Of a DNA stretch of 56,522 bases, positions 1-56,522 are shown piece after piece; positions within the stretch are counted from its first letter, which is position 1, and the number at the start of each line of letters is the position of its first letter. Below the pieces are notes generated by a model, which was not told the DNA's origin, did not search any database, and saw nothing but the letters and a program-made list of their open reading frames with translations. Source of the stretch: Gammaproteobacteria bacterium (GTDB lineage: Bacteria; Pseudomonadota; Gammaproteobacteria; Nitrosococcales; Methylophagaceae); NCBI GenBank assembly GCA_029210875.1, contig JARGFJ010000013.1:1-56522 (forward strand). The letters run 5' to 3'. The translations under genes and the position numbers were made by a program.

Positions 1-66
1 TGAGTGAAGTCGTTAGCATCTGGGTATCATGATCTCATTATGGAAATAATCAAGCATTTTCATTGA

Positions 67-522
67 TCACGGGTATATACCGGCAAAATACGTAATTGGT
101 CTGAAGTCGGTGGTAAAGACCAAGCCATTACCGTGGTTAACAAAGCCGATGGTCGCGCCACATTGGAATTGTTTTTAAAATACTTTGCGCTAAAAAACAG
201 TCAAATCAAGGCGCAAGTAGTGATAGGTGACAATCAACAAGGAATTAAAACGGTTTCGGGTAATCCAGGTGCGATTGGCTATGTGTCGATAGGCGCAGCC
301 GAATATGAGCAATCGGTCGGCACACCCATTAAGTTGCTGCCCATGAACGGTGTCGCGGCTAATCTGCAAACGTTGAAAAATGGCGAATTTCCATTATCAA
401 GACCACTGAATCTGGTGACTAAGTCGCTGACACCTTTAAGCCAGAAATTTATTGATTTTGCTCAAAGCCAGGCCGTTGAAGATCTAATAAAGGCCCAATA
501 TTTTGTTCCAGCCACACGCTGA
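67..522 (+). pseudogene. pstS: Phosphate ABC transporter substrate-binding protein, C-terminal part (pstS, broken or 5'-truncated)
   Basis: The reading frame encodes the C-terminal part of a periplasmic phosphate-binding protein: YTGKIRNWSEVGG, a DGRATLELF segment, GNPGAIGYVS and a typical C-terminal helix. It would hand phosphate (or arsenate) to the permease encoded next. The first ATG/GTG-type start lies well inside the domain, and the same frame has a stop at 64-66. Just upstream, another frame reads FSLITGIY, which runs naturally into YTGKIRNW, so a frameshift near base 75-80 is likely. All three frames carry stops in the first 66 bases. It overlaps pstC by about 20 bases. The family assignment is firm; whether the break is real or a sequencing error at the window edge cannot be told here. 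Confidence 0.75.
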
Positions 523-1357
523 TCGCATCGCAAAACCACTGTTGGCGATAGCATCATTTGCTTGCACCACCATGTTGGCACTGATTATTGCTGTGATTAT
601 TATCGGAGCCTGGCCGGCATTAAGCAGTCATGATTCCATAGCATTTATCACGGATAAAAGCTGGTATCCGCTGGAAGGTCAGTTTGGCATGTTATCAATG
701 CTACTGGCATCTGTACTGGTCATGATTATTGCGATTTTGTTGGCGGCACCAATTGGTATTATGTGTGCGATTTTTATTGCTTATATTGCACCTGCCAGAA
801 TACAAAAAGGCTATCGTTTTGCCATTGCCTTGCTGGCGGGTATGCCTTCAGTGGTGCTGGGGTTATGGGGTTTAACGGTATTGGTACCGTTAATAAACAA
901 GTGGTCGCCTCCGGGGCAGTCTTTATTGCTTGCCGGCATCGTGTTGTGCATCATGATTTTACCTACGGTGACGCTGACCAGTCTGGCAGCGTTCAAATCA
1001 TTACCTGAAACATTGCAACACGCTACATCGGCACTGGGCATTCGTCAACATGTACAGATTGTGAACGTGTTAATTCCCGCAGCATCTGCTGCCATCATCA
1101 GTGGTGTATTACTGGCCATGGCGAGAGCATTGGGCGAAACCATGGTGGTATTAATGGTGGCAGGAAATGTTGTTCAGTTTCCAACAGGGTTGCTGGAACC
1201 GGTCAGAACCCTCACTGCCAATATTGCGTTAGAGATGGCGTATGCAACCGACCTGCATCGGGCATCATTATTTGTGTCGGGTTTGATACTGACCGTGCTG
1301 GTCTTGGTGATGATGTTGATTGCATCAAAGATAAAAAGCGATAACCACTATGGCTGA
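503..1357 (+). CDS. pstC: Phosphate ABC transporter permease PstC
   Basis: Inner-membrane permease subunit that pairs with PstA to form the phosphate channel. The 284-residue protein has about six hydrophobic segments, and the binding-protein-dependent transport signature (EAA-like loop, ATSALGIRQ... around residues 174-192) followed by MARALGET, typical of PstC/PstA. The start is a TTG overlapping the end of pstS, which fits translational coupling; the next ATG would cut into the first membrane helix. The stop overlaps pstA by eight bases. Substrate could be phosphate or, by mimicry, arsenate, given the arsenosugar genes downstream (inference). Confidence 0.9.
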   Translation: MFQPHADRIAKPLLAIASFACTTMLALIIAVIIIGAWPALSSHDSIAFITDKSWYPLEGQFGMLSMLLASVLVMIIAILLAAPIGIMCAIFIAYIAPARIQKGYRFAIALLAGMPSVVLGLWGLTVLVPLINKWSPPGQSLLLAGIVLCIMILPTVTLTSLAAFKSLPETLQHATSALGIRQHVQIVNVLIPAASAAIISGVLLAMARALGETMVVLMVAGNVVQFPTGLLEPVRTLTANIALEMAYATDLHRASLFVSGLILTVLVLVMMLIASKIKSDNHYG

Positions 1358-2192
1358 GCGCTTATTTCAAGCAGGTATCTGGTGCGCCGCTTTATTAGTG
1401 CTAATGGTGCTGTTCTGGTTGGTGCAGGGGCTGCTGGATCAGGGCCTTGCCAAGTTGTCAGTCGACTTCCTGTTTAGTCAACCGCAGAATGCTGGACGTG
1501 ATGGTGGGATTAGTTCTATTTTGGTCGCTACATTATTGATCCTTGCAGTCACCCTGCTGGTGGCATTGCCACTTGGCTTGGCGAGTGCTGTCTGGTTAGC
1601 TGAATTTACTGCAACTCACAATTTCTGGGCCAGAAAAGTTCGTCTTGCGCTCGATGTTATGGCGGGTGTGCCATCGATCGTCTTTGGTTTGTTTGGCTAT
1701 GCATTTTTTAGTCTGTTTTTGGGGATGGGCTTCTCTATTTTGTCTGGCGGCTTGACCTTGGCCTGCATGATATTGCCAGTATTTATACGAACTTGTGAAA
1801 TTGGCCTTCGCAGTGTCAATAATAGTTGGCGGCAAGGTGCAGCGGCACTTGGCATGCCAAAAATAAAAGCCGTCTGGTTTATTTTGTTACCTGCCGCCTT
1901 GCCTGCGATTTCAGCAGGATTGATTTTAGGTATTGGTCGCGCTACAGCGGAAACAGCGGCTTTAATGTTTACCAGTGGTTATGTTGATCGAATGCCGGGA
2001 TCAGTGATGGATTCGGGGCGTGCCTTGTCAGTTCATATCTATGATCTATCGATGAATGTCACCGGTGGCGATGCGGCGGCTCAGGCGTCAGCATTGATTC
2101 TTTTGATGATAATTATGGTTTTAAATATGTTGGCTTATGCCATAACTGATTTATGGCTTGGACGGAGAGTGTTAAATGGCTTTGCAAACTAA
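1350..2192 (+). CDS. pstA: Phosphate ABC transporter permease PstA
   Basis: Second permease subunit of the Pst importer, 280 residues with about six membrane segments. The cytoplasmic EAA loop that contacts the ATPase is at about residues 163-185 (GAAALGMPKIKAVWFILLP), and GIGRATAETAALMFT is characteristic of PstA. It overlaps pstC upstream and pstB downstream, so the three are co-translated. Length is normal for the family. Confidence 0.92.
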   Translation: MAERLFQAGIWCAALLVLMVLFWLVQGLLDQGLAKLSVDFLFSQPQNAGRDGGISSILVATLLILAVTLLVALPLGLASAVWLAEFTATHNFWARKVRLALDVMAGVPSIVFGLFGYAFFSLFLGMGFSILSGGLTLACMILPVFIRTCEIGLRSVNNSWRQGAAALGMPKIKAVWFILLPAALPAISAGLILGIGRATAETAALMFTSGYVDRMPGSVMDSGRALSVHIYDLSMNVTGGDAAAQASALILLMIIMVLNMLAYAITDLWLGRRVLNGFAN

Positions 2193-3006
2193 AGGTTTTA
2201 CACTAGGTCAGCTGACCGAGGCTAAAACGTGCTGTGAGCCGATACCTCATTTGAGCGTGCACAATCTGTCAGTGAAATATCAACACAAAACAGTGTTAGA
2301 AAATGTCAATCTGGATATTTATAAAGGTTGTATCACCGCGCTGATTGGGCCTTCTGGCTGCGGCAAAACCAGCTTTCTTTCTACCTTAAACCGAATGACC
2401 GATATGATTGCGGGAGCATCAGTTTCTGGCAAAGTGCTATTTCACGATGACAACATACTGAATCAGCCCATCGATTTGCTGACGCTACGACGTCAGATCG
2501 GTATGATTTTTCAAAAACCGAATCCGTTTCCGTTGTCAATTTACCGCAATTTAGCTTTACCACTGCGTGAAATTGGTATCAAAGATAAACAGCTTATCGA
2601 TTATAAAATCGAAACAGTGCTCAAAGATGTTGGCTTATGGCAAGAAGTTCATCATCAACTTGATATGACCGCCACCAAACTGTCAGGCGGCCAACAGCAA
2701 CGACTTTGTATTGCCAGAGCATTGGTGCTGGAACCTGAAATCCTGTTGATGGATGAACCCTGTAGCGCTCTGGATCCTATCAGTTCTGCTGTAGTGGAAG
2801 ATTTGATTGTATCTTTGCGTGGTCGCTATACGGTAGTGATTGTGACCCATAATCTGGCTCAAGCTAAACGAGTCGCTAATTATGCTGGTTTTTTCTGGAT
2901 GCAGGAACGTGTTGGTAAGCTTGTCGAGTTTGGTCGTAGCCAACATCTGTTTGATCAACCGCAAAACGAACTGACCGCTGCTTTTGTGAATGGTCGCAAA
3001 GGCTAA
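2176..3006 (+). CDS. pstB: Phosphate ABC transporter ATP-binding protein PstB
   Basis: ATPase driving the PstCA channel. All nucleotide-binding motifs are intact in the 276-residue protein: Walker A GPSGCGKTS (58-66), Q-loop with the PstB-typical FQKPNPFP (112-119), signature LSGGQQQR (169-176), Walker B ILLMDEP (189-195) and the switch histidine in VTHN (about 225). It overlaps pstA by 17 bases. No phoU follows; instead arsS begins about 60 bases downstream, after a small hairpin. Confidence 0.95.
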   Translation: MALQTKGFTLGQLTEAKTCCEPIPHLSVHNLSVKYQHKTVLENVNLDIYKGCITALIGPSGCGKTSFLSTLNRMTDMIAGASVSGKVLFHDDNILNQPIDLLTLRRQIGMIFQKPNPFPLSIYRNLALPLREIGIKDKQLIDYKIETVLKDVGLWQEVHHQLDMTATKLSGGQQQRLCIARALVLEPEILLMDEPCSALDPISSAVVEDLIVSLRGRYTVVIVTHNLAQAKRVANYAGFFWMQERVGKLVEFGRSQHLFDQPQNELTAAFVNGRKG

Positions 3007-3024
3007 GAGCTATTTGTAACAAAC

Positions 3025-3042
3025 CAGTCTGTTATCAGACTG
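3025..3042 (+). terminator. Small hairpin between pstB and arsS
   Basis: A perfect 7-bp inverted repeat (CAGTCTG/CAGACTG) with a 4-base loop sits between the pstB stop and the arsS ribosome binding site. There is no T-run, so it is more likely an mRNA processing or stabilising element, or chance, than a true terminator. Confidence 0.3.
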
Positions 3043-3067
3043 ATGGCCATTATTGACAGGAAAAGTT

Positions 3068-4021
3068 ATGCACCCAACGTTACCAAAATTGTTACCGGGA
3101 AATTTCCCGGAGATCCACCGCAAGCAGCTCAAAACATTACAGGTCAACCTAGGTTATTTATGCAATCAAAGCTGTGTGCATTGTCATGTCAATGCTGGCC
3201 CAACCCGCACTGAAATGATGGATGACGAAAATATCGATTTGCTGCTCGAGTTACTAGGAACTGGACAAATCGAGACCTTGGATCTAACCGGTGGTGCCCC
3301 GGAAATGCATCGACGTTTTAAATATCTGGTGACAGAAGCCAGAAAAGCCGGTGTGCATGTGATAGATCGCTGTAATCTTACCATTCTCACTGAGCCAGGT
3401 TATGAGGATCTGGCTGGTTTCCTGGTTGATCATCAGGTCGAGGTTGTGGCTTCATTACCATGTTATTCGATGGAAAATGTTGATAAACAACGGGGTAATG
3501 GTGTGTTTGAACGCAGTATCCAAGCCTTGAAATTGTTGAATACATTAGGCTACGGACAGACTGATAGTGGACTTGTTCTAAACTTGGTTTATAACCCGCA
3601 GGGTGCGTCATTACCTCCTAATCAAACAGCGCTAGAGCAGGACTATAAACGCGAGTTAAAAGCGCATTTTTCAATCGTTTTTAATCAGCTTTTCTCTCTC
3701 GCCAATATGCCGATCCAGCGCTTTGGTTCGATGCTGATTTCCAAAGGCGAATTTGATGGCTATATTGATTTATTGCAGAACAATCATCGTGATGACAATC
3801 TCGACAGTGTGATGTGTCGGACGCTGATCAGTGTTGATTGGCAAGGCCATCTCTATGACTGTGACTTTAATCAGTTATTGGCACTACCACTGGCTGGCAA
3901 AGATAAGTCGCACTTACGCGATCTTTTTAATAGCGATTTCAATGATTTAGCGATCAGTACCGCAAACCATTGTTTCGGATGTACCGCAGGTCAAGGCAGT
4001 AGCTGTAAAGGGGCTTTGTAG
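3068..4021 (+). CDS. arsS: Arsenosugar biosynthesis radical SAM protein ArsS
   Basis: Radical SAM enzyme of the ArsS (TIGR04167-type) family, reported to join the 5'-deoxyadenosyl group of SAM to dimethylarsenite on the route to arsenosugars. The CNQSCVHC cluster motif is at residues 32-39, followed by LTGGAPEMH, and the C-terminus carries the family hallmark CFGCTAGQGSSC. Some family members have selenocysteine in that tail; here the codon is TGT (Cys). I start at the ATG preceded by AGGAAAA rather than at an in-frame TTG 15 bases upstream. It follows pstB and precedes the reductase, DUF547 and glycosyltransferase genes that usually accompany ArsS. Confidence 0.88.
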   Translation: MHPTLPKLLPGNFPEIHRKQLKTLQVNLGYLCNQSCVHCHVNAGPTRTEMMDDENIDLLLELLGTGQIETLDLTGGAPEMHRRFKYLVTEARKAGVHVIDRCNLTILTEPGYEDLAGFLVDHQVEVVASLPCYSMENVDKQRGNGVFERSIQALKLLNTLGYGQTDSGLVLNLVYNPQGASLPPNQTALEQDYKRELKAHFSIVFNQLFSLANMPIQRFGSMLISKGEFDGYIDLLQNNHRDDNLDSVMCRTLISVDWQGHLYDCDFNQLLALPLAGKDKSHLRDLFNSDFNDLAISTANHCFGCTAGQGSSCKGAL

Positions 4022-4054
4022 CCGGTCAAACTCACCTTAAACAAGAGAACAAAT

Positions 4055-6205
4055 ATGTCCAAAAAAATTATTTTTTTAGTTATCGGCTTGCTCATTGCCG
4101 CCTTCTTCCTGTTTGATGTTCAGCACTATTTAACGCTGAGCAGCATCAAGGACAGTTTGAACAATTTTGAAGCCTGGCGCAGCCAAAATCCCGTGTTAGT
4201 CGGTCTCGGCTTTTTTGCGGGCTATATTGTTATTACAGCCTTGTCGTTGCCTGGCGCAGCAGTGATGACATTGGCTGGTGGCGCATTATTTGGTCTGTGG
4301 TGGGGGCTGTTAATCGTTTCATTCGCTTCGACTATTGGTGCGACGCTGGCATTTCTGGTGTCACGATTTTTGTTGAGAGACTGGGTGCAGCAACGTTTTG
4401 GCAATCGTCTGCAAGCCATTAATAACGGCATTGACAAAGAAGGGGGCTTTTATTTATTCACCCTGCGCTTAGTGCCTGTTTTTCCATTTTTCATTATCAA
4501 TCTGGTCATGGGCTTAACGCCGATTAAAACCTGGACATTTTACTGGGTGAGTCAACTCGGTATGTTGGCGGGTACATTGGTCTATGTTAATGCTGGTACC
4601 CAGATTGCCCAGATAGACAGTCTCGGCAGTATCATGTCATTTAACTTACTCGCTTCTTTTGCCTTATTGGGTATTTTCCCACTGATTGCCAAGAAAATTC
4701 TGGGCGTGGTCAAGGCCAAACAGGTTTATCAAGGCTGGAGCAAACCTAAACAGTTTGATCGCAATTTAGTTGTGATTGGTGCCGGTGCCGCCGGATTGGT
4801 GTCTTCTTATATTGCGGCGACAGTTAAAGCTAAAGTCACCTTGGTTGAAGCTCACAAAATGGGCGGCGATTGCCTCAATTATGGCTGTGTGCCGAGTAAG
4901 GCAATTATTCGTTCGGCAAAACTCGCCCAACATATGCGTGATGGTGTGAAATATGGTTTAAATGCCACTCAGCCCGAGTTTTCATTTAAGACGGTGATGC
5001 AACGGGTGCATAACGTTATCAAACAGGTTGAGCCACATGACAGCGTTGAACGTTATACCCAGCTCGGTGTTGAGGTTTTGCAGGGTTATGCAACGATTGT
5101 TGATCCATGGACAGTTGAGATAAAACATGATGACGGTCAAACTCAAACCTTGACCACGCGCAGTATTATTATTGCAACCGGTGCAGAGCCGCTGGTGCCC
5201 GATTTACCCGGCATTGACGATGTGGGTTATGTTACCAGTGATACGGTTTGGCAAAGATTTGCCGAATTAGACACTGTACCAAAACGACTGGTGGTATTGG
5301 GTGGTGGACCAATTGGTTGTGAATTGTCACAGGCATTTGCCAGATTGGGTGCTGATGTTACCCAGATTGAGCGCGGCGAGCGCCTGATGAGTCGTGAAGA
5401 TAACGATGTTTCTGAACTGGCTGAAGCAGCACTCGCTGACAATGGCATTCGGGTTTTAACCAAGCATGAAGCGGTAGGTTTTGAGCGTGATGGTGATGAC
5501 AAAGTCATGATTGTCAAAAGTGCCGCTGGTCAACAGCGTATTGTTTTTGATGAGCTGCTTTGCGCCATTGGCAGAAAATCGCGACTTCAAGGTTACGGCC
5601 TTGAAAACCTGGGTATTGAGAGCGAACGCACGATTCAAAGTAATGCCTTTCTGCAAACCCGTTTCCCTAATATTCTAACCGCCGGCGATGTCGCAGGTCC
5701 TTATCAATTTACTCATACTGCAGCCCATCAAGCCTGGTATGCATCGGTCAATGCTTTATTTGGTCAATTTAAAAAATTCAAAGCCGATTACCGGGTGATT
5801 CCCTGGGTGACCTTTATTGACCCAGAGGTCGCTAGAGTCGGTATCAACGAGCAGGAAGCGCGTGAGCAAAACATTGATTATGAAGTGACCCGATATGGCA
5901 TTGATGACCTGGATAGAGCCATCGCCGATAGTGCGGCACATGGTTTTATTAAAGTGCTTACCGTGCCCGGTAAAGATAAAATCCTTGGTGTGACAATTGT
6001 CAGCGAACATGGCGGCGAGTTGCTGGCGGAGTTTGTGCTGGCGATGAAACATGGATTGGGACTCAATAAAATTCTAGGGACCATTCATCCTTATCCAACC
6101 TGGGTAGAAGCCAATAAATATGCAGCGGGAGAATGGAAACGTGCCCATGCGCCACAATGGGCATTTAAGGTTTTGGAGCGATTCTTTCGCTGGCAAAGAA
6201 GTTAA
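4055..6205 (+). CDS. TVP38/DedA-like membrane domain fused to a mercuric-reductase-like FAD oxidoreductase
   Basis: A 716-residue fusion. Residues 1-225 form a TVP38/TMEM64 (SNARE-associated/DedA-like) membrane domain with several hydrophobic segments. From about 237 a pyridine-nucleotide disulfide oxidoreductase begins: FAD-binding GAGAAG (242-247), redox-active CLNYGC (C273 and C278), NAD(P)-binding GGGPIG (416-421), a second FAD motif around AGDV, and the C-terminal dimerisation domain with HPYPTWVE. The organisation resembles MerA or dihydrolipoamide dehydrogenase but lacks the terminal CC pair of MerA. The substrate is unknown; thiol- or arsenic-linked redox chemistry at the inner membrane is an inference from the neighbours. 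It lies in tight series with arsS and the DUF547 gene. Confidence 0.85.
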   Translation: MSKKIIFLVIGLLIAAFFLFDVQHYLTLSSIKDSLNNFEAWRSQNPVLVGLGFFAGYIVITALSLPGAAVMTLAGGALFGLWWGLLIVSFASTIGATLAFLVSRFLLRDWVQQRFGNRLQAINNGIDKEGGFYLFTLRLVPVFPFFIINLVMGLTPIKTWTFYWVSQLGMLAGTLVYVNAGTQIAQIDSLGSIMSFNLLASFALLGIFPLIAKKILGVVKAKQVYQGWSKPKQFDRNLVVIGAGAAGLVSSYIAATVKAKVTLVEAHKMGGDCLNYGCVPSKAIIRSAKLAQHMRDGVKYGLNATQPEFSFKTVMQRVHNVIKQVEPHDSVERYTQLGVEVLQGYATIVDPWTVEIKHDDGQTQTLTTRSIIIATGAEPLVPDLPGIDDVGYVTSDTVWQRFAELDTVPKRLVVLGGGPIGCELSQAFARLGADVTQIERGERLMSREDNDVSELAEAALADNGIRVLTKHEAVGFERDGDDKVMIVKSAAGQQRIVFDELLCAIGRKSRLQGYGLENLGIESERTIQSNAFLQTRFPNILTAGDVAGPYQFTHTAAHQAWYASVNALFGQFKKFKADYRVIPWVTFIDPEVARVGINEQEAREQNIDYEVTRYGIDDLDRAIADSAAHGFIKVLTVPGKDKILGVTIVSEHGGELLAEFVLAMKHGLGLNKILGTIHPYPTWVEANKYAAGEWKRAHAPQWAFKVLERFFRWQRS

Positions 6206-6209
6206 TACA

Positions 6210-7004
6210 ATGTTTCGCAAGCTATTATTATGTATAAGTTTAATGTGTTCAGGTAGTGCAGCCGCGCAGGCTTTTGATCATCAATTATGGGATGATCTTC
6301 TAAAACGCCATGTAGTGGTGATTGATGGTGGCCAAATCACGAAAGCAGATTATGCTGGTTTTCAAAGTCAGCGGCAGGATTTAAAGCAGTATCTGGATTC
6401 AGTTTCAATGGTCAGTCAGGCAGAGTTTGATAATTGGTCCAACGAGACACAGCTGGCATTTCTTATCAATGTCTACAATGCCTGGACAGTTGAATTGATC
6501 TTGACCAAATACCCTGATTTAAATTCGATTAAACAGTTAGGTGGTTTTTTCAGATCGCCGTGGAAAAAAACGTTTATTCCACTGTTTGACAGGGAGGTAT
6601 CTTTGGATTATATCGAACATGACTTAATTCGGGGATCTGGTCGTTATAATGAATCACGGATTCACTTTGCTGTCAATTGCGCCAGTATTGGTTGTCCGGC
6701 ACTCAGAAACGAGGCCTATACGGCTGAGTTGCTGGATGCTCAGTTAGAACAACAAACACAGCTTTTTTTGCAGGATAAAAAGCGTAATAGACTCGATGGT
6801 AATCGTTTGATGGTGTCTGAAATATTTAAATGGTATCGCAAAGATTTTGAGCAAGGTTGGCGTAATACCGGATCACTGACAGCATTCCTGGCGCTTTATG
6901 GCAAGGCTCTCGGGCTGGACTCAGATCAGCAAACAAAATTACAACAAAGTGAGATTGTCATTGCTTTTCTTGACTATGACTGGCAACTCAACGATACCCT
7001 ATGA
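6210..7004 (+). CDS. DUF547 domain protein, exported
   Basis: A 264-residue protein with an N-terminal signal peptide (cleavage predicted near AAAQA-FD) and a DUF547 domain: FLINVYNAWTVELIL, the SPWKK segment, and IHFAVNCASIGCPALRNEAY. The conserved Cys pair in NCASIGC and nearby His suggest a papain-like or thiol-active fold, but the function is not established. I chose the ATG right after the previous stop (4-base gap, AAAGAAG upstream) because it gives the signal peptide; a longer reading inside the upstream gene does not. It overlaps the glycosyltransferase by four bases. Confidence 0.85.
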   Translation: MFRKLLLCISLMCSGSAAAQAFDHQLWDDLLKRHVVVIDGGQITKADYAGFQSQRQDLKQYLDSVSMVSQAEFDNWSNETQLAFLINVYNAWTVELILTKYPDLNSIKQLGGFFRSPWKKTFIPLFDREVSLDYIEHDLIRGSGRYNESRIHFAVNCASIGCPALRNEAYTAELLDAQLEQQTQLFLQDKKRNRLDGNRLMVSEIFKWYRKDFEQGWRNTGSLTAFLALYGKALGLDSDQQTKLQQSEIVIAFLDYDWQLNDTL

Positions 7005-7675
7005 AATCGCTAGCCCTGATTGTACCTGTACTTAATGAAGCTGAAAATTTGACGTTTTTAGTTACCCTGCTATCGACGCTCAAACAATCACAAGACGAGA
7101 TTGTTATCGTCGATGGCGGCAGTACCGATGGCTCACAGCAACTCCTTGCAGAGTTGAATCTGGAAACAGTATCAGCACCTAAAGGTCGCGCCAGTCAGAT
7201 GAATGCTGGTGCCATGCATAGTGATGCCGATATTTTAGTGTTTTTACATGCTGATACTGAACTGCCAGCCAATGCATTGGACTTGATTAGAAAAGCGATT
7301 GCTGACGGTGCTGATTGGGGACGGTTTGATGTGCGAATTTCTGGTAAACACCCGATGTTACACATCATTGCCTTATTGATGAATTGGCGATCACGCTTAA
7401 CCGCTATTGCCACCGGTGATCAAGTGATCTTCATGCGTCGTGAATTATTTAATGCCGTAGGTGGTTTTCCTGAACAACCCTTAATGGAAGATATTGAGAT
7501 CAGCAAGCGTCTGAAAAAAATCAGCCGCCCGGCCTGTTTGTCTGACAAGGTCATCACATCCGGTCGCCGCTGGCAAAAACATGGGATATGGAAAACCATA
7601 GTGCTAATGTGGTGGCTACGATTTGCTTATTGGCGTGGTGTACCGGCATCAACATTGGCTGAGTATTACCGATGA
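7001..7675 (+). CDS. Family 2 glycosyltransferase of the arsenosugar type (TIGR04283-like)
   Basis: A 224-residue GT-A fold glycosyltransferase: the N-terminal LIVPVLNEAENL, the DGGSTDGS nucleotide-sugar motif near residue 33, the LHADTELP metal-binding segment near residue 80, and GDQVIFMRRELFNAVGGFPE near 140. This short GT2 type (TIGR04283) is recurrently found beside arsS. It starts with an ATGA overlap with the DUF547 gene and ends with another with the next gene, so the three are translationally coupled. The sugar donor and acceptor cannot be read from sequence. Confidence 0.85.
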   Translation: MKSLALIVPVLNEAENLTFLVTLLSTLKQSQDEIVIVDGGSTDGSQQLLAELNLETVSAPKGRASQMNAGAMHSDADILVFLHADTELPANALDLIRKAIADGADWGRFDVRISGKHPMLHIIALLMNWRSRLTAIATGDQVIFMRRELFNAVGGFPEQPLMEDIEISKRLKKISRPACLSDKVITSGRRWQKHGIWKTIVLMWWLRFAYWRGVPASTLAEYYR

Positions 7676-8289
7676 AGCCGGTGCGGATAGTGATTATGGC
7701 CAAAGCGCCTCTGCCTGGTCTGTGCAAAACGCGACTAATTCCTGTTCTTGGACAAGAAGGTGCAGCGGCATTGGCCAGACAAATGCTGGCAAACACCATT
7801 GATATCGCATTAAAATCGGCTGTGGGTCAGGTTGAATGTTGTATAACGCCATCACCCGAATTTTTACCTGACTTAGTGACACGTTATCCGCCAGAGCTCA
7901 GTTGGAGTAAACAGGTCGATGGGGATTTAGGTATGAAAATGGCAGCCATTGTCAGCCGGGTGATAGACCAAGGTCAATCGGTTATTTTGATTGGTACCGA
8001 TTGTCCAGGATTAACGACGCTACATATTCAAAATGCTGCACAATGGCTGCAACACGGTGACGCAAGTCTGATCCCGGTCGAAGATGGTGGCTATTGTTTG
8101 ATCGGTCTCAATCACTATGCAGCAGAGTTATTTAGCACGATGCCGTGGAGTACAGATAAGGTGGCTGAAATAACACGTCAGCGTATTGTTGATCTGGGTT
8201 GGCGTTTATTTGAGACTGAGTCATTGTTTGATATTGATCTGCCGGCAGATTTATCCCGTCTTCAACCTGATTATTTGAACAATAATTAA
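7672..8289 (+). CDS. TIGR04282-type arsenosugar biosynthesis glycosyltransferase (DUF2064)
   Basis: A 205-residue nucleotidyl/glycosyltransferase-A-like protein. The N-terminus VIMAKAPLPGLCKTRLIP and the internal IGTDCPGLT and EDGGYCLIGL motifs are typical of the DUF2064/TIGR04282 family, which accompanies TIGR04283 and ArsS in arsenosugar clusters. It overlaps the preceding gene by four bases (ATGA). It probably acts with that gene on a sugar step after ArsS, by context only. Confidence 0.85.
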   Translation: MKPVRIVIMAKAPLPGLCKTRLIPVLGQEGAAALARQMLANTIDIALKSAVGQVECCITPSPEFLPDLVTRYPPELSWSKQVDGDLGMKMAAIVSRVIDQGQSVILIGTDCPGLTTLHIQNAAQWLQHGDASLIPVEDGGYCLIGLNHYAAELFSTMPWSTDKVAEITRQRIVDLGWRLFETESLFDIDLPADLSRLQPDYLNNN

Positions 8290-8311
8290 CCTTTTTATGC
8301 AGGAGGGTGTT

Positions 8312-8719
8312 ATGCGTGAAGCAACAAGATTACAGTGGTCATTGTTATCGCTAAGAGTGAGCGTTTTTATCGTGATGTTGATGTGGACCCTGGATAAATT
8401 GATCCAGCCAGAACACAGCACTAAGGTCTTTGAAACGTTTTATGGCCTGGCAGGGCTGGGCAGTACGATTTTCATGATTATCGGTCTGATAGAGTTATTG
8501 CTCATTCTGGCCTTTGTTGCCGGTGTGTATAAACGGTTCACTTATGGGGTCGTTCTGCTTATCCATGGTGTTTCGACTTTTTCTTCATTCCAGCAATATC
8601 TGGATCCATTTAATAATCTGTTATTTTTTGCTGCATGGCCGATGTTGGCAGCCTGCGTTAGCCTTTACCTGTTACGTGATGATGATACGTTATTTGCTTA
8701 TAAACAGACGCTAGACTGA
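8312..8719 (+). CDS. Small four-helix membrane protein (DoxX/MauE-like)
   Basis: A 135-residue protein with about four hydrophobic helices and an early WTLDKLIQPEHS motif reminiscent of the DoxX/MauE superfamily. The start is the ATG downstream of a strong AGGAGGG; an in-frame ATG 15 bases earlier would put that ribosome binding site inside the gene. It is the last gene of the pst-arsenosugar run, 22 bases after the previous stop, and faces the anti-sigma gene. Function unknown. Confidence 0.7.
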   Translation: MREATRLQWSLLSLRVSVFIVMLMWTLDKLIQPEHSTKVFETFYGLAGLGSTIFMIIGLIELLLILAFVAGVYKRFTYGVVLLIHGVSTFSSFQQYLDPFNNLLFFAAWPMLAACVSLYLLRDDDTLFAYKQTLD

Positions 8720-8748
8720 TATTGCCATTACAAGGTTATTTATTCAGG

Positions 8749-8994
8749 TTAACTATGTTGGTCTTTTGACAAAATTTTATCGGCTATGTCATCCAGTTCT
8801 TGGTTTGAGTATTCTTGAACCGGCATTTTTTTGATGACAACGATGGTCTGGCGTAGCTGTTTGATAAACAAGCGACAATTGCTGCACATCAAGGTGTGCA
8901 TCAACACACCGGCTTTAGTTGACATGCTGCAATCACCATCAATAAATTGACTGGCTTGGTCATGAATATCTTTACAGGAAAACATGAATTTCAT
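8749..8994 (-). CDS. Putative zinc-finger anti-sigma factor
   Basis: An 81-residue soluble protein with the HxxxCxxC arrangement of zinc-finger anti-sigma (ZAS/zf-HC2) domains (HTLMCSNC around residues 33-40) and an earlier Cys/His pair near the N-terminus. It overlaps the ECF sigma gene by four bases, the usual sigma/anti-sigma arrangement. No transmembrane helix is visible, so it would be a cytoplasmic, possibly redox- or metal-sensing, anti-sigma factor (inference). Confidence 0.75.
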   Translation of the reverse strand: MKFMFSCKDIHDQASQFIDGDCSMSTKAGVLMHTLMCSNCRLFIKQLRQTIVVIKKMPVQEYSNQELDDIADKILSKDQHS

Positions 8995-9587
8995 AATGGA
9001 TTCTGGTGCTCATCAATAACTTTTTTAATAGCGAGTCGTGCCCGATGTAGCAAAACTCGTACATTGGACTGACTTACTTCGATGATGTTACAAATTTCAG
9101 TAAAATCCATACCTTCAATATCATGTAATACTAGGGCAAGTCTTTGGTTATCGGGTAGTTTTTCTATTTGAGCGTTGATGCTTTCCTGCAATTCATCACT
9201 TGATAGCAAGGCTTCTGGAGAGTCCTCATGCCAAGGTTGTTGTGGTGATGACCAGCTGCCGTTAGCTTTAAAAGTATCGACATCAGGATTTTGCCAGTTC
9301 AAATCCAGTGAGCTATGCCGTGCCTCGCGCAGTCTTCTCGTTTTGGCTTTATTAATAACAATTTGTGTCAGCCAGGTTTGCAGGCTCGAACGTTGTTGAA
9401 ACCCCGTTATTGATGATAGAACCGTTTCCCAGGCATCTTGAACAATTTCTTCGGCAAAAGCATCACCAACAATCGATTTCGCAACAAAAACCAGCTTGGT
9501 ATGATAACGCCTGACAATCAAGCGGAATGCTTCACGGTCACCTGCTTGCAGTTTTTCAATAAGTGATATTTCGTTAACAGTTGTCAT
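8991..9587 (-). CDS. ECF-family RNA polymerase sigma factor
   Basis: Sigma-70 family, extracytoplasmic-function type. Region 2 (RRYHTKLVFVAKSIVGDAF... EIVQDAWETV) and region 4 (LPDNQRLALVLHDIEGMDFTEIC... VRVLLHRAR) are clear, joined by a Ser/Pro-containing linker. I start at the ATG giving 198 residues; a TTG 48 bases earlier is possible but adds no conserved sequence. It is co-translated with its probable anti-sigma factor. The regulon is unknown; the convergent arsenosugar operon is a neighbour, not a demonstrated target. Confidence 0.85.
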   Translation of the reverse strand: MTTVNEISLIEKLQAGDREAFRLIVRRYHTKLVFVAKSIVGDAFAEEIVQDAWETVLSSITGFQQRSSLQTWLTQIVINKAKTRRLREARHSSLDLNWQNPDVDTFKANGSWSSPQQPWHEDSPEALLSSDELQESINAQIEKLPDNQRLALVLHDIEGMDFTEICNIIEVSQSNVRVLLHRARLAIKKVIDEHQNPL

Positions 9588-9689
9588 GGTTGCGTTGATT
9601 AAGTGGTTTTTATCTAATGAGAGTTTTGTTATCAACTATGGCGTCGAGTATAACGAAAAGTCATGCGTAGTTTCCATAAACTTTTCTGG

Positions 9690-10303
9690 GACAAGTGATT
9701 CAGCCCTTCAGTTTGCGGTAACCAATCTACTACGGCCTCGGCTGGCTTCGGTGTCTTCATCCTGATACTTCACAGCATCAGTAGCCTTGGGCAGAGAGTC
9801 CCAGAGCTCACGGGGTAATGTGCGTGATCTTCACACTTATACCTGCCACATTTACGTCCATAGCTTCCGTGTAAGTATTGGGCTTTGACAATACTGGCTG
9901 CCTCACCCGTTATGACGCCTCCGAGGCACTACATGGAACGATGCGATAGCGAGTAAGTAGTGCAGTTATTACATCCTCGCCCCGTCAGTCGTTTGAGAGC
10001 CAAAGTGACAGCGAGGTGACGAGGACGGCGGAGGCAAATGGTCGTCAACGCACGGAGTGGAATTAAGTCATGGATGACTTAATTCTTTCGCGAGTACGGT
10101 GACTCGCTGGGTATGCGATTTCTGTTCGTCAGGCCAGTGTTTTGCTTTCCGTTTTCTTCAGATTTCACCTCACGGTCAACACCCTTGCTTGCGGTTCAGC
10201 TAGTGATTCCTGTTAAAGGCTCACAGAGAACTTTCACTTTCGGTCAGCACCGCCTAGATCGAAACAGTGCCCGTCAAGACGCTACGTGCCATGCTCGGCG
10301 CAC
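9690..10303 (-). mobile_element. Group II intron remnant, 5' RNA domains without reverse transcriptase
   Basis: Read on the minus strand, the segment opens with GTGCGCCGAGCATGGC, matching the GTGYG 5' end of bacterial group II introns. It continues with stretches I recognise from the 5' ribozyme domains of such introns in marine gammaproteobacteria (GACCGTGAGGTGAAATCTG, GGCCTGACGAACAG and the later TTACACGGAAGCTATGG and AACTGAAGGGCTGAAT). The similarity stops about where an intron-encoded protein would begin. No reverse transcriptase frame and no domain V hairpin (GAGC...GTTC) are present. The 5' end lies 29 bases after the glnN stop, behind a GCGGCTTTTTT terminator-like run. The short frames here are not real genes. 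Recognition is from memory of the family, not from a computed fold. Confidence 0.6.
10060..10085. repeat. Perfect 12-bp inverted repeat inside the intron remnant
   Basis: GAATTAAGTCAT is followed after two bases by its exact complement. It would form a long hairpin with a two-base loop in the transcript, and its AT-rich composition contrasts with the GC-richer surroundings. It could be a stem of the intron RNA or a later small insertion. Confidence 0.8.
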
Positions 10304-10332
10304 TATAAAAAAAGCCGCTAAAACAATACGGT

Positions 10333-12507
10333 TTATTTAATAAACAACATTTCACGGTATTTAGGCAATGGCCATAAGTCATCAGCCACTTCACCTTCTA
10401 ACGTATCAACATGTGAACGAACTTTATCCATCAAGCCACGAATGTCGTTAGCACAGAAGTTCATGTGTGCTTCGATTGAATCGAAGTCATGTTTTGCAAT
10501 CACTTTTTCAAGCTCAGCAACAGCTGCAACCATGGCATTTGTTTCTGTTGCGATAGACGTCGGAATAGAGTTATCCATTTCAACACCTAAATCAGCCATG
10601 CTTGCGTTTGTCATTGCAAGATCAGCTAGACAATGTGTTGATGCTGGGTATATCAAGGTTTTAGCCATTTCGATAACTAATTTAGCTTCAACTTCGATCG
10701 ATAAGATGTATTGCTCTGCATACACTTCAAAACGACTTTCAAGCTCAACATTTGATAGAACTCCAGTGTTTGCGAATAAATCTTTAATGGAGTCTTCACG
10801 AAAGAACGGCAGTGCATCGGCTGTTGTTGGCAGGTTTAATAAACCACGTTCTTCAACCGCTATTCTATGCCATTCAGCCGAGTAGCCGTCACCACCAAAT
10901 ATAACATTGCCATGTAATTCCATTAATTGTTTAAGCACTGCAAGTACAGCAGTTGCTTGATCATTGCCTTTTGCAAGTTCAACTTCAAGTGCGTCAGCAA
11001 CCCAGTTTAATGAATCAGCTAACATGGTGTTCATGGCAACTAATGGACCAGATACAGATTGTGATGAACCAACCGCTCGGAATTCAAAACGGTTACCTGT
11101 AAACGCAAATGGAGAAGTACGGTTACGATCACCAGGATCACGCTCAAATTTAAGAATTTGAGCTAAACCAAGATCCATTTCGCCACCTTTTTCAGATGTC
11201 GCAATTTTGCCATCTTTAATGTCTTGGAATACTTGTTCTAATTGTGAGCCAAGGTAGACAGATAAAATAGCAGGAGGTGCTTCATTTGCACCTAAACGGT
11301 GGTCATTTGATGCTGATGCAATAGTGGCACGCAATAAAGGACCGTATTTATGAACACCACGAATAACGGCACCACAGAACAACAGGAAGTTAAGGTTGTC
11401 ATGCGGTGTGCTACCGGGATCGAGCAAGTTGCCTTGAGTGGCATTACCTACAGACCAGTTAACGTGTTTACCTGAACCATTGATGCCAGCAAATGGTTTT
11501 TCATGTAGTAATAACATGAAGCCATGTTTTTTCGCTGTAGCCTTCATCAAAGTCATCATCAATTGTTGATGATCAGCAGCAATGTTAGCTGCTTCATAGT
11601 AAGGCGCAATTTCAAACTGACCTGGTGCGACTTCATTGTGATGTGTTTTAGCAGGAATACCCAGGCGGTATAGTTGATCTTCGAGATCTTGCATGAACAC
11701 TTGGACGCGAGCAGGGATTGCACCAAAATAGTGATCATCAAATTGTTGGCCTTTAGCAGGTGATGCACCAAAAAGGGTACGGCCGGCTAATAATAAGTCT
11801 GGACGTGCATTAGCAAAGTTAGAGTCAACAAGGAAATATTCTTGTTCAGCACCACAGCTAGCATTTAATGGGGCAATTTCAGTTTCGCCCATCAGTGTAA
11901 GTACACGACGACCTGCTTTATCCATCGCTGCATTTGAACGCAATAATGGAATTTTCTTATCTAAGGCTTCACCAGTCCAGGACATGAACACACTTGGGAT
12001 CATTAACGTTGAACCGTTTTCAGTGTGCATAATGAATGCTGGGCTAGTTGGATCCCAGGCAGTATAACCACGCGCTGCATTGGTCATACGTAAACTACCG
12101 TTAGGGAATGAGGACCCATCCGGTTCGCCTTTAATTAACAGGCTGCCAGAGAATTCTGTGATGGCATTACCTTCAGAATTAGTAATAATAAAACCGTCGT
12201 GTTTTTCGGCAGTAATATTGGTCATTGGGTAGAAAATATGTGAAAAGAATTTAACGCCTTTAGACATCGCCCAATCTTTCATTGCCGCAGCAACAACCTC
12301 AGCATGAACGACATCTAAAGGAGCACCTGTTTGCACCGTTTGTTTTACTGCCTTGAATGCGCTTTTAGCAAGTGACTCTTCCATTTTTGCAAGATTGAAG
12401 ACATCGGTTGCCCAGATTTTTGACAAAGGCTCAGGTGCTGCGACTGACGTCGTTTTGCGATTAGTTATGTGAGAAATCGCCTGGAAGCGAGATTCATTTC
12501 CACTCAT
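10333..12507 (-). CDS. glnN: Glutamine synthetase type III (GSIII)
   Basis: ATP-dependent ligation of ammonia to glutamate. At 724 residues it is the long GSIII class, unrelated in length to GlnA (about 470). Family features include VFSxxxM-like N-terminal text, DPTSPAFI, the catalytic-core segments KTHHNEVAPGQFE and NGSGKHVNWS, and FRAVGSSQS. The start has AGGAT seven bases upstream. It is monocistronic, with no PII or ntr genes next to it, but gltBD and glnK-amt lie further along the window. Its 3' end abuts the group II intron remnant. I see no sigma-54 promoter upstream. Confidence 0.92.
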   Translation of the reverse strand: MSGNESRFQAISHITNRKTTSVAAPEPLSKIWATDVFNLAKMEESLAKSAFKAVKQTVQTGAPLDVVHAEVVAAAMKDWAMSKGVKFFSHIFYPMTNITAEKHDGFIITNSEGNAITEFSGSLLIKGEPDGSSFPNGSLRMTNAARGYTAWDPTSPAFIMHTENGSTLMIPSVFMSWTGEALDKKIPLLRSNAAMDKAGRRVLTLMGETEIAPLNASCGAEQEYFLVDSNFANARPDLLLAGRTLFGASPAKGQQFDDHYFGAIPARVQVFMQDLEDQLYRLGIPAKTHHNEVAPGQFEIAPYYEAANIAADHQQLMMTLMKATAKKHGFMLLLHEKPFAGINGSGKHVNWSVGNATQGNLLDPGSTPHDNLNFLLFCGAVIRGVHKYGPLLRATIASASNDHRLGANEAPPAILSVYLGSQLEQVFQDIKDGKIATSEKGGEMDLGLAQILKFERDPGDRNRTSPFAFTGNRFEFRAVGSSQSVSGPLVAMNTMLADSLNWVADALEVELAKGNDQATAVLAVLKQLMELHGNVIFGGDGYSAEWHRIAVEERGLLNLPTTADALPFFREDSIKDLFANTGVLSNVELESRFEVYAEQYILSIEVEAKLVIEMAKTLIYPASTHCLADLAMTNASMADLGVEMDNSIPTSIATETNAMVAAVAELEKVIAKHDFDSIEAHMNFCANDIRGLMDKVRSHVDTLEGEVADDLWPLPKYREMLFIK

Positions 12508-12700
12508 TTCAATATCCTAAAGTTTATGTTTATTTAAGTTCTGTAGATTAACGAGTCTGGGCTGTTTTGAGGACAGTATCCGAGAAGTTGTTTAATCACG
12601 ACTAAGCTAGTTTTTGTCTAAGCCATGGTTACAGATTGCACTTAAAGCAATATTCAGACCAAATCCGTGTTAAATGGTCAAATTAAGAAAAATATATTTT

Positions 12701-12728
12701 ATACCAATAAAATCATACCAATAAAATC
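12701..12728. repeat. 14-bp tandem duplication upstream of glnN
   Basis: ATACCAATAAAATC occurs twice back to back with no mismatch. It lies about 200 bases upstream of the glnN start, so it could be a duplicated regulator site or a slippage product. Confidence 0.8.
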
Positions 12729-12783
12729 GGCAGAGTTGTTGTTCTATGAGGAATAAAGAATGGCTGTTCGATCACGATAGTCA

Positions 12784-12816
12784 CCCCATTATGGTGCATT
12801 AAGCACCATAATAGGG
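12784..12816 (-). terminator. Strong hairpin after the PhnA-like gene
   Basis: A 14-bp stem with one mismatch (CCCCATTATGGTGC / GCACCATAATAGGG) and a five-base loop, 14 bases past the stop of the minus-strand PhnA-like gene. There is no T-run on either strand, so it is either a non-canonical terminator or an mRNA 3'-end protector. Confidence 0.45.
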
Positions 12817-12829
12817 CGTCTATTGTGGT

Positions 12830-13408
12830 TTAGTTGGCTTTTTTCAGAAACTTGGTAAGCAAAACGAGTCGAGTTCCGTTTACCCGTCCTTCGATATGTT
12901 CAGGATTGTCTGTTAAAGAAATATTTTTGACTAAGGTACCGCGTTTTGCAGTGAAATTTGCGCCTTTTACATCAAGATCTTTAATTAAAGTGACACTATC
13001 ACCTGCAAATAATTGAGCACCGTTGCTATCAAATGACGGTTCGTTATCTGATGTGGCGGCTTGCATAGTGGCTTCTGCCCATGCTTGCGTTTCGTCATCA
13101 AGATAAAGCATATCGAGCAGATCTTGTGCCCACGCTTGATCTTGGCTTAGTTGTTTTAACATGCGCCATGACATCACCTGAACCGCTGGCACAGGTTTCC
13201 ACATGGCATCATTTAAGCAGCGCCAGTGATTGGCATCAACAGCAGAAGCATCATTAATTTGAGTTAAACAGGCATCACATAGCAGCACACAGTTATCAGG
13301 ATCAGCATTAGTATTTGGCGGAACCTCATACACAGATAAGTTATCTTCTGAATTACAAAGTTCACATTTAGACTCACTTCTTTGTAGTAGTGTTTGCTTG
13401 GTTGTCAT
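12830..13408 (-). CDS. PhnA-domain zinc-ribbon protein
   Basis: A 192-residue protein with an N-terminal treble-clef/zinc ribbon (CELC... CVLLCDAC, residues 16-46) and a C-terminal PhnA/YjdM domain (DSNGAQLFAGDSVTLIKDLDVKG... AKRGTLVKNI). Family members carry the name of alkylphosphonate uptake but their biochemical role is not established. It is divergent from the cytochrome gene and shares the strand with glnN. Confidence 0.8.
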   Translation of the reverse strand: MTTKQTLLQRSESKCELCNSEDNLSVYEVPPNTNADPDNCVLLCDACLTQINDASAVDANHWRCLNDAMWKPVPAVQVMSWRMLKQLSQDQAWAQDLLDMLYLDDETQAWAEATMQAATSDNEPSFDSNGAQLFAGDSVTLIKDLDVKGANFTAKRGTLVKNISLTDNPEHIEGRVNGTRLVLLTKFLKKAN

Positions 13409-13561
13409 AATTAGGAAAAGACCTTTTTAAAGTGCTAGAGATAAAAAATAGCCGCCATTATCGCATACTTAATGTAAGGATTTATGCTTATTGATAATAA
13501 GCAGGGTGAGCATCTAGATGTTATTATTAGCCAGTGTTCGATACGTTTATGGAGAGAGAGA

Positions 13562-14287
13562 ATGAATAATAGTAAAACCACAGTGGTTCTTGTCGTTTCT
13601 ATCACATTGACAGTCTTTGTCTTATTCGCCATTTGGTCAGGTGTGCAACCTAGCAATGAAGGTTATAAAACTAAGACCGAGGGTGTTGTTAGTGCTGAGC
13701 CAGCATCTGTGGAAGTTATGAAAATGACGGAAGTTGTTGATGAGTCAGCTACTATGGAACAGCCCGTTGTAGTAGCTGTGGCACCTGAAATTAAACAAAC
13801 AATAGTAACTGCTCCTGCTCCTGCTCCTGCGGACACAGCAACGGTGGCGTCAATGGTTGAAGATACCGCCACTGCGGTTGTTGATAATGCGACTGAAACA
13901 ACAGAAACAGTGGCAGAACAAGTAGAAGCTGTTGTTAATAACAATAATAAAGAAAATGAAGTTGAAGGCGCATTATATAGCGTCGTTGAAGGTAACAAGC
14001 TCGATGCAAACAGCTACCAAGGCTTTAAGTTGTATCGCAATTGGTGTGCTCGCTGTCATGGCACTTATGGGCAAGGCATGGTTGGTCCAAACTTGGCGGA
14101 TAGCTTGAAAATCATTTCTGAAAAACAATTCTTCGATACGGTAGAGAATGGTAAAACAGGTACGATTGGTAGCATGCCTAGTTGGAAAGCCAACGTTCAA
14201 GTCATGGAAGGTCGCGATCAGCTTTATGCTTACTTAAAAGCACGTTCTGATGGTGCGATTGGCGAAGTTAAACCCAAAAAACAATAA
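13562..14287 (+). CDS. Membrane-anchored c-type cytochrome with long low-complexity linker
   Basis: A 241-residue single-haem cytochrome c. Residues 8-27 form an N-terminal membrane anchor, residues 40-130 a low-complexity Ala/Val/Thr/Glu/Pro-rich stalk (with an APAPAPA run), and the haem domain follows with CARCH (C162, C165, H166) and probable axial Met195 in GSMPSW. The start follows GGAGAGAGAGA; a longer upstream reading lacks this ribosome site. A terminator lies between it and ycaO. Such tethered cytochromes shuttle electrons in the periplasm; the partner is unknown. Confidence 0.82.
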   Translation: MNNSKTTVVLVVSITLTVFVLFAIWSGVQPSNEGYKTKTEGVVSAEPASVEVMKMTEVVDESATMEQPVVVAVAPEIKQTIVTAPAPAPADTATVASMVEDTATAVVDNATETTETVAEQVEAVVNNNNKENEVEGALYSVVEGNKLDANSYQGFKLYRNWCARCHGTYGQGMVGPNLADSLKIISEKQFFDTVENGKTGTIGSMPSWKANVQVMEGRDQLYAYLKARSDGAIGEVKPKKQ

Positions 14288-14314
14288 AGATAGACACAAT
14301 AAAAACACATTAAT

Positions 14315-14345
14315 TAGCCCCTTTTTCCGGGGGCTTATTTTTATC
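14315..14345 (+). terminator. Intrinsic terminator after the cytochrome gene
   Basis: AGCCCC and GGGGCT form a GC-rich stem around a short T/C loop, followed by TTATTTTTA. It separates the cytochrome transcript from ycaO, which starts about 20 bases further on and so is probably reached by read-through or by a promoter within the hairpin region. Confidence 0.7.
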
Positions 14346-14363
14346 TCTTTTCTAAGGTCACTT

Positions 14364-16106
14364 ATGACAGAACACACATTTATTAAAGGCAAAGATCGCG
14401 ATCTTGAATCGAGTATTGCCACCATGGAAGCGAAACTTAAATTGTTTGGCTTTGATGTGGAGCAGGCATCATGGTTGAATCCGGTCAGCAATGTTTACTC
14501 TGTTCATATTCGAGATAAAAGCTGCCCTTTAATGTTCACCAATGGTAAGGGTAGTAGCGAGAAGGCCTGTTTAGCCAGTGCCTTGGGTGAATATTTTGAA
14601 CGCTTGAGTTGCAACTATTTTTTTGCCGATTTTTATCTTGGTGAAAAACATAGCAATAGTGACTTTGTGCATTATCCCAATGAAAAGTGGTTTGATTCTG
14701 ATGGAGACATCATGCCGGAAGGCTTGATGGATAAGTCATTGTGGCAGCACTTTGATCCTGACAATGAGCTTACACCAGCAAAATTATTTGATACCAACTC
14801 AGGCACAGGCGAACGTGGAATTTGTGCGGTGCCATATCAACGTTTGCGTGATAGTGAACATATTTATATTCCAATCAACGTCATTGGTAATATTTTTGTC
14901 AGCAACGGCATGTCAGCCGGTAACACTCAAAACGAAGCGCGTGTTCAGGGCTTATCTGAGGTGTTTGAGCGCTATGTTAAAAACAAAATTATTGCCGAAG
15001 GTATCTGTTTACCAGACGTGCCTGAAGTGGTTATCGATCGTTTCCCCAAAATCAAAGCAGCAATTGAAGAATTACGTGGTCATGGTTATGGCTTAAAAGT
15101 CGCTGATGCCTCATTAGGTGGGCAATTCCCTGTGATGAGCGTGACCTTAATCAATCCGAAAGATGGTTCGGTGTTTGCCTCATTTGGTGCGCACCCGAGT
15201 TTTGAAGTGGCATTAGAGCGTACGGTCACTGAATTATTACAAGGCCGTGGTTTGGATCAATTAGATGTATTCCACCCACCCACATTTGATCTTGAAGAGG
15301 TCGCTTCACCCGCCAACCTGGAAATGCACTTCATCGATTCTAGTGGCTATATTTCCAATGACTTTTTCCGCAGTACGCCTGATTATGACTTCTTTGATTG
15401 GGATCATGATGATGCGACCGCCGATGAATTTAACTATCTGTCAGAAAAAATCCATGACATGGGTTTTGATATTTACATTGCCGACTACAATCATTTAGAT
15501 GTTTATGCCTGCCGAATTTTGGTGCCGGGCATGTCTGATATATACCCCGTAGATGAATTGGTGTGGGAAAACAATAACGAAGGTGCGTTGTTCCGACAAG
15601 ATTTATTAACACTGCCAAACGGTAATCCTGAGCACTGGCTCGCTATTTTAGAGCGTCTAGAGGAAGGTGGTTATAACGATCAAACTCCGGTGGCACCATT
15701 TATTGGTCTTGCACCCGATCCGGGGACTTTATGGGCTGAAATTCGCCTTGGTGAAATTAAAGCGATGCTATGTTTGGCTGCTCAAGATCAACAAGCGATA
15801 GACTGGATTGATTGGTGTTTGGCATTAGATCAAGCAAGCGAAGCGACAATTCGCCATTATCGTTGTATCAAAGCTCTGTTAGAAATCAAATGGCATGATG
15901 AGCGTGACTATGATGAGTACAAACATGGCTTAGCCATGATGTATGGCCAGGATAATGTTGATGCAGGCATTGCGATAGTTGAAGGTGAAACGTTATTCTA
16001 CAATTTGCATTGTCCCGGTTTAAGTTTGGAAGGCTTTGAACGCCACAATGCGTTGTTGGCTGGATATGAAAAGTTGCAGAAAGCGAAGGTTGAAAATTGG
16101 CGGTAG
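14364..16106 (+). CDS. ycaO: YcaO-domain protein (E. coli YcaO type)
   Basis: A 580-residue homologue of E. coli YcaO: the N-terminus FIKGKDRDLESSI, NPVSNVYSVHIRDKSCP and FTNGKGSSEKACLASALGEYFERLS match the family closely, and the YcaO ATP-binding region continues to about residue 400. A C-terminal TPR-like domain follows. YcaO enzymes activate amide backbones with ATP; the E. coli protein has been linked to RimO-dependent methylthiolation of ribosomal protein S12. No peptide precursor or cyclodehydratase partner is nearby, so a bacteriocin role is not supported. The start used matches the family N-terminus; an upstream extension is not conserved. Confidence 0.9.
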   Translation: MTEHTFIKGKDRDLESSIATMEAKLKLFGFDVEQASWLNPVSNVYSVHIRDKSCPLMFTNGKGSSEKACLASALGEYFERLSCNYFFADFYLGEKHSNSDFVHYPNEKWFDSDGDIMPEGLMDKSLWQHFDPDNELTPAKLFDTNSGTGERGICAVPYQRLRDSEHIYIPINVIGNIFVSNGMSAGNTQNEARVQGLSEVFERYVKNKIIAEGICLPDVPEVVIDRFPKIKAAIEELRGHGYGLKVADASLGGQFPVMSVTLINPKDGSVFASFGAHPSFEVALERTVTELLQGRGLDQLDVFHPPTFDLEEVASPANLEMHFIDSSGYISNDFFRSTPDYDFFDWDHDDATADEFNYLSEKIHDMGFDIYIADYNHLDVYACRILVPGMSDIYPVDELVWENNNEGALFRQDLLTLPNGNPEHWLAILERLEEGGYNDQTPVAPFIGLAPDPGTLWAEIRLGEIKAMLCLAAQDQQAIDWIDWCLALDQASEATIRHYRCIKALLEIKWHDERDYDEYKHGLAMMYGQDNVDAGIAIVEGETLFYNLHCPGLSLEGFERHNALLAGYEKLQKAKVENWR

Positions 16107-16153
16107 TTTGCAAGACTAAGGAATGACAGTGTTGTTGTTATCCCAAGTTAGGG

Positions 16154-16939
16154 TTAAGTAGAAATAATTCGATTAAATAAGCGAACAAATAACAGCATAC
16201 ACAAGATAGGCAGTAACACCATTACCAAGACAAATTCTGCCAATAAATAAACAGCGGCTTTAACCGCTGTTTGCGAGTGTTGTTGTATTTTGTTTAGACC
16301 TTGTTCAATGTCCAAGCTGTTTTTTAGTCCATCCCACCAGCTACGGTCGGTTTTAGAGTGTTGATGTGTGTACTGCTGTACTTCAGTATGGGTATTTTCT
16401 AATACGTTTACTGCATTCTCACGCTGTTGGCTCAACGCCATTTGAACCTGATAACTGACTAATACTGACACTGGCACCATCAGACGTAGAATGGTGAGGA
16501 CAATAACCAGTTTAAGCAAAACTTTTCTTACAACGTTATTGGTTATGGGCAGGATATACACCACTAACATAACAATTATGCTTACTGCTAAGCCAAACTG
16601 AATAAATGGTTTATCTGATAGTAATAAGATAATTTGTTGTATACCTAATGATGCCGATGCCAGTAATAAAATGCTTGAAAATTGTTCAATCAGATCGTTG
16701 AGCGGATCAAGTATTTCGCCGGGTGTTAATGTTAAGCCGACACCCATGGGCTCGATAGATAGCTCAGTGCCTTGTGCCACAGAAAGAATAGCATTAAGTC
16801 CTCTGGCCAGAGCAAAAACGGTAATGGTAATCTGTAGCATTTTGCTGAGTTGGTCATCAATGCCAAGGCTCATGGGTATTAAAGATATGGCCAAAGCCAA
16901 CACCATGATGAGTAATGGAATGCGATGTTGTTTGATCAT
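16154..16939 (-). CDS. Multi-spanning membrane protein of unknown function
   Basis: A 261-residue protein with about six hydrophobic segments (near residues 8-25, 33-52, 88-105, 113-132, 138-160 and 230-255) and a hydrophilic, His/Gln-rich stretch at about 180-220. No recognisable enzyme motif. It lies 12 bases after the lipoprotein gene upstream, so the two are probably co-transcribed, suggesting an envelope role. Confidence 0.7.
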   Translation of the reverse strand: MIKQHRIPLLIMVLALAISLIPMSLGIDDQLSKMLQITITVFALARGLNAILSVAQGTELSIEPMGVGLTLTPGEILDPLNDLIEQFSSILLLASASLGIQQIILLLSDKPFIQFGLAVSIIVMLVVYILPITNNVVRKVLLKLVIVLTILRLMVPVSVLVSYQVQMALSQQRENAVNVLENTHTEVQQYTHQHSKTDRSWWDGLKNSLDIEQGLNKIQQHSQTAVKAAVYLLAEFVLVMVLLPILCMLLFVRLFNRIIST

Positions 16940-16951
16940 CAGAGTGTCTAA

Positions 16952-17422
16952 TTAGTTGCTTGTAGTGCCGAGACCAAAGCTACCTTTTTCTTCGATGTTG
17001 ATATAAGGCATTAATGTGCCAACATCGAGCTTGGCTTTGAACAAATAATTTAATTGATCACGTTGGCCGGTTAATAGTTGATTTAATAAACGTGCACTGC
17101 CAAACAGATCGGGGCTCGCTTTAATTACGATATCTGCGGTGCCATAACCTGCAATGTGAGGCAGGTTGGGCTCTGCGCCGGTTAGAATACGGTTGCCTTC
17201 AATTTCGACTGAATAACTCATTCCAACTAATGGCAAGGCAATTCGGTTTGGATTGACAACTCGCAAGCCAATATTAAACTGCGGTGCCAAGCCTGTTGAT
17301 TCCGGTGCCAAGGTAAACGATGTAATAGAGACCTGTGGTTTTTCATAGCTCGGGGTGAGGCTGGCACACGCCGTTAATAATAGTATCTGTATCACGATAA
17401 ATACATTTTTTAAACGGCGCAT
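16952..17422 (-). CDS. LEA type 2 family lipoprotein
   Basis: A 156-residue lipoprotein with lipobox LLTAC (Cys19) and a LEA14/WHy-like beta-sandwich domain (SFTLAPESTGLAPQFNIGLRVVNPN). Such proteins are often found in outer-membrane stress or desiccation contexts; the role here is unknown. It is followed closely by the membrane protein gene on the same strand. Confidence 0.75.
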   Translation of the reverse strand: MRRLKNVFIVIQILLLTACASLTPSYEKPQVSITSFTLAPESTGLAPQFNIGLRVVNPNRIALPLVGMSYSVEIEGNRILTGAEPNLPHIAGYGTADIVIKASPDLFGSARLLNQLLTGQRDQLNYLFKAKLDVGTLMPYINIEEKGSFGLGTTSN

Positions 17423-17497
17423 GCTTCTTCTCCCAGTAGGCTATAGTTTTAGTTTACCTCGCTTTGACATCGTAAACATTACAATTACACCTGATGC

Positions 17498-19177
17498 TTA
17501 TGACGCCTGGGCTAATTGTTGTTGATTGATCACACGATTAACACCATTAAACAAAGCCTTGATAGCGGCAGAGGTGATATTTTTATCCTGACCAATACCA
17601 AATAAAGCATCACCATCACCGACTTTAATGTCAACATAACAGACGGCAACAGCATCAGAACCTGCACCTATGCCATGTTCATGATAATCAACGACCGTGA
17701 TAGTTTGACCTATTTGTGTTGATAAAGCGTGAGCTGCAGCGTCAACAGGACCATTACCTTGTCCGGATAACACCATCTCCGTTTTATCATAATGGGCACT
17801 AATACCAGTGGTGACTTTATCTTTATCATTACTTACTTTACTGCTGTGATAGCGATAAGGCGTTTCAACCGCAAGGTATTCTTTATCGAATAAGCTCACG
17901 ATATCGCTAGCGGTAATTTCCTTGCCAACATCATCACTGACTTTTTGTACTATTTTGCTAAATTCAATTTGCAAACGACGTGGTAGTTCGAAGCCTGTTT
18001 GTTGTTGTAATAAAAAGCTGACACCACCCTTGCCAGACTGACTATTAACACGGACAACGGCATCGTAACTACGGTTGATATCTGCCGGATCAATCGGTAA
18101 ATACGGTACTTGCCAGATGCCATTTGGATCCTGCTGAGCAAAGCCTTTTTTGATCGCATCCTGATGTGAGCCAGAAAACGCAGTAAACACTAACTCACCT
18201 GAATAAGGATGTCTTCGGTGGACAGGTAAGTTAGTGCATTGTTCATAAACCTGACGAATAACATCAATATTGGTGAAATCCAACTCGGGATGTATACCTT
18301 GTGAATAAAGATTTAAAGCAAGGGTAATCAAGTCAACATTACCGGTGCGTTCACCGTTGCCAAACAAACAACCTTCAACCCGATCAGCACCTGCCATTAC
18401 AGCAAGCTCAGCTGCCGCAACTGCGGTACCACGATCATTATGGGGGTGCACACTTAACACAATGCTATCGCGTCGATCCATGTTGCAATGCATCCATTCA
18501 ATTTGATCGGCATAAGTATTGGGTGTTGCCATTTCGACCGTTGCCGGCAAATTGATGATCATTTTATGGTCAGGTGTGGGTTGCCAAACTTCAGATACGG
18601 CATCACAGACTTCTTTAGCAAATTCAATTTCGGTACTTGAAAAGGCTTCGGGTGAATACTGATATACCCATTCGGTTTCAGGCTGTTTGGATGTGTAGTC
18701 TTTTACCCATTGTGTACCTCGTTCAGCAAGCGCCTTTACGCCAGCTTTGTCGGTGTTATAGACAATGTGTCGAAAGTCAGGTGCAGTAGGGTTGTACATA
18801 TGCACTATCGCACGACGAGCACCTTTAAGTGATTCAACTGTTCGTGCAATCAAGTCTTGACGTGCTTGGGTTAACACCTCAATCGTCACATCATCAGGAA
18901 TATGGTTTTCGTCGATCAAACGACGCACAAAATTAAAGTCAGTATCAGATGCTGAAGGGAAACCAACTTCGATTTCTTTAAAGCCAATCTCGACCAATGT
19001 TTTGAAAAAACGCATTTTAGTATCGACCGACATCGGATCAATCAAAGCTTGATTACCATCACGCAGATCTGTGCTCATCCAAACCGGGGCATGTTGAATA
19101 GTGTTATTGGGCCATTGACGATCTGTTAATTGAATTGGCACAAATGCACGATATTTTTGTTGTGGATGAGTGATCAT
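17498..19177 (-). CDS. leuA: 2-isopropylmalate synthase, long form
   Basis: First committed step of leucine synthesis: condensation of acetyl-CoA and 2-ketoisovalerate. The 559-residue protein shows the catalytic DLRDGNQAL motif near residue 37, the metal-binding [10 protein letters not shown] (H-x-H), the [13 protein letters not shown] loop and a C-terminal regulatory domain. The length and motifs fit the LeuA2 (alpha-IPM synthase type 2, Corynebacterium/Pseudomonas-like) form. It stands alone without leuBCD. No leader peptide rich in Leu codons is visible upstream. Confidence 0.94.
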
Positions 19178-19481
19178 GATGGTGTCCTCGAAATTTGATA
19201 AATCATTGTCTGAAAGTGTGCGTTTATTTGATCTGCTTAGGTGGGTAAACCTAATTAGTGTGTCGTCATCGCCGGATCACTTTTGATGATGGGTTGAATG
19301 TCGATTCAAATAGCGCTTTTGGCTTTTAACGCTACCGGTTTCAGGTATGGAAATAGTATAGAGGAAGACGATTGAAATTAAATTGCAAATATTTTGATAT
19401 TAGCGGTTTTATGGGAATATAATTCTTTTTTATGGTATTTTTATGAAACTAAATTTCTAGTTAATGTTTATTGGTGAAATT
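19178..19481. other. Divergent regulatory region between leuA and the Lrp-type regulator
   Basis: About 300 bases with no gene. The regulator side has a clear sigma-70 promoter (19394-19423). The leuA side is GC-mixed with no obvious attenuator, T-box or leader peptide. The divergent layout makes regulation of leuA by the Lrp-type protein plausible (inference). Confidence 0.6.
19394..19423 (+). promoter_or_regulatory. Sigma-70 promoter of the Lrp-type regulator gene
   Basis: TTGATA and TATAAT are separated by 18 bases, in a strongly AT-rich stretch about 60 bases upstream of the chosen start. Confidence 0.7.
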
Positions 19482-19949
19482 ATGACTGAATTAGATCGTT
19501 ATGACCGCTTGATTTTAGATACCGTACAAAAGCAAGGCAGAATCTCTAATCAGGAATTAGCCGAAACGATTAACTTGTCACCTTCATCGTGTTTAAGACG
19601 TGTTAAACAACTAGAACAAAGTGGTTTGATCGATGGTTATGTTGCGTTGCTTAATGCTAAAAAGTTAGGTTTGACCTTAATGGCATTTATTGGGATCAGT
19701 ATGGACAAACACACGCCAGAGCGCTTTACGGCATTAGAAGATAGCTTGGCGAGTTATCCAGAAGTGTTGGAGTGTCATTTAATCACGGGTCAGTCAGCAG
19801 ATTATTTGCTGAAAGTGATTGTGGGTGACATGGATGCCTATCAACAATTCTTATTACAAAAGCTAACTAGAATAGACGGTGTGACCGGCGTACATACATC
19901 ATTTGTATTGAAATCGGCAATCAATAGTACAGCCTTGCCCGTGAGTTGA
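19482..19949 (+). CDS. Lrp/AsnC family transcriptional regulator
   Basis: A 155-residue regulator: N-terminal winged helix-turn-helix (DRLILDTVQKQGRISNQELAE... SPSSCLRRVKQLE) and a C-terminal RAM/AsnC ligand-binding domain (VLECHLITGQSADYLLKV). Such proteins sense amino acids and often control adjacent biosynthetic genes; leuA is divergent. I use the second in-frame ATG, which matches the family N-terminus; the first is 18 bases earlier. Confidence 0.9.
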   Translation: MTELDRYDRLILDTVQKQGRISNQELAETINLSPSSCLRRVKQLEQSGLIDGYVALLNAKKLGLTLMAFIGISMDKHTPERFTALEDSLASYPEVLECHLITGQSADYLLKVIVGDMDAYQQFLLQKLTRIDGVTGVHTSFVLKSAINSTALPVS

Positions 19950-20155
19950 ATTAGCCGCATTTTGACCTGATTATTCCGGTGGTTTTTATACCGTTATCCT
20001 TGTTTAAAAGCATAAATTTATAAGCGAATCAAGCAGCTATATTTACGGTTTATTTAAACGAGATCAGTTCATCAAAATAACACTAACAACTTTGCTTTAA
20101 TTACTGTATCCTCTCGCTTCTTGTTGGGTGCTGAACTCGCCCTGCAAGTTGGTGT

Positions 20156-20232
20156 GGAGCGGTAGTTCAGCTGGTTAGAATGCTGGCCTGTCACGCCGGA
20201 GGTCGCGGGTTCGAGTCCCGTCCGCTCCGCCA
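20156..20232 (+). tRNA. tRNA-Asp (GTC)
   Basis: Seventy-seven bases with a complete cloverleaf: acceptor stem GGAGCGG/CCGCTCC, D-arm AGCTGGTTAGA, anticodon loop CTGTCAC giving GTC, T-arm GCGGGTTCGAGTCCCGT, and an encoded CCA end. Confidence 0.97.
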
Positions 20233-20318
20233 TTTTTCTTCTGTTCATATGTAATCAGACTGTTAAACTCACCAGGGCTGCTGAGCGCTGTTTCTTATCC
20301 AGTATTCAGGTTATTTAC

Positions 20319-22561
20319 TTATGCCTGATAAGGTTCGGTTCGTTTGCCAATTGTTAGCCGTATTGAATGGAATAAATGGTAAACGACAGGTACTAGTAAA
20401 AGACTCACTAACAGCGAGAAACTCAATCCCCAGACAACGGTTATAGCTAGCGGTTGCAACATTTCCGCACCATCACCCCAGCCCATTGCCAGTGGAATCA
20501 TACCAACGACAGTACTAATTGTTGTCATCAATATCGGCCGTAAGCGAAGTCGAGCAGCGGTGATGATTGCTTGATTAATGTCATGGTGTTGTCGGCGGTT
20601 TTGTTCGATATATTCAACTAATAAGATGGCATTATTGACTACGATACCAACCAACATGATTAGTCCTAACCAAACAGGCATAGATAAGGGCAATGCCAGG
20701 AAATCAATGGCTAATGCCACACCGACAGCGGCAAAAGGCACACTGAGAATGATGATGAGTGGATTGAGCAGAGATTCATATTGAATAGCCATAACGACAA
20801 ACACTAAAAACAATGCCAGCAATAACAATATGGTGGTTAATTGTTGTTGCGCATCTAGTGTTTGTTGTGAGCCGCCATCATACAAAGTGTAACCCTCTGG
20901 CAGACTGATTTTTTGGCGTAATTGTTGTAGTGACAGCAATGCTTCGCCAAGGGTTGTACCTTCAGTAAGTGAAGCTGTCAGATCAACAATGCGCATTTGG
21001 TTTTCACGTTTAATGGTGCTTGCAGAATCAAGTAGCTTTATAGAACAGACGGAACCAAGATATATTGCTTGTGAGCGTTCGGTGGCAGGAAATAAAATGA
21101 TCGATTCCAGATCTTGTGGGTTGGTCATGGTCGATTGTGCCAAGCGAAGCCTAATATCATACGTTTTATCACCATCAATAAAGTCACTAATTGTGATGCC
21201 CTCTAAAGCAACTTGAGTTGCTTGTTTAACATCTTGTAGATTTACACCGAGCAATGCTGCGCGTTCACGATCTAAGGTTATCGCTAATTCAAACTGTTGT
21301 TCTTCGGCAGAATGACTGACGTTACTCAGGCCTGGAATGCGTTTCATTTTGTCAGTGATGTCATTTGCAAGCGATTTCAAGGTTTGATAATGCTCTCCTT
21401 GTAGTCGCAAACTAATATCATCGTCGCCACTATTTGTTCTAATACCTCTTATGCCACGTTGTGACATACGAACTTCAAAGCCAGCAAGTTGGTGTTGAGT
21501 GATGAGTTGGTTCATGTTTTTAATCCATTCACCACTACTTATTTGTCGCGCCAGCATCGGTTTTAATTGAACGGTAATGGAGGCTCGGCTTGGCGTTTCA
21601 CGTTGCGAACGACCATACACTGAACCACCTAGCAAGGTATAAACGGTTGCAGTTTCTGGCTGTTGTGCAAATAGCTGTTCAATGAGCTGGGTACGTTGAT
21701 CCATCTCATCTAAGGAAATACCTGAATCAGCAATGATTCTGACAGTGATTCTGCCATCATCCAGCTTTGGTAGAAAAATTTGTTTGCCACTAACAAATAC
21801 AGGATAGGCAACAATCAAACTAATTATAAAAGCGGCAATAACCAGCAGTCTATAACCCAGTAAAAAATCAATTAGTTTTGCATAGCCTGTTTGTAAAAGT
21901 TCGATGCTACCATCGATGAACCGTCGAATAGCCGAGTGGGGTTGATTGCTCACACGTGCTGCAAAAGCAGGGACCAAGGTTAAGGCAATAATTAAGGAAG
22001 CAAAAATAGCGGCTGAAATAGTGACGATTAATTCGCTAAATAATAAGCCGGTTAGCCCTCCGATAAATAGGAAAGGCAACACAGCTGATAAATTAGTTGA
22101 TGTTGCTGCAACAATAGCGCCACTGACTTCATTGGCAGCATCTGTACTGGCGTCCAGATTAAATTGCTTATCTTTTTGATGACGAGAGATGTTTTCAAGC
22201 ATAACTATTGTGTTATCAACCAGCATGCCTACACCTAAAGCCAGGCCACCTAAAGTCATGACATTAAGTGTTAAACCACCTAAACCCATCAAGATACAGG
22301 TGAACATGATAGCGATTGGAATAGCACTGCCGATGATTAGTGTGCGCCGTAAATTACCAAGAAACAGGTAAACCACAGACATGGCTAACAATGCACCACT
22401 GATAGCCGCCAAGATGGCATTTTGTAATGATTGAACAATATAGATTGATTGATCACCGATGGAGGTAATTGTGATGTCTTCGGGTAGAATGTTTTGAGTA
22501 TGTAGCCAGGCCAACCTTTGTTTAACGACATCGACGACAGCGGTTGTATTGGCTCGAGCTC
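20319..22561 (-). pseudogene. RND efflux pump (AcrB/HAE1-like), N-terminally truncated
   Basis: The frame encodes roughly the last 730-750 residues of a hydrophobe/amphiphile RND pump: it enters at ANTTAVVDVVKQRL, a segment normally about 290 residues into such proteins, then has TM2-TM6, the second periplasmic loop and TM7-TM12 (PLSMPVWLGLIMLVGIVVNNAILLVEYIEQNRR). Transmembrane helix 1 and the first porter subdomains are missing, and a stop lies just upstream in frame. A TTG at 22514 could start translation but the product would lack half of the porter domain. The upstream gene fragment is the start of the cognate adaptor, so a deletion removed the adaptor's end and the pump's beginning. Confidence 0.85.
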
Positions 22562-22845
22562 AAGCAACCGTCCAATTTAGCAACGAGTTCGCCTTTTGTA
22601 ACTTTGTCACCTTCATAAAAAGGTAAGGTCGTAATTTGACCTTCTTCCTGATTATAAATTTGAATTTCGCGTAATGCTGTTAATGTACCCGAGCGCTGGC
22701 GTTGAATACTGATGGTTTTTGTTTGTGCCGTGACAACTTCGACCAAGTGTGGTTTTTCAGGCTTATTGTTCGCGGTTGACGTTTGCTGATTACAACTGAG
22801 TAGGCTAAGGCTAATGAGACATAAAATGATAAAACGCATGGCCAC
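22522..22845 (-). pseudogene. RND efflux periplasmic adaptor, N-terminal fragment
   Basis: A 107-residue frame: lipoprotein signal (SLLSC, lipid-anchored), then an HlyD/MFP-type barrel-sandwich half (VVTAQTKTISIQRQRSGTL, EGQITTLPFYEGDKVTKGELVAKLD). Homology ends abruptly after LD and the frame runs 14 residues into the pump sequence out of frame. Full adaptors are about 350 residues, so most of the hairpin and membrane-proximal domains are gone. Confidence 0.82.
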
Positions 22846-22982
22846 TCTACTCGAAACGCTAATGAATGTTATAAGACGATTGCTGTGATTCTAACCTTTA
22901 AATATGTCATTGTATCGCTTTCAATTGTGGAAATAATGTGCAAGCGCTTTAGATTACGTTTTAAGCAACGACAGACGGGCTT

Positions 22983-23732
22983 TTACAAAGTCATCATATC
23001 TGAAAGTGATAAGGTATTAATTTTAGTGGTAGTGGCAGCGATTTTCTTGTCCTGCTCGGTGTTATAACCCCAATCTGCAAAATATAGCTCAACATTAGCT
23101 AAGCGTGAATCACTAATAACGTTACTTAATGTTGGAAGACGATCTTCAACGAACAAAATGGATTGCTGTGGATGTGTGGCTAATAGGTCGGCCAGAATGT
23201 GCTGTTTGCTTAAGCCTCGATCAAGCCCGTAGACGTGTTGCTCTGGAACCGAAATGGAATTGGCTTGCAAGATCTGGTGAACAAAACGTTCTTGTTTAGT
23301 GGTGATGATATAACACTGGCTGGATTCAATCTGCTGAAGTTTGTCAGCGATGCCATTAAACAAAGGATTCATCGCAATCCATTCATTTATGTTTTCATTG
23401 ATCCAGTGATCGCGCGTTTGGCCAAATTGTTGTTTTAATTCATCACTATTTAATTGATCACGGCGTAGTAGCTGTGAAATTAAATGAGAGAAATTAGTTA
23501 ATAACCGTTGTGCGCTACTACCTTCAAACAGGATACGAACGATTAATATTGCTTCATAGCCTGTTTCCATGACGGGACGAACCTGTCTAAAAAGTTCTGA
23601 GATGTGCTCAGGCATAGTATCAGGCATATCCGACCATAAGGAACTGGCAACTTTCCAGCCTGTTATGCCGGTTTCAACAGCACTATCACAGATAACACCA
23701 TCAAAATCCAGCGCATAAAGACGATGTGGCAT
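22983..23732 (-). CDS. HAD-superfamily hydrolase
   Basis: A 249-residue HAD-like protein. Motif I DFDGVICDS (residues 9-17), motif II IITTK (around 144) and a C-terminal FVEDRLP motif near residue 195 match a phosphatase of the HAD class, with an alpha-helical cap between. Substrate unknown. The gene is two bases after the DUF3012 gene on the same strand. Confidence 0.8.
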   Translation of the reverse strand: MPHRLYALDFDGVICDSAVETGITGWKVASSLWSDMPDTMPEHISELFRQVRPVMETGYEAILIVRILFEGSSAQRLLTNFSHLISQLLRRDQLNSDELKQQFGQTRDHWINENINEWIAMNPLFNGIADKLQQIESSQCYIITTKQERFVHQILQANSISVPEQHVYGLDRGLSKQHILADLLATHPQQSILFVEDRLPTLSNVISDSRLANVELYFADWGYNTEQDKKIAATTTKINTLSLSDMMTL

Positions 23733-23734
23733 GC

Positions 23735-23914
23735 TTATTTTAATAAGCAGTGTTTAGTGAAATCCCCAGCTTCGTTAACTGACCAGTCACCTTTTGGTTT
23801 TTCTTTCATATTGGCACACCAGGCATCACTGCCTACCTCAGGAGAGCACGCTGTGAAAGATAGAACTGCTGCCAAAGCAAGAAAAATCGCAAACGGTTTT
23901 TTAGCTGATGTCAT
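23735..23914 (-). CDS. Small DUF3012 lipoprotein
   Basis: A 59-residue gene on the minus strand. It has a signal peptide ending in a lipobox (LSFTAC, Cys23) and the DUF3012 signature CSPEVGSDAWCANM followed by KPKGDWS. AAGGAA sits six bases before the ATG, and the stop is two bases before the HAD gene. Function unknown; the two further Cys residues (33 and 56) could form a disulfide. Confidence 0.85.
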   Translation of the reverse strand: MTSAKKPFAIFLALAAVLSFTACSPEVGSDAWCANMKEKPKGDWSVNEAGDFTKHCLLK

Positions 23915-23938
23915 ATTGAATTCCTTTGTTTTTAATAT

Positions 23939-24406
23939 TTATCTAGATACTCGGGTTTGACCATTAACGGTCATTAAGCGAACACGATCACCGGCATAGA
24001 AGGGGTGAGCTGGATCATGTTTTTGTACGATAGCAATAGTTTCATTGGTTTTATTCAAACGTATTACTAACTCAATACCTTGGCTTTTAGTTACTTCTTC
24101 TTCAAGTGCACTACCAGCAAGACCACCGGCTACAGCACCTACTACGGTCGCAATGGCCGCTCCCTTGCCATCACCAATTGAACTACCAGCGACACCGCCC
24201 ACAGCACCGCCAGCAATCGTTCCAATAGGTGTTTTAGTGCCTTCAATTACCACCAATCGAGTTTCTTCTACGATACCATATTGTACCGATTGAACCTGCC
24301 TGGCATCGTCACGAGAATAGCTATCGCCTTGTAAATTGCTGGCACAGCCGGTCAACAATGAGGCAAAGAGTATGCTAATTACAAGCAAAAAGCGTTGATA
24401 TTTCAT
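23939..24406 (-). CDS. Glycine-zipper outer-membrane lipoprotein (SlyB-like)
   Basis: A 155-residue lipoprotein with lipobox LLTGC (Cys21), a glycine zipper 2TM domain (about residues 63-100, repeated GxxxG: GGAVGGVAGSSIG, GAVAGGLAG) and a C-terminal beta domain with RLNKTNETIAIVQ. It resembles SlyB/PcP-type proteins of the outer membrane. GAGG lies seven bases before the start. Confidence 0.85.
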   Translation of the reverse strand: MKYQRFLLVISILFASLLTGCASNLQGDSYSRDDARQVQSVQYGIVEETRLVVIEGTKTPIGTIAGGAVGGVAGSSIGDGKGAAIATVVGAVAGGLAGSALEEEVTKSQGIELVIRLNKTNETIAIVQKHDPAHPFYAGDRVRLMTVNGQTRVSR

Positions 24407-24466
24407 AATGGTGCCTCACAATAAATAGCGGTTAGTCTATGAACTTGGACAGTGTGATTGCTCATT

Positions 24467-25744
24467 TTATTCCTGACTAAACACTATTTTGCCATTAAAA
24501 ATAGTGTGACTAACTTGATTTTGGAATAACCAGCCTGCAAAAGGACTGTTCTTGCCTGCACTGATGAATTCGCGTGGGTTACATTCATAATGAGAATTGG
24601 GATCAAAAATACATAAATCAGCAGCACTACCCACGTTGAGATGGCCGGCATCAATACTCAGAATATCAGCAGGCTGACAAGTCAGGCTTGCGATGGCCTG
24701 CATTAGCGTTAACTCTTCATCATCAACCAATTTCATCGTTAATGGCAACATGGTTTCAAGTCCAGAAATACCGGGCATTGTCTCGGCAAAAGGCCCTAAC
24801 TTGGCATCGTTATCGAGCGGTTGATGGTTAGAGCTGATCGCAGAAATAACGCCATCACGTAAGCCTTGTTGAAGTTGGTCTCTATCACGGGTGCTACGAA
24901 GCGGTGGTAGTACATGACTTAAACTATCGTAATTGCCTATATCATGTTCACTTAAGTGTAGGTGATGGGGGCTGACATCAGCCGTTACCGGCAAGCCTTG
25001 CTTCTGTGCGTCGCGAATCATGTTTACCGCTTTACCAGTGGATATGTTATGGAAGTGTGCACTAACACCAGTCTTTTCAATCAATAAAAGGTCACGCGCG
25101 ATAGCAATGGTTTCTGCGGCTTCAGCTATGCCACCTAAGCCTAGTCTGGTGCTGACTGTGCCTTCGTGAATACAGCCTTGTGCTTGTAGCCACGGATCGG
25201 ACGCATTGATAAATAAGGTTAAATCAAGCGTAGCAGCATATTCCATTGCTCGGCGTAGAATCAGGGTATTTTTAATGGGACGCATGCCATTACTGATGCC
25301 GATGCAGCCGGCTTTTTTCAAAGCCAGCATTTCACTTAATAAATCGCCTTGCAGGTTTTGGGTAAGAGCACCGATAGTGTAGACCATGGCTCTTCCTGCT
25401 TTTTTGGCGCGATCTTCGATCAATTCGACAACTGCTGGGGTATCAATAACCGGTGCTGTATCTGGAGGAATACATAATGAGGTGATACCACCTTTGACCG
25501 CTGCCCGAGTTTCACTGTCAATAGTTGCTGTATGTTCCTGGCCTGGCTCGCGTAATCTCGCACATAAGTCGATTAGACCTGGACATACAATTTGACCTCT
25601 AGCATCAATTATTTGGTCGGCTTCGAAGTCAGCAAGCTCATCTGCAATAGCAATAATTTTGCCATCACTAATAAAAATATCATGATGACTATCCATTTGG
25701 CTGGCAGGGTTGATTATTCGCCCATTAGCGATGCGTAGTTTCAT
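24467..25744 (-). CDS. pyrC': Dihydroorotase-like protein lacking the metal-binding HxH motif (PyrC'/PyrX type)
   Basis: A 425-residue dihydroorotase-fold protein next to pyrB. In active enzymes the first metal motif is D-x-H-x-H-x-R; here residues 59-65 read D-L-C-A-R-L-R, so both histidines (positions 61 and 63) are replaced. This matches the inactive PyrC' (PyrX) of Pseudomonas and relatives, which serves as a structural partner of aspartate carbamoyltransferase. A separate active PyrC must lie elsewhere if this organism makes pyrimidines de novo. Only two bases separate it from pyrB. Confidence 0.88.
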   Translation of the reverse strand: MKLRIANGRIINPASQMDSHHDIFISDGKIIAIADELADFEADQIIDARGQIVCPGLIDLCARLREPGQEHTATIDSETRAAVKGGITSLCIPPDTAPVIDTPAVVELIEDRAKKAGRAMVYTIGALTQNLQGDLLSEMLALKKAGCIGISNGMRPIKNTLILRRAMEYAATLDLTLFINASDPWLQAQGCIHEGTVSTRLGLGGIAEAAETIAIARDLLLIEKTGVSAHFHNISTGKAVNMIRDAQKQGLPVTADVSPHHLHLSEHDIGNYDSLSHVLPPLRSTRDRDQLQQGLRDGVISAISSNHQPLDNDAKLGPFAETMPGISGLETMLPLTMKLVDDEELTLMQAIASLTCQPADILSIDAGHLNVGSAADLCIFDPNSHYECNPREFISAGKNSPFAGWLFQNQVSHTIFNGKIVFSQE

Positions 25745-25746
25745 AA

Positions 25747-26715
25747 TTAAATCTCGTGTAGTTCTGACTGTGCACCGAGTGCCATTGACATGACGGCCAT
25801 ACGCACCGCTATGCCGTGAGTGACTTGCTCTAAAATGACTGATTGTGGCCCGTCAGCAACAGCAGAAGCAATTTCAACACCGCGATTGATCGGACCGGGA
25901 TGCATAACAATGGCATCAGGTTTGGCAAAACTAAGTTTTTCTTCGGTCAAACCAAAACAATCAAAATATTCTCGCGAACTCGGCAACAAGGCACCTTTCA
26001 TTCTTTCTAGTTGTAAGCGTAAAGTAATCACTACGTCGACATCTTTTAGGCCGCTTTCCAAATCATGATAAACATGTAAGCCCAAGGTTTGACAATCGCT
26101 GGGTAATAAGGTTTTTGGACCTATAACGCGAATTTCACCAACACCCAAAATACTTAATGCCTGAATCTGTGAGCGAGCAACCCGTGAGTGCAAAATATCC
26201 CCAATGATAGCGACGCGTAAGTCAGGAAAATGTCCTTTGTGACGGCGAATAGTAAACATATCGAGCATTGCTTGCGTTGGATGGGCATGACAACCATCAC
26301 CTGCATTAATTACGCTGACATGAGGAGCAACATGTTGCGCAATAAATTCTGCCGCGCCACTTTGATTGTGGCGCACTACAAACATATCGGTATGCATTGA
26401 CTCAAGGTTGTGCAATGTATCTAGTAAGCTTTCGCCTTTAGAGGTTGCTGAGGTATTAATATTGAGGTTCATCACATCAGCAGATAAACGTTTAGCAGCA
26501 AGCTCAAAAGTGGTTCTAGTGCGGGTACTGTTTTCAAAGAACAGATTGACGATAGTTTTACCGCGAAGCAGGGGCACTTTTTTTACATGGCGTGTCGAAA
26601 TGCCAGAAAATTGTTCGGCTCGATCCATGATTTCGGTGAGTAATGGTTTTTTCAAACCCTCAATGGTCAGAAAATGTCGAAGTTGACCTTTAGCCGTTAG
26701 CTGATTATTGGTCAT
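25747..26715 (-). CDS. pyrB: Aspartate carbamoyltransferase catalytic subunit
   Basis: Carbamoyl phosphate plus aspartate to carbamoyl aspartate, the committed step of pyrimidine synthesis. The carbamoyl-phosphate loop [13 protein letters not shown], the HPTQAMLD motif and MHPGPINRG are present. I use the ATG giving 322 residues, which aligns with the Pseudomonas-type N-terminus (GQLRHF); a GTG 15 bases earlier is an alternative, since the AAGGAG sits very close to the ATG. It starts right after the pyrR stop and is followed by pyrC'. Confidence 0.93.
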
Positions 26716-26719
26716 CTCC

Positions 26720-27238
26720 TTAGGCCTCACTTGACTTGATCACTAGTTGTAAGCCATCAGGGTTAGTTAATTTAATGTGCTGATTTTTGTCTAGGCTAAC
26801 TGATTGACCAATAATATCGGGTTGGATCGGTAGCTCTCGTCCACTGCGTTCAATTAGGGTTGCAAGGGTGACGCTGGCGGGGCGACCATAATCAAAGATT
26901 TCATTAAGTGCGGCTCGGATGGTTCGCCCACTATGCAAAACATCATCAATTAATAGTAGATGGCGATCATCAACGCTGAACGGTAAGTCAGAGGGTGTGA
27001 CCTGTGGGTGCATACCTATGCGAGTGAAATCATCACGATAATAGGCAATATTAAGCGTGCCTAATGAACCGTCGAAGAAATCAGAGCCAAGCCGTGTTGC
27101 TAGTTCTTTTGCCACCCAGACACCGCCAGTATGAATGCCTACGAGTAGCGGTTTTTTATTTGCTAACTTAAGCCTAATCTGGTCTGCCATTGTATCTAGT
27201 AGGGTTTCAATATCAGCTTGCGTGAATGATGTTGTCAT
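26720..27238 (-). CDS. pyrR: PyrR bifunctional regulator / uracil phosphoribosyltransferase
   Basis: A 172-residue type I phosphoribosyltransferase with the PRPP-binding motif [12 protein letters not shown] (around residue 92) and the PyrR-typical AYYRDD region. PyrR proteins convert uracil and PRPP to UMP and can control pyr expression. The ATG used overlaps the ruvX stop as ATGA; a second ATG lies 15 bases upstream within ruvX. No PyrR-type attenuator is visible before pyrB, the spacing being too short. Confidence 0.9.
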
Positions 27239-27654
27239 TGTTGATTCAACCATGATTGAAGAATAAGTTGTGCGGAGATGCTGTCGACATCTTCGCGTTT
27301 ATTAGCGTGCATTTTGTCACGAATTCCTAATTGTTCAAGTGCTTCGTATGTACTTAGACGTTCATCTTGCCATTGAACAGGTATATGGAAGCGACCATTA
27401 AGTCTATTTCCAAAGCGTTTTGCTGCTGTGGTCATTTCTTGCTCAGTACCATCCATGTTTAAAGGTAAGCCGACAACGATCAGTTGTGGTTGCCATTGAT
27501 CGAGTAAATTTTTAATTTCATCCCAATTAGGGATCCCATCTCTAGCTTTAATGACGGTGAGAGGGCTGGCGGTATTGGTTAATTGTTGGCCTACTGCAAC
27601 ACCGATATATTTGAGACCATAATCAAAACCAAGGATGGTTTTTGCCAGCATCAT
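27235..27654 (-). CDS. ruvX: RuvX/YqgF Holliday junction resolvase-like nuclease
   Basis: A 139-residue RNase H-like protein. The N-terminal GFDYGLKYIGVAVG motif carries the first catalytic Asp, with VVGLPLNMDGTE and WQDERLST following. YqgF is associated with pre-16S rRNA 5'-end processing. It overlaps algH by ATGA and pyrR by ATGA. Confidence 0.92.
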   Translation of the reverse strand: MMLAKTILGFDYGLKYIGVAVGQQLTNTASPLTVIKARDGIPNWDEIKNLLDQWQPQLIVVGLPLNMDGTEQEMTTAAKRFGNRLNGRFHIPVQWQDERLSTYEALEQLGIRDKMHANKREDVDSISAQLILQSWLNQQ

Positions 27655-28214
27655 GCATGTCCTGCAATTGAGGATAATAAGGTAATATCAACCCCTAGTA
27701 GAGCCGCAGCAGCTTGCCAACGTTCATTTGCAGGCGTATTAAAAATAATGCTGTGGTCAGATTTGACAGTCAACCAGCTATTATCGCTAATTTCTTGCTC
27801 CAACTGACCTGCATCCCAGCCAGCATAACCCAATGCAATTAACATATTTTCAGGGCCAGCACCATGACCAATTTGTTTTAAAATGTCGGTAGAAGTTGTT
27901 AGATAAAGTGAGTCCGAAATCTGTAAGCTGGAATCCCGGTACTGCTTAGAATCATGTAGTACCATGCCCTGACTTTTATCAACTGGACCACCAAATAAAA
28001 TAGGTATGTGTTTATTCTGAGCAGCGGACGTGTCTATATTGATATGAGTAAGTAACTCATCTACAGTGATTTGAGTGGGACGGTTAATGATTAGCCCCAT
28101 TGCCCCCTTGTCATCATGCTCACACAGATAAACCACAGAATGATAAAAAAATGTGTCGTTAAGTGACGGCATGGCGATAAGAAAATGATTTTTCAGTGAT
28201 GATGCCATCGTCAA
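27651..28214 (-). CDS. algH: YqgE/AlgH family protein
   Basis: A 187-residue AlgH family protein: N-terminal LKNHFLIAMPSLNDTFFYHSVVYLCEH, FGGPVDKSQGMVLH and GYAGWDAGQLEQE are the family blocks. The biochemical function is not established. It heads the algH-ruvX-pyrRBC' overlap series, seven bases after trkA. Confidence 0.93.
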   Translation of the reverse strand: MTMASSLKNHFLIAMPSLNDTFFYHSVVYLCEHDDKGAMGLIINRPTQITVDELLTHINIDTSAAQNKHIPILFGGPVDKSQGMVLHDSKQYRDSSLQISDSLYLTTSTDILKQIGHGAGPENMLIALGYAGWDAGQLEQEISDNSWLTVKSDHSIIFNTPANERWQAAAALLGVDITLLSSIAGHA

Positions 28215-28221
28215 TTGCTCA

Positions 28222-29595
28222 CTAAAAGAAATTCAATCCAACTTGGAACAGGCGCTCGACCTGCTCTATGTGACGTTTATTGATTAAGAACAAGATAACA
28301 TGGTCGTTGGCTTCGATCACAGTATCATGATGGGTAATAATGACGTCATCGCCACGCACAATGGCACCTATTGTCGTACCTGGCGGTAAATTGATTTCAT
28401 CGATACGTCGGCCAACGACTAGCGATGAATCGTGATCACCATGTGCTACTGCTTCCAATGCTTCAGCCGCACCGCGACGAAGTGAATGAACAGCAACAAT
28501 ATCACCGCGACGAATATGAGCTAATAAGCTACCAATCGTTGCTTGTTGTGGCGATATCGCAATATCAATGCTACTACTTTCAATTAAATCAACATAAGAA
28601 GCCCTGTTGATTAGTGATAATACTTTTCTTGCGCCCAAGCGTTTTGCCAGCATTGCCGATAGAATATTGGCTTCGTCATCATTAGTTAAGGCACAGAATA
28701 AATCGACTTTATCAATGTCTTCTTCGCGCAGTATATCCTCGTTTGCAACATCACCATGAAGCACGATCGTATTTGAGAGTTCTTCAGATAGAAATTCAGC
28801 ACGCTTGGCATTTACTTCGATTAACTTTACGTTGTAGTTGTGCTCAAGTGCTTTTGCCAGGCGCGCACCAATTTGGCCACCACCAGCAAGCATAATCCGT
28901 TTATAGGGTTTATCTAAACGGCGCAGTTGACTCATCACTGAAAAAATGTTCTCGCTGGCAGCAATAAAAAATACTTCATCGTCATTTTCAATAACGGTTT
29001 CGGCTCTTGGAAAAATGGGGTGACCATTTCTAAAAATAGCGGCAACACGTGTATCCTTTTTAGGCATGTGGTGGCGAAGATCTTTAATGGGTTTACCAAC
29101 AAGTGGACCACCATGAAACGCTTTCACTGCTACTAACTGCACTTTCTTATCAGCAAAATCGAGTACCTGTAATGCGTTAGGGTGATTAATTAGCCGTTCG
29201 ATATAGTCGGTGACAATTTGTTCCGGACTAATCAACATATCGATAGCAATAGCATCAGTATTGAATAAATCAGGTACAGCCAGATATTCAGGGCTACGGA
29301 TACGGGCGATTTTGGTTGGTGTGCGATACAGGTTATGGCAGATCTGGCAGGCGACAATATTGGTTTCATCGCTATTCGTCACTGCTAAAACAAGATCAGC
29401 ATCTTCAGCACCTGCTTTAGCCAGAATGTCTGGATGCGATGCTAAACCTTGTAGCGTTCGAATATCATAATGATCTTGCAGGCCAATGAGTAGATCACTG
29501 TTGATATCAACCACCGTGATGTCATTATCTTCACGTGCAAGGCTTGCCGCTACGGATGAGCCTACTTGACCAGCACCGAGAATCAGAATTTTCAT
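28222..29595 (-). CDS. trkA: Trk potassium uptake regulatory protein TrkA
   Basis: A 457-residue cytoplasmic NAD-binding regulator of Trk potassium channels. Two RCK_N domains are visible ([16 protein letters not shown] at the N-terminus, [16 protein letters not shown] at about residue 237), each followed by an RCK_C domain. It overlaps ntrX by four bases. No trkH is in the window. Confidence 0.93.
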
Positions 29596-30875
29596 ATGTT
29601 GTCCTGAGTTTGTTTGGTGTCAATGCCTAAGGAGCGTAGTTTACGATAAAGGTGGGTACGCTCCATGCCTGCTAATTTGGCTGCTTTGCCAACATTGCCA
29701 TCAGTATGTTCAAGCTTATGCAGTAAATAAATCCGTTCAAACTGTTCCCTTGCTTCACGTAGCGGTAGATCATAATTGATAGTATTGTCATCATTAGCAT
29801 CTTGATTCGCAGATTGTAGGGTGAGTTCAATATCGGCTTCATCGATTTCATTGTCTTCGCTTAACAATAACAGGCGCTGAATGATATTTTTGAGTTCGAG
29901 CACATTGCCTGGCCAGGTATGGTTTCTTAAGCGATTTTGTGCGGCAACAGTAAAACGGCGATAGGGTAGCTGTGCCTGAGTCGTATGTTGATCAACAAAG
30001 TGGTGAACCAGTTCAGGAATGTCCTCAATATGATCTCGCAGTGGTGGAATAATCAGGCTAATGCTATTAATTTGGTATAACAACGCTTCTTGAAAACGGT
30101 TATTGCTGACAGCGTGTTCCAGTGAATGTTGTGTCGAAAAAATAAGTTGGCCATTTTCCAGCTTTTTGGTTTCTAGCATATGTGACAATAGCGCTTGAGC
30201 TTTGTCACTGAGCAAAGAAATATCATTTAGAAATACACAGCAATTGCTAGCGAGCGAAATCAGCTTTTGACTATCAAGGGGAAATGTTTCGTCCGTTAAT
30301 TCAATGAATTTTCCTTTGGAATATGCACCAAGCGAATGCAGGTAATGTGCAAAGCAATGTTTACCAGTACCACCTTCACCAATTAGTAAGATCGGCATAT
30401 TGTGTTTGGCGACTCTGCCCGCCTGTTCGCGTAATAACGTTATTTGCTGGCTTTTTCCAACCGGCTCTTGAATGTCAAACTGGTGCTTGGCAATTTGTTT
30501 TGCTTTGTTTTCCAGCGCAACTTCGACGCCACGGAGTAATTTCGCGGTAGACAGTGGTTTTTCAATAAAATCTGCGGCACCAAGTCGTGTTGCCTCGACC
30601 GCTGTTTCAATCGTGCCATGGCCAGACATCATCACAATGGTTGATTGTGCATCATAGTCCATGAATTCACGCAGCAGTGAAATGCCATCGATATCTGGCA
30701 TCCAAATATCAAGCAAAATGAGGCTTGGACGATGTTGTTTTACAGCGGTACGTGCTGTAATACCATCTGATGCCGTTGATACTTGATAACCTTCATCGCC
30801 TAAGATGTCCTTAATCAAATCACGAATATCAGGTTCGTCGTCAACAATTAAAATGTGGGTATCACTTTTACTCAT
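29592..30875 (-). CDS. ntrX: NtrX-like response regulator with degenerate AAA+ domain
   Basis: A 427-residue response regulator paired with ntrY. The receiver has phosphoacceptor Asp56 and Lys106; a Fis-type helix-turn-helix closes the protein ([21 protein letters not shown]). The central AAA+ module is altered: Walker A GEGGTGKH (166-173) is followed only 30 residues later by a Walker B-like CCVFLND (202-208) where canonical activators have about 70 residues including the GAFTGA loop. That loop, which contacts sigma-54, is missing and the Walker B reads FLND instead of FLDE. The sensor II region ([10 protein letters not shown]) remains. It probably regulates without activating sigma-54 (inference). 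It overlaps trkA and ntrY. Confidence 0.88.
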
Positions 30876-33037
30876 AAACCAGGATCCTCTAATGGCAACC
30901 GAATTATTATACAGGCTCCGTTAACATTCCTGTTTTCTGCCCAGACCATCCCATGGTGTTCTTCAATAATTTTTTTGACGATGGCGAGTCCAAGTCCTGT
31001 ACCTTTTAACTTATTAGTGGCGTAAGGCTCAAACAGTCTTGCCAGCATTTCATCTGGAATACCTGGGCCATGATCTAATACCGACAGTTCTAACCAGTTG
31101 CTATGGTTATGTTGAACCTGTGACAATTCAATTTCAATGGTAACGGGCAGATTTGCTTCTTCGCTGGCTTCAATGGCATTTTTTAGCAGGTTGTGGAGCA
31201 CTTGCCTTAAGCGATTACTATCAACATTAAGCTCTATATCATCTATGTTTTGCTTTAGAGAAATAAAATGATTGGGATGGCTTTGATATAAAGCAAGCAC
31301 CTCTTTGATTAAGTTGGCAATATTGTATTTTGCCAATTGCAGTCCTGGATTGCGTGCATAATCAGAAAAATCATTAACCATATCTTTCATGGCATCAACT
31401 TGCTGAATGATGGTGTTGGTTAATTTGTTGAGGAGATCGGTCTGATCATCAGGTAATAACGCACCATATTTATGCTGTAGGCGTTCAGCAGACAGTTGAA
31501 TAGGCGTCAGTGGGTTTTTGATTTCGTGTGCAAGTCGTCTTGCGACTTCACCCCATGCCGCATTTCGTTGGGCTTGCAGTAAGGTTGTAATGTCATCAAA
31601 TACGAAAACCCAGCCTGCATCATTAGGTAGTAATGTGCCTCTACACATCAAGGTTTGGCGTCGTTTTTTAGGGTGTAACTCAAGCTGTTGTTGCCAATTA
31701 TGATGGCGTTTAATCTGCGCCAGGATCATGTCAACAAAAGACTCTAAATGCTTATGCTTGTCACTAATATGTGTAAGCGAATACTCGAGGTGGTGTTGTA
31801 ACGTAACATCCAGGATAGCGCTGCTGGCAACATTGGCTGTTTTCAAGCGAAGATGGTCATCTAAGGTGATAACACCACTTGATAAGCTTCCTAATACCGC
31901 ACCTAGATAGTTTGTTTGTTGCTCAAGCATTCGATGGCTACGCTGGGATGCATTACGCTCTTGGGTAAGGCGTTGGGTCATTTGATTAAATGAACGAACC
32001 AAGAAGCCAATCTCATCATGATTCGATGTCGTGAGTTGGGTGTTGTAGTTACCTGAAGCAACCGATTGGGTACCGTCAGCCAATTCTTGAAGCGGATGTA
32101 CAATCCGCCTTGAAATCCATACTGCAAACCAGATAGATGCTAAAACGGTTAACAGTACTATCAGGCTTAATGTGAGTGTAAATATCGTAATTAATGGTTT
32201 TCGTAAATAACTGAGCTCTTTGTAATCTGTATAGGCATCCTGTACGGTTTTGCCTAGGGAGCTGAGACGCTCGTTAACAGGAAATATAACGTGCAGCATG
32301 ATGTCCTGTTGTAATACGGATTTCTTGGGGATACGTACGGCTGCTCTTAGCTGAAGTTCATCATTATCACTGGGATCTAGTCCAATGTAGTCTTGTTGCT
32401 GTTCCAGTTGTCTAAAAATGGCATCATCAGGCCGAATGGGCACCATAATCGCGGGGTTTTCTATGCTTGATGTGATCATCTGGCCATTCATATTCCATAT
32501 ACTCATTTCGATGGCACCACTGAGCTGATTAAGTTCACGTAACCCATGATTTAATTCATTGTCAGGTAACTGACTTAACACCCCTGACATCATCCGAGTT
32601 TGACGTAACAGGGTTCTCATCCGAATACCAAAAGAGGTTCGACTTAAGTCGAGTGCGTCATCAAGCGCTTGTTCAATTTTGACATCAAACCAGCTATTGA
32701 TGCCACGATGCAGAAAATGAATTGAAAAACTATAAACAATGGTTGTTGAAATCAAGATCAATAAAACAAATAGGCTGACTAAGCGAATGGTTAAGCGTGA
32801 ACCTGCTTCTCTTTGTTTAAAATCCGTGTAAAGTCGATGTAAGCTTCTTACTAAAATAGCAGTTAGTAGAATAAGTATGGCTAGACCCAAGCCAAAAATA
32901 ACTAAAAATAAGTCATTTAGTCTTGAGCTATCTGACGTTGCAGCCGTCAGTAAGTAGGCCAATACAACCAGCAAAATGGCAAGTGAGAAATAAGGCGTCG
33001 TTCCCGAACTTAAACGTTTAATCAGTGTTATTGCCAT
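30872..33037 (-). CDS. ntrY: NtrY-like sensor histidine kinase
   Basis: A 721-residue membrane kinase: several N-terminal hydrophobic segments with a periplasmic sensing part, a HAMP domain near residue 310, a PAS domain, a HisKA domain with the phosphoacceptor in RRLAHEIKNPLTPIQLS (about residue 500), and an HATPase_c domain with DHGPGIP and GTGLGLAI. NtrY/NtrX systems respond to nitrogen, redox or envelope status. It overlaps ntrX by four bases and the DUF4390 gene by 10. Confidence 0.92.
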   Translation of the reverse strand: MAITLIKRLSSGTTPYFSLAILLVVLAYLLTAATSDSSRLNDLFLVIFGLGLAILILLTAILVRSLHRLYTDFKQREAGSRLTIRLVSLFVLLILISTTIVYSFSIHFLHRGINSWFDVKIEQALDDALDLSRTSFGIRMRTLLRQTRMMSGVLSQLPDNELNHGLRELNQLSGAIEMSIWNMNGQMITSSIENPAIMVPIRPDDAIFRQLEQQQDYIGLDPSDNDELQLRAAVRIPKKSVLQQDIMLHVIFPVNERLSSLGKTVQDAYTDYKELSYLRKPLITIFTLTLSLIVLLTVLASIWFAVWISRRIVHPLQELADGTQSVASGNYNTQLTTSNHDEIGFLVRSFNQMTQRLTQERNASQRSHRMLEQQTNYLGAVLGSLSSGVITLDDHLRLKTANVASSAILDVTLQHHLEYSLTHISDKHKHLESFVDMILAQIKRHHNWQQQLELHPKKRRQTLMCRGTLLPNDAGWVFVFDDITTLLQAQRNAAWGEVARRLAHEIKNPLTPIQLSAERLQHKYGALLPDDQTDLLNKLTNTIIQQVDAMKDMVNDFSDYARNPGLQLAKYNIANLIKEVLALYQSHPNHFISLKQNIDDIELNVDSNRLRQVLHNLLKNAIEASEEANLPVTIEIELSQVQHNHSNWLELSVLDHGPGIPDEMLARLFEPYATNKLKGTGLGLAIVKKIIEEHHGMVWAENRNVNGACIIIRLPLEDPGL

Positions 33038-33615
33038 ATCGCCTCAGTCCAGGGACTACCTAATTGCCACTTGGAAGAGAGTAATGCTCCTGGTCGCATC
33101 GGAGTTGGGAGTTCTAACAGATCGAGGCTGGTTCGTAAATAAATATGAAGATTATCGGTTTCGGTCATATGTTCTGGTGGCAGGGTAAATGCTTCAATGG
33201 TGCCTAAGGCATCTAATGCTGCCTCAAGCGAAATAAAACTTCGGTGTTGCTCGGTGTCCAGATCATTGACAATATATTGATTTGTTAACGCATGGTAGCG
33301 TAATTCATAACGCAGACTGGTTGACCACAAGGTGTTTTGCCATTGCCAAAATTGTCCGAGTAATGGCAAAGCGTGAATAATTTCCAATTCCTGTACAAAT
33401 ACAATTGGAACGCCATTGGCAATCGCTTCTTTTACACGCGGTGTTAGTGAGTAATTTATATCGGCCTCTAAGGAGTAGCCATTACCAATTTTAGTGATAA
33501 TGGCTTTATCCACATTGAATTTTGCTGCAACACTGCTAGTGCTGATTAGCACTAGCAGACTGAGTAAAATGAGATTTAGTTTAGCGGTGACGAAGGCAGG
33601 CATAATAAAAGCCAT
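33028..33615 (-). CDS. DUF4390 family exported protein
   Basis: A 195-residue protein with a signal peptide (LLSLLVLISTSSVAA) and a DUF4390 domain (NGVPIVFVQELEI, LRYELRYHALTNQYIV). The family recurs between rsmB and ntrY; function unknown, probably periplasmic. It overlaps rsmB by 35 bases; a start four codons later is also possible. Confidence 0.82.
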   Translation of the reverse strand: MAFIMPAFVTAKLNLILLSLLVLISTSSVAAKFNVDKAIITKIGNGYSLEADINYSLTPRVKEAIANGVPIVFVQELEIIHALPLLGQFWQWQNTLWSTSLRYELRYHALTNQYIVNDLDTEQHRSFISLEAALDALGTIEAFTLPPEHMTETDNLHIYLRTSLDLLELPTPMRPGALLSSKWQLGSPWTEAIWQ

Positions 33616-34885
33616 CTAATTGATCTTCACCGGGTAAGCGCTGATAGCCCGCTTGTCGACGAGTGGCTGGCGCAATGTCAGCAAAATGCTCTTGTGCTTC
33701 AGGATGATTCTGTAAAAAAGTCATGATCTGTTGCTCATTTTCCTGCTGAATAACCGAGCAGGTTGTATACACTAATAAGCCGTTAGTGTTGAGCAATGGC
33801 CATAAACTTTCAAGTAACTGTTGTTGTTTTAATGCTAAGTTAGCAATATCGTCTGGACGACGCAGCAATTTAATATCAGGATGACGTCTAATAACGCCAG
33901 TACCTGAGCATGGTGCATCAATCAGAATACGATCAAACTTTGTTCCGTCCCACCATGAAGCGATATCAGCAGCATCTGCGGCAATAAGCTGTGCTTTTAA
34001 TCTTAAACGATCGGTATTTTGTTTAATTTGAACAAGGCGATCAGGATCAATATCTAAGGCGATAACCTCATTATCTGGTTGAGTTTCAAGGATATGACAG
34101 GTTTTGCCTCCAGGCGCAGCGCAAGCATCTAAAATACGTTGCTGTACTTTAATGTCAAGCAAATCGATAACACGTTGTGCGGCACCATCTTGTACAGAAA
34201 TATGACCTTGGTTAAAGTCAGGAAGAGAATACACGTCGCATGCAGACGCTAATATGATGCCATTAGCGGTATCAGGCAAAGCTGAAGCAGTGATTTCTGC
34301 ACCAGCTAATCGATCAAGGTATTCATTACGTGAACAGTATTGTTGATTAACACGCAAGATCATTGGTGGTTGCTGATTGTTAGCATCCAATAATGATTGC
34401 CATTGTTCAGGCCAATCTTGTTGAAAACGATCAATCAACCAATCAGGGTGAGCATACAAGGATGAAGGTGATTGTAATGCCTGAGCTTCAATAGCCTCTT
34501 TTTCACGTTGATAATGTCTAAGACTTGCATTAATCAAGCCGGATGCCCACTGTTTTCCAAGTGTTTTAGCGGCATTGACGGTTTCAGATAGCGCTGCATG
34601 TTCTGGAATGCGCATCGCACGTAACTGATATAAACCGCAAAGTAATAGCGCATTAATATCGCCATCTTTGTTTTTGAGTGGTTTTTTTATTAACAGATCT
34701 GCGATGGCTTGAAGTTGTGGTTGCCAGCGGATTACACCGTAACAGAGTTGCTGGCATAAGCTACGTTCATTGTCCGCTAAATGTGGTAAGGCGTTCGCCA
34801 GTAGTCCATTCAGAGAGCGATGCTGGTGTATCACATCCGAAATGATGCGGGCGGCATTAGCACGGGCAGAATGTTTTTTAGCCAA
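33581..34885 (-). CDS. rsmB: 16S rRNA (cytosine-967-C5)-methyltransferase RsmB
   Basis: A 434-residue Fmu/Sun-type methyltransferase: an N-terminal NusB-like helical domain, then a SAM-binding domain with CAAPGGKTCHILE, the catalytic DAPCSGTGVIRRHPDI cysteine and the second cysteine in YTTCSV. It overlaps fmt by eight bases. Confidence 0.94.
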   Translation of the reverse strand: MAKKHSARANAARIISDVIHQHRSLNGLLANALPHLADNERSLCQQLCYGVIRWQPQLQAIADLLIKKPLKNKDGDINALLLCGLYQLRAMRIPEHAALSETVNAAKTLGKQWASGLINASLRHYQREKEAIEAQALQSPSSLYAHPDWLIDRFQQDWPEQWQSLLDANNQQPPMILRVNQQYCSRNEYLDRLAGAEITASALPDTANGIILASACDVYSLPDFNQGHISVQDGAAQRVIDLLDIKVQQRILDACAAPGGKTCHILETQPDNEVIALDIDPDRLVQIKQNTDRLRLKAQLIAADAADIASWWDGTKFDRILIDAPCSGTGVIRRHPDIKLLRRPDDIANLALKQQQLLESLWPLLNTNGLLVYTTCSVIQQENEQQIMTFLQNHPEAQEHFADIAPATRRQAGYQRLPGEDQLDGFYYACLRHR

Positions 34886-35807
34886 GATGCTCGCCTATTT
34901 CTGGTGAATTAGCATTTAAAAAGTCGGCAACAGACATGGCGCGTTTGCCTGGTAGTTGTACTTCGGTCACCCGTAACACACCATCACCAGTTGCAATATC
35001 AATTCCTTGACGTTGTATGGCAATAATTTCACCTGGCTTGGCACTAGAATCATCATTGATTACATGAGCAGACCAAATTCGAAATACAGCATCGTGCCAA
35101 TCTGTTTGGGCTACTGGCCATGGGTTAAAGGCATGAATTTGTCGTGTAATCTGTCGTGCTGATTGTCGCCAATCTATCAACGCTTCTTCTTTACGAAGCT
35201 TTTCTGCATAACAGCTCTGGCTATCATCCTGGACTTCGGCATGCTGTTGTAAATCAATAAGATTAGGCAACGTTGATAATAAGGTGTTGGCACCAAGTTC
35301 GGCTAAGCGGTCATGTAGTGTTGTGGCAGTATCACTATCATAAATTGGGCAGGTTGCGCGTGATAATACTGGCCCAGTGTCTAAGCCTGCCTCCATTTGC
35401 ATAATGCAGACACCGGTTTGATTATCACCGGCTAATAAAGCACGTTGAATGGGTGCTGCTCCTCGCCAGCGAGGTAACAATGAGGCGTGAATATTGATAC
35501 AGCCATAGTTAGGCATATCCAATACGCTTTGGGGCAACAGTAAGCCATAGGCAACAACAATCATTAAATCAGCCTGAAAATCAGCTAAGGTTTGTCGATC
35601 CTGATCAGACTTGAAATGAACAGGTTGCTCAACTCTCAGATCATGGCTTAATGCTAATTGTTTGACTGGGCTTGCCGTCAGTTTTCGGCCTCGACCAGCA
35701 GGTCGATCGGGTTGAGTGTAGACAGCACAGATTTCATGTTCTGTACGTAACAAAGCCTTAAGTGTTTCTGCGGCAAATTCCGGCGTGCCGGCAAAAATAA
35801 TCTTCAT
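34878..35807 (-). CDS. fmt: Methionyl-tRNA formyltransferase
   Basis: Formylates initiator Met-tRNA. The 309-residue protein has the N-terminal IIFAGTPEFAAETL, the catalytic segment INIHASLLPRWRGAAPIQ and the C-terminal tRNA-binding domain. It is eight bases downstream of def, the usual def-fmt pairing. Confidence 0.96.
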   Translation of the reverse strand: MKIIFAGTPEFAAETLKALLRTEHEICAVYTQPDRPAGRGRKLTASPVKQLALSHDLRVEQPVHFKSDQDRQTLADFQADLMIVVAYGLLLPQSVLDMPNYGCINIHASLLPRWRGAAPIQRALLAGDNQTGVCIMQMEAGLDTGPVLSRATCPIYDSDTATTLHDRLAELGANTLLSTLPNLIDLQQHAEVQDDSQSCYAEKLRKEEALIDWRQSARQITRQIHAFNPWPVAQTDWHDAVFRIWSAHVINDDSSAKPGEIIAIQRQGIDIATGDGVLRVTEVQLPGKRAMSVADFLNANSPEIGEHLG

Positions 35808-35814
35808 TGCTTCG

Positions 35815-36318
35815 TTATGACTTCTGTTTGAGTTGTTTTTCCAGGCGCTTTTTGATGCGTTGTCGTTTTAAATTGCTGATGTAATCAACAAACAATTTCC
35901 CATCGAGATGATCTATTTCATGTTGTATACAGGTGGCAAGAAGCTCATCTGCTTCAATCGTAAACGGTTTGCCTTCTCGGTCAAGTGCTTGCACGGTCAC
36001 CGTATCTGCACGTGTCACTATTTCATAGGCTTCCGGTACAGACAGGCAGCCTTCTTCATGGTCACGTTCACCTTGTTTTTCAAGGATTTCAGGATTAATA
36101 AAGACCATAGGCGCGGATTTATCTTCTGAAATATCGATGACTAAGATACGTTTTTGAACATTGATTTGTGTTGCCGCTAAACCGATGCCCGGCGCGTCAT
36201 ACATTGTTTCTATCATGTCATCTGCAAGTTGACGAATATCATCTGTGACCTCGCTGATAGGCAGTGCTTTTTTACGTAAGCGAGGATCTGGAAAGTGGAG
36301 AATTTCTCGTAAAGCCAT
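35815..36318 (-). CDS. def: Peptide deformylase
   Basis: Removes the N-formyl group from nascent proteins. The 167-residue protein carries motif 1 GIGLAATQ, motif 2 EGCLSVP (metal-ligand Cys) and motif 3 QHEIDHLDG (metal-ligand His pair). I use the ATG that gives the usual [15 protein letters not shown] start; the longer frame adds 13 unconserved residues. It opens the def-to-pyrC' block. Confidence 0.95.
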
Positions 36319-36476
36319 CGGAAAACCTGGTTCTGTATTACAACGATATAAGACCATTTTTTAGGTCGTTAAGTTGCGACTATTGTAAAGGTGCTGATGG
36401 TGTTTGAACACTTTAATACCTGGAATCAATGAATTTGCAGATTTATAGCACGGATCCTGACCGCGCTAACGGCGTT

Positions 36477-36516
36477 ATATTAGTGAGCAATAGAATAACT
36501 ATTACATCACTAATAT
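36477..36516. repeat. Hairpin-forming inverted repeat between def and the cytochrome gene
   Basis: ATATTAGTGA and TCACTAATAT form a 10-bp stem around a 20-base interval that itself contains AATAG/CTATT. A second small palindrome (CACTAGTAGTG) follows at about 36540. It could end the minus-strand cytochrome transcript or be an operator; no T-run is present. Confidence 0.45.
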
Positions 36517-36554
36517 GCCTTGTTATCCCAGCCATTATCACTAGTAGTGCTAAT

Positions 36555-36869
36555 TTATTTTAGGCTAGCATAATATGCGGCAATGTTATTGATGTCATCA
36601 TCACTTAAGCTGGCAGCTTGCATTTGCATAATTGCAGCCATACCACCATTGCGATCCTTGTTACGGTATGCGGTTAGAGCCGACACTAGATAGGCTTCGT
36701 TTTGTCCCGCTAGATTTGGGTAGGCAGGCATTACTGCTTTGCCATCTGCGCCATGGCAGCTGGCACACAACACTGCTTTAGCTTGTCCGGCAGCTACGTC
36801 GCCTGCAAATGACGCATTGCCAGATAAGATAAAACCTAGACCAATCAAGAGAAATAATACGTTTTTCAT
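36555..36869 (-). CDS. Small periplasmic cytochrome c (c553/c5-like)
   Basis: A 104-residue monohaem cytochrome: signal peptide ([16 protein letters not shown]), haem motif CASCHGADG (about residues 35-43), axial Met candidate in the [18 protein letters not shown] region, and the YYASLK C-terminus typical of class I cytochromes of this size. It probably donates electrons to a terminal oxidase or a periplasmic enzyme. Confidence 0.9.
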
Positions 36870-37095
36870 TTATGGTGTCTCCATCCAATGTAAATTAACT
36901 GAGTATTTGAAGCTGAATATAGCACTGATTTAATTGTTACATAAAGTTTTTATAGTGGTAATTGATCTATATCAAGCACCCTGATGTGGCCGAGTACTAA
37001 CGCATATTTGCGATAGTCTTTAATTGCGTTTACGCTTATGCTTGGATAGCGGTTGATTTATGACCTGATTTTGCTTTTCGATTGAGGACCTGTCG

Positions 37096-38172
37096 ATGAT
37101 GCGTCGTTTGTTTTTTAGTGCTTTATTCTTAGTTTTTAGCCTACCAGTATTGGCGGCAGATATAGCTTTAAACCCAGATCATCCACAACAACACGTTGTT
37201 GTGCGAGGTGATACGTTGTGGGATATTTCCGCCAGGTTTTTAAAGTTTCCTTGGCATTGGCCGGATATTTGGTATGTCAATCCACAGATTGAAAATCCGC
37301 ATTTAATTTATCCCGGTGATGTTATTTCATTGGTTTATCGTGATGGAAAGCCTGTTCTTGAGCTGACACGAGGATCAACTGCCTACAAAATGTCTCCGGA
37401 AATAAGAGAGATAATCCTTGAAAAGGCAATCCCAGTTGTACCATTAGATTCGATTAGGCCTTTTTTGAGTCGCCCAAGCGTTGTTGGTGAGGATGTATTG
37501 AAACTAGCACCGTACATTGTTGCAACCACAGAAGAGCGCTTGATTTCTGGAAAAGGTGACAAGGTATATGCTCGTGGTATTGATGAGCAACAAGGCCAGC
37601 ATTACAGCGTATTTCGACAAGGCGGAGTGTATAAAGATCCCGATACTCAAGAGATTCTGGGTTACGAAGCCATTTACGCTGCTGATGCAATGGTTATAGC
37701 GATGGCGGATCCAGCGACAGTTGAACTTCGCGAGTCTTCGCGAGAAGTGCTGGTGGGAGATCGCTTGTTACCGGTAGTAGCAGATGATTATGAAATGAAT
37801 TTTCTGCCTCGTTCACCCGAAAACGAGGTTAATGGAACAATCATTTCGGTTTATGATGGTGTTTCACAGATTGGCCAATATCAGATTGTCGTGTTGAATC
37901 GTGGAGCGCGTGACAATTTAGAGTCTGGTCATGTGTTATCGGTGTATCAGGCCGGTGAAAAAGTGATTGATCCAGTTTTGTCAGGTCGTGAAGATGAAGA
38001 TTATTTTAATCTGAAAAATCGAGGTAAAGATCGTAATGCCAGTGTTGTGCTGCCAGATGAACATGCTGGCGTAGCGATGGTATTTAAGGTGTTTGAGAAA
38101 GTGAGTTATGCGATTATTATGAAAGCAACTCGCGCTATTCATGTTTATGACAAGGTTCGTTCAGCAGAATAA
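37096..38172 (+). CDS. LysM-domain exported protein
   Basis: A 358-residue protein with a signal peptide (FSLPVLAA) and an N-terminal LysM domain (HVVVRGDTLWDISARFLK... IYPGDVISL, residues 33-78), the rest being a beta-rich region. Members of this family sit immediately before dprA in many gammaproteobacteria. LysM implies peptidoglycan binding in the periplasm. GAGGA lies eight bases before the start. Confidence 0.88.
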   Translation: MMRRLFFSALFLVFSLPVLAADIALNPDHPQQHVVVRGDTLWDISARFLKFPWHWPDIWYVNPQIENPHLIYPGDVISLVYRDGKPVLELTRGSTAYKMSPEIREIILEKAIPVVPLDSIRPFLSRPSVVGEDVLKLAPYIVATTEERLISGKGDKVYARGIDEQQGQHYSVFRQGGVYKDPDTQEILGYEAIYAADAMVIAMADPATVELRESSREVLVGDRLLPVVADDYEMNFLPRSPENEVNGTIISVYDGVSQIGQYQIVVLNRGARDNLESGHVLSVYQAGEKVIDPVLSGREDEDYFNLKNRGKDRNASVVLPDEHAGVAMVFKVFEKVSYAIIMKATRAIHVYDKVRSAE

Positions 38173-38183
38173 AGGATATTATT

Positions 38184-39302
38184 CTGGATCGGTTTGCACA
38201 AAAAAATAAATCGTTAGCATCTTGGCTGGCCCTATATCGAACACCTGGTATAGGGCCAGTCACGTTTGCACGACTGTTAAATCAGTTTGGTCAACCGGAA
38301 GACGTTTTTGCACATCCTCATCAAGCAGAAATGGTTTCGGATCGTACACGTTCTGCGTTATTAAAACCAGATTGGGACAGGGTTGAGCAGGATTTAGCCT
38401 GGTTTGATCAAGCTGTTAACAGACATATCATTACAATTTACGATGCGCGTTATCCTGAACTTCTTAAGCAAATATCAGATCCACCCAGTATTTTGTTTGT
38501 AGAGGGTGATGCCGATTTATTATCTCACTGGCAGTTGGCGGTTGTAGGAAGTCGCAATCCATCTGCATCTGGTCGTGACACTGCCTATGAATTTTCTCGT
38601 TATCTTGCTCAAGGTGATGTTGTCATTACCAGCGGTTTGGCGGCAGGTATCGATGCGGCGGCGCATCAAGGTGCTTTATCAGTGAGGGGCAAAACACTCG
38701 CTGTTATTGGCACAGGTTTAGACGTGGTTTACCCGGTGAAACATAAAACACTTGCAAATGATATTGTTGAACAAGGCGCTATCGTGTCTGAGTTTCCATT
38801 AGGCACGAGACCACGAGCTGAAAATTTCCCGCGACGAAACAGACTGATTAGCGGTTTATCATTAGGTACATTGGTGGTTGAGGCTGCGTTACAAAGTGGT
38901 TCTCTAATTACTGCCAGAATGGCTTTAGAGCAAGGACGAGAAGTATTTGCGATACCGGGATCAATTCATAACCCTCTGGTTCGGGGGTGTCATAAATTAA
39001 TTCGAGAAGGTGCAAAATTAGTTGAAACTGCCACAGATATTATTGAAGAGCTTGGTGCGCTAGCCGAGTTAACCGCAAGCACTATCGAACCTCAACCTAC
39101 AGATCAAAATCAACAACAAGAGCGTGATGCTGATTATGAACAGTTGTTTGAATATTTAGGTTTTGATCCGATCGCAATCGATGTACTTATTGCAAAATGT
39201 GAATTGACTGCTGAAGCTGTTTCCTCCATGCTGTTATTACTAGAGTTACAAGGTCGAGTAGAATCGTTGCCTGGTGGACGCTACGTTCGAACGAGCACCT
39301 AA
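38184..39302 (+). CDS. dprA: DNA processing protein DprA, probably with a non-ATG start
   Basis: Loads RecA onto incoming single-stranded DNA during natural transformation. The Rossmann-like core shows VVGSRNPSASGRD, SGLAAGIDAAAHQGAL and GTGLDVVYP, with FPRRNRLISGLS and a C-terminal winged-helix-like DML1 domain. The first ATG in frame (38331) would remove about 50 residues that are clearly conserved (LALYRTPGIGPVTFARLLNQFG). The frame is open upstream to an AAAGGA just after the lysM stop, followed by ATT and CTG codons, so translation likely starts at the CTG used here or at the adjacent ATT. Confidence 0.85.
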   Translation: MDRFAQKNKSLASWLALYRTPGIGPVTFARLLNQFGQPEDVFAHPHQAEMVSDRTRSALLKPDWDRVEQDLAWFDQAVNRHIITIYDARYPELLKQISDPPSILFVEGDADLLSHWQLAVVGSRNPSASGRDTAYEFSRYLAQGDVVITSGLAAGIDAAAHQGALSVRGKTLAVIGTGLDVVYPVKHKTLANDIVEQGAIVSEFPLGTRPRAENFPRRNRLISGLSLGTLVVEAALQSGSLITARMALEQGREVFAIPGSIHNPLVRGCHKLIREGAKLVETATDIIEELGALAELTASTIEPQPTDQNQQQERDADYEQLFEYLGFDPIAIDVLIAKCELTAEAVSSMLLLLELQGRVESLPGGRYVRTST

Positions 39303-39323
39303 CTAAGGTCGTAGAGGATTGTA

Positions 39324-39797
39324 ATGAAAGAAAATGTATTCGATGTATTGTTATATTTATTTGAGAACTACATCGACACTGAAGACACAAATAAACCTGA
39401 CAAAGACACCCTGGAAAGTGAGCTTGAACGTATTGGTTTTCCTGAATTAGAAATAAATAAAGCATTTGATTGGTTAGAAAGCATAACCGTCGTTGCTGAT
39501 CAAGAATCGGCAGAACAGTTTGAACTATCGATGCGCTTTTATGCCGAAGCCGAATTAGAGCGTTTGGATGTGGCGTGTCGTGGTTATTTGCTATTTTTAG
39601 AACAAGTAGGCGTCCTTGATAATGATACGCGCGAGATAGTAATTGAACGTGTGATGGCACTTGATACCGACGAGATTGATCTTGAACAACTGAAATGGGT
39701 TGTATTGATGGTGTTATTTTATCAGCCAGGCCGTGAAGTTGCATACGCATGGATGGAAGATCTTGTGTTTGAAGATCTTGAAGCCGTTATTCACTAA
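39324..39797 (+). CDS. smg: Smg family protein (DUF494)
   Basis: A 157-residue Smg protein: KENVFDVLLYLFENYID N-terminus, the LERIGFPELEINKAFDWLE repeat and the C-terminal LEQLKWVVLMVLFYQPG block. Function is not established, but smg follows dprA and precedes topA widely in gammaproteobacteria. Confidence 0.93.
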   Translation: MKENVFDVLLYLFENYIDTEDTNKPDKDTLESELERIGFPELEINKAFDWLESITVVADQESAEQFELSMRFYAEAELERLDVACRGYLLFLEQVGVLDNDTREIVIERVMALDTDEIDLEQLKWVVLMVLFYQPGREVAYAWMEDLVFEDLEAVIH

Positions 39798-39825
39798 AAA
39801 TTTAGATACTTATTAGAAATAATTC

Positions 39826-39856
39826 AATACTGTCTTTCAACAGAGCGGACAGTATT
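39826..39856 (+). terminator. Hairpin between smg and topA
   Basis: A 9-bp perfect inverted repeat AATACTGTC/GACAGTATT with a 13-base loop, followed by GTTTACTG. The weak T content makes it a possible but not certain terminator of the lysM-dprA-smg transcript. Confidence 0.4.
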
Positions 39857-39888
39857 GTTTACTGCTACCTGTTTAGGTATGGAAATAT

Positions 39889-42177
39889 ATGGGCAAGAAA
39901 TTAGTCATTGTAGAGTCGCCAGCTAAGGCCAAAACAATAAAGAAATATCTCGGCAATGATGTCGAGGTATTAGCATCATATGGGCATGTACGAGACTTAT
40001 TGCCGAAAGAAGGCGCTGTCGATCCTGCCAATGATTTTGCAATGAAATATCAAATAATTGATCGAAATAGCAAACACGTTGATGCCATCGCCAAAGCGAT
40101 GAAAAAAGCCGATACACTTTACCTCGCAACCGATCCGGATCGCGAGGGAGAGGCTATTTCATGGCACTTGTTTGAACTGTTAAAAAAACGTGGTGTGCTT
40201 AAAGATAAAGAAACACATCGCGTTGTTTTTCATGAAATTACTAAACAGGCAGTTAATGAAGCGGTAGCCCATCCGCGTGAGTTATCAATGGATATGGTTA
40301 ATGCACAGCAAGCTCGCCGAGCCTTGGATTATTTGGTTGGGTTTACATTGTCACCGTTATTATGGAAAAAAATTCGCCGAGGCTTATCAGCCGGTCGTGT
40401 TCAAAGCCCCGCTTTGAGAATGATCGTTGAGCGCGAACTAGAGATTGAAGCATTTGTTCCGCAAGAATATTGGACTATAGAAGCCGATGTAGCGTTAAAA
40501 CAAGAAAAGTTTGATGCAAAACTAACGCATTATAAAAACGAAAAGCTGGCACAGTTTACCGTTAATAATGCTGAGCAATCAGCAGACGTTGTAGCAAATC
40601 TGACCAAAGCTGCTGACGGCAAATTGTTAGTAACTAAAGTTGATAAAAAACAACGTAAACGTAATCCTGCTGCGCCCTTTACAACTTCAACATTACAGCA
40701 GGAAGCATCACGAAAATTGGGGTTTGGTGCACAGCGCACTATGAGTGTTGCCCAGCAATTATATGAGGGTACAGATACGGGTGACGGCGCGGTAGGTTTG
40801 ATTACCTATATGCGTACCGATTCGGTCACCTTGGCAGCAGAAGCGGTGAATGAATTGCGTAGTTATATTGTTGAAAAATATGGCCAAAAAGCACTTCCTG
40901 CTAAACCGCAACAATACAAAACAAAATCAAAAAATGCACAAGAGGCACATGAGGCGGTTCGACCTACTTCTGCATTAAGAACACCGGAGTCACTAAAAGC
41001 TTATTTATCATCTGATCAGCTTAAACTTTATACCTTGATTTGGCAGCGAACCGTAGCATGTCAAATGATTCATGCCACCATGAATACCGTTGCTGTTGAT
41101 TTAGGGTGTGGTGTTGGCAATACGTTTCGAGCTACAGGGTCGACAGTTGTGGATCCTGGTTTTATGAGTGTGTACCTTGAAGGCACGGACGATAGTGCTA
41201 AATCAGATAAAGATGAGCGTATTCTTCCGGTAATGGACGTTGGCGATATCATTGATTTACTTGCTATTCGTCCGGAACAACATTTTACTGAGCCACCGCC
41301 ACGCTATAGTGAAGCTAGTTTGGTGAGATCGCTAGAAGAACATGACATTGGTCGCCCTTCGACCTATGCAAGCATCATTTCTACTTTGTTACAGAGAGAA
41401 TATGTTGAGCTAGAAAAGAAACGCTTTCACCCAACGGATGTCGGTCGTGTTGTTGGCAAGTTCTTAGTTGATCATTTCACACGTTATGTTGATTATGGTT
41501 TTACCGCAAAATTAGAAGATGAACTTGATGCCGTCGCTCGCGGTGAAGAAGAATGGATACCATTGCTTCATAATTTTTGGGGGCCATTCAAACAACAGGT
41601 TGAAACGAAAGACAAAGAAGTCCAACGTAGTGATGTCACCCAGGAATTATTAGATGAAGATTGCCCTAAGTGCGGTAAAAAATTATCTAGTCGTTTAGGT
41701 CGCAGTGGACGCTTTATTGGTTGTACAGCCTATCCTGAATGCGATTACACCCGCAATATTGATGGTGAAGAAGCAACAAATGAACCTGAAGTAGTTCAAG
41801 ATCGTAAATGTCCAAAATGTGAGTCGGACTTATGGATCCGCACCGGAAAATATGGCAAATTCATCGGCTGTAGCAGTTACCCAAAATGTAAATATATTGA
41901 ATCACTAGAGCAGCCTACTAATACTGGTGTGACCTGCCCACAGTGCAATAAAGGTGAAATACTGACTCGTAAGTCACGTCGCGGTAAAATCTTTTATTCC
42001 TGCTCAGATTATCCAAGCTGTGATTATGCACTGTGGAATGAACCAGTCAATGAGCCCTGCCCAGAGTGTAACTGGCCAATATTGACTATAAAAACAACGA
42101 AAAGCCGTGGAACAGAAAAAGTCTGTCCCCAAAAAGGGTGTGGACACACCGAGAAAGTAACGACTGAAGAAGACTAG
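39889..42177 (+). CDS. topA: DNA topoisomerase I
   Basis: Type IA topoisomerase of 762 residues relaxing negative supercoils. The Toprim domain carries VIVESPAKAKTIKKYLG and DPDREGEAISWHL, the active-site tyrosine is in ITYMRTDS (around residue 310), and the C-terminus has four zinc-ribbon repeats (CPKCGKKL, CPKCESDL, CPQCNKGE, CPECNWP), the last less regular. Length is somewhat short compared with E. coli (865). Confidence 0.95.
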   Translation: MGKKLVIVESPAKAKTIKKYLGNDVEVLASYGHVRDLLPKEGAVDPANDFAMKYQIIDRNSKHVDAIAKAMKKADTLYLATDPDREGEAISWHLFELLKKRGVLKDKETHRVVFHEITKQAVNEAVAHPRELSMDMVNAQQARRALDYLVGFTLSPLLWKKIRRGLSAGRVQSPALRMIVERELEIEAFVPQEYWTIEADVALKQEKFDAKLTHYKNEKLAQFTVNNAEQSADVVANLTKAADGKLLVTKVDKKQRKRNPAAPFTTSTLQQEASRKLGFGAQRTMSVAQQLYEGTDTGDGAVGLITYMRTDSVTLAAEAVNELRSYIVEKYGQKALPAKPQQYKTKSKNAQEAHEAVRPTSALRTPESLKAYLSSDQLKLYTLIWQRTVACQMIHATMNTVAVDLGCGVGNTFRATGSTVVDPGFMSVYLEGTDDSAKSDKDERILPVMDVGDIIDLLAIRPEQHFTEPPPRYSEASLVRSLEEHDIGRPSTYASIISTLLQREYVELEKKRFHPTDVGRVVGKFLVDHFTRYVDYGFTAKLEDELDAVARGEEEWIPLLHNFWGPFKQQVETKDKEVQRSDVTQELLDEDCPKCGKKLSSRLGRSGRFIGCTAYPECDYTRNIDGEEATNEPEVVQDRKCPKCESDLWIRTGKYGKFIGCSSYPKCKYIESLEQPTNTGVTCPQCNKGEILTRKSRRGKIFYSCSDYPSCDYALWNEPVNEPCPECNWPILTIKTTKSRGTEKVCPQKGCGHTEKVTTEED

Positions 42178-42178
42178 A

Positions 42179-42679
42179 TTATTGGGTTGCAGCCACAATG
42201 GAATGGACTAACTGTTGATCGACTTTTGCTTCGGCAAGCGTTTGGTCAATTAGTTCTTTATCATTATTCAACAATCCATTTTTCAAATTAATTCCGATGT
42301 AGATCAGGTTGTCAAATCTATCGAAAAGTGGCGCGATTGGACTTGATTTTAGAAACGCTTCGTTGTGAGCATATACGTCAGCATAAAAATTCTTTTTCTC
42401 TATGTATGCGGGTGTCCATTTATTATTGCGGAAATCAGCAAAGCCATAGCCGTCGTTATTTTTGTACGCGATATTGAAGTGCTCAATTAAACCTGCGTGA
42501 ATGCTGTCGTAATCTTTCTGGCATCTGGAAGCGAATGTTTTAATATTGCTTTTATCCAGCGTTAGTATTGAAGAGTGACCGGTTTCACTTGGTTGATTAT
42601 CATTACACCCAATAAACAGTAGTGCAATCAAAAGCGATAATACCAGTCGGAATGTATGTTGAGGGTTTGATTTGTTCAT
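42179..42679 (-). CDS. Lipoprotein of unknown function
   Basis: A 166-residue lipoprotein: lipobox LLFIGC near residue 25, then a soluble, helix-rich domain with two Cys. I use the ATG that gives MNKSNPQ and has TGAGGA eight bases upstream; the longer frame has no signal peptide at its N-terminus. I do not recognise the family. It converges on topA with no space between the stops. Confidence 0.65.
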   Translation of the reverse strand: MNKSNPQHTFRLVLSLLIALLFIGCNDNQPSETGHSSILTLDKSNIKTFASRCQKDYDSIHAGLIEHFNIAYKNNDGYGFADFRNNKWTPAYIEKKNFYADVYAHNEAFLKSSPIAPLFDRFDNLIYIGINLKNGLLNNDKELIDQTLAEAKVDQQLVHSIVAATQ

Positions 42680-42741
42680 GTTTATATCCTCATATTCAAT
42701 CCCGTCAGTGTAACGGATAAGTTGAAGTTTATGGAAACAGA

Positions 42742-43194
42742 TCAAATAATTCGATGTTGACTAAGCAATTTGTCCAACTGCTTAGCAAATGCTTGTCTAT
42801 CTGCGTGACTCAATGCTGGTGGACCACCAGTTTGTACACCACTAGAGCGAAGCGTATCCATGAGGTTTCTCATTGTTAATTTAGCTTTAATTGTATCTGC
42901 AGTATAAAGCTCGCCACGAGGGTTTAATGCCAAAGCACCTTTTTCTATTACTTCCGCTGCAAGTGGTATATCAGCAGTAATTACTAAATCACCGGTATTG
43001 ACCCGTTGAACAATTTCATTATCAGCAACATCAAACCCTTGCGATACCTGTATAAAATGAATATTTTCTGATGATGGAACTCTCATGGCATGATTGGCAA
43101 CCAAGGTCATTGTCAGTTTAGTTCGTATCGCTGCCCGAAATAAAATATCTTTGATTACGCTCGGACAGGCGTCGGCATCAACCCATATTTTCAA
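42742..43194 (-). CDS. UPF0178/YaiI family protein
   Basis: A 150-residue YaiI/YqxD family protein: [16 protein letters not shown] (Asp-rich N-terminus), [26 protein letters not shown] and the C-terminal RQAFAKQLD. It has the fold of a PIN-like nuclease, function not established. Confidence 0.9.
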
Positions 43195-43211
43195 TCTTGG
43201 ACGACTAATCG

Positions 43212-44342
43212 CTAATCAGCCTGTAACTGGTTAAAAATAGCTTCTGCCAACTCAGCCGCCTCTTTTGTGTTGTCAGCGAGCACATTAAAGTGTCCCATTT
43301 TTCGTCCAACACGAGCCTCTTTTTTGCCGTATAAATGCAGTTTGGCGTTAGGCTTGTCGACAATGTTTTGCCAATGAGGTGCTGTTTTACCCCAAACATC
43401 GCCTAATAAGTTGATCATAACTACTGGCGAAGTAAGGTCACAATTGCCAGACGGTAGACCACACAACATTCTAACTTGTTGCTCAAATTGTGATGTTGCA
43501 CATGCATCGAGGGTGTAGTGTCCCGAGTTGTGTGGACGAGGAGCGATTTCATTGGCGATAACATCGCCTTCTTTGGAAATAAAGAATTCTACCGCCATGG
43601 TGCCGACATAATTGAGACCAGCAGCAATCGTATCTGCCATTTCAAGAGCTTGATCAGTTAAAGCTTCAGAAACAGTGCTTGGAACGGTAGTACTATGCAA
43701 AATGCCATTAACATGGACATTTTCGGCAACGGGGAAGTTGGTGATAGTGCCATCTTGGCTTCGTGCTAGAACGGTTGATATTTCTTTATCAAGATTAATG
43801 CGTTGTTCAAGTACACATTCTGCTGCACCTAGGCGGTCAAATGCGTGATAAACATCCTCTATGGTTTGGCAGACTGCCTGCCCCTTGCCATCATAACCAA
43901 AATTAGCTAATTTAAGGATGGCTGGGAATGTAAAGTTGTCTTTAATCGCATCAATGTCGGTATGAGTACGAATAGGTGCGAAGGGTGCTACCGCAATACC
44001 CAGTGACGCAATAAATTCTTTTTCTATAATTCTATTTTGGGTTGAGGCTAATGCTTTTGAAGAAGGGTGAACAATCGTTCTGGCTTCAAGGAAGGCTAAT
44101 GTTGATGCCGGAATATTTTCAAACTCAGTCGTGATCGCATCACATAAATCAGCTAATTTGGATAAGGCTGCTTCATCATCATATTTCGCACAAAGATGCT
44201 GATCCGCAATAATGCCAGCAGGGCTGTTGCTATCAGGATCTAGAACAATAACGTTATAGCCCATAGTTTGAGCTGCAGTAGTGAACATGCGGCCCAATTG
44301 TCCGCCACCGAGCATGCCGAGTGTCGCGCCTGGTAAAATCAT
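43212..44342 (-). CDS. purK: 5-(carboxyamino)imidazole ribonucleotide synthase
   Basis: ATP-dependent carboxylation of AIR in purine synthesis. The 376-residue ATP-grasp protein shows [42 protein letters not shown] and [17 protein letters not shown]. It lies 20 bases after purE on the same strand, the usual purEK operon. Confidence 0.95.
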
Positions 44343-44362
44343 AGTGCTGTAATCTTCAATGT

Positions 44363-44854
44363 TTATTGTGGAGGAAGGGTCATGTTCAACACGGTTTGGT
44401 GTTGTTCTGCCCTAAATATATCTAATTTATCGGCCAAATTTTCATCATAAATAGCAAGTTGAGCGATAGCAAATAGTGCTGCATTAGCGGCTCCAGCTTC
44501 ACCAATAGCGAAGGTTGCGACAGGAACGCCTTTCGGCATTTGTACAATGGACAAAAGCGAATCTTGGCCTTGTAAATAACGAGATGGCACAGGAACTCCC
44601 AAAACGGGTATTGTTGTGTTTGCAGCCAGCATCCCTGGCAAATGTGCTGCGCCACCAGCCCCTGCAATGATGCAGCTTAAGCCTTTATTTTTGGCGGTCA
44701 GTGCATAATCAGTCAGTAAGTCTGGTGTGCGGTGTGCTGAAACAACCTTTGCTTCATGAGGCACACCAAAGTACGCAAGCAGTTCAACTGCTTTTTGCAT
44801 GATTGGCCAGTCACTGTTGCTACCCATGACAACACCAATTAGAGGTTTTTCCAT
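44363..44854 (-). CDS. purE: 5-(carboxyamino)imidazole ribonucleotide mutase
   Basis: A 163-residue class I Pur[22 protein letters not shown] and [13 protein letters not shown] are the substrate-binding blocks. It rearranges N5-CAIR (made by PurK) to CAIR. I start at the ATG preceded by GGATATC, which gives MEKPLIG; the longer frame lacks conservation. Confidence 0.95.
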
Positions 44855-44962
44855 AAAGATATCCAATTGAATTTTTTGAAAACGACGTGACATTTTATCT
44901 ATTTAATTGAATTTAGGGAAATTTGTGGGGGATTTAATATTGTTAAATAAGGTGCGTCAGCA

Positions 44963-44991
44963 TTGAAGGCGAATAGAACAGGCGCTATAAT
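44963..44991 (+). promoter_or_regulatory. Sigma-70 promoter of gltBD
   Basis: TTGAAG and a perfect TATAAT separated by exactly 17 bases, about 100 bases upstream of gltB. No sigma-54 motif is seen here, so gltBD looks housekeeping-driven with other regulation not visible. Confidence 0.75.
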
Positions 44992-45093
44992 GCTAGATCC
45001 ATATTTTGCCGCCTCACTATTTTGAGGTAGAGCTTCTCAATGTAAACCAGTTGCGAGGAGACAGGCGCTAACAGTAATGTGAAGGTATACCAC

Positions 45094-48000
45094 GTGAGTC
45101 AGCCAACTGAATTGACACAAGGCCTCTATCGGCCTGAATTTGAAAAAGACAACTGCGGTTTTGGTCTTATCGCTCAAATGGATGGTAAGCCAAGTCATTG
45201 GCTTGTTAAAACTGCGATTGAGTCGCTCGGTAACTTAACTCACCGCGGCGCAATTGGTGCCGATGGTAAGACGGGTGACGGTTGTGGCTTGCTTATGAAG
45301 AAGCCGGACGGTTTTTTCCGTTCAGTTGCTAACGAGTTAGGCTTTGAGTTAGCGGATAATTACGCTATTGGCATGGTGTTTTTGTCGCAAGATGAACAAA
45401 AAGCTACTGCTAATCAAACTATTGTAACGCAACAATTAACAGTCCAAGGTCTTGACGTATTAGGCTGGCGTGATGTGCCAGTAGATGCAGAAACTGCATG
45501 TGGTGAAACAGCGTTAGCATTATTGCCGATTATGCGTCAGGTATTTGTGAATCCTGCTAAAGGTATGGATGAATCGGCTTTTGAACGCCATTTATATTTG
45601 GCTCGCCGTCTTTCTGAAAAGGCAGTGACCGATGATGATGCCTTCTATATTCCAACGTTATCATCACAGGTAGTGTCATACAAAGGCTTGGTTATGCCTT
45701 CTTACTTACCCGTGTTTTATAAAGATTTAAACGATCCTCGGATGGAAACGGCTATCTGCGTGTTCCATCAGCGCTTTTCAACAAACACATGGCCACAATG
45801 GAAGTTGGCACAGCCTTTCCGCTATTTGGCGCACAATGGTGAAATCAATACTGTACAAGGTAATCGTAATTGGGCATTAGCCCGTGGTGCCAAGTTTGCT
45901 ACAAAATTAATCGATAATATGGATGACATTCGGCCATTAGTAAATGTGACCGGCTCAGATTCTTCGAGCATGGATAATATGCTGGAAGCGTTGATGGCCG
46001 GTGGTATTAGCCTATTCCGTGCAATGCGTTTGCTCGTACCAGCAGCGTGGCAAAATGATCCAACCATGGATGCAGAGCTAAAAGCATTTTATGACTATAA
46101 CTCTATGCATATGGAGCCATGGGATGGTCCGGCTGGTGTCGTATTAACGGACGGACGTTATGCAGCATGTACATTAGATCGAAATGGTTTACGCCCAGCG
46201 CGATATATCATTACTAAAGATCGTCACATTACGATTGCATCTGAAGTAGGTGTCCATCCATATAAACCTGAAGATGTTGTTGCAAAAGGTCGTTTAAAAC
46301 CAGGTCAAATGTTGGCGGTTGATACAACAAATGGTCAACTGTTATTACCAGATGACATTAACGAACAGTTGAAATCTGCTCAACCGTATCGCGAGTGGAT
46401 GGAAAATAACCTTCAGCGTTTGCAAGATCGTGATGATGACGAAACTAAACCAACACTTGAGGGTGAGGAGTTAGCTGCATACGAAAAATTGTTCCAAGTT
46501 AGTTTTGAAGAGCGTGATCAAGTTCTACGCGTACTTGGTGAGTCAGGAATGGAAGCGGTTGGCTCCATGGGTGACGATGCACCATTTGCTGTAATGTCTC
46601 AGAAAGAACGTTCGTTATTTGATTATTTCCGCCAACAATTTGCTCAAGTCACCAATCCGCCAATCGATTCATTACGCGAAAATATCGTCATGTCATTGGA
46701 AACATGTTTTGGTCAAGAACGTAACTTGTTTGAAGAAAGCGCTGATCACGCCCAACGTGTTATTGTGGATTCACCGGTTCTATCTGAAAGTCGCTTTGAT
46801 CAGTTGTTAATGCTTGGACGGGATAATAGCGAATATAAATCAACACGTATTGCACTAAGTTACCCTGTTGATGGTAGTTTAGAAGGTGCTATTGATGCTA
46901 TTGCAGATCAAGCGGAACAAGCTGTGCGTAATGGTACCGTAATCATCGTGTTAAGCGATCGCGGCATGTCAAACGATGTGTTGCCTGTCCATGCCTTGCT
47001 GGCAACAGGTGCCGTTCATCACCGCTTAATCAAAACAGGTTTGCGTTGTGATGCCAATATTGTGGTTGAAACTGCGACAGCGCGAGATCCACATCATTTT
47101 AGTGTTTTATTAGGTTATGGTGTGACAGCAATTTATCCTTATTTAGCCTATGCATGTTTGAACGACTTGATTCAAACTGGCGAGATGAAAAATATCACTC
47201 GTCCTGAAGCATGTAAACGTTACCGTAAAGGTATCAATAAAGGCTTATTTAAAGTTACTTCAAAAATGGGTATTTCAACCATTGCGAGTTACCGTGGTGC
47301 CCAATTATTTGAAATTGTAGGTTTACACGAATCAGTTGTTGAGAAGTGTTTTTATGCAACAACCAGCCGTATTAGCGGTACAGGGTTTGATGAAATTCAT
47401 GCAGATCAAACAGCCTTGGCAAAACGTGCGTGGAATACACGTAAAACACGTGCGCAAGGTGGTTTGTTGAAATTTGTTCATGGTGGTGAATACCATGCCT
47501 ATAACCCCGATATCATCGCAACATTACAAAAAGCGGTTCAAGGCGGCAGTTATGATGACTATAAAGCCTATGCAAAATTAGTGAATGAACGCCCAGCCAT
47601 GGTATTGCGTGATCTTCTAGATTTAAAACTGGCGAAGTCGCCATTAACGCTGGATCAAGTTGAACCAGTTGCTAACATCTTGTCTCGTTTTGATAGTGCA
47701 GGAATGTCCTTAGGAGCCTTATCGCCTGAAGCACACGAAGCATTAGCGACTGCGATGAATCGTTTGGGTGGTCGTTCAAACTCAGGTGAGGGTGGTGAAG
47801 ATCCTGCCCGTTACGGCACTGAGCGTGTATCAAAAATCAAGCAAGTTGCTTCAGGCCGTTTTGGCGTTACACCGAACTATTTAGTTAACGCTGAAGTATT
47901 ACAAATTAAAGTAGCTCAAGGTGCGAAACCGGGTGAAGGCGGTCAGTTGCCGGGCGGTAAAGTCAATCAAATGATCGCGACTTTGCGCCACTCAGTACCA

Positions 48001-49563
48001 GGTGTAACCTTGATTTCGCCACCACCGCATCATGATATCTATTCAATTGAAGATTTGGCACAACTTATTTTCGACTTAAAACAAGTTAATCCAACTGCGT
48101 TAGTATCAGTTAAATTGGTATCAGAAGCAGGTGTTGGAACGATTGCTGCCGGTGTGGCTAAAGCCTATGCTGATTTGATTACGGTCTCAGGTTATGATGG
48201 TGGTACCGCTGCCAGCCCATTAACATCGGTGAAATATGCTGGTGGACCGTGGGAATTAGGTTTGAGTGAAACCCATCAAACATTACGTGCCAATGATTTA
48301 CGCGATAAGGTCCGTTTGCAAACAGATGGTGGTTTGAAAACCGGTCTGGATGTTATTAAAGCGGCTATTTTGGGTGCGGAAAGTTTTGCCTTCGGTACCG
48401 GCCCGATGGTGGCACTTGGTTGTAAATTCTTACGTATTTGTCACTTAAATAACTGTGCAACAGGCGTTGCGACTCAAAATGATAAATTACGTAGCAATCA
48501 CTTTATCGGTTTGCCACAAATGGTCATGAACTACTTTCAGTTTGTTGCGCGTGAAACACAAGAGTGGTTAGCGGCATTAGGTGTTGCAAGCATGGCAGAA
48601 TTAATTGGTCGTACAGACTTATTAAAAGTATTGCCAGGCACAACTGATAAACAACGCAAACTGGATTTGGCACCATTGTTATCTTCTGGTGGCGTATCAG
48701 CTGATAAGCCTCAATATTGTGTAGAGCCACACAATGTACCTTACGATAAAGGTGAACTGGCTGAACAAATGGTTGCGGATATGCAAGATGCCATTGCTAA
48801 TAAAAAAGGTGGTTTCTTTAGCTATGATATTCGCAATATCAATCGTTCGATTGGTGCGCGTGTATCTGGAGAAATCGCACGTCATCATGGCAACTACGGC
48901 ATGAGCGATACACCGATTAAAGTTCAGTTGACTGGTTCTGCGGGTCAAAGCTTTGGTGTGTGGAATGCCGGCGGTTTAGAAATGCGCTTGCAAGGTGATG
49001 CTAACGATTACGTTGGTAAAGGCATGGCTGACGGTAAGTTGGTTATTTACCCTTCACCAGAAAGTCATTTTGCGACACAAGAAGCTAGTATTGCTGGTAA
49101 CACCTGCCTATATGGTGCAACAGGTGGTTATTTGTATGCAGCCGGTATGGCAGGTGAACGTTTTGCTGTACGTAATTCAGGCGCAACAGCGGTTGTTGAA
49201 GGTGTTGGCGACCATGGTTGTGAATATATGACGGGTGGTATTGTCGCGGTATTAGGCGAAACAGGCTTGAACTTCGGTGCCGGTATGACCGGTGGATTTG
49301 CCTATGTGTTAGATATGGATGGCACTTTCGATAAGCGCTACAACAAAGAGTTAGTAGAATTAGTTCGGATTGATAGTGGTGAGCTATCGGATCATGCTTT
49401 ATTCCTAAAAGGAATGATTGAAGATCATGTTCGAGAAACAGGCAGTGTTTGGGGTAACCAATTGTTAGATACATATCAACAACGTTTGAAACAATTCTGG
49501 TTAGTTAAACCAAAAGCAGCAGCATTGGATGGCTTGTTAAGTCAAGTAACCAAAGCAGCCTAA
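45094..49563 (+). CDS. gltB: Glutamate synthase (NADPH) large subunit
   Basis: Converts glutamine and 2-oxoglutarate to two glutamates with GltD. The protein of about 1490 residues has an N-terminal class II glutaminase domain whose nucleophile is the Cys in [10 protein letters not shown], exposed after propeptide removal, a central FMN/synthase domain, a ferredoxin-type iron-sulfur motif ([12 protein letters not shown]) and the C-terminal beta-helix GXGXG domain. I use the GTG preceded by GAAGG eight bases upstream; an in-frame GTG 15 bases earlier is possible but has no ribosome site at a good distance. gltD follows 30 bases downstream. Confidence 0.95.
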
Positions 49564-51006
<1,443 letters not shown>

Positions 51007-51046
51007 ACAATTCGGCTTTAAACCTGATCTAAATCAGAAAATATCA

Positions 51047-51096
51047 GGCTTTATCATACCTATGATCATTTTTAGGTATGATAGAGCCTTTTTTAT
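51047..51096 (+). terminator. Strong intrinsic terminator after gltD
   Basis: A 15-bp stem (GGCTTTATCATACCT with AGGTATGATAGAGCC, one G-U pair) around a 12-base loop, followed by TTTTTTATAT. It separates gltBD from hemE. Confidence 0.85.
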
Positions 51097-51134
51097 ATAT
51101 GCAATAATAAAGTCGTTTTATTCGAGGAAGAAGA

Positions 51135-52217
51135 GTGTCTGAATTAAAAAATGATCGCTATTTGAGAGCATTATTACGTCAACCGGTTGATAAAACGCCT
51201 GTATGGGTCATGCGCCAAGCCGGACGGTATTTGCCAGAATATCGTGAAGTACGAGCTAAAGCCGGCGACTTTATGACCTTGTGCACGACGCCTGAACTTG
51301 CATGTGAAGTGACCTTGCAACCGTTACGTCGATTTGATCTTGATGCCGCTATTATTTTTTCAGATATTTTAACCATTCCTGATGCGATGGGTTTAGGTTT
51401 ACATTTTGTTTCTGGTGAAGGCCCAAAATTTAATAAAATTATTCAAAGTGCTTCCGATATTGCCAAACTAAGCGTTCCAGATATGGAAGATAATCTGGGG
51501 TATGTCATGGATGCAATTCGACTCGCACGACGTGAGATCGATAGCAAAGTACCTTTGATTGGTTTTAGTGGTAGCCCTTGGACTTTAGCCTGTTATATGG
51601 TTGAAGGTGGCTCAAGTAAAGACTTTTCTAAAGTTAAGGGCATGATGTTTGATGCGCCTGATCAAATGCATGCTTTGCTTGCGGTATTAGCTGATTCCGT
51701 TACAGCCTATTTGAATGCACAAATTGCCGCAGGTGCTCAAGCAATTATGTTGTTTGATACTTGGGGTGGGACGCTTAGTACGACTAATTACAATGAATTT
51801 TCGCTTGCTTATATGCAACGCATTGTTGAAGGCTTAAGCCGTGAAAGTGAGAGGCGTACAGTCCCTGTAACCTTATTCACAAAAGGTGGCGGGCAGTGGC
51901 TTGAATTAATGGCGCAAACTGGGGTTGATGCGGTAGGTCTGGATTGGACAACTGATCTGGCAGTAGCACGCCAACGTGTTGGAGATAAAGTCAGCCTGCA
52001 AGGCAATATGGATCCGTGCGTGTTGTATGCATCTGCAGATCGGGTTGAACAAGAAGTGGCCAGTGTTTTAGCAAGTTTTGGTCAAGGAACAACTGGGCAT
52101 GTATTTAACTTGGGCCATGGTATTCATCCCGCTATCGATCCTGAAAAGATGAAGCGTCTTGTAGACTCTGTGCATCGATTAAGTGAGCAATACCACGGTA
52201 ATCCCACCAATAAATGA
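51135..52217 (+). CDS. hemE: Uroporphyrinogen decarboxylase
   Basis: Decarboxylates uroporphyrinogen III to coproporphyrinogen III in haem synthesis. The 360-residue protein carries [16 protein letters not shown] (with the substrate-binding Arg pair), the [10 protein letters not shown] Asp and [11 protein letters not shown]. It starts with GTG after GAGGAAGAAGA. Its stop overlaps an ATG of the next, broken gene by ATGA. Confidence 0.95.
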
Positions 52218-52312
52218 GTGATCAAGCCAATTCCTCTCAATTTAAGAATATCCGAATTGGCTTGATATTGGCCGTATTGGGAACCTTGTTGTTCTCTTTA
52301 AAATCTATTTGA
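52214..52312 (+). pseudogene. Relic of an EamA/DMT-type transporter gene
   Basis: A 32-residue frame that starts inside the hemE stop (ATGA) and reads the first hydrophobic helix of a drug/metabolite transporter-like protein (GLILAVLGTLLFSLKSI), then stops. Full EamA proteins are about 300 residues, so the rest has been lost. A 12-bp inverted repeat (ATCAAGCCAATT/AATTGGCTTGAT) spans its first half. The family call rests on one helix and is tentative; the overlap start and the Phe-Ser-Leu-Lys-Ser-Ile run support it. Confidence 0.5.
52221..52266. repeat. 12-bp inverted repeat just after hemE
   Basis: ATCAAGCCAATT is matched by AATTGGCTTGAT after 22 bases. It could fold in the hemE mRNA and serve as a 3'-end structure, although no T-run follows. 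Confidence 0.6.
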
Positions 52313-52381
52313 GGCTGTCCTGGATAAGTAAAATATTCTAGGATGTCAGAATGCAAAAAAGCAGATTAAGTTGGGTTTGAG

Positions 52382-52852
52382 TTAGCTATGATCCTTACGT
52401 GCTTCATCAAGTAATTGCTGGGCGAAGCGTTTAACTTGAAGATCATAGAGTGCAAGTTGTCCACCGGTTTTGATCGCGCTGGAAGCAAGTCCACCGATGA
52501 CCATCAATAATAAAATCACGATACCCCAGGCAAGGAAATACGTCATTCTAATATCTGGTTTAGCGTGTTCGGGAGATACGGTTTTAGGTGTAATGTCTTG
52601 TTGATCGATGTCTGTTTCCTGTGGTGCTGGATTAGCGGCAGGCGATGCAAGTGAAGCTAACAGCGAATCAATATGCGAACCTTGCTCAATCGCCGTTGCA
52701 AACCGTTCGATGCGTTGTGGTTGTTCATAAAGATGCCATGCTTCCAGAATAACCTTGATACCAACATAAAGGCCAACTAACAACATCACCAATCCAAGTA
52801 CACGGACGATGAAGGTAAGGATCTCTGTAGAAATTGAGTGCGTATTATCCAT
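52382..52852 (-). CDS. Two-helix membrane protein of unknown function
   Basis: A 156-residue protein with an N-terminal helix (LVMLLVGLYVGIKVILEA), a Pro/Ala/Gln-rich central part and a second helix (YFLAWGIVILLLMVIGGLAS) followed by a charged C-terminal tail (VKRFAQQLLDEARKD). No family recognised. It lies past the amt terminator. Confidence 0.65.
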   Translation of the reverse strand: MDNTHSISTEILTFIVRVLGLVMLLVGLYVGIKVILEAWHLYEQPQRIERFATAIEQGSHIDSLLASLASPAANPAPQETDIDQQDITPKTVSPEHAKPDIRMTYFLAWGIVILLLMVIGGLASSAIKTGGQLALYDLQVKRFAQQLLDEARKDHS

Positions 52853-52916
52853 AAAACAGACCTCGTAATTTCATAATAAGAAGTGTGCGACATTGATAAT
52901 ACTACAGATTTGAGAT

Positions 52917-52956
52917 AAAAAAAGGGCGATTCGTTTAAAACGAATCGCCCTTTTTA
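52917..52956. terminator. Bidirectional intrinsic terminator downstream of amt
   Basis: A long perfect stem (GGGCGATTCG with CGAATCGCCC) flanked by A-run and T-run on either side. It ends the minus-strand glnK-amt transcript and would also stop plus-strand reading. Confidence 0.9.
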
Positions 52957-52981
52957 GTTAAGCTAAGTTAAAAAGTGAATC

Positions 52982-54256
52982 TTAGTTTTGATTTACAAAC
53001 TCTGGGTATGCTTCCATGCCACATTCACTTAAATCAGTACCTTCGTATTCTTCTTCTTCAGAAACTCGGATACCCATTACTAATTTCAGTACATACCAAA
53101 CGATGAAGCTAGTTATAAATACCCAAACAAAGATAGTTACAGCACCGACCAATTGGCCAACGAAGCTTGCATCACTGTTTGTTAATGGTACTGCTAATAA
53201 ACCCCATAGACCAACAACACCGTGTACTGAAATCGCACCAACTGGATCATCAATTTTGAATTTATCCATTGCAACGATTGAGAATACAACAAGTAGACCA
53301 CCGACAGCACCAATGATTGTAGCCATTAATGCAGACGGCGTATCAGGACCTGCTGTAATCGCAACTAGACCAGCTAAGGCACCGTTAAGAATCATAGTTA
53401 AGTCAGCTTTGCCGAAGAGTAATTTAGCAGCAATTAATGCAGCAATTACACCACCAGCCGCAGCAGCAGCATTAGTGTTTAGGAATACCATTGCAACAGA
53501 GTTTGCACTTGCGATATCACCTAATTTTAATACTGAACCACCGTTGAAGCCGAACCAACCCATCCATAAGATGAATGTACCTAACGTTGCCATAGGTAAG
53601 TTTGCACCAGGAATAGGGCGAACTTCACCGTTAGAACCATATTTGCCTTTACGAGCACCAAGTAATAGCACACCAGCTAAGGCAGCAGAAGCACCCGCCA
53701 TGTGAACGATACCGGAACCAGCAAAATCTAGGAATCCAAAATCATCGCCTAAAGAGTACATGCCAAAGACAGCGTTACCGCCCCATGTCCATGCACCTTC
53801 CATTGGGTAGATGAAAGCAGTCATAACAACAGCAAAAACAACAAATGACATTAACTTCATGCGTTCAGCAACCGCACCTGAAACGATAGACATTGCGGTT
53901 GCAACAAACACAACTTGGAAGAAGAAGTCTGACGCTGCTGAATAAATTGAGCCACCTTCAAAGCCACCATCACGAGCAGCGAAATCACCTAATGTCGCTG
54001 TAACATCAACATCGGCAATACCATCTAAGAAAATACCGCCGCCGTACATGATGTCATAACCAACAACGAGATACGCTGTACACGCTACAGCAAAAAGTAA
54101 CACGTTCTTGGTTAAGATTTCAGTCGTATTTTTGGCACGAACAAGACCTGCTTCTAACATAGAGAAGCCCGCAGCCATCCACATTACCAATGCACCCATT
54201 ACTAAGAAGTAGAAGGTATCCATGGCATATTGGAGTTGGAAGATTTCATTTTCCAT
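52982..54256 (-). CDS. amt: Ammonium transporter
   Basis: A 424-residue Amt/Rh channel with eleven predicted helices: MDTFYFLVMGALVMWMAAGFS near the start, the conserved MEGAWTWGG, GSGIVHMAGASAALAG and the twin-His region (SVHGVVGLWGLLAV). The N-terminal extension before the first helix is short. It is co-transcribed with the PII gene 18 bases upstream, as in most bacteria; PII would block the pore when nitrogen is ample. Confidence 0.95.
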   Translation of the reverse strand: MENEIFQLQYAMDTFYFLVMGALVMWMAAGFSMLEAGLVRAKNTTEILTKNVLLFAVACTAYLVVGYDIMYGGGIFLDGIADVDVTATLGDFAARDGGFEGGSIYSAASDFFFQVVFVATAMSIVSGAVAERMKLMSFVVFAVVMTAFIYPMEGAWTWGGNAVFGMYSLGDDFGFLDFAGSGIVHMAGASAALAGVLLLGARKGKYGSNGEVRPIPGANLPMATLGTFILWMGWFGFNGGSVLKLGDIASANSVAMVFLNTNAAAAAGGVIAALIAAKLLFGKADLTMILNGALAGLVAITAGPDTPSALMATIIGAVGGLLVVFSIVAMDKFKIDDPVGAISVHGVVGLWGLLAVPLTNSDASFVGQLVGAVTIFVWVFITSFIVWYVLKLVMGIRVSEEEEYEGTDLSECGMEAYPEFVNQN

Positions 54257-54274
54257 TATTTTAACTCCTAGAAC

Positions 54275-54616
<342 letters not shown>

Positions 54617-54626
54617 TTATTCCTTC

Positions 54627-54658
54627 AAAAAATGGCCACCCTAGAAAATAGGGTAGCC
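54627..54658 (-). terminator. Intrinsic terminator between torF and glnK
   Basis: On the minus strand a 10-bp stem (GGCTACCCTA with TAGGGTGGCC, one G-U pair) is followed by ATTTTTT. glnK starts 14 bases later, too close for its own promoter, so this acts as an attenuator: glnK-amt would be read at a lower level than torF. Confidence 0.8.
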
Positions 54659-54666
54659 GAGCACTA

Positions 54667-55374
54667 TTACATTGATTTAGAGAGTGTGAATACAATGTTG
54701 TCAGACGAGGCATCTGAAATGGCGTTATCATCCACGTCGTAGTAAGACAAATCTAAACCGAAACCAGCTAGTTCAGTTGACGCACCAACATGATAGCTGG
54801 TGTAACTGTCTAAACCAGCAGCCACTTCATCATCAAAATCGTAGTAGCCGATACCTGCTGCCAGGCTAAACATTCCGATATCGTAACCCGCATCTACTGT
54901 ATAGTAAGTTCCGTCTGTGTCAGTACCAAAGACGTCGTCAGAATATGCAATACCGGCAGTAATAAAGCTGTAGCTTAATGAGCCATGAACCTCAAAAAAG
55001 TCAGCTGAGTCTGCATCTGGATAGTCATAGTACAATGCCCCGATATCATAGCCGACACCTGAACCACCAAACTCACCTGCAAAGCCTGCATAGTAATCTA
55101 CCTCAATCGTCGCGTTGTCTGGTGTCGCTTCAAAATCAACATTTGAAGCCCAAACCCCAGCATACAAACCACTTGAATGACCTATATCGAAACTGCCAGA
55201 GATCGCTGCTTCGTTATCAGTTTGGCTAACGCCACGCCATATGTAATCAGTACTAAGAGCGACGCTTGCACTTGTTGACCATGCACCATCAGCACTTTCC
55301 CATGCCATGGCTGATGAAGCAGCGAATAACGTGCTTGCAGTCAGACATAAGGTTGATAATTTTTTCAATTTCAT
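54667..55374 (-). CDS. TorF-family putative porin (TIGR02001)
   Basis: A 235-residue outer-membrane beta-barrel: signal peptide (LFAASSAMA), then the TIGR02001 signature STDYIWRGVSQTDNEAAISGSFD and repeated aromatic-ended beta strands (GLYAGVWASNVDF, YDIGALYYDYPD). It sits directly before glnK-amt behind a sigma-54-type promoter, suggesting it lets nitrogen compounds through the outer membrane under nitrogen limitation (inference). Confidence 0.85.
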   Translation of the reverse strand: MKLKKLSTLCLTASTLFAASSAMAWESADGAWSTSASVALSTDYIWRGVSQTDNEAAISGSFDIGHSSGLYAGVWASNVDFEATPDNATIEVDYYAGFAGEFGGSGVGYDIGALYYDYPDADSADFFEVHGSLSYSFITAGIAYSDDVFGTDTDGTYYTVDAGYDIGMFSLAAGIGYYDFDDEVAAGLDSYTSYHVGASTELAGFGLDLSYYDVDDNAISDASSDNIVFTLSKSM

Positions 55375-55468
55375 TTTGAATCCTCATCTATTTTGTTAAA
55401 TGCAAAATTAACGTTTGAATGTATGTTGCGTCGTTGCAACACCATGTATTCAGACTGCAACAGTAAAA

Positions 55469-55483
55469 GCAGGATGTGTGCCA
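55469..55483 (-). promoter_or_regulatory. Sigma-54 promoter of torF-glnK-amt
   Basis: On the minus strand the site reads TGGCACACATCCTGC, matching the consensus TGGCAC-N5-TTGC with a single change and the correct GG-to-GC spacing. It lies about 95 bases upstream of torF, pointing at it. Confidence 0.75.
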
Positions 55484-55578
55484 TGCGTTGAATTAACAAT
55501 AAAAACATATAGATACGTTATTCCTGGTCGGGATTTACGTTGTTTTAATGCACAAAATAAGTGCTACATGGTGTAGTG

Positions 55579-55595
55579 TGCACCCTATTTGTGCG
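55579..55595. promoter_or_regulatory. NtrC-like enhancer site
   Basis: TGCACC-CTATT-TGTGCG closely resembles the NtrC operator TGCACC-N5-GGTGCA and lies about 100 bases upstream of the sigma-54 promoter, a usual enhancer distance. Confidence 0.5.
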
Positions 55596-55675
55596 AAAAG
55601 AAGGAGAATAGAAATAATGGCCTTGTGACATTTTGCTGATATGATTACTGACATTAAAAATAGTCAGGTTAAGCA

Positions 55676-56449
55676 ATGTTATATCCACAGATTGATCCTG
55701 TTGCGTTGTCGTTAGGCCCGATCCAGGTACATTGGTATGGTCTAATGTATTTGTCTGGTTTTATTGCAGCATGGTGGTTGGGCAAAATCCGTGCAACGCG
55801 TTTTGGCTGGACGGCAACGCACGTTGAAGATATGTTGTTCTATGGTGCGATTGGCGTAATCATTGGTGGCAGATTAGGCTATGCCTTATTTTATGATTTG
55901 GCTAATACTATCGCGAACCCATTCAATATTGTTAAAGTGTGGCAAGGCGGCATGTCTTTTCATGGTGGCTTGATAGGTGTTCTGCTTGCTTTTTGGTGGT
56001 TTAGTCGTAAAACGAGCAAAACCTATTTTGAGATCAGTGATTTTATCGCGCCATTAGTACCATTAGGCTTGTTTTTTGGTCGAATTGGTAACTTTATTAA
56101 TGGTGAGTTATGGGGCAAAGTCAGTGATGTGCCATGGGCGATGGTATTTCCGGCAGGCGGGCCATTAGCACGACATCCTTCTCAATTATATGAAGCAGGC
56201 CTAGAAGGACTAGCCTTGTTTCTTATCTTATGGTTGTTTTCAATCAGGTCCAGGCCAGTGGGAGCAATATCCGGCTTATTTTTACTTGGCTATTCCGCAT
56301 TTCGATTTTTAATTGAATTTGTTCGAGTGCCCGATCAGCAATATGGTTACTTTTGGTCTGATTGGTTGACGATGGGGCAAATTTTATCATTGCCTATGAT
56401 GCTGGCAGGCATCATTATTATTGTGATCGCATATCGTCGAGCTAATTAA
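55676..56449 (+). CDS. lgt: Prolipoprotein diacylglyceryl transferase
   Basis: Transfers diacylglycerol from phosphatidylglycerol to the lipobox Cys of prolipoproteins at the inner membrane; several such lipoproteins are encoded in this window. The 257-residue, seven-helix protein shows [22 protein letters not shown], the Lgt signature [22 protein letters not shown] and [13 protein letters not shown]. Confidence 0.95.
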
Positions 56450-56522
56450 CCTCAGCTCGGGATAAGAAGGGAACTAAAAGCCTGTTAACCGATCAGATCT
56501 TTTACCACAAAAGATTTTGATG

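What the first reader, a model, noticed from the sequence alone, without database searches (positions are those of the whole stretch)
9690..10303. RT-less group II intron remnant directly behind glnN
The segment begins with GTGCG on the minus strand, continues with recognisable group II intron text and ends where the reverse transcriptase would start. Domain V is absent. It lies just after a terminator-like run at the end of glnN, a known landing site for some intron classes. Either it is a dead fragment or it could be mobilised or spliced in trans by another copy.
Basis: partly seen in the sequence, partly recalled or inferred. Interest (0 to 1): 0.6.

Follow-up and report, generated by a model that had tools for sequence, protein, structure and literature searches.

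The report
Dead class C intron fragment
Behind the glnN gene of this Methylophaga-like bacterium lies the broken front end of a self-splicing mobile intron, itself split by a small repeated element, which is ordinary genomic debris and not a working or shared-parts intron.

Summary
On the minus strand, 10303-9699 is the 5' part (D1 to start of D4) of a bacterial class C (group IIC) intron: three Rfam group II matches pass their gathering scores, and the first 15 bases fit the published class C boundary consensus. RT, D5 and D6 are absent. About 189 bp in the middle (10110-9922) are not intron but a dispersed Methylophaga repeat (248 bp full length), inserted between two adjacent intron bases without target duplication. 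The draft genome shows no second copy and no group II RT. Its only other group II trace, a sub-threshold D5-D6 scrap on contig 37, belongs to another lineage (86% to a complete intron of a sister species), so it is not the missing half, and trans-splicing or trans-mobilisation has no partner. Position and orientation behind the glnN T-run fit class C targeting, but the hairpin there is weak and no clean empty site was found. Best reading: a dead, probably horizontally acquired class C fragment, a common kind of debris. The nested repeat family, for which I found no description, is the more interesting part, but modest.

The parts
10111..10303 (-). Class C group II intron, 5' piece, from GTGCGCCGAGCATGG to ...CGCATAC (part of domain I; domain assignment by alignment and recall)
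   Evidence: RF02001 model positions 1-66; 76% identity to the K. pneumoniae CP014295 intron; fits consensus GUNYGCCNRGCAUGG (PMC4028801)
9922..10110 (-). Nested copy of a dispersed repeat (internal-deletion form of a 248-bp element)
   Evidence: 92% to positions 1-164 and 98% to positions 206-248 of the full-length copy in G016; other own-genome places at C9 (complete) and C30 (right end only)
9699..9921 (-). Class C group II intron, second piece, GAGGCGTC... to ...GAAGGGCTGAA (to the start of D4)
   Evidence: RF02001 model positions 67-140 and RF01998 1-84; 71% to the K. pneumoniae intron (that comparison also held six non-intron bases, 9693-9698)
9588..9698 (-). Sequence after the truncation: leader of an ECF-type sigma factor ORF (listed start TTG 9635, first ATG 9587; name recalled), not intron
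   Evidence: no Rfam hit; no alignment to intron relatives beyond 9699; ORF
10304..10332 (-). glnN 3' flank: T-run and remains of a terminator, then the intron start
   Evidence: weak hairpin -3.4 kcal/mol; no terminator listed by the scan; a normal terminator follows glnN in G014

Best explanation
A class C group II intron entered this lineage, probably horizontally, and inserted in the usual orientation behind the glnN terminator (inferred from position and relatives). A deletion or rearrangement next to the ECF sigma gene removed the RT, D5 and D6 (absence shown, event inferred). At an unknown time a small Methylophaga-type repeat inserted into the intron between CATAC and GAGGCG without duplicating the target (shown by comparison with uninterrupted relatives). 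What remains lacks the catalytic D5, so it cannot splice or move by itself, and the draft genome offers no partner; it is an inert relic.
For: Rfam hits. Alignment with four relatives whose 5' part is uninterrupted at this spot; the break falls between RF02001 positions 66 and 67. The best PDB match of the K. pneumoniae IEP is the GsI-IIC RT (478.7 bits, against 141.0 for 6me0 and 131.7 for LtrA). One copy of the intron and no group II RT in the own genome; the one RVT_1 match has no group II RNA beside it. The only D5-like hit is below gathering score and of another lineage. The second intron piece is absent from the 62 other genomes of the order searched. Passages seen: most bacterial copies are truncated (PMC4424553; PMC4028801); fragments generally have no counterpart of the same intron in the genome (PMC3522654).
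Against: Loss of the 3' part at D4 is not the 5' truncation expected of incomplete reverse transcription (recalled), so a separate deletion must be assumed. No clean empty site: gene order behind glnN differs in the closest relative. The terminator hairpin is weak and not called by the scan. The genome is a 93-contig draft, so an unassembled copy or plasmid is not excluded. The first RF02001 hit runs on through model position 170 inside the repeat; I read that stretch as a forced alignment.
Confidence: 0.92

Rival explanations
1. Split intron: the 5' piece here and the D5-D6 piece on contig 37 are the two halves of one rearranged intron that could splice in trans.
For: C37:19063-19133 scores 39.1 bits with RF00029 (gathering 40) and ends GCTACCCGAT, one base off the class C 3' consensus CCUACYCGAU; both pieces lack the RT.
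Against: The C37 scrap is 86% identical to D5-D6 of a complete intron in G019 and 69 and 63% to those of Kp and Pc. The window pieces are 67.5-76% to Kp, Pc, g220 and g272, but to G019 the first is 61% and the second 30%, an alignment that had partly slid; BLAST finds only a 77-base match of the first piece and none of the second. The DNA around the scrap has no match to the DNA behind glnN in G014.
Confidence: 0.02
2. ORF-less but mobilisable intron served in trans by an IEP elsewhere.
For: ORF-less introns with a related IEP in the same genome are known (PMC4424553 passage).
Against: D5 and D6 are missing too, D1 is interrupted, and no group II RT was found in the assembly.
Confidence: 0.01
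3. The sequence is retained for a new role, for example as 3' UTR or terminator of glnN.
For: It lies on the glnN strand, and the ordinary terminator seems damaged.
Against: It carries an insertion; it was found in one species only, so conservation cannot be measured.
Confidence: 0.04

Closest known systems
Class C (group IIC) introns behind terminators, e.g. the intron of K. pneumoniae IncC plasmid CP014295.1
   Same: Start GTGCGCC.RGCATGG, D1-D4 sequence at 71-76%, position behind a T-run
   Different: That intron has an IEP of 468 aa, D5-D6 and an uninterrupted D1
Group II intron fragments of bacterial genomes (PMC3522654, passages seen)
   Same: Truncated, no full counterpart of the same intron found in the genome
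   Different: Here a small repeat is nested inside
Small non-autonomous mobile repeats of bacteria (MITE-like, RU, REP; PMC2229807 seen in the search listing only)
   Same: Non-coding, dispersed, hairpin-rich by folding, internal-deletion forms
   Different: No matching terminal inverted repeats at the tips and no target duplication in 9 copies; not found within the 9 Y1-transposase loci fetched

Membership tests
Class C (group IIC) intron | 5' boundary GUNYGCCNRGCAUGG | tested here: met
   GTGCGCCGAGCATGG at 10303-10289 (consensus from PMC4028801)
Class C (group IIC) intron | D1-D4 ribozyme sequence and structure | tested here: met
   RF02001 (twice, split by the repeat) and RF01998 above gathering; the four uninterrupted relatives score 128-147 and 62-69 bits
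Class C (group IIC) intron | Insertion behind an intrinsic terminator | tested here: inconclusive
   T-run present, hairpin only -3.4 kcal/mol, not called by the scan
Class C (group IIC) intron | Class C IEP inside D4 | tested here: not met
   no RT match in the window
Class C (group IIC) intron | Catalytic D5 and D6 ending CCUACYCGAU | tested here: not met
   no RF00029 hit; no CCTACYCGAT in the window. Hence filed as a remnant, not as an intron.
MITE (the nested repeat) | Terminal inverted repeats | tested here: not met
   ends CCAGCG and GTGCGTCG do not match as inverted repeats at the tips; about 10 imperfect subterminal pairs are predicted
MITE (the nested repeat) | Target site duplication | tested here: not met
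   9 copies with both flanks: mean shared length 0.67 against 0.65 for 72 mismatched pairs; with shifted ends 2.0 against 1.9
MITE (the nested repeat) | An autonomous partner with the same ends | tested here: inconclusive
   none seen or in 9 Y1-transposase loci; several copies end at contig ends, and only 13 of 26 candidates in G016 were scored

The most novel reading that the evidence does not exclude
The nested sequence belongs to an undescribed family of 248-bp, hairpin-rich mobile repeats of Methylophaga that insert without target duplication, perhaps as single strands moved by an unknown Y1-type or other transposase; the intron, through its uninterrupted relatives, gives the exact ends of an insertion.
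Probability: 0.45. Interest if true: 0.35.

Novelty: new member of a known kind. Interest (0 to 1): 0.17.

Why it matters
It settles a candidate for a trans-acting or split bacterial group II intron as an ordinary relic. It places class C intron debris, probably of horizontal origin, in a Methylophaga-like genome. It also fixes, through the intron relatives, the exact ends of one insertion of a repeat family for which I found no description.

Tried and rejected
Trans-splicing with contig 37: rejected by lineage comparison. Empty site behind glnN: the closest relative (G014, 93% over the last 300 aa of GlnN) has a terminator and different neighbours, so no clean comparison. Empty site from the ECF sigma side: the best homologue in the other genomes of the genus is 48% identical, so not pursued. 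RAYT/REP origin of the repeat: no copy in the 9 Y1-transposase loci of G000, G016 and G023, only chance hits at E 0.97 or more. Wider spread of the repeat: no match in plasmids or phages; no exact match of one core pattern in IMG/VR. Structure of the repeat: 2 of 49 predicted pairs have changes on both sides and the covariation term is unfavourable (+0.74), so no claim of RNA function. Promoters near the remnant: 2 weak matches where shuffles give 1.8. Print: no paper with both Methylophaga and 'group II intron'; one unrelated paper with Methylophaga and 'mite'; a broader search listed 15 of 2,126 papers, none of the 15 with the word Methylophaga; a search for fragmented or trans-splicing class C introns listed three papers, of which I had already seen passages of one.

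Full report
Observation. The minus strand of the window carries GTGCG at 10303, after 29 bases of glnN 3' flank. Rfam finds three group II matches above their gathering scores: RF02001 at 10179-10070, RF02001 again at 9924-9851, and RF01998 at 9784-9703. A search of 8500-10600 with an E-value limit of 1 gives the same three and no domain V.

Class. The first 15 bases GTGCGCCGAGCATGG fit the published class C boundary consensus GUNYGCCNRGCAUGG (PMC4028801, passages seen). The best-covering plasmid matches include introns of K. pneumoniae CP014295.1 (Kp) and Pectobacterium pDrgb6 (Pc). The 468-aa IEP of Kp matches the GsI-IIC RT best (478.7 bits); three further entries at 292-373 bits are group II or retron-type RTs that I recall as IIC, and then come 6me0 (141.0) and LtrA (131.7). 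The IEP of Pc aligns in two frames, so that copy may be damaged. Identity of the two window pieces to Kp, Pc, g220 (an intron in G220) and g272 (in G272) is 76/71, 73/67.5, 72/71 and 68.5/69% (the second piece there included six non-intron bases). Before GTGCG, three of these four (Kp, g272, g220) show a stem and T-run by eye; Pc follows the 3' end of another intron copy after six bases. A fifth class C intron, in G019 and of another lineage, has no such T-run directly before it. Review passages state that class C introns insert at intrinsic terminators, fewer at attC sites (PMC4424553; PMC3522654).

What is missing. Similarity to relatives ends at 9699 (CTGAA); in CP014295 the IEP starts 32 nt later. 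The Kp IEP has no match in the window beyond a hit at E 7.6. The 3' boundary CCTACYCGAT does not occur in the window. Beyond 9699 comes the leader of an ECF-type sigma factor ORF (name recalled).

The nested repeat. The RF02001 match breaks between model positions 66 and 67; the first hit then runs on into the repeat, which I read as a forced alignment. The DNA between, 10110-9922, recurs in the own genome at C9 (complete, 250 bp) and C30 (right end only), and in G016, with one near-complete copy and a right end in G023 and partial or weak hits in G030 and G010: in all, 5 of 57 genomes of the family, the own included. For G016 that call lists 13 places (a copy in two pieces counted once), but only 13 of its 26 candidates were scored; in G055, without a match, 13 of 16 were scored. 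By equal contig lengths G016 is Methylophaga sp. MAG LH_M6, and a pattern scan of the 84,980-species collection adds four places there, 17 together; LH_M6 gave 15 of its 16 stretches (records near the window may be left out of that scan). The genus of the window is inferred from this. The full element has 248 bp; the window copy is 59 bp shorter, the gap lying between two TGCACTA stretches. In Kp the intron reads CGCATACGAGGCG, here CGCATAC[repeat]GAGGCG, so no target base was duplicated. Nine copies with both flanks show no target duplication beyond mismatched controls; single copies share up to 3 bases, as do controls. It was not found in plasmids or phages, and its core pattern not in viral contigs.

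Partners in the genome. The window's assembly has 2.44 Mb in 93 contigs. The intron occurs once; its other DNA hits are to the repeat only. The one RVT_1 match has no group II RNA beside it. RF02001 occurs only here. RF00029 gives one sub-gathering hit at C37:19063-19133, with no IEP match in that locus. This scrap is 86% identical to D5-D6 of a complete class C intron in G019 (IEP 444 aa) and 69 and 63% to Kp and Pc. The first window piece is 61% to G019 and the second 30% (an alignment that had partly slid; BLAST gives one 77-base match and none). The two fragments are therefore of different introns. A 2015 review says that no trans-splicing introns had been reported in bacteria (PMC4424553).

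Distribution. The second intron piece has no match in the 62 other genomes of the order and matches 2 of 368 other genomes drawn from the class, where at most two candidates per genome were scored. It has none in phages and is in 4 of 5426 E. coli genomes, all on plasmids, at 71-77%. The whole segment matches 300 plasmid records; none covers 80% of it, as expected if the repeat is foreign. Horizontal arrival is thus likely but not shown by a donor.

Site. Behind glnN of G014 lies an ordinary terminator, -16.2 kcal/mol, and no intron; in the window the stem is -3.4 kcal/mol, with the left arm apparently missing, and the terminator scan lists none there. Neighbouring genes differ, so the insertion site is inferred only.

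Verdict. A truncated and interrupted class C intron remnant without D5, so it should not splice (inferred). Such fragments are common and generally without a counterpart of the same intron (PMC3522654, passages). The nested repeat is the less ordinary part, and its mover remains unknown.

Noticed in passing
L006 2702-4168 and 4165-4740 (own genome, contig 21): A 488-aa reverse transcriptase beside a nucleoside deoxyribosyltransferase-like ORF, retron-like by recall; a near-perfect palindrome at L006 3710-3793 lies inside the RT frame.
   Followed up: no
L091 and L089 (G019 contig 93): A complete class C intron with a 444-aa IEP in another species of the genus; its 5' flank holds a long imperfect palindrome (by eye) that may be an attC-like site, and an IS91-like transposase lies beside it (names recalled).
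   Followed up: partly
L009 1501-1571 (own genome, contig 37): Detached D5-D6 of another class C lineage, just below the Rfam gathering score, downstream of a recJ-like gene (name recalled).
   Followed up: yes
L008 2483-2522 and G023:C28:20332-20374: Solitary right ends (about 40 bp) of the repeat, suggesting that this part can occur alone.
   Followed up: no
L036 150-240 (Pectobacterium pDrgb6): The 3' end of one class C intron copy followed, after six bases, by the 5' end of another copy: a tandem arrangement.
   Followed up: no
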